The position numbers were made by a program, and so were the translations under genes. A model generated the notes under the pieces. That model was not told where the DNA came from and made no database searches. It was given only the letters and a program-made list of their open reading frames with translations. 64,000 nucleotides of DNA from Pectobacterium aroidearum (GTDB lineage: Bacteria; Pseudomonadota; Gammaproteobacteria; Enterobacterales; Enterobacteriaceae), in contig NZ_CP065044.1 in NCBI RefSeq assembly GCF_015689195.1, forward strand, positions 4,216,001-4,280,000, given 5' to 3'. Each line of letters begins with the position of its first letter. The first letter of the stretch is position 1. Shown one piece after another: positions 1 to 64,000 of the stretch.

Positions 1-176
1 CGCACTACTATGCGATTGGCCAGAAAATCCTTCCTTATGCCAAAAAATATTGGGGGACTAAATCTATTCCAGCCATTCCTGTTTCAATCAAAGCATCATT
101 GCAACACCCGTCGGCATCCAACCTGCAAAGCCTCATCAGCCGGGTTACTGCTGGCGTCGCAGGTAGCAAAAAGTAA
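1..176 (+). CDS. C-terminal end of an unrecognised protein (5' truncated by window edge)
   Basis: An open frame runs from the left edge (codons in phase with base 3) to a TAA at 174-176, giving about 57 residues that begin HYYAIGQKILPYAKK and end in VAGSKK. It is basic and has no motif I can name. It is not the C-terminus of ArgG, which lies on this side of leuU in E. coli. It ends 139 bases before the PKS start on the same strand, so it may belong to the same cluster, but the intervening bases could hold a separate promoter. Function unknown; that it is a real gene is inferred from the uninterrupted frame and position. Confidence 0.5.
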   Translation, partial: HYYAIGQKILPYAKKYWGTKSIPAIPVSIKASLQHPSASNLQSLISRVTAGVAGSKK

Positions 177-206
177 TTAACGTTTAATTTAGCTGTCCCT
201 TCTATA

Positions 207-282
207 TTCACGGCGTAGGACGTCGACCTCTCTTTCTCTGAAGAATATTTAGCGAGAGAAGGTTAACGGCCTGCGCCGTGAA
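207..282 (+). promoter_or_regulatory. nested inverted repeats in the PKS leader
   Basis: TTCACGGCG at 207-215 is the exact reverse complement of CGCCGTGAA at 274-282, and inside it TTCTCT (234-239) pairs with AGAGAA (255-260). The repeats lie 34 bases or more upstream of the PKS start codon. They could fold as a long leader hairpin in RNA or be a protein-binding site. ATATTCACGG also occurs twice as a direct repeat in this leader. No promoter boxes were assigned. Confidence 0.35.
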
Positions 283-315
283 AGGAGGCGAATATATTCA
301 CGGTGAGGTAATGAA

Positions 316-3300
316 ATGAAACAGCAAGAACAGTTCCGCGATAAGGATATTGCTATTGTAGGAATGTCGGCCCGCTTTCCCGGTGCGGAAGATACCGCGA
401 TATTTTGGCAAAACCTGTTGGACGGCGTGGAGACGATCAGCACATTCAGTGAAGAAGAACTGAGGGAGTCAGGCATTGAAGAAGAGATGATCGCCTCGCC
501 CAACTATATTCGCCGTCGGGGAATTTTGGGCAACGCACAGCACTTTGACGCTAATTTCTTTGATATTACGCCGCGCGATGCCGAAATTATGGACCCACAG
601 CATCGTGTCTTTTTGGAATGCTGCTGGCACGCATTTGAAGACGCAGGCTATGTACCTGCCACCTATCCCGGCAAAGTTGGCATCTTCGGCGGAACAGGAA
701 CCGCCTGGCATTTGAGTAAAGTGAATGCCCATCCTGAAGTACAGAAGTATGCCAGCGGCGCATCGGTCGTCACCAACAATGATAAAGATTACGTAACGAC
801 CCGGGTTTCTTATAAGCTCAACCTCAAAGGGCCGAGTGTTAACGTACAGACCGCCTGTTCAACCGCGATGGTCGCCGTCGTGATGGGCATGAATAGCCTG
901 TTGAACGGGGAAAGCGATCTGATCGTTGCGGGCGGTGTTTCCGTGGATACGCCAGAACGCCGGGGTTATCCTTATATGCAAGGCGGCATGGAATCCGCAG
1001 ATGGCCGCTGCTATGCCTTTGACTCCCGCGCCAACGGCACGGTGTTCAGCCGCGGTGCTGGCGTCGTGTTACTGAAGCGCCTGAATGACGCTGTGCGCGA
1101 CGGCGACCATATTTACGCCGTGCTGAAAGGCGGCGCAGTGAATAACGATGGTAACCTGAAAGCTGGTTTTACCGCGCCGAGCATCGACGGGCAGATCGCC
1201 GTTGCCAAACAGGCCATCGCCAATGCGCAGCTTGATCCCGCTACCATCAATTTTGTTGAAGCACACGGCACCGCGACGGCATTGGGCGACCCCATCGAAT
1301 TCACGTCGCTCACACAAACGTTTCAGGAATATACAGATAAAACCCAGTATTGCCGCCTGGGATCGGTGAAAACCAACATCGGCCATACGGACGCGGCATC
1401 AGGCATGGCCAGCCTCATCAAAGCCTCGCTGGCGCTGGAAACCGGCAAGCTGCCAGCCTCACTCCATTTCGAATCACCAAATCCTAACATTGAGTTTGAA
1501 ACCAGCCCGTTCATCATGAACACCGAGCTCAGCGAGCTGGAACCGTCGGAGACACCGCACCGCGCGCTGGTAAACTCTTTCGGCGTCGGCGGTACCAATG
1601 CCTGCGTCATTCTGGAAGCGGCGCCACCGCTCAACGCGGGCGATACCCATAATGACAGCCTGCTGGTTTTGCCTTTCTCCGCCAAAAGCCGCACGGCGCT
1701 GGAAGACATGAAACGCCGCCTGCGCGATTACCTCAGTGCGCATGACGACGCCAATCTGGCAGATATCGCCTACACCCTACAGGTTGGGAGACAAAAGTTC
1801 TCGCACAGCACGGCGGTTATCGGGAAGGATCGTGATTCCCTGCTGGCCAAACTGGATCAGCCGTCACTGGTTGTGACCCAACAGGGTAAAAGCAAAAAGT
1901 CTGTCGTGTTCATGTTCCCGGGACAGGGCAATCAGTATGTCAATATGGCGCGTGAACTGTACGATACCTACGACGTCTTCCGCGCGAGCATGGATCAATG
2001 CTGTGACTATCTGGAACCGATTCTGGACGTCAATTTGACGTCAATTATTTTTCAGGACAGCGACAATATCGCTGAGTCCCGTATCAATGAAACCCAGTTT
2101 ACCCAACCGTCCCTGTTCGTGGTGGAGTACAGTCTGGCAAAACTGTGGATGTCGTGGGGCATTCAGCCAGATGTCATGATTGGGCACAGCGTGGGGGAAT
2201 ACGTGGCAGCCTGCCTGTCCGGCGTATTCTCACTGGAAGATGCGCTGAAAGCCGTGGCGCTCCGGGGCAAAATGGTACAGGCATTGCCCGCAGGGGATAT
2301 GCTGGCTGTTCTGCTTGATGAGGAAAGCCTGAAGGCAAAACTTCACGGCAGCAAGCTGGAAATTGCAGCGGTTAACTACCCTGGGCTCTGCGTCATCGCC
2401 GGTGCTTCAAACGATATCGCACGTTTCCAGCAGCAGTTGGAAGACAGCAATATTTTCTGTAAACATCTCGACACTTCACACGCGTTCCACTCACACATGA
2501 TGGAGCCCATGCTGCCCGCCTTCAAAAAGGTCATCGACAGCATCAAGCTCCATGCACCACAGATCCCGTTTGTCTCTACCGTTAACGGCGCATGGGTCAC
2601 TGAAGAACTGGCGAAAAATAGCGACTACTGGGTGCGTCACGTACGCAACCCGGTGCTGTTCTCCCACGCCTTCAAAACGCTGATGGCTGAAGAGCATCAT
2701 GACTTCGTATTCCTTGAAGTCGGACCGGGGCGTTCACTGGAATCGTCCGCCAAGCAGCATTTCAGCGCGGAAGACGGCGCCTTGATTTATGCCTCATTAC
2801 CCACGGCAAAAGACGTTGCGTTATCCGGCGAACATCTCCTCTCAACGCTTGGCGCGCTTTGGGCTAGCGGCGTAGACGTTCCCTGGCATCTGCAGCATTC
2901 AGAGCAGCACCGTCGCCGAACCCCGCTGCCGGGCTACCCTTTTGAACGTAAACGCTTCGCCCTGCCAGCACTGTCGTCAGCCAGCCCTGACGCGCAGAGT
3001 GAACAATCCGTTAAGGCTAAGAAGCGGAAACAGGCCGATATCGGTGACTGGTTCTATATGCCGACCTGGAAAAAAACCATTCCAGCGAAATACATGGCGG
3101 GCAAACGCGTTGAAGCTGAGAACACCTGCTGGCTGATCCTGACGGATACACAGGGCATCGCCGAACGCACGAAGCAGATACTGGAAAAGGACGGGCATCA
3201 GGTCTTTTTCGTCAGCCCGGGAACGCAGTATCAGGAAACACGTTCCGAAGGCCGATACACTCTCAACCCTGCCTCACGCGCCGACTATGTCCGGTTACTG

Positions 3301-5817
3301 AAAAGTCTGACGGAGCAAGGGCTACGTCCATCGCGTATCCTGTATTTGTGGAACCTGGCGGCAGAGGAACAGGTACAGCCGCTTGAGCACACCTATCTCT
3401 CGTCACCGCTGAATACATTCTATCCTGCCCTCTATCTCCAGCAGGCGCTGGTGAATGAGAATTTGCTGGACGATCTGCATATCACTTTTGCCACCAGCAA
3501 CACATTCAGCGTCATGGGCGAACGTATCGCTTCCCCAGAGAATGCACTGCTGGTAGGACCTTCGCGCGTGTTCTATCACGAATACCCTGAGGTGCAATGC
3601 CATCTGGTAGATATCGATCTCAAACAAAACGCCGTACAGCTTGATGAATTTGCCCATAGCCTGATTGCAGAAAGCCATATTGCAACACACGGCAATCTGG
3701 TGGCTTACCGCGGAAACCAGCGCTGGGAAGAAAGCTATCAGGCCGTCCATCTGAAGCAGGACGATCTCGGTTTACCGGCAGAATTGAAAGACGACGGCGT
3801 CTACCTCATCACAGGCGGCCTCGGTGGCTTGGGGATCCTGCTTGCCAACCACCTGTCAGAAAAAAGTCATGCGACGCTCATCCTGACCTACCGCGCCGCG
3901 CTACCGCCACGCGAAGAGTGGCAAGCCTGGATCCAACAGCATCCTGTTGACGATCCTGTCAGTGAAAAGCTGGCGAGCATTTTACGTCTGGAAGCCCGCG
4001 GCAACCTGATACATCTGGCACAGGTCGACGTGAATGACTATCACGGTATGCGTGACATGTTATCCGCGTTCCCGCAGGTCGACGGAGTATTCCATACCGC
4101 AGGCGTGGCTGGCGGCGGCATTATTCCGCTGAAAAATGACGCCGATTGCGCCAACGTGCTCGATCCCAAAGTCGCAGGTTCGCTCATTCTGGATGAATTG
4201 CTACAGGACAAACAGCCAGACTTCTTTATTTTATTCTCTTCCATTACCTCCATTGTCGGTGACGAAGCCCGCATTGATTACTGCTCGGGTAACGCGTTTA
4301 TGGATGCCTTTGCGCATTACCGCAACCAGCATCGCCGCGGACGCACTGTCTCGCTGAACTGGGGAAAATGGGGCGATGTGGGCATGGCTGTCCGTTGGGG
4401 CAAGCAGTTACAGGAGAAGAAAAACAGCAAGCTGGCGGCTGTTGAGGAAACCAAAGGCGACCTGCTTACATACCTTGAGCGCGAAGGCATGCAGGAAAGC
4501 TATCAGGTTAATCTCACCGTGCAAGACTGGGTCATCGATGAGCACCGCCTCGCGAAGCAGCCTTCACTGGTGGGAGCGACGATTTTATCGCTGCTGCATG
4601 AGTTCATGACGTGCTTTAAACCTCAGGAAAGCCTGCAGGTCAAAAACCTGATGCTGACCAAGCCCGTTATCTATACCGATGCCTGGCCACGACAGATGAA
4701 GCTATTCATCACGCCAGATGGCAAAGGTTATAAGTTCAGCCTCAAGAGCCGAGGCGTGCTTGAACTCGCATGGCAAGAGCATGCATTCGGGGGAATCGGC
4801 AACGGTGCGCCAGCTTCCGATCTCACGCCACAATCGATTGACGCCATTAAACAGCGCTGCACCACGCAGGTGCCCTACGCGCCGTTTATCACTGAGCTGG
4901 ACAATGCCAACACGGGCGAAAATTTCCTGTCGTTCAGCCAGCGCTGGAACAACCACCGCGAGATCGTTCAGGGCAATAACGAATGGCTGATACACAAGGT
5001 GCTGGGGAACGAATATACGCACGATCTTACCCGCTATCCGTACCATCCAGCGCTGATTGATGCCACGGCGATATCCTGCCTGTCATTGATTACACAGGAG
5101 AATTTCCTGCCTATTAGCTATGGCAAGATGACCTTCCTATCTCCACTGGAAACAGAGTGCTACGTCCACGTCAGGCTCAAGCAAGCCTATCAGCCGCAGG
5201 ACAACGCCATCGTCATGGATATCACGTTCCTTTCACCGGCGGGCGTTCCGCTGCTGGTCCTGGAAAACTACACGCTGATGAAGATGACGATGGGCAATCA
5301 GCTCGCAACGCCAGAGAACACCACTGCGGCAACGGCAGCCACGGTAAAAGTGAATCTGGCAGATAAAGACATTCTGTTGCCAGAAGGGGTGGATGCCATA
5401 AAGCGCCAGCTCGCACATCTGGAATTTGAACAGTTAGTCGTCGTCACCAGCGATCTGGACCAGCTCATTTATGAGTCAATCCCTGAGCAGGAAACGCCTG
5501 AATTCATCTTGCAGGATAGCGAAGCTACGGAAGGGTATGCCAGACCCGCTCTCTCTGTGGATTACGTTGCGCCAGAAAATGACATTGAGAAAGAGATCGT
5601 CAAAGTCTGGCAGTCCATTCTGGGGATCTCGGGTATCGGCGTTAATGACAGCTTTACTGAACTGGGCGGTAACTCACTGCTGGCAGTACAGGTCGTTTCT
5701 ACCGTTTCCGGCATATTTGAAATCGATATTCGCGTTGATCTGTTTTACCAAAACCAGACCGTGCAAGGGTTAGCAACGCTGATCCTTACCGAACTGGAAG
5801 CCTTATTGCAGGAATAA
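316..5817 (+). CDS. type I polyketide synthase module, KS-AT-KR-DH-ACP
   Basis: 1833-residue single-module modular PKS that should extend an acyl chain by one malonyl unit on its own carrier protein. Ketosynthase at about 10-435 with the catalytic set Cys181 (QTACSTA), His317 (EAHGTA) and His357 (NIGH). Acyltransferase at about 565-870 with GHSVGE (Ser625) and HAFH (722-725), the signature of malonyl selection. Ketoreductase from about 1160 with the nucleotide loop GGLGGLG (1167-1173), an FSS serine pair (1308-1309) and Tyr1322. A dehydratase-like double hotdog follows: His1410 in DEHRLAKQ and Asp1582 in HPALIDA. The acyl carrier protein is C-terminal with GGNSL, Ser1787 carrying phosphopantetheine. 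KR lying before DH is unusual for cis-AT modules. There is no loading domain, so the starter must come from elsewhere. GGTGAGG lies just upstream of the ATG at 316. A strong hairpin separates it from the NRPS gene downstream. Confidence 0.93.
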   Translation: MKQQEQFRDKDIAIVGMSARFPGAEDTAIFWQNLLDGVETISTFSEEELRESGIEEEMIASPNYIRRRGILGNAQHFDANFFDITPRDAEIMDPQHRVFLECCWHAFEDAGYVPATYPGKVGIFGGTGTAWHLSKVNAHPEVQKYASGASVVTNNDKDYVTTRVSYKLNLKGPSVNVQTACSTAMVAVVMGMNSLLNGESDLIVAGGVSVDTPERRGYPYMQGGMESADGRCYAFDSRANGTVFSRGAGVVLLKRLNDAVRDGDHIYAVLKGGAVNNDGNLKAGFTAPSIDGQIAVAKQAIANAQLDPATINFVEAHGTATALGDPIEFTSLTQTFQEYTDKTQYCRLGSVKTNIGHTDAASGMASLIKASLALETGKLPASLHFESPNPNIEFETSPFIMNTELSELEPSETPHRALVNSFGVGGTNACVILEAAPPLNAGDTHNDSLLVLPFSAKSRTALEDMKRRLRDYLSAHDDANLADIAYTLQVGRQKFSHSTAVIGKDRDSLLAKLDQPSLVVTQQGKSKKSVVFMFPGQGNQYVNMARELYDTYDVFRASMDQCCDYLEPILDVNLTSIIFQDSDNIAESRINETQFTQPSLFVVEYSLAKLWMSWGIQPDVMIGHSVGEYVAACLSGVFSLEDALKAVALRGKMVQALPAGDMLAVLLDEESLKAKLHGSKLEIAAVNYPGLCVIAGASNDIARFQQQLEDSNIFCKHLDTSHAFHSHMMEPMLPAFKKVIDSIKLHAPQIPFVSTVNGAWVTEELAKNSDYWVRHVRNPVLFSHAFKTLMAEEHHDFVFLEVGPGRSLESSAKQHFSAEDGALIYASLPTAKDVALSGEHLLSTLGALWASGVDVPWHLQHSEQHRRRTPLPGYPFERKRFALPALSSASPDAQSEQSVKAKKRKQADIGDWFYMPTWKKTIPAKYMAGKRVEAENTCWLILTDTQGIAERTKQILEKDGHQVFFVSPGTQYQETRSEGRYTLNPASRADYVRLLKSLTEQGLRPSRILYLWNLAAEEQVQPLEHTYLSSPLNTFYPALYLQQALVNENLLDDLHITFATSNTFSVMGERIASPENALLVGPSRVFYHEYPEVQCHLVDIDLKQNAVQLDEFAHSLIAESHIATHGNLVAYRGNQRWEESYQAVHLKQDDLGLPAELKDDGVYLITGGLGGLGILLANHLSEKSHATLILTYRAALPPREEWQAWIQQHPVDDPVSEKLASILRLEARGNLIHLAQVDVNDYHGMRDMLSAFPQVDGVFHTAGVAGGGIIPLKNDADCANVLDPKVAGSLILDELLQDKQPDFFILFSSITSIVGDEARIDYCSGNAFMDAFAHYRNQHRRGRTVSLNWGKWGDVGMAVRWGKQLQEKKNSKLAAVEETKGDLLTYLEREGMQESYQVNLTVQDWVIDEHRLAKQPSLVGATILSLLHEFMTCFKPQESLQVKNLMLTKPVIYTDAWPRQMKLFITPDGKGYKFSLKSRGVLELAWQEHAFGGIGNGAPASDLTPQSIDAIKQRCTTQVPYAPFITELDNANTGENFLSFSQRWNNHREIVQGNNEWLIHKVLGNEYTHDLTRYPYHPALIDATAISCLSLITQENFLPISYGKMTFLSPLETECYVHVRLKQAYQPQDNAIVMDITFLSPAGVPLLVLENYTLMKMTMGNQLATPENTTAATAATVKVNLADKDILLPEGVDAIKRQLAHLEFEQLVVVTSDLDQLIYESIPEQETPEFILQDSEATEGYARPALSVDYVAPENDIEKEIVKVWQSILGISGIGVNDSFTELGGNSLLAVQVVSTVSGIFEIDIRVDLFYQNQTVQGLATLILTELEALLQE

Positions 5818-5822
5818 GGGCA

Positions 5823-5856
5823 CGGCCGCCTTCGGTATGCATCTCGAAGGCGGCCG
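5823..5856 (+). other. intercistronic 12-bp hairpin between PKS and NRPS genes
   Basis: CGGCCGCCTTCG (5823-5834) and CGAAGGCGGCCG (5845-5856) form a perfect 12-bp stem with a 10-base loop, starting six bases after the PKS stop codon. No T-tract follows, so it is not a classical intrinsic terminator. It could stabilise the upstream mRNA 3' end, mark a processing site, or set the PKS:NRPS ratio. The effect is inference; the stem is seen directly. Confidence 0.7.
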
Positions 5857-5895
5857 CTAATGTAAAAACCGAATGTCACAAAATGAGACTCGATA

Positions 5896-8800
5896 ATGAC
5901 GCAGCTTCCCACCGCAAAACTGACCTCGCTTAGCCTGGATGAACTCAAAAAGCTGGCAAGAGAAAAGAAGAAAACGAGCAACACATCCTCAGGTAAAGCC
6001 ATTACTCCGCACGCAACCCCCGGCAGAGTCCATTTCCCCATGACCAGCGCGCAAAAGCGTATCTGGATGCTCTCCCAATACCTTGACGATAGTCAGGTCT
6101 ATAACAATCCGTATGTGCTTGCCTGCAGAATCGAGCACGACATGGAGCCGCGGCGAGTACAGCAAACGCTCGACTATCTGATGCAACAACATGACATTCT
6201 GCGTACGACATTCCGGTTGGTCGATAACGATGTGTGCCAACACATCGCCGACGATATGTCTTTTCCGTTTAGCTTTGAAGATATCTCCGCATTCAGCGAA
6301 GAAGACATTGAAAAATACGTCTCAGAGACGGCCATAGCGAAAGGGAATATTGTTTTTGATCTGGAGAATGGCCCTCTGGTTTACCTCCATATGGTCAAAA
6401 CCCATCCGTACAACTATGTCCTATTTCTGACATTCCATCACATTATTTCCGACGGGTGGACGGTCAATGTGCTCTTCAAAATGCTGATGGAAAACTACTT
6501 TCGTCTGTTGCAAGGAGGGACATTACCTATCGAGAAAACGCTCCAGTTCGCCGATTACGCGCTGGCGGAAGATCGATGGTATACCGAGGGCGAATACCAG
6601 ACCGGGCTCGCTTACTGGGCGAAGAAGCTGGATGGCATCACGGGGCAGTTAGATCTGGCAACAGATTACCCCCGTCCAGCCAAAATGAGCACCGCCGGCG
6701 GCATCATAAGTCAGTTCTTTGATTCCTCTTTCTGCCAGCGTTTGCAAACCTCTGCCACACAGCATCAGGCCACGCAATTCCACGTTATCCTCACGGCATA
6801 TCAACTCCTGCTACATAAATACAGCGGGCAGCAGGAAATCATCATCGGCGCGCCATTTGCCAACCGCAATCTACCAGCCACGCAAAACATGATGGGGCTG
6901 TTCATGAATACCCTGCCATTACGTTTTGATATCGATCCTGATGCCAGTATCGCTTCGCTGATTGAGGGGGTGCGCGTCGAATGTGAAGAAAGCATGAAAT
7001 ATCAGGATGTGCCGTTCAATTACATTCTGGATGAGATTGCCTATGTGCGTAATCCCCAGATCAACCCGGTATTTCAGGCAATGCTGACTTATCAGGTGTT
7101 TCCTCATTTTCACAGCAACAGCGGGTTCAAATACAAGCCGTTAAAAGTGGATTACGGCACCGCCAAACTGGACCTGAACTTATGGGTAGAAGAAGACAAG
7201 GATAACGACGGCTTGCTGTTCACCATGAACTACAGCAGCGCGTTATTTTCCAGCAATACCATCCAACGCATGCTGAATGACTTGCGTACGGTGATTGAAA
7301 CCTTAATTAACCAGCCGCAACTCACCGTGCGGGATATTTCGCTGTTAGGCGATGAAGAACGCCGCGCGACCATCGCGCAATGTCGTCCAACCGCTAACAC
7401 GCTCCCACCAACCGTTCATCGGCAGTTTGAACAACAGGCACAGCAGAGGCCGAATGCTATCGCGGTTCGCTGTGAAGGACGCACACTAACCTACGCTCAG
7501 CTCAATGAACGGGCGAACCAGTTGGCTCATCAGCTACAGAAAGACGGGCTCGCTCATGGGGAGTGTGTCGCGTTATTTATGCCTAAAAGCGAGTATTACG
7601 TCATCGCGATTCTGGCCGTGTTAAAAGCGGGCGGATGCTATGTCCCAGTCGATATGGATCTTCCTGCGCAGCAGGTTGAGTTCATACTGCAAAACTCCGC
7701 CGCCCGTCGTGTCATCATCGACGAACAGGCGCCCGGTGAGATGCTCCCCTGCGTCTACGTAAGACAAAACCGCAGCACGATGCCAGACAACAATCCATCA
7801 CAACCACAGCCCGTGACAGATGGCCCTGCTTACATCATTTATACCTCGGGCAGTACCGGAAAACCCAAGGGCGTTCAGGTCAAACACTCACAGCTAAGCC
7901 ACTACTGTCAGGCCATTCGACCCGTGCTCAACCTGTCGTCCGATGCCCGCTACGGCATGTTTTCATCCTTCACAACCGATTTGGCACACACGGTGTTATT
8001 CCCCGCATTGATCCATCAGGGTCAATTGGATGTCATCACGACTGAATTACTCCGCTCGCCACAAGAGCTGTTTGCTTATCTGGCACACTACCCCGTAGAT
8101 TGCATAAAGATCACACCTTCCCATTTAGCGACGTTATTGACGTCACCACAGGCCGAAGCGTTATTACCTCGTCAGTTGCTGGTTATCGGCGGAGAACGCG
8201 TTCCTCTGTCACTCATCAAGCGCGTACGTGAGTTCCCCCTTCCTTGCCGCATCCTGAACCATTATGGTCCAACCGAGTGTACCGTCGGTGTCACCACCTA
8301 TCCGGTGCCAGAGGATCTTAGCGCGCTCTCAGGGAACTACTTACCCATCGGTAAACCCCTGTCCGATAGCCATGTCCTGCTGCTCGATCCTTATCACCAG
8401 TTAGTTCCTGCCGGTCTGCCAGGTGAAATTTATCTGGGTGGTTCACATGTGGCGGAAGGATACATCGGCCTGCCGGAGAAAAATCACACACGCTTTATCC
8501 CCCACCCTTACCTTGAGGGCGAGCGGCTTTATCGCAGCGGTGACAAAGGCCGCTTCCTGTCTGACGGCAATCTTGAATTTATGGGGCGCTTGGATCGCCA
8601 GGTTAAAGTACGCGGCTACCGTGTTGAGTTGACAGAGATCGAACAGGCATTACAACAGGTCGCTAATGCGACACACGTGGCCATTAAACAAAACACGCTC
8701 CCCCACGGAGAAGCCGTTTTAACCGCCTATGTGTGCGGTATTACCGACGCTCATCAGACTGCGGTAAAAGCAGCACTGCAAAAGAAATTGCCAGACTATA

Positions 8801-9969
8801 TGCAGCCCGAACGCTGGGTATGGCTAGAGGCGATGCCATTAACCGCCAGCGGTAAGATAAACTATGCCGCGTTACCTCTGCCCTCAGCGGAAAAGCGCGA
8901 ATCGCTTCATACCCCGGAAAATCAGCGCGAACGCGACCTGTATGAGATTTACCGTGATATTTTACAAAACGATGCCATTGATACGCAGGAGAGTTTCTTC
9001 ACGCTTGGCGGGAATTCTCTCAGTGCATTAAAGCTCATCCTGAACATTAATCAGCACTTCGGCACCTCCCTGTCTCTGGGACAACTGTTCGAAAACAGCA
9101 GCATTGCGCAGTTGGCTCGCGTGATTGACGAAAAAGGAACCCAGACTCAAGCCGCAAGGGTGACCATCAACCGTGGTCAGCCTGAAGATAAACCTACGTT
9201 GCTTTTGATCCACCCAGCAGGCGGCAACGTACTGTGCTATTCCGCGCTAGCGCGTGAATTGGGCGAGAGCTACCCGGTCTACGGTATTCAGGTGCCTGAC
9301 TTCAGCGTTAACCAGCCTTATAACGCCGATATCAAAGCGCTTGCCGCATTCTACCTCTCACAGGCTGGCGACATCATTCATCACTCTCGTCTGGTTCTGG
9401 GCGGGTGGTCCCTCGGCGCGACCATTGCCTTTGAAATGGCACAGCAGCTCGCGGCAAAAGGCATCACCCCCACGGTATTAGTCCTGGATCAGCCTGCGCC
9501 AGAGATCAACATCGATGGTTCAGCAGACATGAACGAGGCTGAACGTCTGGCGTACTTTGCACATAAAGTGGCTTTGTTTACCGGCACGTCTTTCGATCTG
9601 TCAGAGCAGTCACTTGCGGACATGAGCAATGCGCAACGCACGGCACGCTTTCTGACTGAATTTAAACGGGTGGGGCTGGTTCCTGAGTCAATTGGACCGA
9701 AAGCGTTTCAAGATTTTCTCAATATCCTGCAAACCCATATCTATGCAACGGATGCTTACCGTAGTGAGCCCTACTCAGGTGATGTACTGGTCGTCGAGGC
9801 GGACGATATTTTGCCCGGTCGCATCCGCCTGCCTGAATCCGGGTTGGGGTGGCGTCGCCTTACGTCAGGCTGCCTGACGGTACTGCCGACATCTGGCGAC
9901 CATATCTCAATGATGAACGCCCCACATATTTCGCGTATAGCCGAACAGCTCAAGAAAGTATTGCGATAA
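5896..9969 (+). CDS. non-ribosomal peptide synthetase, C-A(Asp)-T-TE
   Basis: 1357-residue terminal NRPS module. Condensation domain at about 50-470 with the active HHIISDG (181-187). Adenylation domain at about 510-1000 with YTSGSTGKPKG (649-659), NHYGPTE, YRSGD and SGKINY. Reading the binding-pocket positions against GrsA gives D-L-T-K-V-G-H-V-G plus the invariant Lys, close to the known aspartate codes and less so to asparagine. Thiolation domain with LGGNSL (Ser1041). Type I thioesterase from about 1100 with GWSLG (Ser1172), Asp1198 and GDH (His1336), a complete triad. The protein should therefore take the acyl chain from the PKS carrier protein, join it to one aspartate and release it by hydrolysis or cyclisation. 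No epimerase or methyltransferase domain is seen. The start at 5896 has only a weak Shine-Dalgarno, so translation may be coupled to the upstream gene. Confidence 0.93.
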   Translation: MTQLPTAKLTSLSLDELKKLAREKKKTSNTSSGKAITPHATPGRVHFPMTSAQKRIWMLSQYLDDSQVYNNPYVLACRIEHDMEPRRVQQTLDYLMQQHDILRTTFRLVDNDVCQHIADDMSFPFSFEDISAFSEEDIEKYVSETAIAKGNIVFDLENGPLVYLHMVKTHPYNYVLFLTFHHIISDGWTVNVLFKMLMENYFRLLQGGTLPIEKTLQFADYALAEDRWYTEGEYQTGLAYWAKKLDGITGQLDLATDYPRPAKMSTAGGIISQFFDSSFCQRLQTSATQHQATQFHVILTAYQLLLHKYSGQQEIIIGAPFANRNLPATQNMMGLFMNTLPLRFDIDPDASIASLIEGVRVECEESMKYQDVPFNYILDEIAYVRNPQINPVFQAMLTYQVFPHFHSNSGFKYKPLKVDYGTAKLDLNLWVEEDKDNDGLLFTMNYSSALFSSNTIQRMLNDLRTVIETLINQPQLTVRDISLLGDEERRATIAQCRPTANTLPPTVHRQFEQQAQQRPNAIAVRCEGRTLTYAQLNERANQLAHQLQKDGLAHGECVALFMPKSEYYVIAILAVLKAGGCYVPVDMDLPAQQVEFILQNSAARRVIIDEQAPGEMLPCVYVRQNRSTMPDNNPSQPQPVTDGPAYIIYTSGSTGKPKGVQVKHSQLSHYCQAIRPVLNLSSDARYGMFSSFTTDLAHTVLFPALIHQGQLDVITTELLRSPQELFAYLAHYPVDCIKITPSHLATLLTSPQAEALLPRQLLVIGGERVPLSLIKRVREFPLPCRILNHYGPTECTVGVTTYPVPEDLSALSGNYLPIGKPLSDSHVLLLDPYHQLVPAGLPGEIYLGGSHVAEGYIGLPEKNHTRFIPHPYLEGERLYRSGDKGRFLSDGNLEFMGRLDRQVKVRGYRVELTEIEQALQQVANATHVAIKQNTLPHGEAVLTAYVCGITDAHQTAVKAALQKKLPDYMQPERWVWLEAMPLTASGKINYAALPLPSAEKRESLHTPENQRERDLYEIYRDILQNDAIDTQESFFTLGGNSLSALKLILNINQHFGTSLSLGQLFENSSIAQLARVIDEKGTQTQAARVTINRGQPEDKPTLLLIHPAGGNVLCYSALARELGESYPVYGIQVPDFSVNQPYNADIKALAAFYLSQAGDIIHHSRLVLGGWSLGATIAFEMAQQLAAKGITPTVLVLDQPAPEINIDGSADMNEAERLAYFAHKVALFTGTSFDLSEQSLADMSNAQRTARFLTEFKRVGLVPESIGPKAFQDFLNILQTHIYATDAYRSEPYSGDVLVVEADDILPGRIRLPESGLGWRRLTSGCLTVLPTSGDHISMMNAPHISRIAEQLKKVLR

Positions 9970-10033
9970 CACATCCGCCGTCTGTGGTTTCAAACGCAGA
10001 ACGGCGGTTTCATGACGTAAGCGAGGAGAAAAC

Positions 10034-10660
10034 ATGGGCCATCCCCCGTCGTTAACCGTTTGGCGATATCTGAGATCACGCGATGCGCTTCTGACCATTA
10101 TCATACCGGTCATTCTTTACAACATCGCATTCTTACAATCGGGGGCGGGCATTGCGCTGTTAATTACCGCGATCTATTCCGGTGTCCTGCAATTATTCAG
10201 CCGTTGGCAGGGCTATCTGCCAATCATCGCTCTCATCCTGGTTTCGGGGCTTAGTCACTACCTTTATCTCGAAGGGGTAATGCTGCTTGGAATCCATCAG
10301 GAGAGCGTCTTTTTATCGATCAGCGGCGCGCTTTCCACCGTTATTATTTTTTCCATTTACAGTATCAAGGGGCGTCCGGTCATACAAATCTTGGCGGAAC
10401 AAGCTACGCCGGACCTTAAGACGCTCCCCGTTTATGGCACACCGCAGTATGTCAGAGTCTGGAATGAGGTATCACTTGTCTGGATTCTTGTCTACCTGGT
10501 AAAAGCCATCATCATTTACCTCCTTTCTCTCCAGCCCGGATTACCGATGGATACCCTTGTCCTCATCAGCGGATGGCCGCTTACGCTACTGCTGGTGATT
10601 TTCAGTTTCCGCTGGCCAAAGCATCGTTGGACCTCGCACGCACACGACAACGCTTCCTGA
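10034..10660 (+). CDS. VC0807-type multi-pass membrane protein
   Basis: 208-residue integral membrane protein with about six hydrophobic segments, roughly residues 18-35, 37-55, 62-82, 88-107, 145-165 and 172-192, and a short basic C-terminus. It resembles the small VC0807 family of inner-membrane proteins, for which no biochemical role is established. AGGAG lies six to seven bases before the ATG. It sits 64 bases after the NRPS stop on the same strand, so it is probably co-transcribed and might act in export of, or protection from, the cluster product. That role is an inference from position only; no transporter signature is visible. Confidence 0.75.
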   Translation: MGHPPSLTVWRYLRSRDALLTIIIPVILYNIAFLQSGAGIALLITAIYSGVLQLFSRWQGYLPIIALILVSGLSHYLYLEGVMLLGIHQESVFLSISGALSTVIIFSIYSIKGRPVIQILAEQATPDLKTLPVYGTPQYVRVWNEVSLVWILVYLVKAIIIYLLSLQPGLPMDTLVLISGWPLTLLLVIFSFRWPKHRWTSHAHDNAS

Positions 10661-10712
10661 CCAACTCAACAGGTAGCGCATAACATAATGAATGATAAAT
10701 ATAGGGAATATT

Positions 10713-11729
10713 ATGAATCCGTTAGAAAACAAGCTGATTGTACTGGATCACCATCCTGATGGCCCTGCGCAGCTAGAGCATTTCAGGTTTGAAAAGCGCC
10801 ATATCAATGCACTACAGCCCGGCGAATATCTGGTTGAAAACAAATGGTTATCCATTGACCTTTATACACGTCCACGGCTTAACAAGAACACGGCCTATGT
10901 GAGCCCAATCAAACAGGGCGAGGTAATTCAAGGCGAAACGATAGGCTACGTGGTGGCGACGAAAAATCCACATTTTCAGGTTGGAGACTGCGTGTTCACC
11001 TTCTCAGGCTGGCAGAAATACTATGTCGGCACGCCTCAGGATTTTATTACGCATCGCCTGCCGCCAACGATTCTGTCACCTTCGATTTTTCTCAGCGTAG
11101 TCGGAACACCGGGACGTTCCGCTTATTTTGGCATGAACAAAATAGCCAAACCCAAAGCGGGAGAAACGCTGGTGGTCTCAGCAGCCTCAGGGGGCGTAGG
11201 ATCCGTCGTCGGTCAATTAGGTAAACAGGCTGGATGCCGGGTTGTCGGTCTGGCTGGCAGCGAAGAGAAGTGTCGCTATGTCGTTGATACATTAGGCTTT
11301 GACGCCTGCATTAATTATAAAGAAGATGATCTAAACCGAGCCTTGCGGGCTGCCTGTCCTAACGGGATTGATATCTATTTTGAAAACGTTGGTGGCAGGA
11401 TCTCACTGTTCGTCGCCAAACTACTCAACGAAGGCGCAAGAGTCCCAGTCTGTGGCAGTGCAGCACAATACAATCAGGATCCTGACGTTGACGCGTCCAG
11501 CACAGTCGCGTTTTTCTCTTCTCTACCCGATGCCCCGCTGAGCCGTTTTTTTCTCGTAACAGAATGGTTCAAAGACTATGCGGAAGCAAACATCTGGCTA
11601 TTGGATGCCGTAGAGAAAGGACGGTTAAAATACCGGGAGAGCATTGTTGAGGGAATAGAAAATGCACCTCAAGCCTTTATCGATCTGTTAGATAGCAAAC
11701 ACTTTGGCAAGCAGCTGGTTCGTCTGTAA
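10713..11729 (+). CDS. NADP-dependent medium-chain reductase (CurA/leukotriene B4 dehydrogenase-like)
   Basis: 338-residue zinc-free medium-chain dehydrogenase/reductase. The nucleotide-binding loop is AASGGVGS, followed by the GxxxxxxGLAGS pattern typical of the CurA / prostaglandin reductase branch, which reduces activated C=C bonds of enones with NADPH. The ATG at 10713 is preferred over the in-frame ATG at 10692 because AGGGA lies five bases upstream and family members begin at about this point. It is the last gene of the + strand cluster and ends 60 bases before the tRNA-Leu 3' end. Because the PKS has KR and DH but no ER domain, this enzyme is a plausible trans-acting enoyl reductase or tailoring enzyme; that is inference. 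It could equally be an unrelated quinone/enone reductase. Confidence 0.85.
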   Translation: MNPLENKLIVLDHHPDGPAQLEHFRFEKRHINALQPGEYLVENKWLSIDLYTRPRLNKNTAYVSPIKQGEVIQGETIGYVVATKNPHFQVGDCVFTFSGWQKYYVGTPQDFITHRLPPTILSPSIFLSVVGTPGRSAYFGMNKIAKPKAGETLVVSAASGGVGSVVGQLGKQAGCRVVGLAGSEEKCRYVVDTLGFDACINYKEDDLNRALRAACPNGIDIYFENVGGRISLFVAKLLNEGARVPVCGSAAQYNQDPDVDASSTVAFFSSLPDAPLSRFFLVTEWFKDYAEANIWLLDAVEKGRLKYRESIVEGIENAPQAFIDLLDSKHFGKQLVRL

Positions 11730-11752
11730 AGCTGAGACCAGAAATTAAAGAC

Positions 11753-11786
11753 AAAAAAATAGACGTCCATTGACGTCTATTTTTTA
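11753..11786. terminator. bidirectional intrinsic terminator between the PKS/NRPS cluster and tRNA-Leu
   Basis: AAAAAATAGACGTC, a short loop CATT, then GACGTCTATTTTTT: a self-complementary hairpin with A-tract on the left and T-tract on the right, so it can stop both the rightward cluster transcript and the leftward tRNA-Leu/secG transcript. Confidence 0.85.
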
Positions 11787-11789
11787 TGT

Positions 11790-11876
11790 TGGTACCGAGG
11801 ACGGGACTTGAACCCGTAAGCCCAATCGGGCACTACCACCTCAAGGTAGCGTGTCTACCAATTCCACCACCACGGC
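11790..11876 (-). tRNA. leuU: tRNA-Leu (GAG anticodon)
   Basis: 87-base gene on the minus strand, nearly identical to E. coli leuU. It has anticodon loop CTTGAGG, a long variable arm, TTCAAGT in the T loop, and CCA encoded at 11792-11790. It lies upstream of secG as in E. coli. The acceptor stem reads GCCGTGG against CCTCGGT, so position 5 (base 11872) faces a U at position 68 (base 11798) with no pair. The 3' end borders the accessory PKS/NRPS region, a common island attachment point. Confidence 0.95.
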
Positions 11877-11900
11877 ATCACAATTACTACTTTAAAACGC

Positions 11901-12233
11901 TTACTTCGGAATGTCACTCGCCGGCGTTGAAGGCGCAGCAGGCGTTGTCGTCTGCTCAGCTTTTTCAGGCTGGTTAAGGTTATCCCAGGCGCCACCTTTT
12001 TTCTGCAGCGAACTCAGGTTGCCCAGAACGAGGCTGATAATGAAGAACAGAGTCGCCAGTATCGCCGTCATGCGGGTCATGAAATTACCAGAGCCGCTCG
12101 AACCGAACAAAGTGGCAGAAGCACCTGCTCCGAACGACGCTCCCATATCAGCACCTTTACCCTGCTGCAGCATGATCAAGGCAACCAGCCCGATCGATAC
12201 TAACAGGAAAATCACTAATAGAGCTTCGTACAT
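11901..12233 (-). CDS. secG: protein-export membrane protein SecG
   Basis: 110-residue SecG, the small subunit of the SecYEG channel, which assists SecA-driven translocation across the inner membrane. It has two transmembrane segments (about 2-22 and 52-72) around the conserved cytoplasmic loop KGADMGASFGAGASATLFGS, and a proline-rich C-terminus ending in SDIPK. The start at MYEALLV matches E. coli SecG in length; nine upstream in-frame residues are not part of the family. It is followed downstream by tRNA-Leu on the same strand, as in E. coli. Confidence 0.97.
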   Translation of the reverse strand: MYEALLVIFLLVSIGLVALIMLQQGKGADMGASFGAGASATLFGSSGSGNFMTRMTAILATLFFIISLVLGNLSSLQKKGGAWDNLNQPEKAEQTTTPAAPSTPASDIPK

Positions 12234-12409
12234 AGTCGTACCTGTTAACCGTTTCCCCATGTTTTATGGAGAATGCTATATTCTGGCGGTAAACCGCGTG
12301 TCATTCCGCAAGTCAGATGTCTTGAACATCCGTTATCAAGCGGGTCTGAATACTAACCAAAGGATGTAACGTACGCAAGGGTAATTTAGCCACCACGGGT
12401 TGATTGCAG

Positions 12410-12451
12410 AAAAAAACAGCGGCTTTCGACACGAGATGCCTGTCGAAAGCC
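12410..12451 (-). terminator. intrinsic terminator of glmM
   Basis: On the minus strand an 11-bp perfect stem, GGCTTTCGACA (loop of 9) TGTCGAAAGCC, is followed by GCTG and seven Ts. It lies 32 bases past the glmM stop codon and separates glmM from secG. Confidence 0.85.
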
Positions 12452-12482
12452 TTATCTGCCTGATTGGTGAATAAAAAAGCCC

Positions 12483-13820
12483 TCAACCAGCGGCTTTCAC
12501 CGCATCGGCAATACGGTTTGCCAGCGCGATTACCGTCTCTTCATGTTCACCCTCAACCATGACGCGGATAAGCGGTTCAGTACCGGATTTACGCAGCAGT
12601 ACCCGCCCGCGTCCGGCCAACTCTTTTTCCACATCCTGCGTAATCTGCTGCACTTTTTTATCTTCCAGCGGATCGTTTTCACCCGTAAACCGTACGTTAA
12701 CCAGGATCTGTGGAAACAGCTTCATACCGCTGCACAAATCATGCAGGCTCATATGGTTTCTCACTATAGCGGTAAGTACTTGCAAACCGGCAATCACACC
12801 GTCGCCCGTCGTCGTTTTATCCAGCAGGATCACATGACCGGAGTTCTCTGCACCAATGCGCCATCCTTTTGCCTGCATCATTTCTAATACATAGCGGTCG
12901 CCCACCTTGGCGCGAGCAAACGGGATGCCGAGCTGCTTTAACGCAACCTCAAGCCCCATGTTACTCATCAGCGTGCCCACCGCACCGCCGCGCAGTTGTC
13001 CTTGACGCAAGCCTTCACGCGCGATGATATAGAGGATCTGGTCACCATCGACTTTGTTGCCCAAATGGTCGACCATGATGAGCCGATCGCCATCGCCGTC
13101 AAAGGCCAGCCCCACGTCCGCTTTTTCAGCCAGTACGCGAGCTTGTAACTGCCTGACGTCGGTCGCTCCGCACTCTTCATTGATATTCATGCCATCCGGT
13201 TCACAGCCAATCGCGATCACTTTAGCGCCAAGCTCGCGCAATACGCTGGGAGCGATATGGTAGGTCGCACCATTGGCGCAATCGACGACAATCTTTAAAC
13301 CATTGAGGCTCAACTCGCTCGGGAACGTTCCCTTACAAAACTCGATGTAGCGTCCAGCAGCGTCAACAATGCGGCTGGCTTTACCTAATTCAGCAGACTC
13401 AACACACGTCAGCGGTTTTTCCAGTTCAGCTTCTATCGCTTCTTCTACGTCATCTGGCAACTTGGTGCCGTCAATTGAGAAGAATTTAATTCCGTTGTCG
13501 TAATACGGGTTGTGAGAAGCAGAAATCACGATCCCCGCTTCTGCGCGGAACGTGCGAGTCAGATAAGCAACCGCAGGCGTAGGCATGGGGCCGGTAAAAG
13601 AAGCCGATAAGCCCGCCGCAGCCAGCCCGGCTTCCAGCGCAGACTCCAACATATAGCCAGAAATACGGGTATCTTTGCCGATAATAATCTTACGAGAACC
13701 GTGTCGCGCAAGCACTTTCCCAGCGGCCCAACCCAGTTTAAGCACAAAGTCAGGAGTAATCGGCGTATCGCCAACCTTGCCACGTACGCCATCGGTACCA
13801 AAATATTTGCGGTTACTCAT
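12483..13820 (-). CDS. glmM: phosphoglucosamine mutase
   Basis: 445-residue GlmM, which interconverts glucosamine-6-phosphate and glucosamine-1-phosphate on the way to UDP-GlcNAc for peptidoglycan and LPS. The phosphoserine loop SASHNP has its active Ser at 102. The metal loop is DGDGDR at about 240 and the substrate loop is GENSGH. The start at [11 protein letters not shown] matches E. coli and gives the family length; the in-frame extension upstream overlaps folP and is not conserved. The start lies eight bases after the folP stop, as in the E. coli folP-glmM operon. Confidence 0.97.
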
Positions 13821-13827
13821 CTCGTTT

Positions 13828-14661
13828 TTATTCCTTCGCAGAAAGGGTGGCCTCAACAATGCGCATGGCATCAGCCGTTTCTTTAACATCGTGCACGCGA
13901 ATAATCTGTGCTCCCTGCATCGCCGCAATCACTGCGCAAGCGACGCTACCATGAACACGCTGCGCAGGTGGCACGTTTAGAAGTTGTCCAATCATGGACT
14001 TCCTCGACATCCCCACCAGAAGAGGCAGTTCAAAACGATGCAACTCGCTCAGGCGGGCCAGAAGCGCATAATTATGGGCAAGATTCTTACCGAATCCGAA
14101 CCCAGGATCCAGCAATAGCTTACTTTTCGGAATATTGGCGTTCACGCAGCGATCTATTTGCTGTTGCAAGAAATTTCCGATGTCCTGCATCAGGTCATCA
14201 TAATGCGGTTTGTGCTGCATCGTTCGCGGCATACCCTGCATGTGCATCAGGCACACGGGCAAACCTGTTGCCGCAGCAGCTTCCAGAGCGCCAGGTTCTT
14301 GCAAAGCGCGAATATCATTAATCAGATGTGCGCCTGCCAGCGCTGATGCCGTCATGACTTCCGGTTTTGAGGTATCAACAGAGATCCAGACGTCAAAACG
14401 CTGAGCAATGGCTTCAACAACGGGCACCACACGCTCCAGTTCTTCTTCCGTACTCACCTCATCCGCCCCAGGACGCGTTGATTCACCACCAATATCGATC
14501 AGGGTCGCGCCAGCGGTAACCATCTCCTGAACGTGCAGCAATGCAGCATCGAGCTTGTTGTGTTTGCCACCATCGGAAAAAGAGTCCGGCGTGACGTTAA
14601 GAATTCCCATGACGTGTGGGCAGGAAAGATCCAGCGTTGAGTCTCTGGCAACCAGTTGCAT
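13828..14661 (-). CDS. folP: dihydropteroate synthase
   Basis: 277-residue DHPS joining p-aminobenzoate to dihydropterin pyrophosphate in folate synthesis; the target of sulfonamides. It has the pterin-binding signature [14 protein letters not shown] near residue 19 and a second signature [15 protein letters not shown] near 55. GGAGG lies seven bases upstream of the ATG. It precedes glmM directly on the same strand and follows ftsH after a terminator, so it is probably expressed from both read-through and a local promoter. Confidence 0.97.
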
Positions 14662-14721
14662 GATTTACCTCCGCATTCTGGTGTAGTTAGCATGAAATGT
14701 GATTCGAAGAATATTCCCAGT

Positions 14722-14748
14722 AAAAAACCCCAGCCTGAGCTGGGGTTT
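14722..14748 (-). terminator. intrinsic terminator of ftsH
   Basis: AAACCCCAGC, loop CTGA on the + strand, GCTGGGGTTT, with a T-tract on the minus strand. It lies about 30 bases past the ftsH stop and just upstream of folP. Confidence 0.85.
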
Positions 14749-14778
14749 CATAAGTGACCGATATCAATCGCAGGCGAA

Positions 14779-16719
14779 TTATTTGTCGTCCGCTTGCTCT
14801 GACATGGTGTTACCGGGATTCGGCGTCTGCGGCTCATCCACTGGCGTAGGGGCTTTAGGTGTCCCACCGCCGTTGCCGGAATCGTTGTCAGAACGAGACT
14901 CTTCCCAACCCGCAGGCGGACGAACCTCTTTCTTACGTCCCATCAGGTCATCAATCTGCGGCGCATCGATGGTCTCATACTTCATCAGGGCATCTTTCAT
15001 CGAGTGAAGGATGTCCATATTAGCCATCAACAGCTCACGAGCACGCACGTAGTTGCGTTCAATCAGTGATTTCACTTCCTGATCGATGATACGCGCCGTT
15101 TCATCTGACATGTGCTTGGCTTTTGCTACAGAACGACCGAGGAATACTTCACCCTCTTCTTCCGCATAAAGCAATGGACCCAGCTTTTCAGAGAAGCCCC
15201 ACTGCGTCACCATGTTACGAGCAATCGACGTTGCAACTTTGATGTCATTGGACGCACCAGTCGAAACATGCTCCACGCCGTAAATGATTTCTTCGGCCAG
15301 TCGACCACCGTACAGCGTAGAGATCTGGCTTTCCAGTTTCTGACGGCTGGCGCTGATCGCATCACCTTCAGGCAGGAAGAACGTCACACCCAGCGCGCGA
15401 CCACGTGGAATGATCGTCACTTTATGGACTGGGTCGTGCTCTGGCACCAGACGACCGATGATAGCGTGTCCCGCTTCATGGTATGCCGTCGATTCTTTCT
15501 GCTTTTCGGTCATGACCATGGAACGGCGCTCAGCACCCATCATGATCTTGTCTTTCGCTTTCTCGAACTCAACCATCGAAACAACGCGTTTGTTACCACG
15601 AGCAGAGAACAATGCGGCTTCGTTAACCAGGTTAGCCAAATCCGCACCAGAGAAACCTGGTGTACCGCGAGCGATAACTGACGCATCGATATCTGGAGAC
15701 AACGGTACGCGACGCATATGTACTTTCAGAATCTGTTCACGACCACGAACATCTGGCAGGCCAACAACAACCTGACGGTCAAAACGACCGGGACGCAGCA
15801 AAGCCGGGTCAAGCACATCGGGACGGTTAGTCGCCGCGATAACAATAATACCTTCGTTGCCTTCAAAGCCGTCCATCTCAACCAGCATCTGGTTCAGCGT
15901 TTGTTCACGTTCATCGTGACCACCGCCTAAACCTGCGCCACGCTGACGGCCAACGGCGTCGATTTCATCGATAAAGATGATACAAGGTGCAGCCTTCTTC
16001 GCCTGCTCGAACATGTCACGGACACGAGAAGCACCGACACCCACAAACATTTCAACGAAGTCAGAACCGGAAATCGTAAAGAAAGGTACTTTCGCTTCAC
16101 CGGCAATCGCTTTCGCCAGCAACGTTTTACCCGTTCCCGGCGGGCCGACCATCAGAATGCCTTTCGGAATCTTACCGCCCAGCTTCTGGAAACGGCTAGG
16201 TTCACGCAGGTATTCGACCAGTTCGCTAACTTCTTCTTTCGCTTCGTCGCAACCGGCTACATCAGCAAACGTCGTCTTGATCTGATCTTCAGTCAGCATA
16301 CGCGCTTTGCTCTTGCCGAAGGACATGGCACCTTTACCGCCGCCGCCTTGCATTTGGCGCATGAAGAAGATCCAGACACCAATCAGTAACAGCATTGGGA
16401 ACCAGGAAATAAAGATAGAAGCCAGCAAGCTCGGCTCTTCCGGTGGCTCACCAACGACTTTCACGTTCTTCGTTAGCAGGTTATCCAGTAGCTTGGGGTC
16501 ATTGACAGGAATGTAAGTCGTGTATCTATTGCTGTCTTTTTTGATAACACTGATCTCACGCCCGTTAATACGTGCTTCACGGACCTGATCCTGATTCACT
16601 TCAGTCAAGAAGGTTGAATAATCCACCCTACGGCCATTCGACTCGCTGGGCCCAAAGCTCTGGAAAACAGACATCAGCACAACTGCGATGACTAACCAGA
16701 GAATTAGGTTTTTCGCCAT
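14779..16719 (-). CDS. ftsH: ATP-dependent zinc metalloprotease FtsH
   Basis: 646-residue membrane-anchored AAA+ protease that degrades LpxC, sigma-32, unassembled SecY and SsrA-tagged proteins. It has two N-terminal transmembrane helices (about 5-22 and 97-117) flanking a periplasmic domain, then Walker A GPPGTGKT near 193, Walker [10 protein letters not shown], the arginine-finger region, and the zinc site HEAGH near 417. The ATG at 16719 gives the E. coli length. An in-frame TTG at 16728 adds MSD and is better spaced from the GAGG upstream, so the true start could be either. rlmE lies just upstream on the same strand, as in E. coli. Confidence 0.97.
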
Positions 16720-16775
16720 GTCACTCAAGGGATTAACCTCATATTACAACTGTGTTAAAAAACAGCGTTAGGGTA

Positions 16776-17405
16776 CTACAGTTTGCGCCCTGTCGCTACA
16801 ATATACACTTCACGAGACCGGGCACGTGAGGCGTCTGGTTTACGAATTTTCACCTTCGTAAACAGGGAGCGAATTTCCCGCAGGTATTCATCAAAACCTT
16901 CTCCCTGAAACACTTTCACCAGGAAACTTCCGCCTGGCGCTAATACATCCCGACACATACCAAGGGCTAATTCAACCAGATACATCGACTTCGGAATATC
17001 AACGGCTGGTGTACCACTCATGTTAGGGGCCATGTCAGACATCACCACCTGAACTTTGCTATCGCCAACCCTTTCGAGCAAGGCTTTGAGGACCAGTTCA
17101 TCACGAAAGTCCCCTTGCAGGAAGTCGACGCCGACAATCGGATCCATCGGTAAAATATCGCACGCGATAATTCGACCATTTCCACCGATTTGCGTGACCA
17201 CATACTGTGACCAACCGCCAGGTGCAGCGCCTAAATCCACAACCGTCATCCCGGGTTTAAACAGTTTGTCGCTCTGCTGTATTTCGTCAAGTTTAAACCA
17301 AGCACGCGAGCGCAGCCCTTTTTTCTGAGCCTGCTGCACATATTTATCGCTAAAGTGTTCCTGCAACCAGCGACTGGAACTTGCAGAACGCTTTTTATTC
17401 GCCAT
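16776..17405 (-). CDS. rlmE: 23S rRNA (uridine-2552-2'-O) methyltransferase
   Basis: 209-residue RlmE (FtsJ/RrmJ), a SAM-dependent 2'-O-methyltransferase acting on U2552 of 23S rRNA in the 50S subunit. It has SAM motif [12 protein letters not shown] and the catalytic K-D-K-E tetrad positions (K in SRAWFKL, D in SDMAPN, K in LVKVFQG, E in SREVYI). The start at [11 protein letters not shown] matches the E. coli length; the 21-residue in-frame extension is not conserved. It forms an operon with ftsH and is divergent from yhbY. Confidence 0.97.
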
Positions 17406-17548
17406 CGATTTTCCAACTATTCTCAGTAACACGCTCGTGGTGGGGAGAAACTTCTCACATATTACCAATCAGAACAGTCAAATTGGTTATAATCATGAGA
17501 TGGCGGTAGAATGAACCGTTTTCAATCCCAACCTAAGTAAAAAAGACA

Positions 17549-17842
17549 ATGAACCTAAGTAATAAACAAAAACAACACCTGAAAGGCTTGGCACATCCGC
17601 TAAAACCGGTTGTCATGCTGGGCAATAACGGTCTCACCGAAGGTGTTCTGGCTGAGATCGAACAAGCATTGGCGCATCACGAACTGATCAAGATAAAAGT
17701 AGCGACAGAAGATCGCGAAACCAAAGCCTTGATTGTTGAAGCGATTGTTCGTGAAACGGGTGCCGCTAACGTTCAGGTCATCGGCCACACGCTGGTGCTC
17801 TACCGTCCTGCTAAAGAACGTAAAATTGTGTTACCACGATAA
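17549..17842 (+). CDS. yhbY: CRM-domain ribosome assembly RNA-binding protein YhbY
   Basis: 97-residue single CRM-domain protein that binds pre-50S particles in E. coli. It shows the GNNGLTEGV segment corresponding to the conserved GxxG loop, and a basic surface at both ends. Divergent from rlmE and convergent with greA, from which it is separated by a strong terminator. Confidence 0.95.
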   Translation: MNLSNKQKQHLKGLAHPLKPVVMLGNNGLTEGVLAEIEQALAHHELIKIKVATEDRETKALIVEAIVRETGAANVQVIGHTLVLYRPAKERKIVLPR

Positions 17843-17901
17843 CACTTTTTATTTCAGGATACTCAGTTTTAACGGAAAGGTGCCATGCCTCTCGGTTAGA
17901 G

Positions 17902-17930
17902 AAAAGGCCGCAAGCGGCCTTTTTCTTTTC
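17902..17930. terminator. bidirectional terminator between yhbY and greA
   Basis: AAAAGGCCGC, loop AA, GCGGCCTTTT followed by T-rich sequence. The A-tract on the other side lets it serve greA as well. Confidence 0.85.
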
Positions 17931-17970
17931 TTTACAATTTTTGCTGTTTTAATCAACAACACGGCAAAAT

Positions 17971-18447
17971 TTATAGATATTCGACCTTCAGGATCTCATA
18001 TTCCACGTCGCCGCCCGGCGTACGAATGACCACAACGTCATCTTCTTCTTTGCCGATCAGACCGCGCGCAATCGGGGAATTTACAGAGATCAGATTTTGC
18101 TTAAAATCCGCCTCGTCATCACCCACGATCCGGTAGGTTTGTTCTTCCTCGTTATCCAGGTTCATCACAGTCACAGTGGCGCCAAAAATAACACGACCGT
18201 TCGCCGTCATCTTCGTGACATCGATAACCTGTGCGTTAGACAGCTTAGCTTCAATGTCTTGAATGCGCCCTTCACAAAAGCCCTGCTGCTCACGTGCGGC
18301 GTGGTATTCTGCATTTTCTTTCAGATCGCCGTGCTCACGCGCTTCGGCAATGGCCGCAATAATTTCAGGTCGACGCACAGATTTCAGGTGGTCAAGCTCT
18401 TCGCGCAATTTTTCAGCACCACGCAAGGTCATCGGAAATTGTTTCAT
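17971..18447 (-). CDS. greA: transcription elongation factor GreA
   Basis: 158-residue GreA, which enters the RNA polymerase secondary channel and stimulates cleavage of backtracked RNA. It has an N-terminal antiparallel coiled coil with the tip residues D and E in GDLKENAEY at about 40-48, and a C-terminal FKBP-like domain. The start at [10 protein letters not shown] gives the E. coli length; 12 upstream in-frame residues are dropped. Divergent from dacB. Confidence 0.97.
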
Positions 18448-18559
18448 ATTGTCTATACCTCTAAAAAAGTCCGTAAGACTCAAATAATCGTCATCCTGAC
18501 GCGCTAAAAATCAAAGGCGACGGAGTCTCTGCAACGTGCCAGTCCTCACTGGACATAAA

Positions 18560-18612
18560 GCAAAAGCAACCAGCCCCGGAACAAAATTTCCAGGCTGGCA
18601 GCGGTTTTGCAT
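18560..18612 (-). ncRNA. possible GraL-type leader RNA hairpin upstream of greA
   Basis: On the minus strand, in the greA 5' leader, CCAGCC (from 18598 down) pairs with GGCTGG (ending at 18570), and inside it GGAA pairs with TTCC. The hairpin is followed by the T-rich TTGCTTTTGCTTT. E. coli greA carries a premature leader terminator yielding the small RNA GraL; the position and shape here match, but the identity is inferred. Confidence 0.4.
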
Positions 18613-18715
18613 TTTGATACGTATTTTACCCCAGAGTTCAATGAGGGTCATCGTTTACTTTAGACCTTGTTGCGCCGTAGTATGACCACACGTTACCCCG
18701 TTCTTAGCTGAGATT

Positions 18716-20149
18716 ATGCGTTTTTCATCGATTGTTACCGGACTTGCCTGCGCTTTTGTTCTGCATGCCAATGCAGCTTCTGTTGAGGATCATCGCCAAT
18801 ATTTACCAGACGGCGCCAATCTGGCGCTATTGGTACAAAAAGTTGGCTCGACAACACCCAGCATGGCCTTCAATAGCCAGCAAATGGCGCTTCCCGCCAG
18901 TACACAAAAGGTGATAACCGCATTAGCTGCATTACTGCAATTGGGTCCAGATTATCGATTCGTCACTACGATGGAAAGCCATGGCCCTGTCACTAGCGGT
19001 ATTCTGAACGGTAACCTCATCGTACGGTTTAGCGGTGATCCAACACTGAAGCGCCAGCAAATACGGAACATGGTGCAGGAATTAAGAAAGCGCGGGATAA
19101 AGGAAATCGCCGGGGATGTGCTGATCGACACTTCGGTATTCGCCAGTCACGATAAAGCCCCGGGCTGGCCGTGGAACGACATGACACAGTGCTTCAGCGC
19201 CCCTCCGGGTGCCGCGATTGTCGATCGTAACTGCTTCTCCGTCTCACTCTACAGTGCGCCTAAAGCGGGTGATAATGCGTTTATCCGCGTCGCCTCCTAT
19301 TATCCAGTGCAAATGTTCAGCGAGGTCCGCACGCTGGCTAAAGGGTCAGCCGATGCACAATACTGCGAACTGGATGTCGTGCCGGGGGAACTGAATCGCT
19401 TTACGCTTACAGGCTGTTTGACTCAACGCACAGAGCCGCTTCCGCTGGCGTTCGCCATTCAGGATGGGGCCAGCTATGCCGGCGCTATTGTTAAAGATGA
19501 GCTACAACAGGCAGATATACGCATCAAAGGCAGTCTTCGTCGTCAGACGCAGCTAGGAGCAGCGGGGAGCGTGCTGGCTCAGACACAGTCTGCTCCACTG
19601 CACGATCTGCTCACCATCATGCTGAAAAAATCGGACAACATGATTGCCGATACGGTTTTTCGCACCATTGGACACGAGCGATTTAGCGTCCCGGGAACGT
19701 GGCGTGCAGGCGCAGATGCAGTGCGTCAGATCCTTCGTCAAAAGGCAGGGGTAGATTTAGGAAACAGCATTGTTGTTGATGGTTCCGGCCTGTCACGACA
19801 CAACCTGATCTCGCCAGAAACGATGATGCAGGTATTGCAGTACATCGCACAGCACGATAATGAATTGAATTACATCACCATGCTTCCGCTTTCCGGCTAT
19901 GACGGCACGCTGCGTTATCGTGGTGGTCTGCATGAAGCTGGCGTTGATGGCAAGGTTTCGGCGAAAACAGGGGCGCTGCAGGGGGTATACAATCTGGCAG
20001 GCTTTATTACCACAGCGAGCGGTCAGCGTATGGCATTCGTCCAGTTCCTTTCAGGCTATGCCGTGCCGCCAGAAGACCAACGCGCACGCCGTGTCCCTCT
20101 GGTGAGATTTGAAAGCCGTCTCTATAAAGACATTTATCAGAGTAACTAA
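18716..20149 (+). CDS. dacB: D-alanyl-D-alanine carboxypeptidase/endopeptidase PBP4
   Basis: 477-residue penicillin-binding protein 4 that trims and cleaves peptidoglycan crosslinks in the periplasm. A signal peptide at residues 1 to about 20 ends LHANA. The three active-site motifs are STQK (62-65), SDN (about 306) and KTG (about 417). The insert between the first two motifs is the class C domain typical of DacB. Divergent from greA and convergent with obgE. Confidence 0.96.
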   Translation: MRFSSIVTGLACAFVLHANAASVEDHRQYLPDGANLALLVQKVGSTTPSMAFNSQQMALPASTQKVITALAALLQLGPDYRFVTTMESHGPVTSGILNGNLIVRFSGDPTLKRQQIRNMVQELRKRGIKEIAGDVLIDTSVFASHDKAPGWPWNDMTQCFSAPPGAAIVDRNCFSVSLYSAPKAGDNAFIRVASYYPVQMFSEVRTLAKGSADAQYCELDVVPGELNRFTLTGCLTQRTEPLPLAFAIQDGASYAGAIVKDELQQADIRIKGSLRRQTQLGAAGSVLAQTQSAPLHDLLTIMLKKSDNMIADTVFRTIGHERFSVPGTWRAGADAVRQILRQKAGVDLGNSIVVDGSGLSRHNLISPETMMQVLQYIAQHDNELNYITMLPLSGYDGTLRYRGGLHEAGVDGKVSAKTGALQGVYNLAGFITTASGQRMAFVQFLSGYAVPPEDQRARRVPLVRFESRLYKDIYQSN

Positions 20150-20156
20150 ATAATAA

Positions 20157-20187
20157 CGCGGCCTTACCCTGATAGGATAAGGCCGCG
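20157..20187. terminator. hairpin between convergent dacB and obgE
   Basis: CGCGGCCTTA (20157-20166) pairs with TAAGGCCGCG (20178-20187), a perfect 10-bp stem. No long T-tract follows on either side, so its strength as a terminator is uncertain. Confidence 0.6.
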
Positions 20188-20218
20188 ATAAGCGAGAATT
20201 AACTAGCAGAAGAACGAA

Positions 20219-21424
<1,206 letters not shown>

Positions 21425-21651
21425 CTACGTGTTTTAGGCTTGTTATTGGTTCTTCTTGGCGTAACTTTTTGATTTTAAGGCATGTAGCGTATTTCTACTT
21501 ACCATTAAAAAAACTGACGCACCAGAACGCATTCCAGCAAAGGAGCGGATTGTACCTGCCCGCTCCAATAATTTCATCTGTATTAAAAATAAACAACCTA
21601 TGCAGACTATCAAAAGATGGCTGTGACCGCTGCAATACGCTTTATCTTAAG

Positions 21652-22614
21652 TTACTTTTTCACCATCAATGGTGGCACAGGCTCTTTCTTTCCAGGGAGG
21701 AAACGGTGTCCGATAGCAGAAAACATGGCTCCAGCAACAACGACAAAGGCCCCTACATAGCCGACCCAATTTAGTACTGGCGCAGCAAAAAAAGTCGGCC
21801 ATCCTAACGCCAATAGATCGGAAAACAGCAGTGTAAATAGCGGCGTCAACGTAATGACCGCGCTAACCTGCGATGCCTGCCAGCGAGCCATCGCCTCCGC
21901 TAGCGCGCCATACCCAATCAAGGTATTCGCGCCGCAGAACAGCAGGCAGATAAGTTGCCACCCACTAAGTTGGAAAATAACTTCAGGCTTGGCAAAAGGC
22001 GTAATAAAGACGACACACAGAACATACAGCAGAAACAGAATCTGCTGCGATGTCAGACGCCGTAATAACACCTTCTGCGCCACACCATAGGATACCCATA
22101 CCGCCGAGGCGCAAACACCTAGCAGTACGCCCAGTGTGTAGTCCGTCAGTCGGGTAAAGATCTCAATCAGGCTGGTATTAAAGAACAGAATCAGGCCACA
22201 GATCAGCATGATCGCGCCAATGACCTGCGTGCCACGCATCTTTTCCTTTAGGATAAGTACGCTGGCGAACATCATACCAACAGGAGAAAGCTGTCCGATG
22301 ACCTGAGAGGCAGTCGGACTCAGATATTGCAGAGACGAGCTAAAGAAAACAAAATTTCCTAATAACCCCGCCGTTGCAATCAGCAACAGAACCCACCAGC
22401 GGCGATGCCGAAAAACCCGCATTGGCGGTAAATTCTTACGGGATGACAGAATAATGCCGAGTCCAATAGAAGCAATAATAAAGCGATACCAAACAATCGT
22501 ATAAGGCTCCATAACCACCAGAACCTGTTTCATGGCTATCGGCAGCGCCCCCCAGCAAACAGCCGTAGTCAGCGCCAGACACAGACCGATACCCGTCTGC
22601 TGTTTAGTATTCAT
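21652..22614 (-). CDS. yhbE: EamA/DMT-family inner-membrane transporter YhbE
   Basis: 320-residue drug/metabolite-type exporter with about ten transmembrane helices in two EamA repeats (about 8-140 and 155-300). The substrate is unknown for the family member YhbE. It sits between rpmA and obgE as in E. coli. A terminator lies between it and rpmA, so it may use its own promoter. Confidence 0.92.
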   Translation of the reverse strand: MNTKQQTGIGLCLALTTAVCWGALPIAMKQVLVVMEPYTIVWYRFIIASIGLGIILSSRKNLPPMRVFRHRRWWVLLLIATAGLLGNFVFFSSSLQYLSPTASQVIGQLSPVGMMFASVLILKEKMRGTQVIGAIMLICGLILFFNTSLIEIFTRLTDYTLGVLLGVCASAVWVSYGVAQKVLLRRLTSQQILFLLYVLCVVFITPFAKPEVIFQLSGWQLICLLFCGANTLIGYGALAEAMARWQASQVSAVITLTPLFTLLFSDLLALGWPTFFAAPVLNWVGYVGAFVVVAGAMFSAIGHRFLPGKKEPVPPLMVKK

Positions 22615-22649
22615 ACTTATCCAGATGGTTTACTCAGAATCAGAATGTA

Positions 22650-22678
22650 AAAAGCCCCGCAAAGAATTGCGGGGCTTG
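22650..22678 (-). terminator. intrinsic terminator of rplU-rpmA
   Basis: AAGCCCCGCAA (22652-22662) and TTGCGGGGCTT (22667-22677) form an 11-bp stem with a T-tract on the minus strand, just past rpmA. Confidence 0.85.
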
Positions 22679-22703
22679 AATCCGTAAGACCTAACGCGAA
22701 AAA

Positions 22704-22961
22704 TTATTCAGCAACGATGCTGATATATTTACGGTTTTTTGGGCCTTTAACTTCAAACTGAACTTTACCATCAGTCAAAGCAAACAGAGTGTGGTCTTTC
22801 CCGCACCCAACGTTAGTTCCTGCGTGGAATTTGGTACCACGTTGACGAACGATGATGTTACCAGCCAGTACACTTTCGCCGCCAAAACGTTTTACGCCCA
22901 GACGTTGTGCATTGGAGTCGCGACCGTTACGGGTTGAGCCGCCAGCTTTTTTGTGTGCCAT
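22704..22961 (-). CDS. rpmA: 50S ribosomal protein L27
   Basis: 85-residue L27, whose flexible N-terminus ([16 protein letters not shown]) reaches the peptidyl transferase centre. The rest follows the family throughout ([23 protein letters not shown]). It begins 19 bases after rplU on the same strand. Confidence 0.98.
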
Positions 22962-22980
22962 TTAATCCGCTCTCCTAATC

Positions 22981-23337
<357 letters not shown>

Positions 23338-23547
23338 CTATAAATATTCATAATAGGGCGCGAATTCTACGCAAAAATACTGCGGATGACAAGTGCATAA
23401 TCAAAGGATGTGAAGAAAAAGAATACAACGTATGAACTGCCGTTTATCTCTCTCATTTTTCAAGTACAATCGGCGCAATAAGTTCCGTCTTGCCGATATG
23501 CAACAGCAATCTTACGGCAGTGTTGAAGACATACGTTGGCACAAACC

Positions 23548-24519
23548 ATGAATCTAGAACAAATTACAACATTAACCGCACAGGATATGGCAGCTGTTAA
23601 TAACGTCATTCTTGAACAACTGAATTCCGACGTCGTTTTGATCAACCAGCTTGGACATTATATCATCAGCGGCGGTGGAAAACGTATACGCCCGATGATT
23701 GCTGTGCTAGCTGCCAGAGCCCTCGACTATAGCGGTGATAAACATGTCACCGTCGCTGCACTGATCGAATTTATTCATACCGCAACGCTACTGCATGATG
23801 ACGTGGTAGACGAATCTGACATGCGTCGAGGTAAAGCAACGGCCAATGCCGCCTTTGGCAATGCCGCAAGCGTGCTGGTTGGGGATTTCATCTATACCCG
23901 CGCCTTCCAGATGATGACCAGCCTTGAATCGTTACGCGTACTGGCGCTGATGTCAGAAGCGGTAAACGTAATTGCCGAAGGCGAAGTCTTACAGTTAATG
24001 AACTGCAACGACCCGGATATTACCGAAGAAAGCTATATGCGTGTCATTTACAGCAAAACGGCACGTTTATTTGAAGCCGCCGCGCAATCGTCATCCATCC
24101 TTGCTGGCGCGACGCCAGAGCAAGAAAAAGCGCTTCAGGACTATGGCCGCTATCTGGGCACCGCATTCCAGTTAATTGACGACCTGCTTGATTACAGCGC
24201 AGACGGCAAAACGCTAGGCAAAAACACAGGTGATGACCTCAATGAGGGCAAACCAACGCTGCCGCTGCTGCACGCCATGCGTAATGGTAATGCAGAACAG
24301 AGTTCGCTGATTCGTAAGGCAATTGAAGAAGGAAACGGGCGCCATCTTCTGGAACCTGTGCTTGCCGCCATGCAACAATGTGGTTCGCTTGATTACACAC
24401 GCCAGCGTGCCGAAGAAGAGGCAGATAAAGCAATTAGCGCATTGCAGCAGTTGCCAGAAACGCCATACCGTATGGCGCTCGAAGGCCTTGCCCACTTAGC
24501 CGTACAGCGCGATTTCTAA
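23548..24519 (+). CDS. ispB: octaprenyl diphosphate synthase
   Basis: 323-residue trans-prenyltransferase that makes the C40 side chain of ubiquinone-8 and menaquinone-8. It has the two aspartate-rich motifs DDVVDESDMRRG (about 84-95) and DDLLD (about 211-215) plus the GGKRIRP substrate loop. The ATG at 23548 gives the E. coli length; an upstream in-frame TTG at 23536 is unlikely. Divergent from rplU as in E. coli. Confidence 0.97.
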   Translation: MNLEQITTLTAQDMAAVNNVILEQLNSDVVLINQLGHYIISGGGKRIRPMIAVLAARALDYSGDKHVTVAALIEFIHTATLLHDDVVDESDMRRGKATANAAFGNAASVLVGDFIYTRAFQMMTSLESLRVLALMSEAVNVIAEGEVLQLMNCNDPDITEESYMRVIYSKTARLFEAAAQSSSILAGATPEQEKALQDYGRYLGTAFQLIDDLLDYSADGKTLGKNTGDDLNEGKPTLPLLHAMRNGNAEQSSLIRKAIEEGNGRHLLEPVLAAMQQCGSLDYTRQRAEEEADKAISALQQLPETPYRMALEGLAHLAVQRDF

Positions 24520-24571
24520 TCGTGGTGTGAGGTACTTGCCTGGTAACGTAATCATCGTTAACTCAATCGTA

Positions 24572-24596
24572 AGTAGCGCTGCCTTGCAGCGCTACT
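24572..24596. terminator. hairpin between convergent ispB and the Mu-type regulator gene
   Basis: AGTAGCGCTGC (24572-24582) pairs perfectly with GCAGCGCTACT (24586-24596) around a 3-base loop. No T-tract follows on the + strand, so terminator strength is uncertain. Confidence 0.55.
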
Positions 24597-24606
24597 CGCT
24601 CGCAGA

Positions 24607-24981
24607 CTAGGCAGTCTGGTCGATGGTGACATCATCCAGCCGAGACAACATCGCTATCGTCCCTTCACGCAAGATGAAATTAATCAGTCGGGTTCGTTCA
24701 TCAACGGAAAGTTGATGGAAAATATGCACCCACGATGACAGCAGCGTTGGCTCATTATCGATACGATAATATTCTGTTGGCGGATTCTCTTTTACAAGCA
24801 GAGAGTTCCTGACCTCGTTCGGCAAACTGCGAATCGAATATTCGACACCGCGTCCTTGAACTCCTTTCCGCCTGCGCTTTTCCCAACCGTCGTCTCGCGC
24901 CCGTTTGTTCAGCCCCTGCGGTGACTTCGGCAAACCACCTACGCCAACCAGCTCACTTGTTGCAAACCATTCTTTGTCCAT
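24607..24981 (-). CDS. Mu-type DNA-binding protein (HTH_Tnp_Mu_1), copy 1
   Basis: 124-residue small regulator. Residues about 4-52 match the N-terminal winged-helix domain shared by phage Mu transposase A and repressor c (pattern LPKS.QGLNKRAR.DGW, then GVQGRGVEYS and SLP). The C-terminal 70 residues contain LSVDERTRLINFILREG and no transposase catalytic core, so it is not a cut-down transposase ORF of full length. The ATG at 24981 is chosen because GGGAG lies eight bases upstream; the in-frame GTG at 24990 is less likely. It is a tandem paralogue of the gene at 25229-25615: the DNA-binding part is nearly identical and the C-terminal part has diverged. Target genes are unknown; a repressor role is inferred. 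Confidence 0.8.
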   Translation of the reverse strand: MDKEWFATSELVGVGGLPKSPQGLNKRARDDGWEKRRRKGVQGRGVEYSIRSLPNEVRNSLLVKENPPTEYYRIDNEPTLLSSWVHIFHQLSVDERTRLINFILREGTIAMLSRLDDVTIDQTA

Positions 24982-25035
24982 ACTCGTCACTCCCTTGTTT
25001 GTTTTGAACAGGCATTACGTCAACTCGCCCAAAAG

Positions 25036-25048
25036 TTTCCATATAATA
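25036..25048 (-). promoter_or_regulatory. TTTCCATATAATA motif upstream of copy 1 regulator
   Basis: This 13-base motif differs by one base from TTTCCAAATAATA at 25705-25717, which is part of the large inverted repeat upstream of copy 2. Its presence ahead of both paralogues suggests a shared binding site, possibly autoregulatory. Confidence 0.35.
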
Positions 25049-25228
25049 GACTATAATTACCTAAACCGCTAACTTTTACGCGTTACCGACACACCTAAGT
25101 AATAAAGAAATGATTAAATCCAGTGCGATGCCGAAACATCGCGACCAAAGCAATACGGTAAAGCGAACGAAAATGCGGGTTCCTTTTTATCGCCAAAGCA
25201 CACCACCTGAAAGATCGCTCTCGATGAC

Positions 25229-25615
25229 TCAGTCAATCTCCATTGATGAGATAGGTTCCTCGTCCGATGGTGTAATTCCCAACTGGCTCAGCGTAGATGA
25301 CACGCCGACGCGAAGAATATAAGCGATTAGCTCATCCCTTTCTTTTTCAGATAGTTGCTGATAAATCTGCATCCATACCGCTAATGCCGCAGGCTGCTTC
25401 GCCGAGTAGGCGGAAGGCTCGATTTCGAGTAATAGGGATTTTTTTACTGTATCCGGCAAGCTGTGAATTGAGTACTCCACTCCTCTTCCCTGGACGCCTT
25501 TACGGCGACGCTTCTCCCATCCATCCTCACGGGCGCGCTTATTCAATCCTTGTCTTGATTTCGGAAGGCCGCCGACTCCAACCAATTCGCTGGTAGCAAA
25601 CCACTCTTTTTTCAT
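25229..25615 (-). CDS. Mu-type DNA-binding protein (HTH_Tnp_Mu_1), copy 2
   Basis: 128-residue paralogue of the gene at 24607-24981. Residues about 3-50 form the Mu A/c-type winged helix (WFATSELVGVGGLPKS, RAREDGWEKRRRKG). The C-terminal half has the related LSEKERDELIAYILRVG followed by an acidic tail. Codon choice differs from copy 1 at many positions while the DNA-binding residues are kept, which points to selection on the protein. It is transcribed away from nlp, the Ner-like gene, across a 187-base region with a perfect inverted repeat. In phage Mu the repressor c and ner are also divergent. The role as repressor is inferred. Confidence 0.8.
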   Translation of the reverse strand: MKKEWFATSELVGVGGLPKSRQGLNKRAREDGWEKRRRKGVQGRGVEYSIHSLPDTVKKSLLLEIEPSAYSAKQPAALAVWMQIYQQLSEKERDELIAYILRVGVSSTLSQLGITPSDEEPISSMEID

Positions 25616-25656
25616 TGCCTTTCATCCTGATAGTGCCATCCCTAACAAAAACGCGC

Positions 25657-25715
25657 TTATTTGGAAATTAATTGAGAATTTTAAGGAAAATTAATGCTAT
25701 ATTATTTCCAAATAA
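25657..25715. promoter_or_regulatory. operator-like inverted repeat between Mu-type regulator and nlp
   Basis: TTATTTGGAAAT (25657-25668) is the exact reverse complement of ATTTCCAAATAA (25704-25715). The halves are centred 47 bases apart in AT-rich DNA that must contain the promoters of both divergent genes. Likely an operator for one or both regulators, possibly via looping; the binding protein is not shown by the sequence. Confidence 0.5.
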
Positions 25716-25802
25716 TAATGTCATGTTAGCTCGGCATATAACTAACATCCGTTATTTATACCACTAATCTACAGTCGTCTTATAGCAAATAAGGGAAGGA
25801 TT

Positions 25803-26066
25803 ATGATTTTAAGGAAACAAGACTGGCATCCCGCTGATATCATTGCTGCACTGCGCAAGAAAAACACGACGCTGGCGGCAGTATCGCGAGCGGCCGGATT
25901 AAGCTCATCGACGTTAGCCAACGCGCTCTCACGCCCTTGGCCAAAGGGAGAATGGCTTATTGCTGATGCGCTAAATATCCACCCATCAGAGATTTGGCCG
26001 AGCCGGTACTACGATCCGGAAACCAATGAGCTTATCGACAGAAAAAAACTCATCCGCCCCGATTAA
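25803..26066 (+). CDS. sfsB: Ner-like transcriptional regulator Nlp/SfsB
   Basis: 87-residue helix-turn-helix protein of the phage Ner family. E. coli SfsB (Nlp) shares DWHPADIIA.LRKK and SSSTLANALSRPWPKGE, and this copy follows it to IWPSRY. In E. coli it influences maltose genes and lies next to ispB. Here two Mu c-like genes stand between ispB and this gene. GGAAGGA lies a few bases before the ATG at 25803. A terminator follows directly. Confidence 0.92.
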   Translation: MILRKQDWHPADIIAALRKKNTTLAAVSRAAGLSSSTLANALSRPWPKGEWLIADALNIHPSEIWPSRYYDPETNELIDRKKLIRPD

Positions 26067-26071
26067 AAAAG

Positions 26072-26102
26072 AAAAGCCGGAGATCGACATCTCCGGCTTT
26101 TT
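26072..26102. terminator. bidirectional terminator between sfsB and mdh
   Basis: AAAAGCCGGAGAT (26072-26084), loop CGAC, ATCTCCGGCTTTT (26089-26101): a 13-bp perfect stem with A- and T-tracts on either side. Confidence 0.9.
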
Positions 26103-26135
26103 ATTCAACGTCACGTCTTACAAGAATCTCAATGA

Positions 26136-28015
<1,880 letters not shown>

Positions 28016-28067
28016 CGCGCCCGTTCACTGCCGTTCCTCATTGCTCGTTTCTTTACTGCATATTTTT

Positions 28068-28101
28068 CGCTACGTGTAGGCTCTGCTCTCTACACGTAGC
28101 G
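28068..28101. terminator. hairpin between convergent argR and tsaD
   Basis: CGCTACGTGTAG (28068-28079) and CTACACGTAGCG (28090-28101) make a 12-bp perfect stem with a 10-base loop. The T-tract lies on the wrong side for argR, so it may act mainly in blocking 3' exonucleases. Confidence 0.6.
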
Positions 28102-28116
28102 ATTATTGCTAAAACG

Positions 28117-29130
28117 TCATACTGCTGGCAGCTCAGCCAACGGCCAGCGTGGTCGAACGGATACACCCAGCGTCTGACTGGCGCCATGCGCCAGACGTAC
28201 ACTGCCCGCATAGGCAATCATCGCACCATTATCCGTGCAGAATTCAGGACGCGCATAAAACACTTCGCCGCCACGTTTCGCCATCACGTCGCCTAAGCGC
28301 TGGCGCAGCGTCCGGTTCGCACTTACGCCCCCCGCCATGACCAACCGTTTAAAGCCTGTTTCATCCAACGCACGACGGCACTTGATAGCCAGCGTATCCA
28401 CCACGGCATCTTCAAATGCGCGGGCAATGTCAGCACGCGTTTGATCGTCATCACCGTTGCTACGAATCGTATTGGCAGCAAACGTTTTTAGCCCGGAGAA
28501 GCTGAAATCCAGACCGGGGCGATCGGTCATTGGGCGCGGAAACGTAAAGCGCTGGGAATCTCCCGCCTGCGCCATTTTCGATAGCATCGGCCCACCGGGG
28601 TAATCCAGCCCCAGCAGCTTCGCCGTTTTATCGAACGCTTCACCCGCCGCGTCATCAATTGACTCGCCCAGCAAGCGGTACTCACCAATGCCCGTCACGC
28701 TGATGAGCTGCGTATGCCCACCAGAAACCAGCAGCGCCACGAAAGGAAACGCCGGTGGATTATCTTCCAGCATCGGTGCCAGCAAATGCCCTTCCATATG
28801 ATGCACAGGAATCGCCGGCACATCCCAGGCAAACGCCAGAGAGCGGCCGACAGTCGCCCCCACCAGTAACGCGCCGACCAAACCGGGGCCCGCAGTGTAA
28901 GCTACGCCATCGATATCGCCAGCCTGCAACCCGGCTTCACGCAGCGCTGCCTGAATGAGCGGCACCGTTTTACGCACGTGATCGCGCGAGGCGAGCTCAG
29001 GCACAACGCCGCCGTAATCGGCATGTAATTTAACCTGGCTGTATAACTGATTGGCAAGCAAACCGGTTTCTGTGTCATAAATGGCCACGCCGGTTTCATC
29101 ACAGGATGTTTCGATACCCAATACGCGCAT
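28117..29130 (-). CDS. tsaD: tRNA N6-adenosine threonylcarbamoyltransferase TsaD
   Basis: 337-residue catalytic subunit of the TsaBDE complex that places t6A at position 37 of ANN-decoding tRNAs. N-terminal [10 protein letters not shown], the metal-binding HHMEGH at about 110-115, the GGHTQL loop and C-terminal [10 protein letters not shown] are all present. Divergent from rpsU, the standard enterobacterial layout. Confidence 0.97.
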
Positions 29131-29309
29131 TGCTGTTCCTACTTTGATGACGATACAAGCGCTCGTTGAATGCCGCTTGCTTCAAACTGTGGATAGTCTA
29201 CCATAAGCGCCCTGATTTCTGCGCTGGCCGTGGTTGGGTGTTTTATGATCACCACAATGCTTTACAAAGGCGTCACGTTTGCAGTAGAATTCCGCACCAT
29301 TTTGAAAAG

Positions 29310-29326
29310 GCTGGCACAAGGCCAGC
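29310..29326 (+). promoter_or_regulatory. rpsU leader hairpin
   Basis: GCTGGC (29310-29315) pairs with GCCAGC (29321-29326) around ACAAG, starting 48 bases upstream of the rpsU ATG. Short, so its regulatory meaning is uncertain. Confidence 0.3.
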
Positions 29327-29345
29327 GGCAAACCGAATTTATTGA

Positions 29346-29573
<228 letters not shown>

Positions 29574-29632
29574 TTTTCAGGAGGGTTTCCCTCCAACGCG
29601 TGATTAATCCGCAGACTTAGCAGTTGCATACG

Positions 29633-29668
29633 AAGGCCGTGCTTTCCGTAAGGAAGCGCGGCTTGTTG
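29633..29668 (+). terminator. partial terminator between rpsU and dnaG
   Basis: AAGGCCGTGCTTTCC, loop GTAA, GGAAGCGCGGCTT forms an imperfect stem. E. coli has an attenuating terminator at this place that lowers primase relative to S21; the same role is inferred here. Confidence 0.5.
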
Positions 29669-29726
29669 TCGTTTATAAGCTATATCCAATGTAACCACCT
29701 TACAGAAAGATATACATCAGGGGCTT

Positions 29727-31481
29727 ATGGCTGGACGAATCCCACGCGTATTTATTAATGACCTGCTGGCTCGTACCGACATCGTCGATCTCATTGACGC
29801 GCGTGTCAAACTGAAAAAGCAAGGCAAAAACTACCATGCGTGCTGTCCGTTCCATCACGAAAAAACCCCCTCATTCACCGTAAACGGTGACAAGCAGTTC
29901 TACCACTGTTTTGGTTGTGGCGCCCACGGCAACGCCATTGACTTTTTGATGAATTACGATCGTCTCGAATTCGTTGAAACTATTGAAGAACTGGCCACCC
30001 AATACGGCCTCGAAGTGCCTTATGAAAGCGGCACTGGCCCAACCCAGTTAGAACGTCACCAGCGGCAAAGCCTGTACGAATTGATGGGGCAGCTCAGCGG
30101 GTTCTATCAGCAAGCACTTAGCCAATCAGTCGGTACGCCAGCGTTGCAGTATCTGCAACAGCGCGGTTTAAGCGCAGAGGTTATCAGCCATTTTGCGATT
30201 GGCTTCGCCCCGCCCGGCTGGGATAACGTTTTAAAGCGCTTTGGCCGCAATAATGACGATCGCAGTACATTGAACGATGCCGGCATGCTGGTGACTAACG
30301 ATCAGGGCCGAACGTATGACCGCTTCCGCGAACGTGTGATGTTCCCCATCCGCGACAAACGGGGACGAGTGATTGCCTTCGGCGGACGAGTATTAGGCGA
30401 CGGTACGCCAAAGTACCTTAACTCGCCGGAAACAGAGATTTTTCATAAAGGTCGCCAGTTGTACGGCCTGTATGAAGCGCAGCAAAGCCACGCGGAGCTA
30501 AAACGACTTTTGGTTGTTGAAGGCTACATGGATGTGGTGGCATTGGCGCAATTTGGTATTGATTATGCCGTAGCGTCGCTGGGCACTTCCACGACGGCCG
30601 ATCACATTCAGTTACTATTTCGCGCCACCGATCTGGTGGTGTGTTGTTACGACGGGGACCGTGCAGGACGCGAAGCGGCATGGCGCGCGCTGGAAACTGC
30701 GCTACCCTATTTGAACGATGGTCGTCAGCTACGCTTTATGTTCCTGCCGGACGGTGAAGATCCCGACACGCTGGTACGTAAAGAAGGCAAAGCCATCTTT
30801 GAACAGCGCATGGAACAAGCCTTGCCGCTGTCGCAGTTTCTGTTTGAGACGCTGCAGCAGCAGGTGGATATGAGTTCCCCCGATGGCCGTACCAAGCTCA
30901 GCACGCTGGCGCTGCCGCTGATAGGTCAGGTTCCGGGAGAAACGCTGCGGCTGTATTTGCGCCAGCAGCTCGGCAATAAGCTGGGTATTTTGGACGACAG
31001 CCAATTGGACAGGCTACTGCCCAAAGTGGCAGAGCAGGCGCAGCCTTATCAGCCGCCGCAACTAAAAGTCACAACTATGCGTATACTTATAGGACTTTTA
31101 GTACAAAACCCAAGGCTGGCGGCAGAGGTTCCTGACCTTGCGCTGGAAGGGATTGAAGAAGACAAAGTGGCTGGTTTATCGCTGTTTCAGGATTTGGTGA
31201 AAACCTGTAACGCCAGCCCTGGAATGAACATGGGTCTGCTGTTGGAAAAATATCGCGACAGCAAGTACCGCAAACAGCTTGAAACCATGGCTTCATGGAA
31301 CCATATGATCGTAGAGGAAGAGCTCGACGAGAAGTTCAGAATCAGTCTGGCAGAGCTCTACGATCAGCTGTTGAAACAGCGACAAGAAACATTGATTGCC
31401 CGTGACCGAACGCACGGGCTCAGCGCCAAAGAAAAAAAAGAGCTTTGGTCGTTGCAACTGGCGTTGACCAGAAAACACTGA
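29727..31481 (+). CDS. dnaG: DNA primase
   Basis: 584-residue primase that makes RNA primers at the replication fork. The N-terminal CHC2 zinc site shows CPFHHEKTPSF and FYHCFGCG at about 40-64. The TOPRIM core has VVEGYMDVVAL at about 262-272 and CYDGDRAGREA. The C-terminal domain that binds DnaB helicase starts near 435. Length is close to the E. coli 581. Confidence 0.98.
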   Translation: MAGRIPRVFINDLLARTDIVDLIDARVKLKKQGKNYHACCPFHHEKTPSFTVNGDKQFYHCFGCGAHGNAIDFLMNYDRLEFVETIEELATQYGLEVPYESGTGPTQLERHQRQSLYELMGQLSGFYQQALSQSVGTPALQYLQQRGLSAEVISHFAIGFAPPGWDNVLKRFGRNNDDRSTLNDAGMLVTNDQGRTYDRFRERVMFPIRDKRGRVIAFGGRVLGDGTPKYLNSPETEIFHKGRQLYGLYEAQQSHAELKRLLVVEGYMDVVALAQFGIDYAVASLGTSTTADHIQLLFRATDLVVCCYDGDRAGREAAWRALETALPYLNDGRQLRFMFLPDGEDPDTLVRKEGKAIFEQRMEQALPLSQFLFETLQQQVDMSSPDGRTKLSTLALPLIGQVPGETLRLYLRQQLGNKLGILDDSQLDRLLPKVAEQAQPYQPPQLKVTTMRILIGLLVQNPRLAAEVPDLALEGIEEDKVAGLSLFQDLVKTCNASPGMNMGLLLEKYRDSKYRKQLETMASWNHMIVEEELDEKFRISLAELYDQLLKQRQETLIARDRTHGLSAKEKKELWSLQLALTRKH

Positions 31482-31635
31482 TACAGAGGCTTAATTGCCG
31501 ATAAATAGCAGGGTTGAGCCCTGCAAAGAGCCGCTACAGGGGCCGCGGCGATAAGAAAAATACCCCTAATGCTATTGTTAGCGAACTACGCTGACCGACA
31601 CCAACCCAAATACTCTGAAGTGTGGATACCGTCTT

Positions 31636-33474
31636 ATGGAGCAAAACCCGCAGTCACAGCTGAAGCTGCTTGTCACCCGTGGTAAGGAGCAAGGCTACCT
31701 GACCTATGCTGAGGTCAATGACCATCTGCCGGAAGATATCATCGACTCGGATCAGATCGAAGATATCATCCAGATGATTAACGACATGGGCATCCAGGTG
31801 ATGGAAGAAGCACCGGATGCAGACGATCTGTTGCTGGCCGAAAACACCAATGATGCCGATGAAGATGCGGCAGAGGCTGCTGCGCAGGTTCTATCCAGCG
31901 TTGAATCGGAAATTGGTCGCACTACCGATCCGGTTCGCATGTACATGCGTGAAATGGGTACCGTTGAACTGTTGACGCGTGAAGGCGAGATCGATATCGC
32001 CAAACGTATCGAAGACGGTATCAACCAGGTTCAGTGCTCTGTTGCCGAGTATCCTGAAGCCATCACTTACCTGCTGGAACAATACGATCGCGTTGAAGCG
32101 GGCGAAAGCCGCCTGTCCGACCTGATCACTGGTTTCGTCGATCCTAATGCGGAAGAGGACATTGCCCCTACCGCGACGCACGTTGGCTCCGAGCTTTCGA
32201 GCGAAGAAATGGATGATGACGACGAAGAATCCGAAGACGACGACGATTCTGAAGACGATAACAGCATCGATCCTGAACTGGCGCGTGAGAAGTTCACCGA
32301 GCTGCGTGATCAATATGAAACCACACGCAAGGTGATCAAAGAACACGGCCGCAGCCATGCGCTGGCAGTACAAGAAATCCTGAACCTGTCTGAAGTCTTC
32401 AAACAGTTCCGTCTGGTGCCGAAACAGTTCGATTTCCTGGTTAACAGCATGCGTTCCATGATGGATCGCGTCCGTACTCAGGAACGTTTGATCATCAAAC
32501 TGTGCGTTGAACAATGCAAAATGCCGAAGAAAAACTTCGTCACCATGTTCACCGGTAATGAAACCAACAGCACCTGGTTTGCCGCAGCCGTCGCGATGGG
32601 CAAGCCTTGGTCTGAAAAGCTGAATGATGTTGAAGAAGACGTCACCCGCAGCCTGCAAAAACTGCAACAGATCGAAGAAGAAACCGGTCTGACGATCGAG
32701 CAGGTGAAAGACATCAACCGCCGTATGTCGATTGGTGAAGCAAAAGCACGTCGCGCCAAGAAAGAAATGGTGGAAGCCAACCTGCGTCTGGTTATTTCTA
32801 TCGCGAAGAAATACACCAACCGCGGCTTGCAGTTCCTCGATCTGATTCAGGAAGGCAACATCGGTCTGATGAAAGCGGTAGATAAGTTTGAATATCGCCG
32901 TGGCTATAAATTCTCGACCTATGCAACCTGGTGGATCCGTCAGGCAATCACCCGTTCTATCGCCGATCAGGCGCGTACCATCCGTATTCCGGTACACATG
33001 ATTGAGACGATCAACAAACTGAACCGTATCTCTCGTCAGATGTTGCAGGAAATGGGTCGCGAGCCGACGCCGGAAGAGTTGGCTGAGCGTATGCTGATGC
33101 CGGAAGACAAGATCCGTAAAGTGCTGAAGATCGCGAAAGAGCCGATTTCTATGGAAACCCCGATTGGTGATGATGAAGATTCACATCTGGGCGATTTCAT
33201 CGAAGATACGACGCTGGAGCTGCCGCTGGATTCCGCAACGTCGGAAAGCCTGCGTTCTGCGACACATGACGTCCTGGCTGGCCTGACCGCACGTGAAGCG
33301 AAAGTCCTGCGCATGCGTTTCGGTATCGATATGAACACCGACCATACGCTGGAAGAAGTGGGCAAACAGTTTGACGTTACACGTGAACGTATTCGTCAGA
33401 TCGAAGCGAAAGCGCTGCGTAAACTGCGTCACCCAAGCCGTTCCGAAGTGCTGCGTAGCTTCCTGGATGATTAA
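31636..33474 (+). CDS. rpoD: RNA polymerase sigma-70 factor RpoD
   Basis: 612-residue housekeeping sigma factor. Region 1.1 is at the N-terminus. A strongly acidic non-conserved stretch lies around 185-215. Region 2 has [19 protein letters not shown] and the -10-binding [10 protein letters not shown]. Region 4 has the -35 helix-turn-helix [17 protein letters not shown]. It ends with LDD and is followed by a strong terminator. Length matches E. coli (613). Confidence 0.98.
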
Positions 33475-33517
33475 TTCATCCCTTAGCCAATCCACACGAT
33501 AAATAGTCATATCCCAG

Positions 33518-33546
33518 ATAACCCCGGTCCGCCGGGGTTATTTTTT
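33518..33546 (+). terminator. rpoD intrinsic terminator
   Basis: ATAACCCCGG, loop TCCG, CCGGGGTTAT followed by a run of Ts, 43 bases past the rpoD stop and between convergent rpoD and mug. Confidence 0.92.
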
Positions 33547-33570
33547 GCCTGTAGAACGCTCAGGTTGGAT

Positions 33571-34074
33571 TTACGCCTTATCCTGCAACGCCTGATGCAG
33601 TTCCTGATAGGACGCCACCAGCGACTCCAGCGTCGCACGATTCAACCCGCTTGGGTTCGGCAGCACCCACACCTGTGTTTCGCCAATATTCAGCGACTGA
33701 CGCCCCCATGAGACCTTTTTGATACCAAACGCCTGACTGAACGCCTGCTTCCCCAGCACGGCCAGCGCACGCGGTTGATAGCGTTCCATCTTCTCGACAA
33801 TCGCATTGCCGCCTTGCAGCAATTCATCTCGTCCCAGTTCGGTAGCTTCAACCGTAGGGCGATCCACCAGCATGGTGATGCCGCATCCGGTATCCAGCAT
33901 ATGCTGTTCTTCCGCGGGCGTTAGCAAACGTTCGGTAAAACCTGCATGATGAATCACTTTCCAGAAGCGATTACTGGGGTTCGCGAAGTGGTAACCGTGA
34001 TGGGCCGTCGACAGCCCAGGGTTAATGCCGCAGAAAACCACCTGAAGATTCATGGCCAGAATATCGGTAATCAT
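33571..34074 (-). CDS. mug: G/U mismatch-specific DNA glycosylase Mug
   Basis: 167-residue uracil-DNA glycosylase family member that removes uracil opposite G and ethenocytosine. It has the GINPGLS active motif at about 15-21 with Asn in the catalytic place, and the NPSGLNR insertion loop near 140. Convergent with rpoD and divergent from tRNA-Ile2, as in E. coli. Confidence 0.96.
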
Positions 34075-34214
34075 CTCTTTCCCTACTTACGTTGACTACA
34101 GACATCGTAAATTCTGATAAGAATAACAACAAGCTATCTTGAGTATAAAACCATCACCCGGCAGATAGGCTATAGACCTCCCCCCGCACATTACCGTATA
34201 ATCATCGCCCATTC

Positions 34215-34290
34215 GGCCCCTTAGCTCAGTGGTTAGAGCAGGCGACTCATAATCGCTTGGTCGCTGGTTCAAGTCCAGCAGGGGCCACCA
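34215..34290 (+). tRNA. ileX: tRNA-Ile2 (CAT anticodon, lysidine-modified)
   Basis: 76-base tRNA with anticodon CAT in the loop ACTCATAAT and encoded CCA. It matches E. coli ileX essentially base for base as I recall it, and lies beside mug as ileX does. Position 34 would be converted to lysidine by TilS so that it reads AUA rather than AUG. Confidence 0.95.
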
Positions 34291-34298
34291 AATTCAAG

Positions 34299-34328
34299 GA
34301 GTTGCGTTAGTAGCGCAGCTCTTTTTTT
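34299..34328 (+). terminator. tRNA-Ile2 terminator
   Basis: GAGTTGCG (34299-34306) pairs with CGCAGCTC (34314-34321), one G-U pair, followed by seven Ts. Confidence 0.85.
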
Positions 34329-34420
34329 GCTTATCGGATTAATAGATAAAGCGACTGACGCCACCTCATCAAGAAACTCCACGTTTCACGTGTAAGGCAA
34401 TCAAGCCGATAACGGGCAAC

Positions 34421-37400
34421 TCAGTACACATCGCGTACGTAGCGTTTGTCCTGCGCCATTTTTGCCACATAGGCTACCGCTTGTTCACTGTTCATACCGC
34501 CATGTGCCTGCGCAACCTGCCGGAGCGCCAAGTCCACGTCTTTAGCCATACGGCTGGCATCACCGCATACGTAGAAATGCGCCCCCTCCTCCAGCCAGCG
34601 CCATAGTTCAGCGCCCTGCTCACACATACGGTGCTGGACATAAATTTTCTCGTGTTGGTCACGAGAAAAGGCCGTATCCAACCGATGCAGATAACCATCA
34701 CGCTGTAGTTTCTCCAGCTCCTCACGATAGTAGAAATCGGTCGCCGCATACTGCTCACCAAAAAATAGCCAATTTTTACCTTGTGCCTTCGTCGCCTGAC
34801 GTTCTTGCAGAAAAGCCCGGAAAGGTGCGATACCCGTGCCAGCCCCCACCATGATGATGGGCGTATCAGGGTGTTGAGGAGTGCGAAAATGGGCTGACTT
34901 TTGGATGAAAATAGGCACCATACCCGACTCTGCTGCGCGGTCAGCCAGAAAGGTTGAACACACACCGCCACGCGATTGCCCTTCAACACCATAACGCACC
35001 GTCGAGACGGTCAGGTGGATCTGATGCGGGGTAACTTTTGGGCTGGACGAAATCGAGTATAAACGCGGCTGAATGCGCTTAAGTACGGTTAGCAATTCGT
35101 CAGCCTGAACCTGAATCGGAAACGCCTGTAGCACATCAACAATCTGCCGTCCCCACAGCCACTGTTTAAGTTCCTCCTTACGTTCCTCTTTCAACAGGTC
35201 GGCCAGTGCCTCATGACCCGAGCGTTGACTCACAAACTGCAAAAACTCCGGCGTGATACGGGCAATCTCGACATGCTGGGATAACACCTCAGCCAGCGTC
35301 ATGTCACCTTTATCCTTGACGGTCACCACGGTAGCAGGCGAAAGCTTGAGCGCTGAGAGTATCTCAGTCACCAGCTCAGGGCTGTTCGTCGGCCAGATGC
35401 CGAGCGCATCGCCCGCTTCGTAGCTCACATTGCTGTCTGCAATATCAAAGGCGAATTGCCGGGTTTCTTTTTCCGCTCCAGGCGCATTAAGCCGCTGATT
35501 GATAACAAGGCGGGCGGGCAGAGGCGCATTCCTGCTAAAAATGGGAGCCGATGCCGCAGTAAGCACCGGCGCGTCGGCGTCATCCTCGTCAGCCACTGTC
35601 ACCATTGCAGCGATAGCGGCCCGATTCGCCGCTGGCGCAGGTACTCCTGCAAGCGCGTTGACCATACTGTCGAGCCAGGCTGTTGCTGCCTCCTGATAAT
35701 CCGGTTCACAGTCGATTCGTGCTAACAGACGCTGCGCCCCCAGCGCCTCTAACCGAGCATCAAGCTCGCGGCCAAAGCCGCAAAACTGATCGTAGTTTGA
35801 ATCTCCCAATGCCAACACGGCGAACACCATTTCCGTCAGTCTGGGGGCCGTTTCCGCCTGCAATGCCGTCCAGAAATTCATGCCATTATCGGGAGGATCG
35901 CCGTCACCAAACGTGCTAGCGATAAAGAGTACACGCGGTATCGCAGGCAAATCAGCAATCGTGACGCTGCCCATCTCAGACAGCATCACAGTATGTCCCT
36001 CTGCTTTCAGGCGTTCAGCACACTGTGCCGCGAAACTTTCCGCATTGCCGGTCGATGATGCCCATAAAACCAAAACGGGCGACGGCGATGATGCAGGAAC
36101 TGCGGGCGCGACAGGAGCCGACGCAGGCAGAGCAGCAATACCGCCATCAGGCAACCAGGTTCGGGCAAAAAGCCCTGCCAGCATGCCGTCGAGCATCAGG
36201 CGTCTGGAGGGTTCCAATGGTGCCGTGGCAGGCAGCACGGGCACGCCACCAGCCAACCGTGATGCATCGGTACGCAACGCGGCAATGTACCCTTGCAGAT
36301 AGTGCTGTTCGTGCGCACTCAACGTCAGCGTTGGAGGAGCATCCAGACCGAGTAGCGTGGCCAGCGCATCAATGTGTTTCATGTCGAGCTCCTTGATATC
36401 GTTGTTCGGCGTGTCCACGTCAGCCTGTTTCGATACGGGCAACGCAACCGGATGGCTCTCCCGCTCAGGGGAAATGCGCGATACGGGTTCAGCGATCCGA
36501 GTCAATGCCACGGCGCAAAACTTGAATTCAGGCTGTTGGGAAATAGGATCAATGGCATCGCTGGTGACCGCATTAATGGCCAGATCGTCACCAAAGACAT
36601 CATTCCAGTGGAAAGGCGCAAAGCAGTTTCCAGGACGTACGCGATCGGTGACAACGGCAGGGAGTACCGCATGTCCTCGGCGTGAACGCACTTCCACACG
36701 ATCCTTATCGTGAATGCCAAGCGCGCTGGCATCTTCAGGATGCACTTCAATGAAAGGCCCTGGGTTGAGCTTGTTGAGCGTCGGAATCTTTCCGGTTTTC
36801 GTCATCGTGTGCCACTGGTGCTGCAAGCGACCGGTATTCAGTACAAACTGAAAGTCGTTATCCGGCATCTCGGCGGGTGACATATGCGGTCGGGGGAGGA
36901 ATATCCCTTTACCGCTTTCGGTCGCAAAAACAAGCCGTGGCCGCGTGCCGTCTGGTAACGCTTTTAGCGTTTGACTCACACCGTCGTTGAGGTAGCGAAC
37001 GGGATGACGATGGTTGTCATCATCTGGCGGACAAGGCCACTGCAATGGTGCCTGCCGCAAGCGCTCGTAGCTGGCGCCACGAATGTCATAACCGGTTTTG
37101 GGGTTCCATGCCTGCTTGATTTCTTCAAACACCTCAGCGGCCGAACCGTAGCTAAACCCTTGCGCATAGCCCATCTCGCAGGCGACTTTAGCAATGATTT
37201 GCCAGTCAGCCATCGCCTCGCCGGGTGGATCAACGGCCTTTTGCATCAGCGTCAAATTCCGCTCGGAGTTAATCATCACGCCCTCTGCTTCAGCCCACAG
37301 TGCGCCGGGTAGCAGAATATCGGCATAACGATTGGTTTCGGTATCGAGGAAGGCGTCTTGTGTGATGACCAGCTCGGCGGCTTGCAACCCAGCAATCACG

Positions 37401-38650
37401 TTCTTGCGATTAGGCACCGTCGCAACCGGATTGGTACAGATAATCCAGCATGCCTTGATCTTGCCCGCCATCATGTCTTCAAACATGGCTACGGTGCCCC
37501 CACCCAGCTCGGTGCGTAAGGTGCCAGCGGGTACGTTCCAAAGCGCTTCAATAGCCGCCCGATCTTTCTCTACCAATACCGAGCGTTGCCCCGGTAATCC
37601 CATCCCCATATAGCCCATTTCGCGTCCGCCCATCGCATTGGGCTGTCCCGTCAGAGAAAACGGGCCACTGCCGGGGCGGCAAATCGCCCCCGTGGCTAAA
37701 TGCAGGTTACAGATCGCATTGGTATTCCAGGTACCATGCGTGCTCTGGTTAAGCCCCATCGTCCAGCAACTCATCCACGCCGACGCGGTGCCGATCCATT
37801 CTGCCGCCTTGCGGATATCCGCTTCCGGCAACCCGGTTATCTCCGCGACCGTCTCAGGACGATAGTCGTCAAGGAACGCGGGCATCGCTTCCCACCCTTC
37901 GGTAAACTCGGCGATAAACGCAGGATCGCTGTGTCCGTTCTGGACAAGCAGATAGAGCAGGCCGTTGAGCAACGCTAAATCCGTGCCGGGCTTGATGTGC
38001 AGGAACAGGTTCGCTTTGTCCGCGGTGGCATTACGGCGTGGATCGACCACGATGAGCTTGGCCCCTGCTTTAACGCGATCCATCATCCGCAGGAACAGGA
38101 TAGGATGACAGTCGGCCATGTTCGCCCCGATGACAAAAAAGACATCGGCGTGGTCAAAATCCTGATAGGAACCCGGCGGCCCATCCGACCCCAGAGAGAG
38201 CTTGTAGCCACTCCCCGCGCTTGCCATACAAAGGCGTGAGTTTGACTCAATGTTATTGGTACCGATAAACCCCTTGGCAAGCTTATTAGCCAGATATTGA
38301 GACTCCAGCGACATCTGACCGGAGACATAAAGCGACACCGCATCAGGGCCGTGAGTATCAATGATCGTCCGTAGCCGCCGTGCGGTTTCCTTAATCGCCT
38401 TATTCACATCAACCCTGACGGATTCGTGCTGACGATCCGCCCGCAAGTAGGCATGTTCCAGCCGTCCTGATTCGGCAAGCGCCTGACCACTGGTATTTCC
38501 CTTCGTGCACAGTCGCCCGAAGTTGGTGGGGTGCGTCTTGTCGCCTGACACCTTGATCACGCGATTGTCTTTTACCTCCATCACCACACCGCAGCCGACC
38601 CCACAATAGGGACAGACACTCTTCACACACGTTGAGGATTTGGCATTCAT
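34421..38650 (-). CDS. fused assimilatory nitrate reductase / sulfite-reductase-type flavoprotein
   Basis: 1409-residue fusion. Residues 1 to about 720 are a NasA-type molybdopterin nitrate reductase with an N-terminal [4Fe-4S] site (CPYCGVGCG at 13-21, LCTKG near 47) and Mo-bis-MGD signatures such as VIGANMADCHPI and TGQPNAMGGREMGYMG. After a linker there is a CysJ-like part: an internal MKHIDALA near 757, flavodoxin domain from about 855 (LWASSTGNAES), FAD domain with RLYSISSSP near 1197, NADPH site GAGTGIAPFRAF near 1270 and the CysJ-like end RYVRDVY. One chain could thus pass electrons from NADPH through FAD, FMN and FeS to molybdenum and reduce nitrate to nitrite. No frameshift is needed. 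AGGAGG lies before the ATG at 38650. Nitrite reductase and nitrate transporter genes are not in the window. Confidence 0.93.
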   Translation of the reverse strand: MNAKSSTCVKSVCPYCGVGCGVVMEVKDNRVIKVSGDKTHPTNFGRLCTKGNTSGQALAESGRLEHAYLRADRQHESVRVDVNKAIKETARRLRTIIDTHGPDAVSLYVSGQMSLESQYLANKLAKGFIGTNNIESNSRLCMASAGSGYKLSLGSDGPPGSYQDFDHADVFFVIGANMADCHPILFLRMMDRVKAGAKLIVVDPRRNATADKANLFLHIKPGTDLALLNGLLYLLVQNGHSDPAFIAEFTEGWEAMPAFLDDYRPETVAEITGLPEADIRKAAEWIGTASAWMSCWTMGLNQSTHGTWNTNAICNLHLATGAICRPGSGPFSLTGQPNAMGGREMGYMGMGLPGQRSVLVEKDRAAIEALWNVPAGTLRTELGGGTVAMFEDMMAGKIKACWIICTNPVATVPNRKNVIAGLQAAELVITQDAFLDTETNRYADILLPGALWAEAEGVMINSERNLTLMQKAVDPPGEAMADWQIIAKVACEMGYAQGFSYGSAAEVFEEIKQAWNPKTGYDIRGASYERLRQAPLQWPCPPDDDNHRHPVRYLNDGVSQTLKALPDGTRPRLVFATESGKGIFLPRPHMSPAEMPDNDFQFVLNTGRLQHQWHTMTKTGKIPTLNKLNPGPFIEVHPEDASALGIHDKDRVEVRSRRGHAVLPAVVTDRVRPGNCFAPFHWNDVFGDDLAINAVTSDAIDPISQQPEFKFCAVALTRIAEPVSRISPERESHPVALPVSKQADVDTPNNDIKELDMKHIDALATLLGLDAPPTLTLSAHEQHYLQGYIAALRTDASRLAGGVPVLPATAPLEPSRRLMLDGMLAGLFARTWLPDGGIAALPASAPVAPAVPASSPSPVLVLWASSTGNAESFAAQCAERLKAEGHTVMLSEMGSVTIADLPAIPRVLFIASTFGDGDPPDNGMNFWTALQAETAPRLTEMVFAVLALGDSNYDQFCGFGRELDARLEALGAQRLLARIDCEPDYQEAATAWLDSMVNALAGVPAPAANRAAIAAMVTVADEDDADAPVLTAASAPIFSRNAPLPARLVINQRLNAPGAEKETRQFAFDIADSNVSYEAGDALGIWPTNSPELVTEILSALKLSPATVVTVKDKGDMTLAEVLSQHVEIARITPEFLQFVSQRSGHEALADLLKEERKEELKQWLWGRQIVDVLQAFPIQVQADELLTVLKRIQPRLYSISSSPKVTPHQIHLTVSTVRYGVEGQSRGGVCSTFLADRAAESGMVPIFIQKSAHFRTPQHPDTPIIMVGAGTGIAPFRAFLQERQATKAQGKNWLFFGEQYAATDFYYREELEKLQRDGYLHRLDTAFSRDQHEKIYVQHRMCEQGAELWRWLEEGAHFYVCGDASRMAKDVDLALRQVAQAHGGMNSEQAVAYVAKMAQDKRYVRDVY

Positions 38651-38719
38651 GGCTGCCTCCTATCGGATTAGCATGTCACAGCCCGCGAAAGCAGTGCTGC
38701 AACGGGCAAATCCAGACAT

Positions 38720-38779
38720 AAAAAAACGTCCACATCCTCCTGCTCTCGCTGTAATGCGAAAAGCATGATGATGTGGACG
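38720..38779 (-). terminator. leader terminator upstream of the nitrate reductase fusion
   Basis: On the minus strand GCGTCCACATC and GATGTGGACG form a 10-bp outer stem followed by seven Ts, about 70 bases before the start codon. The upstream arm shares GTCC with the second ANTAR-type hairpin, so the two folds exclude each other. Confidence 0.85.
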
Positions 38780-38821
38780 CCGTTGTCCTGACCGAGGCTT
38801 CACTCACCGTTGAGGTAAGCC
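38775..38821 (-). promoter_or_regulatory. ANTAR-type antiterminator leader, two AxxGxx hexaloop hairpins
   Basis: On the minus strand hairpin P1 (38821-38796) has the stem GGCUU...CUC / GAG...AAGCC with a hexaloop AACGGU. Hairpin P2 (38788-38775) has the stem GGAC/GUCC with a hexaloop AACGGC. Both loops carry A at position 1 and G at position 4, the published recognition features for ANTAR proteins such as NasR and EutV. P2 overlaps the 5' arm of the terminator. A NasR/NasT-type protein binding P1-P2 should prevent termination when nitrate is present. The regulator gene is not in the window. Confidence 0.75.
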
Positions 38822-38844
38822 TGCGGAGTTGCTATGCGTTAATA

Positions 38845-38860
38845 AGCAAATTGCATGCCA
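38845..38860 (-). promoter_or_regulatory. candidate sigma-54 promoter of the nitrate reductase gene
   Basis: Minus-strand TGGCATGCAATTTGCT has GG and GC separated by exactly 10 bases, matching the -24/-12 pattern TGGCAC-N5-TTGCW. Transcription would start near 38834, about a dozen bases before hairpin P1, as expected for a leader-controlled transcript. Confidence 0.7.
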
Positions 38861-38924
38861 CCGCTGTGTACCACCAGATATAGCGAGGAGAAACGTAAAG
38901 CAATGGAGACCCGCGCAGCCCGCT

Positions 38925-38941
38925 TGCATCACGATGGTGCA
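38925..38941. promoter_or_regulatory. candidate NtrC binding site
   Basis: TGCATCACGATGGTGCA closely matches the 17-base NtrC dyad TGCACC-N5-TGGTGCA. It lies roughly 90-107 bases upstream of the inferred start, the usual enhancer distance for sigma-54 promoters. Confidence 0.65.
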
Positions 38942-39064
38942 GGTTAAGAGGGCTCGCGTGCATTTTTGGTTCATCTGCCATCAGGCGATAGCACGACGGT
39001 GAAGAAGAACCGGTATGCCATATCAACATGGTCTACCGGCTTGATGCGGGGAACGCAGGCTAAG

Positions 39065-39568
39065 TCAGCGACCGATCGGCTGGTAGCCCTGCCATTCCGG
39101 TGTGAAGGGGGTGCCAGTTGCACAAGGTGTCAGATGAATATACAGGCCGCCGATTTTTTCCAGCAGCAGGCAGTCATCCACATCCTTAAGGTTGTCTTTA
39201 TGCTGATGCAGCGCGCCATTCAGGAGCGATGCCAATCCTTTCGATTTTGCTTCTTGTGCACTCTTCGCCACAAATAAATCGAACGCATGCAGCTCCGCCA
39301 GCGTTGACGGATGGTAAGCGCCGGCGTTAACAAAAAAGAGTCGGTTGTCGTCCGCAGGCCGCGTGTCTGAAAGGGTAACGGTATAACCATCCGACCATAC
39401 TACGCGCGCATACCCATCAATATGCACTTTATCGGGGTCACCAAACCACGCGTCCCGGAGCGCGGGCCACGCATCCTCTGGCTTCTCAGCCGCCACAAAC
39501 TGGATATCGTGAACTTCGATATTCGACTTCCCCGCATTCCCTCCCAGATAAAACATATACAGATGCAC
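39065..39568 (-). CDS. DUF1543 domain-containing protein
   Basis: 167-residue soluble protein of the DUF1543 family: N-terminal MHLYMFYLGG then H-D-IQFV, and a second half (LRLF-type repeat beginning RLFFVNAGAY) consistent with the family's duplicated fold. No catalytic role is established. The start is a GTG at 39568 with GGAG about nine bases upstream. Same strand as the nitrate reductase gene, but 414 bases with a separate promoter lie between them, so no functional link is claimed. Confidence 0.8.
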   Translation of the reverse strand: MHLYMFYLGGNAGKSNIEVHDIQFVAAEKPEDAWPALRDAWFGDPDKVHIDGYARVVWSDGYTVTLSDTRPADDNRLFFVNAGAYHPSTLAELHAFDLFVAKSAQEAKSKGLASLLNGALHQHKDNLKDVDDCLLLEKIGGLYIHLTPCATGTPFTPEWQGYQPIGR

Positions 39569-39724
39569 GGTATTTTCTCCTTATATGACGTCAGGCATCG
39601 GCTACATTATCTCACATTCGTTATATTTTTTTATACATAGCGATAAAGCCAGAAAGCGCCCTGCCTTTTCCTTGAGGGCCTCCCATCCTCCCATGTAGTG
39701 TCGATGTGGCATCCACAGAGATGT

Positions 39725-39740
39725 CGTGACCGGAGTCACA
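39725..39740. promoter_or_regulatory. candidate CRP site upstream of the 6-phospho-beta-glucosidase gene
   Basis: CGTGACCGGAGTCACA fits TGTGA-N6-TCACA with one mismatch and is about 55 bases upstream of the RAT element. It implies catabolite control of the beta-glucosidase gene. Confidence 0.55.
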
Positions 39741-39793
39741 TAACCAAACGGGGGCATTGCCGCAGAAATTCAGGATTGTATAGTGGTCCGATA

Positions 39794-39869
39794 AGACGTT
39801 ACCGCCAATGGCGGGCGAGACTTGGGCAGAGGTGAGTAGTGATACTCTCTTCTGCCCAAGTTTTTTTTT
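39794..39869 (+). promoter_or_regulatory. BglG-type RAT and overlapping terminator before the beta-glucosidase gene
   Basis: Bases 39794-39823 resemble the ribonucleic antiterminator of the BglG/LicT/SacY family: GTTACCGCC, loop, GGCGGGCGAGACTT. The last bases overlap the 5' arm of an intrinsic terminator, CTTGGGCAGA (39821-39830) with TCTGCCCAAG (39851-39860), followed by nine Ts. Binding of an antiterminator to the RAT should block the terminator. Almost the same RAT core (GACGTYACC...GGGCGAGACYT) precedes the PTS gene. Confidence 0.75.
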
Positions 39870-39928
39870 GCCTGTCATTCGGCGGTTCCCAGCACGGAGC
39901 CACAGGCCGGCGCAGAGTAATGATGTAG

Positions 39929-41338
<1,410 letters not shown>

Positions 41339-41407
41339 TCCTATAGAACATAAGATAATAGAGAAAATCAGACGGCGTGTTCACATTGCGCCGTCTGATT
41401 ACGTGTA

Positions 41408-43336
41408 TTACGCCAGCGCGATAATCGTATCACCGACCCTCAACTGACGAGCGGAGCCCGGACTGAATAAGTGGTACTCATCCGCATTCGTCACCACCAT
41501 CGGCGTCACCGTGTCGTAGCCTGCCTGCTTGATTGCTTCCAGATCGAACTCCAGCAGCAACTGGCCTTTTTGCACCTTGTCACCTTCTGCAACGTGCATC
41601 TGATAATGCTGGCCTTCCAACTGCACCGTATTGATCCCAACATGAATCAGAATTTCCGCACCGTTCTGCGAAAGAATGCCGACGGCATGGCCGCTGGTAA
41701 ACGTGCTGGCAACCACGCCATCCACCGGTGAATAGATGCGCCCTTCTTCCGGCAGAATAGCAACGCCCTGCCCCACCACGCCGGAAGAGAACACCTTATC
41801 GTCCACGTCCTCCAGCAAGATCAGTTCGCCTTTTACCGGCGATCCCAGCTGTTCCGCCGTCGCCGGCGCGTCTTTTAGCGGTTGGGCAGGTGGCACAGCA
41901 TTGGCTGGCTGGCGTGATACTGGCGCAGCGGGTGTCGTAGAAGTTGATGATGAACGCGTGGGCGCTGGCGTGTTCTCAACTGGCGGCGTCGGATCGTCAA
42001 ATCCCACAATAACCGTTAGTACAAAACTCGCGGCGAAGGCGATAGCGCAGCCGATGAGGAACCCGACAAAGCCTTCTCCGTAGAAGATCGGCAGCGTCAG
42101 TAACCCAGGCATCCCCATAGAGACCGCCGAGCTTTTCGCATAGCCAACGATAGCGCCCCCGATGGCAGCGGCGATCACCGCGCAGATAAACGGTTTCTTC
42201 AGCTTCAGCGTAACCCCATAAACACCGGGTTCCGTGATGCCAAACAGCGACGCGATAAAGGTACTGCCTGCCAACGCTTTGAGTTTTTTATCTTTGGTAC
42301 GCACCATCACGCCCAGCAGTGCGCCAGACTGGGCAAAGACCGACGGGCTGGAGGCGGCTTTAAGGTAGCTGTGCCCCATGACGGAGAGATCGTTGATGAA
42401 CACGGTCACAAAGCCCCAGTGAACGCCAAATATCACTAAGACCTGCCATGACGCCGCCATCAGCGCGCCCGCAATAATCGGGTTGAATTCATAGATACTG
42501 ACGAATACCGACGCAATGAGCTTACTGGCCGAAATCCCAATCGGCCCGATGGTCATCAGCGTTAGCGGTACCATCAGTAGCAGCAGGAAGAACGGCGTCA
42601 GTATATTGCGCACGCTTTCGTGAATATGGCGATTCAGGAAACGCTCGATATACGACATCAGCCACACGCTGAAGATAATCGGGATCACCGAGGCGGTGTA
42701 TTTCATCATCACCACAGGCAGGCCGAAGAACGTCACAGGCTGACCGGCATCAAATAAACCCTGAATCGTCGGGTAAACCAGCGCACCGGCAATCGACACC
42801 GCCACAAAAATGTTGGTTTCAAATTTACGCGCAGCGGTAATCGCCAACAGCATCGGCAAAAAATAGAACAGGCTGTCGGACGCCGCATGCAGGATGACAT
42901 AGGTACTTTCTTTAGTATTCAGCCACCCGAGCGCCAGGACAATAGCCAGCGCCCCTTTCAGCACCCCCGCTGCCGCCATCGCGCCCAACAAGGGGGTAAA
43001 GATCCCGGCAACCAGATCGATCAATCGTCCCATGGCCGAGGTCGATTGCTCGCTTTCCGCGGTCTGGCGTTTCCCGTCGCCGTCCTCCAGCAGCTTGGAG
43101 ATCGAACCAAAAGCGCGATACACCTCCGGCACCCGGTTCCCGATCACCACCTGCAATTGCCCTGAAGCATTGATGACCGTAATGACGCCTTCCAACGCCT
43201 CAAGCGCAGCCACATCCACTTTACCGTGATCAACAATCTTAAAGCGCAAACGTGTTGCACAATGCACCAGGGTAGAAACGTTCGTTTCCCCTCCGACCAA
43301 CCTCAGAATATTTTCAGCGAGCACTTTGCTATTCAT
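41408..43336 (-). CDS. beta-glucoside PTS transporter, EIIBCA
   Basis: 642-residue single-chain phosphotransferase permease. EIIB at residues 1-85 has the phospho-Cys in HCATRLRF (about 26). EIIC at about 105-470 has around ten membrane segments (GVLKGALAIVLALGW, FGITEPGVYGVTL). A Pro/Ala/Thr-rich linker of about 50 residues follows. EIIA is C-terminal with the phospho-His in ILIHVGINT (about 562). It imports and phosphorylates aryl-beta-glucosides. The start at MNSKVLAENIL is chosen because GGAAG lies upstream and EIIB begins there. The upstream 62 in-frame codons run through the RAT/terminator and are not coding. Confidence 0.94.
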   Translation of the reverse strand: MNSKVLAENILRLVGGETNVSTLVHCATRLRFKIVDHGKVDVAALEALEGVITVINASGQLQVVIGNRVPEVYRAFGSISKLLEDGDGKRQTAESEQSTSAMGRLIDLVAGIFTPLLGAMAAAGVLKGALAIVLALGWLNTKESTYVILHAASDSLFYFLPMLLAITAARKFETNIFVAVSIAGALVYPTIQGLFDAGQPVTFFGLPVVMMKYTASVIPIIFSVWLMSYIERFLNRHIHESVRNILTPFFLLLLMVPLTLMTIGPIGISASKLIASVFVSIYEFNPIIAGALMAASWQVLVIFGVHWGFVTVFINDLSVMGHSYLKAASSPSVFAQSGALLGVMVRTKDKKLKALAGSTFIASLFGITEPGVYGVTLKLKKPFICAVIAAAIGGAIVGYAKSSAVSMGMPGLLTLPIFYGEGFVGFLIGCAIAFAASFVLTVIVGFDDPTPPVENTPAPTRSSSTSTTPAAPVSRQPANAVPPAQPLKDAPATAEQLGSPVKGELILLEDVDDKVFSSGVVGQGVAILPEEGRIYSPVDGVVASTFTSGHAVGILSQNGAEILIHVGINTVQLEGQHYQMHVAEGDKVQKGQLLLEFDLEAIKQAGYDTVTPMVVTNADEYHLFSPGSARQLRVGDTIIALA

Positions 43337-43420
43337 AATGACTTCCCGTTTCGTCAATGGCTGCAACTGCCTAATACACGTCATCCCGCTTGTTGTCCGC
43401 TGGCCAGCTGGAAAATAAGC

Positions 43421-43498
43421 AAAAAAAAACCTGGATAAAGCAGCGTGCGGTATACGCTGCTTTATCCAGGTCTCGCCCAGAAACTTCTGGTGACGTCC
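43421..43498 (-). promoter_or_regulatory. BglG-type RAT and 17-bp terminator before the PTS gene
   Basis: On the minus strand the RAT-like bases 43498-43468 read GGACGTCACCAG...CTGGGCGAGACCT. They overlap the first arm of a 17-bp perfect terminator stem (43470-43454 with 43446-43430) followed by nine Ts. The arrangement is that of bgl/arb/asc-type antitermination; the cognate antiterminator gene is not in the window. Confidence 0.8.
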
Positions 43499-43551
43499 TT
43501 TGCTGTTTTCTAACAAGTTCACGCGGAGAAAGCTATCTCTACGTTTTATTC

Positions 43552-43567
43552 TGTGAAAACAGTCACT
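43552..43567. promoter_or_regulatory. candidate CRP site upstream of the PTS gene
   Basis: TGTGAAAACAGTCACT fits TGTGA-N6-TCACA with one mismatch. It lies upstream of the RAT on the minus strand and suggests glucose repression of the permease. Confidence 0.6.
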
Positions 43568-43598
43568 AAATTTCTATCCATCTAAATTTCTATCCATC
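43567..43598. repeat. perfect 16-base tandem duplication
   Basis: TAAATTTCTATCCATC occurs twice in a row (43567-43582 and 43583-43598), next to the candidate CRP site. It may be a recent slippage product. Confidence 0.8.
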
Positions 43599-43634
43599 AG
43601 GCGAAGTCGCCCGACCTACGCGCCGTAAAACGAA

Positions 43635-43660
43635 ATGGCGCTTCTCAGAAGAAGCGCCAT
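43635..43660 (-). terminator. terminator of the DUF305 gene
   Basis: ATGGCGCTTCT (43635-43645) and AGAAGCGCCAT (43650-43660) form an 11-bp stem just past the stop codon, with TTCGTTTTA following on the minus strand. Confidence 0.75.
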
Positions 43661-43668
43661 CGGCAATG

Positions 43669-44031
43669 TTACTGCTTGCCTTGCTTCTTCAGCCAGGCTT
43701 CCATTTGGTCGATCTCCGGCTGCTGGGCTTTAATAATCTCTTCTGCCAGCTTGCGCAATTCCGGGTCTTTACCGTATTGCAGTTCCGTCTTCGCCATATC
43801 AATCGCGCCGCGGTGATGCGCAATCATCCCTTTGGCAAAGGCAATATCAGGGTCGCTGGACTTCAACCCGTCCATCATCTCGGTATGCATCGCATCCATC
43901 CCTTTCATATACGCCTGTTGGGAGGACGACGCTTCACTCGCTGAACCATGGCCGCTATGCGCGCTGTCAGCGGCAAACGAGAGAACCGGAACCAGCAAGG
44001 CCGCAGCTAATAACAAATGGACTTTCTTCAT
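43669..44031 (-). CDS. DUF305 (CopM-like) periplasmic protein
   Basis: 120-residue exported protein: signal peptide of about 20 residues ending SFAAD, then a His/Met-rich segment (HSGHGS, MKGMDAMHTEMMDG), the DUF305 core FAKGMIAHHRGAIDMAK and a helical C-terminus. Family members include the copper-binding CopM, so metal binding is a reasonable guess, not shown here. The ATG at 44031 is preferred to the GTG one codon upstream. No partner gene is obvious. Confidence 0.85.
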   Translation of the reverse strand: MKKVHLLLAAALLVPVLSFAADSAHSGHGSASEASSSQQAYMKGMDAMHTEMMDGLKSSDPDIAFAKGMIAHHRGAIDMAKTELQYGKDPELRKLAEEIIKAQQPEIDQMEAWLKKQGKQ

Positions 44032-44102
44032 CACAACCTCTCAATCAGTCACAGAACTTCTTGAGGGTAGACGTTCCAGTAAGGGGAAGGTCAAGGGAGG
44101 AT

Positions 44103-45572
44103 TCAGATCTCTTCGACCAAACGTAGACACACACGATTACGCCCCTGTGCCTTCGCTTTGTAGAGTTGCTCATCTGCCAGCCCGATCAAATCGTAAGTGT
44201 TGCCACCTTCATACTGGGGAAACGTGACCACGCCAATACTGATCGTAAAACGGATTTCCCGGCCATCGGACAGCACAAGCGGCGTGGATTCCGTCAGATG
44301 CCGTAGGGTTTCAGCCATCGCTGCGGATTGTTCAGCCGTCAGATCATAAGCCGCAATAACGAATTCCTCCCCGCCCCAGCGGCAAAGAATGTCGCTCGGC
44401 CGAATATTCGCGCTCAGCATACGGGCAAAGCTGGCGATCAATTCATCGCCGCTGGCATGACCGTAGGTATCGTTGACCTGCTTAAAATAATCAATATCCA
44501 GAAATAACAGCGTTAGCTGACGCTTTCTCTTATTCATTAGCAAGCCCTGCCTCCCATTCAACATGCTAAGGAAAGCGCGACGATTGAAGGTATTCGTGAG
44601 TGCATCCTTCAGGCTGTTGCTTTCGATGATTTTAATCAGTCGTCGGTTCATCGAAACAAAATGAGAGACGCTTAACATCGCCATAATTAACATCGCGATG
44701 TTCAGTCGTGCGGTCGTGAGAAACGAATTAATGTACGCCTCAGAATTTGAATTGATGAGTATACCGACTTGATTAATATAGAGATAATTCAGTATTACGC
44801 CCGTAATCGCACAGAGCAACGACATGATCGGGAAAGAGTAATTGAATGCACACAGCGTGAGCGGAATAACAGACAGCGTAATCAGGCTCGCGTCCTGAAA
44901 AAACAGGCTCACCAATAAGAAAATGATGAAGACCAGAAAGGGAAAAATATTCTCTCTGATGTGCTTAGGACAAAGAGGAATATTCCGCAGCGCCCGCAGG
45001 ATATCTTTACCGCGCAGGAAAAAGAACGCGAGAATAATACCGGTTCCCAGTTGTTCACTGAACCAGTCCATAAACTCGGCATAGCGGTTCCCCGTATCGT
45101 AGACATACGCATAAACCCCATACGCCACGCCGGATGAGAACGCACCGACAAACGTCGAAGCGAAAATAATATAGACGTAATATTTGCTGAATTTTTCAAA
45201 TGTCGACCACTTACCGGTAAACCGACACATCAGGCAAAAGGCGCACCAGGCCGTTACCACAAAGACCATATTGCACAAACATAACAGCACTTTGGTTTTT
45301 AACGGTGAGTTATTGTCCATCCACAGCGCCGCCGATAGCATCGCCACATAACTCACTAAAAAACCGATACCGATAGACAGTGTTTTACCTTTTATCGTCC
45401 CGTTTCTGGCTCTGAAAGTAATCATGAGACAAAAAACCAGAATATTGGCGGGCCAAAACAGCGACAGCTCATCCAGTACCCGAAACCGAAATCCCAGACA
45501 GCTCACGATGAAAGTGGTCAAGAACAGAAACGGCATGAATTTTATAGTTTTCAACGTCAAATCGTTATTCAT
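44103..45572 (-). CDS. membrane-bound diguanylate cyclase (GGDEF)
   Basis: 489-residue protein with about eight to ten N-terminal membrane segments (MASE1-like sensor, about 1-310) and a C-terminal GGDEF domain. The active site is RWGGEEF near residue 400, and an RxxD inhibitory site (RPSD) sits five residues before it, so it should make cyclic-di-GMP from two GTP and be inhibited by its product. No EAL domain. The start at MNNDLTL has AAAGGACA upstream; 20 in-frame upstream residues are dropped. The signal it senses is unknown. Confidence 0.9.
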   Translation of the reverse strand: MNNDLTLKTIKFMPFLFLTTFIVSCLGFRFRVLDELSLFWPANILVFCLMITFRARNGTIKGKTLSIGIGFLVSYVAMLSAALWMDNNSPLKTKVLLCLCNMVFVVTAWCAFCLMCRFTGKWSTFEKFSKYYVYIIFASTFVGAFSSGVAYGVYAYVYDTGNRYAEFMDWFSEQLGTGIILAFFFLRGKDILRALRNIPLCPKHIRENIFPFLVFIIFLLVSLFFQDASLITLSVIPLTLCAFNYSFPIMSLLCAITGVILNYLYINQVGILINSNSEAYINSFLTTARLNIAMLIMAMLSVSHFVSMNRRLIKIIESNSLKDALTNTFNRRAFLSMLNGRQGLLMNKRKRQLTLLFLDIDYFKQVNDTYGHASGDELIASFARMLSANIRPSDILCRWGGEEFVIAAYDLTAEQSAAMAETLRHLTESTPLVLSDGREIRFTISIGVVTFPQYEGGNTYDLIGLADEQLYKAKAQGRNRVCLRLVEEI

Positions 45573-45679
45573 TTGTCCTTTACCGCCTGCTGTCCGATGG
45601 TTCCACCTGCTTTCTCCGCGTGAGGATAGCATTAATCATTTACCGACTCACAGCACGATGGTTGCGGGAAAAATAAATA

Positions 45680-45733
45680 AAAAAAACCACCGGACCGAGG
45701 CATTACTCATCAGGTAATACGTCGATCCGGTGG
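45680..45733 (-). terminator. terminator of the spy-like gene
   Basis: CCACCGGA (45687-45694) pairs with TCCGGTGG (45726-45733), with a further inner stem, and eight or more Ts follow on the minus strand. Confidence 0.8.
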
Positions 45734-45774
45734 TCTTAGTGACTTATCGTACGGCGGGCTCTCGTGCGTACACG

Positions 45775-46263
45775 TTATTCCGCAGGGACAGGCTTACCAT
45801 CCGGTCTTGGCGGTTGAGTCAGTCGTTTTTCAAAGTTGTCGTTGTACTGTTTCTTCTGTTCTGGCGTCAGAACATTGTAAATTTTGTTCTTGGTTTCCAG
45901 CCCGTTAAGCATTCTGGCCTTGTGTTCCGCGTCGGCTTTATCCAACTGCGCCTGTGCTTTTGCGGTATCAAAGGTATCTGATGCGATCAGGCTATGCATT
46001 TCACGACGGTCATCCTGCATCGCTTTGTGCATTTTCTCGCGGGACTCTTTCATGATGTCTTTGACTTGCTGCTTCTGCGCTTCTGTCAAATTCAGCTCCT
46101 TAAACATCGCATCCGGCCCCATCATGCCACGATGCTCCCGACCCTCTTTCATCATCATCTTGTGTTCCGGGCCAGGACCTTTCGATGCTTCATTCGCATG
46201 CGCGATACCTGCCGCGCCCAATGCCAAAGAAGAAGCAACCAGCATTGCAGTGAGTTTACGCAT
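45775..46263 (-). CDS. spy: Spy/CpxP-family periplasmic chaperone
   Basis: 162-residue exported protein with a signal peptide ending AHA at about 23. The two LTxxQ motifs (LTEAQKQQ near 60 and LTPEQKKQ near 131) define the Spy/CpxP family of ATP-independent periplasmic chaperones. It differs from CpxP in lacking obvious extra features, and the Met/His-rich start (HKMMMKEGREHRGMM) resembles Spy. In E. coli spy is induced by CpxR and BaeR; I could not place such a site with confidence. Confidence 0.88.
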   Translation of the reverse strand: MRKLTAMLVASSLALGAAGIAHANEASKGPGPEHKMMMKEGREHRGMMGPDAMFKELNLTEAQKQQVKDIMKESREKMHKAMQDDRREMHSLIASDTFDTAKAQAQLDKADAEHKARMLNGLETKNKIYNVLTPEQKKQYNDNFEKRLTQPPRPDGKPVPAE

Positions 46264-46514
46264 ATTTCATTCCTCTCTCTGAATTGACTTATCGACGGCG
46301 AGTGCCGTGCTACGAGGGAAAGTATAGGCCCGACACCTTCAGTTAATTAGAGTAAGGGTAAATCTCTGCAAGTGTCGGCTCCACATTTGCGGCAATTATG
46401 GAGAATGAGGAGGAATTGTGTAAGGAAGCGGCAGTATTGCGTTAACCGAATTTTGTGTTAACCGACTCTGGTATTAACAGGCGACACAATAGCTAAAAAA
46501 ATGCTGGTGGGTGG

Positions 46515-46811
46515 TTACCGCAGTGAACGTCTAAAGGCACTGGCTTCTTGTGCCAATGCATCAAGATGGGCATGAATGACCTTCATTTTCTGAATCAGCG
46601 GATTTCGCTCAGGCGAACTGTCCATCGAACTCAGCTGCGCAGAGAGCCGCTCAATCTGCGTACAAAGGTAAGCATCACGCTCTTTCGCCTGAAGCAACTG
46701 CTGCTGGAGGGACTGATGTTCCTGCCGCCACGTCTGCTGCTGACGCTGCACGCTTTGTTCTAACGCACGCAGTGCGCTATCCAGACGATATTCCAACTCT
46801 TCCACCCGCAT
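46515..46811 (-). CDS. small coiled-coil protein of unknown function
   Basis: 98 residues, almost entirely predicted coiled coil: heptad-like Leu/Gln patterns from LEYRLDSALRALEQS to LAQEASAFRR, with a Pro break near SSPERNP. No signal peptide, no membrane segment, no known domain that I recognise. The ATG at 46811 has AAGG upstream. It is divergent from fadH. Confidence 0.65.
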   Translation of the reverse strand: MRVEELEYRLDSALRALEQSVQRQQQTWRQEHQSLQQQLLQAKERDAYLCTQIERLSAQLSSMDSSPERNPLIQKMKVIHAHLDALAQEASAFRRSLR

Positions 46812-46978
46812 AACGATACCTTTGCCCGATAAACCCGCGGATTATAATGTCACACGCCCCCGACAACAAACACTCCGGCGCACGATCCCTTGCCTGCTTC
46901 GGCTTTCCCCCAATATTCGCAATGACATCAATCACAATAAATACACATAAATTTCACAACTCACTCAATTACAGCTAG

Positions 46979-49081
<2,103 letters not shown>

Positions 49082-49097
49082 TGTAGGCAACGTGGGT

Positions 49098-50237
49098 TTA
49101 GCGGGACGACCCCGTTTTCACCGCACGCAGTATGACGAACTTCGTGTTGCTGGCGACGGTTTCACAGTTGCCGAACAGACGCTTCAGCTTGTGGAAATAA
49201 TCCAGATGGCGATTCCCCACAATGCGTAGTTCTCCGCCAACCTGAAGGCAGCGACGGGCATCCATAAACATCTGCCAGGCGATTTCATCCGTCACGGCTT
49301 GTTGTTGGTGGAATGGCGGGTTGCACAATACGGCCTGCAACGTATCACGCTTAACGCGAGCCAACCCGTGGTTCACTACGAAGCTACAGCGCTCGACATC
49401 CTGTGGGCAGTTAACCTCAACGTTCACCTGACTCGACGCCACCGCCATATAAGATTCATCAAAGAAGCCAACGGTGGCCTCGGGGTTAGCTTTCAGCGCT
49501 GCCAGACCAATGACGCCGTTGCCACAGCCGAGATCGATGATCTTACCGTCTATCTGTTCCGGCAAATGCTGCATAAAGAAACGTGCGCCGATATCCAACC
49601 CATTACGCGAATACACGTTAGCGTGGTTTTGAATACGATAGCCGTAGCCATCCAGCTCCCATTCAGTAGTAAGTGACTGCTCACTGACTTTTAGCTCCGC
49701 CCACTCGCAGTGAACCAGACGCGCCTTTTTCCAGGCCAGCGAGGTTTTCGTCGGCCCCATCACGCGCTCAAACAATTGCAGCGTAGAGGTATGAATATCG
49801 CGCGCTTTCGCGCCGGCAATAATACGCGTTTGCGGCGTGACGACCTTACGCAACATTCTCAACTGGTGTTCCAGCAGCGCGATCGTTTTCGGTATTTTAA
49901 TCACCACCAGCGCAGGCGCCTCGGGTAGATCCGCCATGCTATCCAGCAGTGTTACCGCATTGGCATCATAGCCATTCAGTTCCAGATTGTGCCGCGTTGC
50001 CAGTTGGCTGAGATAAGAGTCGCTGATACTGACGGGCGATTGCGCCTGCAAACCACAGGCCAGCGCACCAAACGTATCATTGAAAATCAGACGCGGCCCC
50101 GGCGCGATTTCCATCGTGGACAGCTCACGCAGCAGGTATTCATCTGCGGCATCCCACGCCTGTAGCGCCGAGTTTTCGGCGACCTGAGGGTAACGCACCA
50201 ACGTCAGGTTGCACGTTTCCAATTCGAGTTGGCTCAT
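49098..50237 (-). CDS. rlmG: 23S rRNA (guanine-1835-N2) methyltransferase RlmG
   Basis: 379-residue SAM-dependent methyltransferase with two tandem class I folds; the C-terminal one is catalytic, with [15 protein letters not shown] and the NPPF motif in LCNPPFHQQ. The start at [10 protein letters not shown] has AGGAGAG upstream and gives the E. coli length; six in-frame upstream residues are dropped. Convergent with fadH and divergent from ygjR, as in E. coli. Confidence 0.96.
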
Positions 50238-50398
50238 TAGCCTCTCCTGCATCATAAAATTTGCGCTGTTTATCCCTTAAAATAGTCCGTCAGTAAATGC
50301 TTTTCTCTGCCGGAACGGGAAATGATTGACGTTGCCTTGTCATTTGACCGTGATAATCTGCATAGACATCACCAATCCCTTCAGGATACCAAACGCTT

Positions 50399-51397
50399 AT
50401 GATTCGCTTCGCTATTGTAGGAACCAGTTGGATCACCCGTCAGTTTGTTGATGCCGCCCACGAAACCGGCAAGCTGAAGCTCACCGCCATCTATTCGCGC
50501 ACGGCAGAAAAAGCGCAGCCGTTTCAGGCCGATTACATGGTGGATACGCGCTTTGATTCACTGGACGCCATGGCGAAATCCGATCTTATCGACGCCGTGT
50601 ATCTGGCAAGCCCTAACTCACTGCATTGCGAACAGGCTCTGCTCTTCCTGAGCCACGGCAAGCATGTCATCTGTGAAAAACCGCTGGCTTCCAACCGCTA
50701 TGAAGTCGAACAGATGATCGCCTGTGCCAGAGAAAATCAGGTCGTGCTCTTTGAAGCGTTCAAAACCGCCAGCCTGCCCAATTTTAGCGTGATCCAGCAG
50801 GCGCTGCCAAAAGTCGGCCGGTTGCGTAAAGTGGTGCTGAATTACTGCCAGTATTCCTCACGCTACCCGCGCTATCTGGCGGGCGAGAACCCGAATACGT
50901 TCAATCCGGCGTTCTCCAACGGTTCTATCATGGATATCGGCTACTACTGCTTAGCCTTCGCCGTGTCGCTGTGGGGAGAACCGTGCACCACGCAGGCCAG
51001 CGCGACGCTATTAGAAAGCGGCGTAGATGCACATGGCAGCGTCATCCTGAATTACGGCGATTTTGATGTGACCATTAACCATTCCAAAGTCAGCCACTCC
51101 ACGATACCCAGTGAAATTCAGGGGGAAGACGGTTCTCTGGTGATTGAAAAAGTCTCCGAATGCCATAACGTGAAATTCATTCCGCGTGAAGGCAAGCAGT
51201 TGGATCTCAGCCAACCGCAGCATATCAACAGCATGCTGTACGAAGCCGAAGTCTTTGCCGCGCTGGTCAGCGATAGCGCCATCAACCATGCAGAACTGGC
51301 ACGATCGCGCACCGTCGCAGGGCTGCTGACAGAAATTCGCCGCCAAACCGGCGTCGTGTTTCCTGCCGATGCAGCCACGCCGGGAAACGCGGAGTAA
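50399..51397 (+). CDS. ygjR: Gfo/Idh/MocA-family oxidoreductase YgjR
   Basis: 332-residue NAD(P)-dependent sugar-type oxidoreductase with Rossmann VGTSWITRQFVDAA at the N-terminus and the family's CEKPLASN loop near 98, where the lysine is catalytic. The substrate of YgjR is not established. It lies between rlmG and alx as in E. coli, where ygjP and ygjQ also intervene. Confidence 0.93.
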   Translation: MIRFAIVGTSWITRQFVDAAHETGKLKLTAIYSRTAEKAQPFQADYMVDTRFDSLDAMAKSDLIDAVYLASPNSLHCEQALLFLSHGKHVICEKPLASNRYEVEQMIACARENQVVLFEAFKTASLPNFSVIQQALPKVGRLRKVVLNYCQYSSRYPRYLAGENPNTFNPAFSNGSIMDIGYYCLAFAVSLWGEPCTTQASATLLESGVDAHGSVILNYGDFDVTINHSKVSHSTIPSEIQGEDGSLVIEKVSECHNVKFIPREGKQLDLSQPQHINSMLYEAEVFAALVSDSAINHAELARSRTVAGLLTEIRRQTGVVFPADAATPGNAE

Positions 51398-51448
51398 GGC
51401 AGCGATAATTATTTGACCAGGATCATCTTTTCACCTATCTTCTGTCAG

Positions 51449-51600
51449 GCAAAGGGGAGTAACTTTTCCGCCAGCTAATCGTCATTACGATGCGTTCCGC
51501 ATCCGGTTACTGGGCAACTTTGATGAAAAGCGTGATTCTTAATGAAACAGCTTCATTAACGTTGTAAGTGAGACCTTGCCGGAAGGCGAGGTGCATTTGC
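51449..51600 (+). promoter_or_regulatory. yybP-ykoY manganese riboswitch of alx
   Basis: The leader keeps the conserved cores of the class: GGCAAAGGGGAGTA near 51448 and GAGACCTTGCCGG with GGCGAGGTGC near 51571. E. coli alx carries the same element (PRE/SraF), which binds Mn2+ and raises Alx. Region limits are approximate. Confidence 0.85.
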
Positions 51601-51615
51601 AGCTTTAATAACAAG

Positions 51616-51647
51616 CGGCCAGCGTCCTTCCGATGTTGGCCGTTTTT
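51616..51647 (+). terminator. expression-platform terminator of the alx riboswitch
   Basis: CGGCCAGC (51616-51623) pairs with GTTGGCCG (51635-51642) and is followed by five Ts, 23 bases before the alx start codon. It is likely the off-state terminator. Confidence 0.7.
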
Positions 51648-51669
51648 GTTTCTATTTAAGGATCTTGCT

Positions 51670-52623
51670 ATGCACTCCATCGGCACGCCGTGGTTATGGG
51701 GCAGCTTCGCTGCCATTGTTATAGTGATGCTGGCCATCGACCTGCTCTATCAAGGGCGCAAAGGGTCGACAGTAATGACGTTCAAACAGGCTGCCGTCTG
51801 GTCTATCATCTGGGTTACGCTCTCGCTGCTGTTCAACGCCGGTTTCTGGTGGTATCTGGACGGCACCATGGGCCGCGAAGTAGCCAACGCCCAGTCGCTG
51901 GCCTTTCTGACCGGTTATTTGATCGAGAAAGCGCTTGCCGTCGATAACGTCTTCGTCTGGCTGATGCTGTTCGGCTACTTCGCCGTCCCCCCGCAATACC
52001 AACGCCGCGTGCTGATTTACGGCGTGTTAGGTGCCATCGTTCTCAGAACGCTGATGGTGTTTGGCGGCAGTTGGCTGGTCACGCAATTCCAGTGGCTGCT
52101 CTATGTGTTCGGTGCGTTCCTGCTATTCACCGGCCTTAAAATGGCGCTGGCGAAAGAAGATGACGGGGCGATCGGCGACAAACCGCTGGTACGCTGGCTG
52201 CGTAGCCGTTTGCGCATGACGGATACCATCGAGAACGAAAAGTTCTTCGTCCGTCGTAACGGCATCCTGTATGCCACGCCGCTGTTTCTGGTGCTGATTA
52301 TGGTTGAAATCAGCGACGTGATTTTCGCCGTAGACAGTATTCCGGCTATTTTCGCCGTCACAACCGATCCTTTCATCGTGCTGACGTCGAACCTGTTCGC
52401 CATTCTGGGACTGCGTGCGATGTACTTCCTGCTGGCTGGCGTAGCTGAACGCTTCTCGCTGTTGAAATATGGTTTGGCCGTCATCCTGATCTTTATTGGT
52501 ACCAAGATGATGCTCATCGACATTTTCCATATTCCGGTGGCCATTTCTCTGGGTGTCGTTGCCAGTATTCTGATCATCACCATGCTGATCAACGTCTGGG
52601 TAAACAAACGCGCCGAGCGTTAA
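51670..52623 (+). CDS. alx: TerC-family membrane protein Alx (manganese efflux)
   Basis: 317-residue membrane protein with about nine transmembrane helices and the TerC signatures [12 protein letters not shown] (about 85-96) and [14 protein letters not shown] (about 217-230), whose acidic residues bind metal. E. coli Alx exports Mn2+ and is induced by alkali and manganese. The ATG at 51670 is chosen by the riboswitch leader and GGAT upstream; 34 in-frame upstream residues lie in the leader and are not coding. Confidence 0.96.
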
Positions 52624-52634
52624 TGCTTCCTCTT

Positions 52635-52664
52635 CTCTCCGCACGGTTCCCGCCGTGCGGAGAG
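52635..52664 (+). terminator. alx 3' hairpin
   Basis: CTCTCCGCACGG (52635-52646) and CCGTGCGGAGAG (52653-52664), a 12-bp perfect stem 11 bases past the alx stop. T-poor downstream. Confidence 0.65.
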
Positions 52665-52714
52665 CGCTTCCCTCATTGATAGCGTTTCTACTTTCAATCC
52701 GCTCCTACCCATGC

Positions 52715-52830
52715 GCAATGGCCCGTAGGGTGATGGCGGATGTCTGTCATAAAAAAACGCCGGGAGTGTTTTTCAACGTTGCGTAGCAACGGCCCGTAGG
52801 GTGACGGACACGGATGTCCGTCATAAAAAA
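52715..52830. repeat. two direct copies of a ~42-base intergenic repeat
   Basis: Copy 1 (52715-52757) and copy 2 (52786-52830) share GGCCCGTAGGGTGAYGG then GGATGTCYGTCATAAAAAA. Copy 2 has an extra ACAC that makes GTGACGGACACGGATGTCCGTC, including a perfect inverted GACGGACA/TGTCCGTC. They fill most of the alx-sstT gap, which otherwise shows nothing I can assign apart from the sstT promoter region. Confidence 0.7.
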
Positions 52831-52980
52831 CCACATCATCGCTTTTCTCAAAAATAAAATTTCATATACTGATACACGCAAACACATATCGTTACGGAAA
52901 TAAAAAGTCACCCAGCTCATGCCAGAGGTGCCAGCTCCGTACAGACAACCACTTAGCGGAACGGTTATCCCGTCAAAATT

Positions 52981-54228
52981 ATGGAAACTCAACATTCTCG
53001 TTTTTTGCAGTACATTACTCGCGGCAGCCTGGTTAAACAGATTCTTCTGGGGCTCGCCGCCGGGATTATTCTGGCTTCGCTGTCCACACAGGCCTCGCTG
53101 GCTGTCGGTCTATTGGGGACGCTGTTCGTCGGCGCATTGAAAGCCGTCGCCCCCATTCTGGTTTTGATGCTGGTGATGGCATCGGTTGCCAATCATCAGC
53201 AAGGGCAAAAAACCAATATCCGCCCGATCCTGTTCCTCTACCTCATCGGCACCTTTTCTGCAGCCTTCATTGCCGTCGTGTTGAGTATCACGTTTCCCTC
53301 TACGCTAGCACTGAGCGCGCAAGCTACTGACATCACGCCACCATCAGGTATCGTCGAAGTATTAAAAGGCCTGTTGATGAATGTTGTCGCTAACCCGATT
53401 CATGCTCTGCTCAATGCCAACTACATCGGTATTCTGGTGTGGGCTGTAGGTCTGGGGTTAGCTTTCCGCCACGGGTCAGCTTCCACAAAGAATCTGATCA
53501 GCGATGCATCTCATGCAGTAACGGCTATCGTGCGTGTCGTGATCCGCTTCGCACCGTTGGGGATCTTTGGTCTGGTCGCCTCAACATTGGCGGAAACCGG
53601 CTTCGGCGCATTGTGGGGCTACGCCCACCTGCTGATGGTGTTGATCGGCGGTATGTTGCTGGTTGCGCTGGTGATCAACCCGCTAATCGTCTACTGGAAG
53701 ATTCGCAGCAACCCTTATCCGCTGGTGCTACGCTGCTTGCGTGAGAGCGGCGTGACGGCCTTCTTTACCCGCAGCTCTGCCGCCAACATTCCGGTGAATA
53801 TGGAGCTGTGCCGCAAACTGAACCTGAATGAAGATAGCTATTCCGTCGCCATTCCGCTGGGAGCCACCATCAATATGGCCGGTGCCGCGATTACTATTAC
53901 GGTACTGGCGCTGGCAGCCGTTCATACACTAGGGATTGAAGTTGATATCGCTACCGCATTATTACTGAGCGTGGTGGCATCTATCTGTGCTTGTGGCGCA
54001 TCCGGTGTGGCAGGCGGTTCGCTACTGCTGATCCCGCTGGCGTGCAGCATGTTCGGTATTTCCAACGATATCGCCATGCAGGTTGTTGCTGTTGGCTTCA
54101 TCATCGGCGTCTTACAGGACTCCGCAGAAACGGCATTAAACTCATCAACAGACGTTATTTTCACTGCCGCTGTGTGTCAGGCAGAAGATGCTAAGCTGGC
54201 AGAAAAAGAGCGCCTGAATCTGCTGTAA
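52981..54228 (+). CDS. sstT: sodium:serine/threonine symporter SstT
   Basis: 415-residue dicarboxylate/amino-acid:cation symporter family protein that takes up L-serine and L-threonine with Na+. It has about eight membrane helices and two re-entrant loops with the serine-rich ATRSSAAN-type motif ([12 protein letters not shown]) and [12 protein letters not shown]. Length is close to the E. coli 414. Confidence 0.96.
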
Positions 54229-54260
54229 GCAATTAGGGGATTAATGATCCCTCTTTCTCT

Positions 54261-54290
54261 AACGCCGTTCGCCTTAAAACGAACGGCGTT
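54261..54290. terminator. hairpin between convergent sstT and ygjV
   Basis: AACGCCGTTCG (54261-54271) pairs with CGAACGGCGTT (54280-54290), a perfect 11-bp stem between convergent genes. Confidence 0.65.
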
Positions 54291-54312
54291 AATATGATGA
54301 GAATTGCCCGAA

Positions 54313-54843
54313 TTACGCCTTCTTCTCTACGCTAAAAGGATCGATGCCGCGCTGCTGCATACGCCAGAAGCGGATGATGTTAAAGCCGTTCATCACCAGG
54401 AAACTGCCTTCGATCAGCGATCCACCAATCGATCCCAACCAGATATTGTGTACCACCCAGCAGGCGGTTGAGCACCATATCACGCAGCGCGTCGTCACCC
54501 CAGACGTGCGGAACAACGCCCAGGTACTGGCAACCGTACCCGCTATCGGTAGCAGTTCCATCGCATGGTGCATACCCGATAAACCAAAGAGCAGCGTCAG
54601 TGATATAAAGACAAACATCACGAGGATGTTATGTGTTTTCAGTGAGATTAGCGTTCGTGCCGAGTTCAACAATGCACTGGCACCTGCCGCATTTGCCCCC
54701 ATCAGGAAAAAATGCAGACCAATGACGGCGCTGTATGCCGAGAGCTGTATTTTGAATTTTTGATCGTTACGGTTGAAAAACATGGTAATACCGACCAGAA
54801 ATGCCAGTACACCAACAGACTGGGCAATCCAATACTGTGTCAT
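54313..54843 (-). CDS. ygjV: YgjV-family inner membrane protein
   Basis: 176-residue protein with about five to six hydrophobic helices and the conserved NIWLGSIGGSLIEG segment near 127-140. Function unknown in E. coli. Convergent with sstT and upstream of the uxa genes, as in E. coli. Confidence 0.9.
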   Translation of the reverse strand: MTQYWIAQSVGVLAFLVGITMFFNRNDQKFKIQLSAYSAVIGLHFFLMGANAAGASALLNSARTLISLKTHNILVMFVFISLTLLFGLSGMHHAMELLPIAGTVASTWALFRTSGVTTRCVIWCSTACWVVHNIWLGSIGGSLIEGSFLVMNGFNIIRFWRMQQRGIDPFSVEKKA

Positions 54844-54931
54844 GATCCCTGCCTCTAAAAGTTGCTACGAAAAAAAACGGCGCCATTATAAAAATGAAAC
54901 GCCGTTTTATTTTAATTGGAATGAATAATAT

Positions 54932-56422
54932 TTACAACGTCACGCCGCTCTTAAATATGGCTAATTCACGGAAGTCGTTCACTTCATTCTTCGTACGCTT
55001 GCCGTCAGCAATCTCGACAATCAGCTCGACAAATTGGCTCAGCAGTTCGTCCATCGGCATGTCGTGGATCAGACGCCCCGCATCGAAATCAATCCAGTGC
55101 GGTTTTTTCTTCGCCAGTTCGCTGTTGGTCGCCAGTTTTACGGTAGGCACGAATCCGCCGTAAGGCGTGCCGCGTCCGGTACTGAACAACACCATATGGC
55201 AACCCGCACCCGCCAGCGCGCTGGTTGCGACAGCATCATTCCCCGGCGCACTGAGCAGGTTGAGCCCCGGAGTATGTAAGCGCTCACCATATTTCAGTAC
55301 GTCCACCACTTTGCTCTGTCCGGCTTTTTGCGTACAGCCCAGTGATTTCTCTTCCAGCGTAGTGATCCCACCCGCCTTGTTACCCGGCGATGGGTTCTCG
55401 TAAATCGGCTGGTCGTGCGCGATGAAGTACTGTTTGAAATCGTTCACCATGTGAACGGTTTTCTCAAACGTGGCTTCGTCACGGCAGCGGCTCATCAGAA
55501 TACGTTCCGCACCGAACATTTCCGGCACTTCGGTCAGCACTGTGGTACCGCCGTTGGCGATCAGATAGTCGGAGAAACGGCCTAACAGCGGGTTGGCAGT
55601 AATACCGGACAGCCCATCAGAGCCACCGCATTCCAGGCCAAACTTCAGCTCGCTCAACTTGCCCGGCTCGCGTTTGTCATGGCGCATCGCCTCATACAGC
55701 GTATGCAGACGTTCCAGACCGGCTTCGACTTCATCGTCCTGCTGCTGACACACCATGAACGTTACGCGATCGGAATCAAAACCGCCCAGCGTCGTGCGGA
55801 ATGCATCAACCTGATTGTTCTCACACCCCAGACCGATCACCAGCACCGCCCCTGCATTCGGGTGACGCACCATGTTTTGCAGCATCGTACGGGTGTTTTC
55901 GTGATCCTGACCGAGCTGTGAACAGCCGAAGGTATGACTAAACAGATAAACGCCGTCGATACCTTCCGCGTCATTGGTTTCTTTCAGGAAACGCTGCTGG
56001 ATCTGGCGAGCAATCCCGTTCACGCAACCGACGGTTGGCAGAATCCACAGTTCATTACGGATACCGACATCGCCATTTTTACGACGATAGAGCTGTACGT
56101 CCCGGTCGCCCATTTGCGGCGGCAGGTCGATAAACTCAGGCTGGTACTGATATTCATCCAGATCGCTCAGGTTGGTTTTCGCGTTCTGGGAGTGAATATG
56201 TTCTCCGGGAGCAATGGACACCAATGCATGGCCGATAGGCAGGCCATACTTGGTAATCATTTCTCCCGGTGCGATGGTTTCCAGCGCGAACTTATGTCCG
56301 CGCACGACAGGTTGCTGAAGTGTCACTGTATGGCTATCCACCGACACCGTTTCGCCTTGCTCAACATCACGCAGGGCGACAGCCACATTGTCCAGAGAAT
56401 GAATTTTTATAATACTTTGCAT
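54932..56422 (-). CDS. uxaA: altronate dehydratase UxaA
   Basis: 496-residue iron-dependent dehydratase that turns D-altronate into 2-keto-3-deoxygluconate in galacturonate breakdown. The N-terminal SAF domain (about 1-95) is followed by the catalytic UxaA part with HTFGCSQLG and GLGCENNQ. The start at MQSIIKIHSLD fits the family; 20 in-frame upstream residues overlap uxaB and are dropped. It follows uxaB by 19 bases on the same strand, so they are co-transcribed. Confidence 0.95.
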   Translation of the reverse strand: MQSIIKIHSLDNVAVALRDVEQGETVSVDSHTVTLQQPVVRGHKFALETIAPGEMITKYGLPIGHALVSIAPGEHIHSQNAKTNLSDLDEYQYQPEFIDLPPQMGDRDVQLYRRKNGDVGIRNELWILPTVGCVNGIARQIQQRFLKETNDAEGIDGVYLFSHTFGCSQLGQDHENTRTMLQNMVRHPNAGAVLVIGLGCENNQVDAFRTTLGGFDSDRVTFMVCQQQDDEVEAGLERLHTLYEAMRHDKREPGKLSELKFGLECGGSDGLSGITANPLLGRFSDYLIANGGTTVLTEVPEMFGAERILMSRCRDEATFEKTVHMVNDFKQYFIAHDQPIYENPSPGNKAGGITTLEEKSLGCTQKAGQSKVVDVLKYGERLHTPGLNLLSAPGNDAVATSALAGAGCHMVLFSTGRGTPYGGFVPTVKLATNSELAKKKPHWIDFDAGRLIHDMPMDELLSQFVELIVEIADGKRTKNEVNDFRELAIFKSGVTL

Positions 56423-56441
56423 GGATAACCCTTCTTGCTGA

Positions 56442-57908
56442 TTAGCAATAACCTTCCACAGCTGCGCGCATGCCGCGCTCAACGATGGTTTGCAACTGTT
56501 CAGTCACCTGCGCCGCCAGGCCAGGAACCTGTGTTAAATCCTGTTCCCAGTGATCGGCATCGCGCAGTACTACATTCACCAGTTCAGCCAGGCTGACGGT
56601 GTTCTCTTTTACGCCTGCCCACAGCGTGGAATAACGCTCCAGCCAGTGCGCATCGTCCTGCAACGGATAGGTTTGCAGCGTATCGCCTTCACCGCTGCGC
56701 TCGCCGCGATAGAATGCAATCAAGGCCGCCAGCGCAAACGTCAGACGCGCAGGCAATTCACCGTGGCGTTCACGGTAGGTCAGCAACTGCGGCAGGATGC
56801 GAGTGCGGAATTTGGTCATGCCATTCAGCGAGATAGATAACAGCTGGTGCTGAATGAAGGGGTTACGGAAACGGCTTAACACAGCCTGAGCAAACGACGT
56901 CAGTTCGTCATGAGGCAAATCCAATACCGGCACAATCTCTTCGGCAATGGTCTTTTCCACGAATTTGCCAATCAGGGCATCATCCATCGATTCGCCAACG
57001 GTATCGAGACCCGCCAGGAATGCCACCGGCACCAGCGCGGTATGGGCTCCGTTGAGAATCGCCACTTTACGTTCTTTATACGGCTTGATGTCATCAACGA
57101 TACGAACGTTCAGATCCAGTTTGTTCAGACGCAATTCTTCCGCCAGCCACTGTGGCCCCTGAATCACGAACAGGTAGAAATGTTCTGCCGTATCCCAAAA
57201 GGTATCCTGATAGCCCATTTCCTGCTGTAACGCTTCCACTTCGGCACGTGGATAACCCGTAACAATACGGTCCACCAGCGTCGAGCAGAAGGTGTTGTGA
57301 TCGTTCAACCAGGCGGTAAACGTTGGCGTCAGTTTCCACTGTGCGGCATAGCGCAGCACCAGCTCTTTCAGCGCCACGCCGTTGTAATCAATCAGCTCGC
57401 ACGGTAACAACACCCAGCCTTTATCCGCTGCGCCGTCAAAATGGCAGAAGCGCTCATACAGCAGACGGGTTAATTTCGCCGGGAAGCTGACAGGCGGCGC
57501 ATCGTTCAGGCTGTCGTCTGCGTGATAGCTGATACCTGCTTCGGTAGTATTGGAGAAAACAAAACGAATATTTGGATCGTGCGCCAGCGCCAGATACTCA
57601 TCGAACTGACGGTACACGTTGATTTCACGGTTTACCGAGCGGATCAGACGCGGTTCACGCACGGCCTCGCCCTGCTCGTTCAGACCACGGATAATGGTGG
57701 TGTACAACCCATCCTGGGTATCCAGCGCGGGCGGGAAATCGGAATCGATCGGACGAACAATGACAATGCCCGCATCCAGATCGGTGTGCTCATTCAGCAA
57801 ATCCAACTGCCAGTCGACGAAGGCGCGCAGAAAGTTGCCTTCACCAAACTGAATAACACGGTCCGGGTGTTGACGACCGGGGAAGTTACGACGATTTAAC
57901 GTTTGCAT
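56442..57908 (-). CDS. uxaB: tagaturonate reductase (altronate oxidoreductase) UxaB
   Basis: 488-residue NADH-dependent mannitol-dehydrogenase family enzyme converting tagaturonate to altronate. N-terminal [13 protein letters not shown] is the nucleotide-binding motif and [14 protein letters not shown] the catalytic signature near 282. In E. coli uxaB is elsewhere; here it is inserted between uxaC and uxaA, completing the galacturonate isomerase-reductase-dehydratase set in one transcript. Confidence 0.95.
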
Positions 57909-58114
57909 TAACAGGCTACCTCAGGACGAATCTCACATTCAGGGCACGACCGATCGACCACCGTCATCCTTGCCCTATATTCATATTCACCCGCACCGAA
58001 CCATCACAAGTGCCGATGACAAAAGATCGAGACACCGAGAGCGGCGGCAGAAGTCCCTTTAGGAGGCTGACTACCGCGTCTCTCGCGCAATTCACACCTT
58101 ACGAAACGGCGGAA

Positions 58115-59524
58115 TTACAGCTCGATGGCAAAATAGTTTTTAGCGTTATCGAAACTGATGTTTTTCACCATTTCGCCCAGCAACGGCAGGTCTGCTGGCG
58201 CTTCGCCATCTTCCACCCAGCGGCCAATCATCTGGCACAGAATGCGGCGGAAGTATTCATGACGGGTGTAAGACAGGAAGCTGCGGCTATCGGTCAGCAT
58301 GCCGACAAAGCGACTCAGCAACCCAAGCTGCGCGAGCTGGGTCATCTGGCGCTGCATGCCGTCTTTCTGATCGTTGAACCACCAACCGGAACCGAACTGC
58401 ATCTTGCCCGGCATCCCTTCGCCCTGGAAGTTGCCGATCATGGTGCCGAGCACTTCGTTATCGCGCGGGTTCAGGCAGTACAGGATGGTTTTTGGCAGCA
58501 GATTTTCTTCATTCTGCTTGCTGAGCAGGCGAGACAGTTCCTGAGCCAGCGGACGGTCATTGATGGAGTCGAAGCCCACATCCGGCCCCAGCAGCTTGAA
58601 CTGACGCAGGTTATTGTTGCGCAGTGCGCCAATGTGGTACTGCTGAACCCAGCCGCGACGCGCATATTCCGCACCCAGCCAGACCAGCACGCCAGTCTTG
58701 AACTGCGCCACTTCGTGTTCGCTCAGCGTTTCGCCAGAAAGACGACGCGCCAGAATGCTGTCCAGCGTCGCATCATCGGCTTCGGCAAACATCACCACAT
58801 CCAGCGCGTGGTCGGACACTTTACAGCCGTGCGCCGCGAAGTGATCCAGACGTTTGGTCAGCGCCGCTTGCAGATCGCTGAAACGACGAATGTCGGTGTC
58901 AGAAACTTCACCCAGCTTCGCCATATAGTCGTTGAAGGTTGCCAGTTCAATGTTGAACGCTTTATCTGGGCGCCAGCTCGGCAACACTTTGATTGAGAAG
59001 CTTGAATCCTGAGCAACAGTTTTATGGTGGCGCAGATCGTCAATCGGATCGTCCGTCGTACCCACCATTTTCACGTTCATCTGCTGCATGATGCCGCGCG
59101 CGGTAAAGTCATCGCGCTCCAGCATGGCATTACAGCGATCCCAAATATCTTTTGCCGTACTTGGTGACAGCAGCGTACCGGTTACACCGAACGGACGGCG
59201 CAGTTCCAGATGTGTCCAGTGATAAAGCGGATTGCCGATGGTGTGCGGCACGGTAGCGGCCCAGGCTTCGAATTTTTCCCAGTCGCTGGCATCGCCCGTA
59301 CACAAACGCTCAGGCACACCGTTGGTGCGCATCGCACGCCACTTGTAGTGATCGCCTTTCAACCAGATGTCATACAAATTTTTGAAGCGATAGTTTTCCG
59401 CGATCTGCTCAGGCGGCAGATGGCAGTGGTAGTCAAATATTGGCTGGTCGACGGCATACTCATGGTAGAGACGACGGGCAAATTCACTGTCTAACAGAAA
59501 ATCTTCACTCAGAAACTGGGGCAT
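58115..59524 (-). CDS. uxaC: glucuronate/galacturonate isomerase UxaC
   Basis: 469-residue uronate isomerase, first step of galacturonate and glucuronate catabolism. Metal-binding HCHL (DYHCHLPP at about 31-38) and the LELRRPFGV segment are conserved. The start at MPQFLSEDF has AGGAAGA upstream; 11 in-frame upstream residues are dropped. A 206-base gap with nothing assignable separates it from uxaB. Divergent from exuT. Confidence 0.97.
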
Positions 59525-59940
59525 GTTTTCTTCCTTACCGTGCTTCTTGTGCACCAAATTAGTTGACCGTTAAAAGATATCACACCAATTATGCGCGATA
59601 TCTCACAGTATTTGTGAGGTCATGATCGCAAAAATGTAACAAGCAGTACAATAACCCAGCATTTATCGCCTCAAACCGCTTGTTGCTCTCGATTTCAGCG
59701 AGCAATTCGTTATTCCGCATAAAAATAATGGTTTTGTGATATCACTCAACTTTTAAAGTTGTATGACAAATTATTGTAGCGCTGCCTTAAGCAGGGATTC
59801 AATCGCTATCTCACAAAGAGAAGGGTTTTCCTGTTCAGCACAACAACAAAACGTGTCGTACCACATTACAAGACACCTCACACCGTGACGCTACTCAAGA
59901 GCCACCACTGTGTTTTTTATTGACTCGGAGAGAAAGTTAA
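59525..59940. promoter_or_regulatory. uxaC-exuT divergent control region
   Basis: 416 bases without a gene. CTCACA (59602-59607) and TGTGAG (59613-59618) form a short palindrome close to uxaC. TGTGATATCACTCAAC (59735-59750) fits a CRP site with one mismatch. AAAGTTGTATGACAAATT (59755-59772) resembles the sequence upstream of exuR at 61351-61368 and is a candidate ExuR operator. Confidence 0.5.
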
Positions 59941-61242
59941 ATGCGTAAAATCAAAGGATTACGCTGGTATATGATCGGCCTGGTGACCATTGGCACCGTG
60001 CTGGGATACCTGACGCGTAATGCAATTTCTGTTGCAGCCCCGACGCTACAGGATCAATTGCACATCACCACACAGCAATATTCTTACATCGTTGCTGCCT
60101 ATTCAGCTTGTTATACCATTATGCAACCCATCGCCGGCTATGTGCTGGATCTGCTGGGTACCAAAATCGGCTATGCCATGTTCGCCATTCTGTGGGCAGT
60201 TTTCTGTATGGGAACCGCACTGGCCAACAGTTGGGGAGGATTAGCGATCGCCCGCGGCGCGGTCGGTATGGCGGAAGCGGCGATGATCCCTGCAGGCCTG
60301 AAAGCCAGTAGCGAATGGTTCCCGGCAAAAGAGCGTTCTGTAGCCGTCGGCTATTTCAACGTCGGGTCATCGATTGGCGCGATGGTCGCTCCACCGCTGG
60401 TCGTTTGGGCTATTGTGGCGCACAGTTGGGAAATGGCGTTTATCATTACTGGTGTACTGAGCCTGATCTGGGCTATCTGCTGGCTCGTTTTCTATAAGCA
60501 CCCGAAAGATCAGAAGAAACTCAGCGACGAAGAGCGTGACTACATTCTTAGCGGACAGGAAGCGCAACACCAAACCAATAATGCGAAGAAAATGTCTGCC
60601 TGGCAGATCCTGCGTAACCGCCAATTCTGGGGTATTGCGTTGCCACGTTTCCTGGCTGAACCGGCCTGGGGAACATTCAACGCCTGGATCCCGCTATTCA
60701 TGTTTAAGGCCTACGGTTTTAATCTGAAAGAAATCGCCATGTTCGCCTGGATGCCGATGCTGTTCGCCGATATCGGCTGTATCCTCGGCGGCTATCTGCC
60801 GATGCTGTTCCAGAAATATTTCAAAGTGAACCTGATCGTTTCCCGCAAGCTGGTGGTCACCATGGGTGCGGTCCTGATGATTGGCCCCGGTATGATCGGA
60901 CTGTTCACCAGCCCTTATGTTGCCATCGCGCTGCTGTGCGTCGGCGGTTTCGCGCACCAGTCGCTGTCAGGCGCGCTGATTACCCTGTCATCCGACGTAT
61001 TTGGCCGTAATGAAGTCGCCACAGCAAACGGTTTAACCGGTATGGCTGCCTGGATGGCGAGCACCATGTTTGCCTTGGTGGTCGGTGCATTGGCCGATAC
61101 GATGGGCTTCAGCCCACTGTTTGCCGCACTGGCAGTGTTTGACCTGTTAGGTGCTGTCGTCATCTGGACGGTGTTGAAAAACCAACCCGCTTCAGAAGTC
61201 GCCGCCGCAGCTGAAACATTGAAAGAAGCCAACCAGCACTGA
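59941..61242 (+). CDS. exuT: hexuronate transporter ExuT (MFS)
   Basis: 433-residue major-facilitator transporter of the ACS family that imports galacturonate and glucuronate with protons. About twelve membrane helices in two halves around a loop at about 190-225. YLTRNAISVAAP near 23 and GRNEVATANGL near 355 are family features. It is divergent from uxaC and followed by exuR. Confidence 0.96.
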   Translation: MRKIKGLRWYMIGLVTIGTVLGYLTRNAISVAAPTLQDQLHITTQQYSYIVAAYSACYTIMQPIAGYVLDLLGTKIGYAMFAILWAVFCMGTALANSWGGLAIARGAVGMAEAAMIPAGLKASSEWFPAKERSVAVGYFNVGSSIGAMVAPPLVVWAIVAHSWEMAFIITGVLSLIWAICWLVFYKHPKDQKKLSDEERDYILSGQEAQHQTNNAKKMSAWQILRNRQFWGIALPRFLAEPAWGTFNAWIPLFMFKAYGFNLKEIAMFAWMPMLFADIGCILGGYLPMLFQKYFKVNLIVSRKLVVTMGAVLMIGPGMIGLFTSPYVAIALLCVGGFAHQSLSGALITLSSDVFGRNEVATANGLTGMAAWMASTMFALVVGALADTMGFSPLFAALAVFDLLGAVVIWTVLKNQPASEVAAAAETLKEANQH

Positions 61243-61350
61243 TAATCCCTGCATTATCCTGACTCATCCGGTATGATCTGATACCGGGTGAACCACCTCC
61301 CCAGTAACACATTGTAATAACTGTGACCACAACATTGGTTGCTGCTATGA

Positions 61351-61368
61351 TTAAGTGGTATAACAAAT
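61351..61368. promoter_or_regulatory. candidate ExuR operator upstream of exuR
   Basis: TTAAGTGGTATAACAAAT shares AAGTKGTATRACAAAT with the element at 59755-59772 in the uxaC-exuT region. It lies about 80-100 bases before the exuR ATG and would fit autoregulation. Confidence 0.45.
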
Positions 61369-61449
61369 CATCCCTCAAAGATTAACGAGATAGACACTCA
61401 GGCCCTGACGTGGCACATGGACCGTCATCTATCGAGAGTAGACATCATC

Positions 61450-62226
61450 ATGGCACTCACTGAACCCCGACGGCTATACCAGCAGTTAGCCGCAGAATTA
61501 AAACAGCGTATCGAAAGCGGTATGTACCAGGTCGGCGAAAAATTACCGGCAGAACGCTATATTTCTGAAGAAATGAACGTCAGCCGCACCGTAGTGCGTG
61601 AAGCTATTATTATGCTGGAAGTCGAAGGGTACGTTGAAGTACGCAAGGGTTCAGGCATTCACGTCATTTCCAACCAGCAGAAGAACCCGTTCATTAATAG
61701 CGGCGATATTGAATTCGTCGCGGCTGGTCCGTTCGAACTGCTTCAGGCACGCCAACTCATTGAAAGCAACATTGCTGAATTTGCCGCTACGCAGGTAACC
61801 CGTCAGGACATCATCCAACTGATGGAAATTCAGGAGTATGCACGTCAGGAAGACCGCTTCCGTGACTCTCAGTGGGATCTGAAATTCCACGTTCAGGTCG
61901 CGCTGGCAACACAAAATTCCGCGATGGCGACCATCGTCGAAAAAATGTGGAGCCAACGGATCCACAATCCCTACTGGCGCAAACTGCATGAGCACATTGA
62001 CGACAAGTCGATAGAAAGCTGGTGCGAAGAGCACGACCGCATCCTTAAGGCGCTGATTCGCAAAGATCCTTACGCAGCCAAACTGGCGATGTGGCAACAT
62101 CTGGAAAACACCAAGCAGATGCTGTTTCGCGCCACGACAGACGATTTCGAGTTTAACGTCGATCGCTATATGTTCGCCGAAAACCCGGTCGTGCACCTCG
62201 ACCAGATACACGCGGGTAAATCCTAA
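61450..62226 (+). CDS. exuR: GntR-family hexuronate repressor ExuR
   Basis: 258-residue FadR-subfamily repressor of uxaCBA and exuT, released by galacturonate. The N-terminal winged helix has [25 protein letters not shown] at about 24-48. The C-terminal helical FCD domain has ESNIAEFAA and the metal-binding His positions ([17 protein letters not shown]). The start at [10 protein letters not shown] matches the E. coli 258-residue length; 11 in-frame upstream residues are dropped. Confidence 0.96.
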
Positions 62227-63364
<1,138 letters not shown>

Positions 63365-63366
63365 CC

Positions 63367-63762
63367 GTGTCAATCCGTTGGTTATTCCCAAAACTCACCC
63401 CCAGAAAAGTAGCTCGCATACTGATATTGCTTGCTCTGCCAATTATCGCATTGACGCAGTCCCAGTCGCTGCGTCATTCCCAGGATGATGCGATGCTGCA
63501 TATCAAGCCTTATGATGGCGCCGCGTTGCCAGATGGCTTTTACGTGTATCAGCGTCTTAATGAAAAAGGGATTGCGATCAAAAGCATTACACCAGAGCAA
63601 GATAGCCTGATCGTCCGTCTTGCCTCACCAGAACAGAGTATCGCTGCCAGAGATGTCCTGCGTTTGTCTCTGCCTAAAGTCACCATTACCGCGCAACAAG
63701 CGACAACCCCGACACCGTTCTGGCAGCAGAAACTGACACAGAAACAATCCAAACTGGGGTGA
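63367..63762 (+). CDS. mzrA: EnvZ/OmpR modulator MzrA
   Basis: 131-residue protein with one N-terminal membrane helix (about 17-31) and a periplasmic domain; E. coli MzrA contacts EnvZ and links CpxA to OmpR signalling. It starts at GTG 63367, two bases after the yqjA stop, with AGGGAG overlapping the end of yqjA. Sequence matches the family around KPYDGAALPDGFYVYQRL. Confidence 0.9.
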   Translation: MSIRWLFPKLTPRKVARILILLALPIIALTQSQSLRHSQDDAMLHIKPYDGAALPDGFYVYQRLNEKGIAIKSITPEQDSLIVRLASPEQSIAARDVLRLSLPKVTITAQQATTPTPFWQQKLTQKQSKLG

Positions 63763-63767
63763 CAAAT

Positions 63768-64000
63768 ATGAAACTATCTTCATCTGTTCTTGCATTATCT
63801 GTCCTGCTTTCTGGCCACGTACTGGCGAATACCGCCAATCAGGTGGAAACCTGTCAGCAAAAAGCGCAGGACATTCAGCGCCAAATCGATGAAGCGCGTA
63901 AACATGGTAATCAGAACCGCATCAATGGATTAGAGAAAGCGTTGGACGGCGTGAAAACCCACTGTACGGATGCTGGGCTGGCAGAGAAACGTCAGGAAGC
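63768..64000 (+). CDS. yqjC: DUF1090 periplasmic protein YqjC (3' truncated by window edge)
   Basis: Begins MKLSSSVLALSVLL with a signal peptide ending HVLA near 20, then the DUF1090 pattern ETCQQKAQDIQRQIDEARKH and GLEKAL. 77 codons are visible; the C-terminus is outside the window. It follows mzrA by five bases, as in the E. coli yqjA-mzrA-yqjC order. Confidence 0.9.
   Translation, partial: MKLSSSVLALSVLLSGHVLANTANQVETCQQKAQDIQRQIDEARKHGNQNRINGLEKALDGVKTHCTDAGLAEKRQE

Follow-up and report, generated by a model that had tools for sequence, protein, structure and literature searches.

Vinylogous amino acids are made by assembly lines of the glidobactin and syringolin type, and polycyclic tetramates of the HSAF type are made by a single iterative PKS-NRPS polypeptide with an ornithine-type A domain. 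Of the PKS/NRPS hybrid clusters in Xenorhabdus and Photorhabdus, 61% are given as unidentified in the accessible text of PMC9177418. The accessible parts of two further sources count coronafacic acid and a syringomycin-like NRPS among the phytotoxins of Pectobacterium (PMC6963963) and give counts alone for the genus (PMC9125672), and that of a third lists an adenylation-domain gene with its best match in Brenneria (PMC10991766), which could belong to the locus reported here. A literature search by title and abstract opening, with most subscription papers outside its coverage, recognised no description of this locus, and a search of the same coverage found none of a serine-less carrier protein.

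The DNA analysed in this study (the window) is a stretch of 64,000 nucleotides, positions 4216001-4280000 of contig C1, which is the single contig of a Pectobacterium aroidearum genome of 4,995,896 bases. What we read as an NRPS-PKS assembly line with all its parts has only its right half in the window, at the left end; the other half lies beyond the edge. The product of this line would have the form X-aa2-C2-Asp, and the line would be served by a serine-less carrier paralogue (psi-PCP) as helper and possibly by lytic release. The probability of this reading as a whole is put at about 0.5. Judged from its genes, the hybrid line is conserved and apparently functional, and the searches made found no description of it. 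The features of the window are as follows:

316..5817, + strand: type I PKS, KS-AT-KR-DH-ACP, 1833 aa (Pfam; residue alignment)
343..1473, + strand: KS domain (Pfam ketoacyl-synt and Ketoacyl-synt_C; KS His motifs)
1906..2805, + strand: AT domain, motif HAFH
3796..4374, + strand: KR domain
4492..5289, + strand: DH domain, placed after the KR, catalytic His and Asp kept
5593..5784, + strand: ACP domain
5896..9969, + strand: NRPS, C-A-T-TE, 1357 aa (Pfam; residue alignment)
6031..7365, + strand: C domain, HHIISDG
7426..8856, + strand: A domain, code DLTKVGHVGK (motif-anchored)
8938..9126, + strand: T domain
9196..9954, + strand: TE domain (Ser, Asp, His)
10034..10660, + strand: membrane protein, 208 aa, weak similarity to the VC0807 family
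10692..11729, + strand: MDR-family NADPH reductase (CurA-like), 345 aa, candidate trans enoyl reductase (ADH_N_2 / ADH_zinc_N)
11790..11876, - strand: tRNA-Leu(GAG), right end of the variable site

An earlier note on this DNA had described one PKS module, one NRPS module with thioesterase, a membrane protein and an NADP reductase, all co-directional, and the open reading frames and Pfam domains agree with it: the four genes are on the + strand with intact active sites, and Pfam recognises ketoacyl synthase, acyltransferase, KR, PS-DH and PP-binding domains in the PKS and Condensation, AMP-binding, PP-binding and Thioesterase domains in the NRPS. The chemistry which that note proposed is likewise borne out at the level of motifs: malonyl extension by the AT motif HAFH, which is malonyl-type by the usual rule (the two Xenorhabdus orthologues read HGFH instead), ketoreduction and possible dehydration by the intact KR and DH residues, and release by the TE residues present. 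The choice of aspartate is also in line with the A-domain code DLTKVGHVGK, obtained by motif anchoring in an alignment and presumably an aspartate code. The key residues are kept in 20/20 aligned PKS rows from 19 genomes (an alignment without the broken copies, the fragmented L021 copies and the distant loci L022, L023 and L026) and in 14/14 full-length NRPS rows. The TDLAHT part of the NRPS code is kept in 13 of these 14 rows, and one Shewanella NRPS has a different code, reading TDSAHV at this place. The membrane protein of the window has no Pfam match, and its match to the VC0807 family is far under the cut-off (19 of 65 bits).

Left of the window edge the cluster continues for about 9 kb, and what had been taken for a four-gene set extends there with A-T-C, A and PCP genes. 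The whole occupies a variable site between tRNA-Met (adjoining rimP) and tRNA-Leu(GAG) (adjoining secG). The left part contains the following genes, all starting left of the window and given in the coordinates of locus L008:

L008 6024-6638, - strand: LuxR-type regulator
L008 7072-7665: first DUF2589 protein
L008 7658-8119: phage-type lysozyme (PF00959 match)
L008 8176-8607: membrane protein (three-TM)
L008 8855-11953, - strand: A-T-C synthetase
L008 12267-12908: second DUF2589 protein
L008 13011-14522: stand-alone A domain
L008 14533-14805: stand-alone PCP
L008 14905-15177, + strand: psi-PCP, 90 aa, starting 97 bases left of the window, its 3' part being window positions 1..176 and the PKS following it

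The inspection of this side that the earlier note had proposed did reveal putative loading genes, but neither a PPTase in the cluster nor an integrase among the 13 cluster genes scanned for protein families; the phosphopantetheinyl transferase that the line requires is available elsewhere in the genome, in which two PF01648 matches lie at 1.40 Mb and 4.37 Mb. That note had named two possible sources of the starter, an external acyl donor and the gene truncated at the left edge. The latter gene is psi-PCP, a PCP paralogue that cannot hold a starter in the usual way because its phosphopantetheine serine is missing. The starter is instead taken to be encoded in the cluster, since the A-T-C synthetase, the stand-alone A domain and the stand-alone PCP lie left of the window; together they form a starter-loading module and would load the starter. 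The A-T-C key residues are kept in 13/13 full-length rows. Its A-domain code, by motif anchoring, is AATYFSLANK, with Ala in place of Asp235 in all 13 rows, and its substrate X is therefore probably without an ordinary alpha-amine. The condensation motif of the same protein is HHxxFD followed by His/Arg, not HHxxxDG (13/13 rows). The stand-alone A domain gives the code DVWQFGLIFK by the same anchoring.

The genes and their intact active sites are read directly from the DNA; the chemistry and the order of steps that we infer from them run as follows. The A-T-C protein would activate the starter acid X, the stand-alone A domain would load amino acid 2 onto the stand-alone PCP, and the C domain of A-T-C would join the two. 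The KS would then accept X-aa2 and add one malonyl unit. After the KR and DH have acted, the acyl chain would be gamma-amino and alpha,beta-unsaturated, unless this C2 unit is saturated by the MDR reductase, as it may be. Finally, C-A-T-TE would add aspartate and release the product. In Pectobacterium and Brenneria, the PCP may have been split from its A domain and then duplicated, the second copy losing its serine while selection maintained it. It may serve in docking or as a helper, either to the A/PCP pair now detached or in the condensation step of A-T-C. The LuxR, DUF2589, lysozyme and three-TM genes may aid release of the product by controlled lysis.

In named genomes, 17 loci were found, of which 14 encode the PKS at an identity of at least 59% and 3 are distant (38-44%). 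The former belong to Pectobacterium, Brenneria, Xenorhabdus and Shewanella, and in them the NRPS follows the PKS, which argues that the gene set is not a product of chance. Wherever the loci reach that far, the A-T-C and A/PCP genes adjoin the PKS in Pectobacterium, Brenneria alni, Xenorhabdus and Shewanella. A and PCP are separate in 7/7 Pectobacterium/Brenneria loci matching the pattern (and, by coordinates, in L010) and fused in all 9 loci (8 genomes) outside these genera. Wider sampling gave strong PKS matches for 4/394 genomes at the level of the order, namely that of the window, one holding two copies at 58-62% and two at 36-39%, and for 5/369 at the level of the class, where the window's genome is joined by four with 39-43%. 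One member of the family (G940) has the line at 52-68% identity, with A-PCP fused.

It is quite possible, if not probable, that this is an ordinary orphan hybrid cluster, with psi-PCP as a slowly decaying, unimportant duplicate and the DUF2589 and lysozyme genes as mere neighbours. The frequent absence of the line fits such a view: of the 25 Pectobacterium genomes, 11 have an intact PKS, 2 a broken one (G016 and G020) and 12 no orthologue, among the last one with decayed remnants of the locus (G005) and two with short matches to both island ends (G014 and G023). Elsewhere the site holds other content (G003) or is short (G017, G018, G021 and G022), and in G011 and G013 the stretch examined does not reach secG. 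Decay in relatives, which the earlier note had named as grounds for refutation, gives a mixed picture. The locus is a decayed remnant in G005, and the PKS is broken in two genomes, but the breaks in G020 (whose coordinates match Pectobacterium sp. PL152) are probably sequencing errors. They are not counted as true loss, since similar breaks run through the adjacent glmM, presumably an essential gene.

The relationship of psi-PCP to PCP was examined by several comparisons. The two proteins align without gaps over 90/90 residues at 28% identity (E 2e-8), hhalign gives a probability of 96% (E 3.8e-9), and the alignment score of 86 compares with a maximum of 59 in 2000 shuffles and with 21-29 against the other three carriers of the cluster. 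These values point to shared ancestry. The serine that PF00550 carriers conserve for phosphopantetheine is replaced in psi-PCP by Ile (8), Val (3) or Leu (1) in 12 sequences from 12 genomes. Pfam gave no match for psi-PCP, its AlphaFold model was poor (pLDDT 55) and gave no carrier fold with Foldseek, and a profile search of PDB structures returned no carrier. The idea that this small gene before the PKS was the only carrier of the line, in decay, was rejected when PF00550, searched against the whole genome, located the true PCP immediately before it, and psi-PCP is accordingly the second, serine-less copy.

Whether psi-PCP is itself decaying bears directly on the orphan-cluster explanation. 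Its faster evolution speaks for decay, as the pooled pN/pS in Pectobacterium is 0.32 for psi-PCP vs 0.04 for PCP; against decay stand a reading frame open in 12/12 aligned sequences (12 genomes; the fragmented G020 copy and the G016 copy, 51% identical and open, are outside this alignment) and dN/dS values of 0.11-0.27 against the window copy in 11 relatives and of 0.16-0.41 in further Brenneria pairs (NG86), in a set without identical or truncated sequences in which the Brenneria and P. zantedeschiae pairs have dS >1. The 13 of 25 Pectobacterium genomes in which the gene was found are exactly those with the PKS; in G020 it is in two pieces. Matches in 357 family genomes number five, namely two in Pectobacterium, two in one other genus (52-53% identity) and one to a fused A-PCP protein (E 0.001). 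The two genomes of the other genus are taken as Brenneria, since named Brenneria loci show 50-53%, and their second psi-PCP matches are probably their PCPs. Among the genomes searched, only those of Pectobacterium and Brenneria, the genera with A and PCP likewise split, gave a separate psi-PCP gene; the Xenorhabdus and Shewanella loci contain none, the query matching the fused PCP of one locus at 29%.

The route by which the product leaves the cell may also differ between the two groups of loci. An MFS exporter gene is present in 6/6 Xenorhabdus/Shewanella loci, its place being between the NRPS and the membrane protein, and an MFP adaptor gene is present in 5/6, the sixth stopping at a contig edge. 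Neither gene is present in the 8 Pectobacterium/Brenneria genomes compared. In these, LuxR, DUF2589, lysozyme and three-TM genes stand among those of the line, and the last three kinds follow the reverse pattern in all loci of sufficient extent. A single ancestral change may account for the A/PCP split, psi-PCP and the absence of the exporters alike, and their correlation is therefore weak functional evidence. Against mere neighbourhood stand two Pectobacterium genomes (G006 and G010) that have the same genes at the same site with a different biosynthetic cargo, a SagB/C/D-type azole-RiPP cluster (families assigned on G010). Among the 25 Pectobacterium genomes, the cargo at this cassette is the PKS-NRPS line in 13 and the azole-peptide line in 2.

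On the other hand, the cassette occurs in other genera without the PKS-NRPS line. In 8/8 further family genomes fetched around matches to the second DUF2589 protein (DUF2589b), the LuxR, both DUF2589 and the lysozyme genes stand together (with a homologue of the three-TM gene in 5/8), and homologues of PKS-NRPS line or azole-RiPP genes, the only two cargoes sought, are absent from all eight; what the cassette itself does may thus be something other than releasing a product. Two more cassette sets are in L062 and L105. DUF2589 occurs in 23/394 genomes of the order, and only 3 of 30 DUF2589 loci sampled there have this lysozyme within 1.5 kb, the other 27 again favouring chance neighbourhood. 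The GH24-type motif E-x8-[DC]-x5-T is found in 24/24 lysozyme loci scanned (chosen because they bear this lysozyme), so that the cassette includes a peptidoglycan hydrolase with an intact active-site motif, as in type 10 secretion. At the start of the lysozyme no hydrophobic signal was evident in the loci scanned, and the enzyme would consequently depend on a membrane partner for access to the wall. For the three-TM protein, three TM segments are predicted in the genome of the window and two in L062 and L105, and no holin family match was found for it in Pfam or PHROGs. An AlphaFold model of DUF2589b (pLDDT 58) with Foldseek gave nothing usable. By analogy, a lytic release role is predicted for the cassette and is plausible. 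It is rather unlikely, however, that both parts hold jointly, i.e. that the serine-less paralogue was selected as a non-catalytic partner of an NRPS with separated A and carrier domains and that the cassette is an exchangeable chassis for the release of small-molecule products, replacing the exporters.

A further alternative is an iterative PKS building a longer chain, with a fatty or polyene N-acyl-aspartate as product instead of a one-extension peptide. The KR-before-DH order resembles that of iterative PUFA-type synthases, TIGR02813 (PfaA) matches part of the PKS, albeit far under its cut-off, and a single PKS module is accompanied by a separate MDR reductase; yet the A-T-C and A/PCP genes beside the PKS would provide it with an amino-acyl chain in the manner of modular lines, and we consider iteration improbable. 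The earlier proposal, in which four genes would turn an external acyl donor into a small N-acyl-aspartate, is consistent with the aspartate code and the TE. It is highly improbable given that the genes immediately to the left encode a starter module and an A/PCP pair for amino-acid loading, and that relatives have these genes as well.

The cluster, read as a complete line, represents a pathway that is conserved in bacteria causing soft rot of crops and has no known product; related clusters occur in insect symbionts and in Shewanella. Its surprising parts are the serine-less carrier and the exchangeable cassette, both with candidate roles. A selected serine-less carrier, if true, would allow a direct test of whether carrier domains have non-catalytic roles, and a release chassis, if true, would explain how cargo can be swapped at a biosynthetic locus while regulation and exit are kept.

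The closest relatives are the orthologous clusters of Xenorhabdus bovienii, X. thuongxuanensis, Shewanella surugensis and their relatives, for which we know of no product. They have the same core (A-T-C, A, PCP, KS-AT-KR-DH-ACP and C-A-T-TE), and a VC0807-like membrane protein is shared in 5/6 of their loci (both Xenorhabdus and 3/4 Shewanella loci, the fourth stopping at a contig edge). They differ in the fused A-PCP, the MFS and MFP exporters and the lack of DUF2589 and lysozyme genes, and the MDR reductase gene was not found in either Xenorhabdus locus. With glidobactin and syringolin lines the cluster has in common the combination of an amino acid, malonyl, KR and DH that would give a gamma-amino alpha,beta-unsaturated unit, but the module order and the aspartate terminus are different and membership is not claimed. 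As in the PKS-NRPS of HSAF-type tetramates, one reducing PKS module is followed by C-A-T-TE; here, however, these are separate proteins with an aspartate, not an ornithine, code and with additional A-T-C and A/PCP genes upstream. The cassette resembles type 10 secretion and lysis cassettes, e.g. that of Yersinia entomophaga as given in the accessible text of PMC10847048, in combining a hydrolase without evident signal, a small membrane protein and a cargo. It departs from that account in its membrane protein, which is without a holin family match and was not found in some cassettes, in the added DUF2589 pair and in its cargo, a small-molecule line. A release chassis of this kind, if confirmed, would extend to small molecules a lysis-type secretion which that text describes for proteins.

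The site of the PKS-NRPS line carries a SagB/C/D-type azole-RiPP cluster, which includes a Cys-rich precursor, in two other Pectobacterium genomes, and the LuxR, DUF2589 and lysozyme genes are common to both cargoes:

L060:5128-11623, SagB/C/D-type azole-RiPP cluster, Pectobacterium genome G010
L061:10639-17157, SagB/C/D-type azole-RiPP cluster, Pectobacterium genome G006

Compact sets consisting of LuxR, the DUF2589 pair and lysozyme were identified at ten further loci (L062, L105 and L129-L136), spread over several genera and located at varied genomic sites. Most of these include a small membrane protein and they are often accompanied by a putatively secreted protein of approximately 160 aa; homologues of the two Pectobacterium cargoes (PKS-NRPS and azole-RiPP) were found in none of them.

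In Pectobacterium sp. PL152 (CP091064; locus L021), the PKS-NRPS cluster genes are in pieces, as is the adjoining glmM, and this fragmentation suggests sequencing indels rather than decay. The genome containing the window also has a second NRPS locus, near which lies one of its two PF01648 (PPTase) matches:

G000:C1:4354594-4372586, second NRPS locus, same genome as the window

Further relatives of the line are present in other genomes. G186, of the same order, has two PKS copies (loci L037 and L040; 58-62% identity), each adjoined by a fused A-PCP protein. In G940 (locus L137), A-PCP is likewise fused, and the NRPS gene is followed by an apparent exporter gene (judged by eye), which is cut by the edge of that locus.
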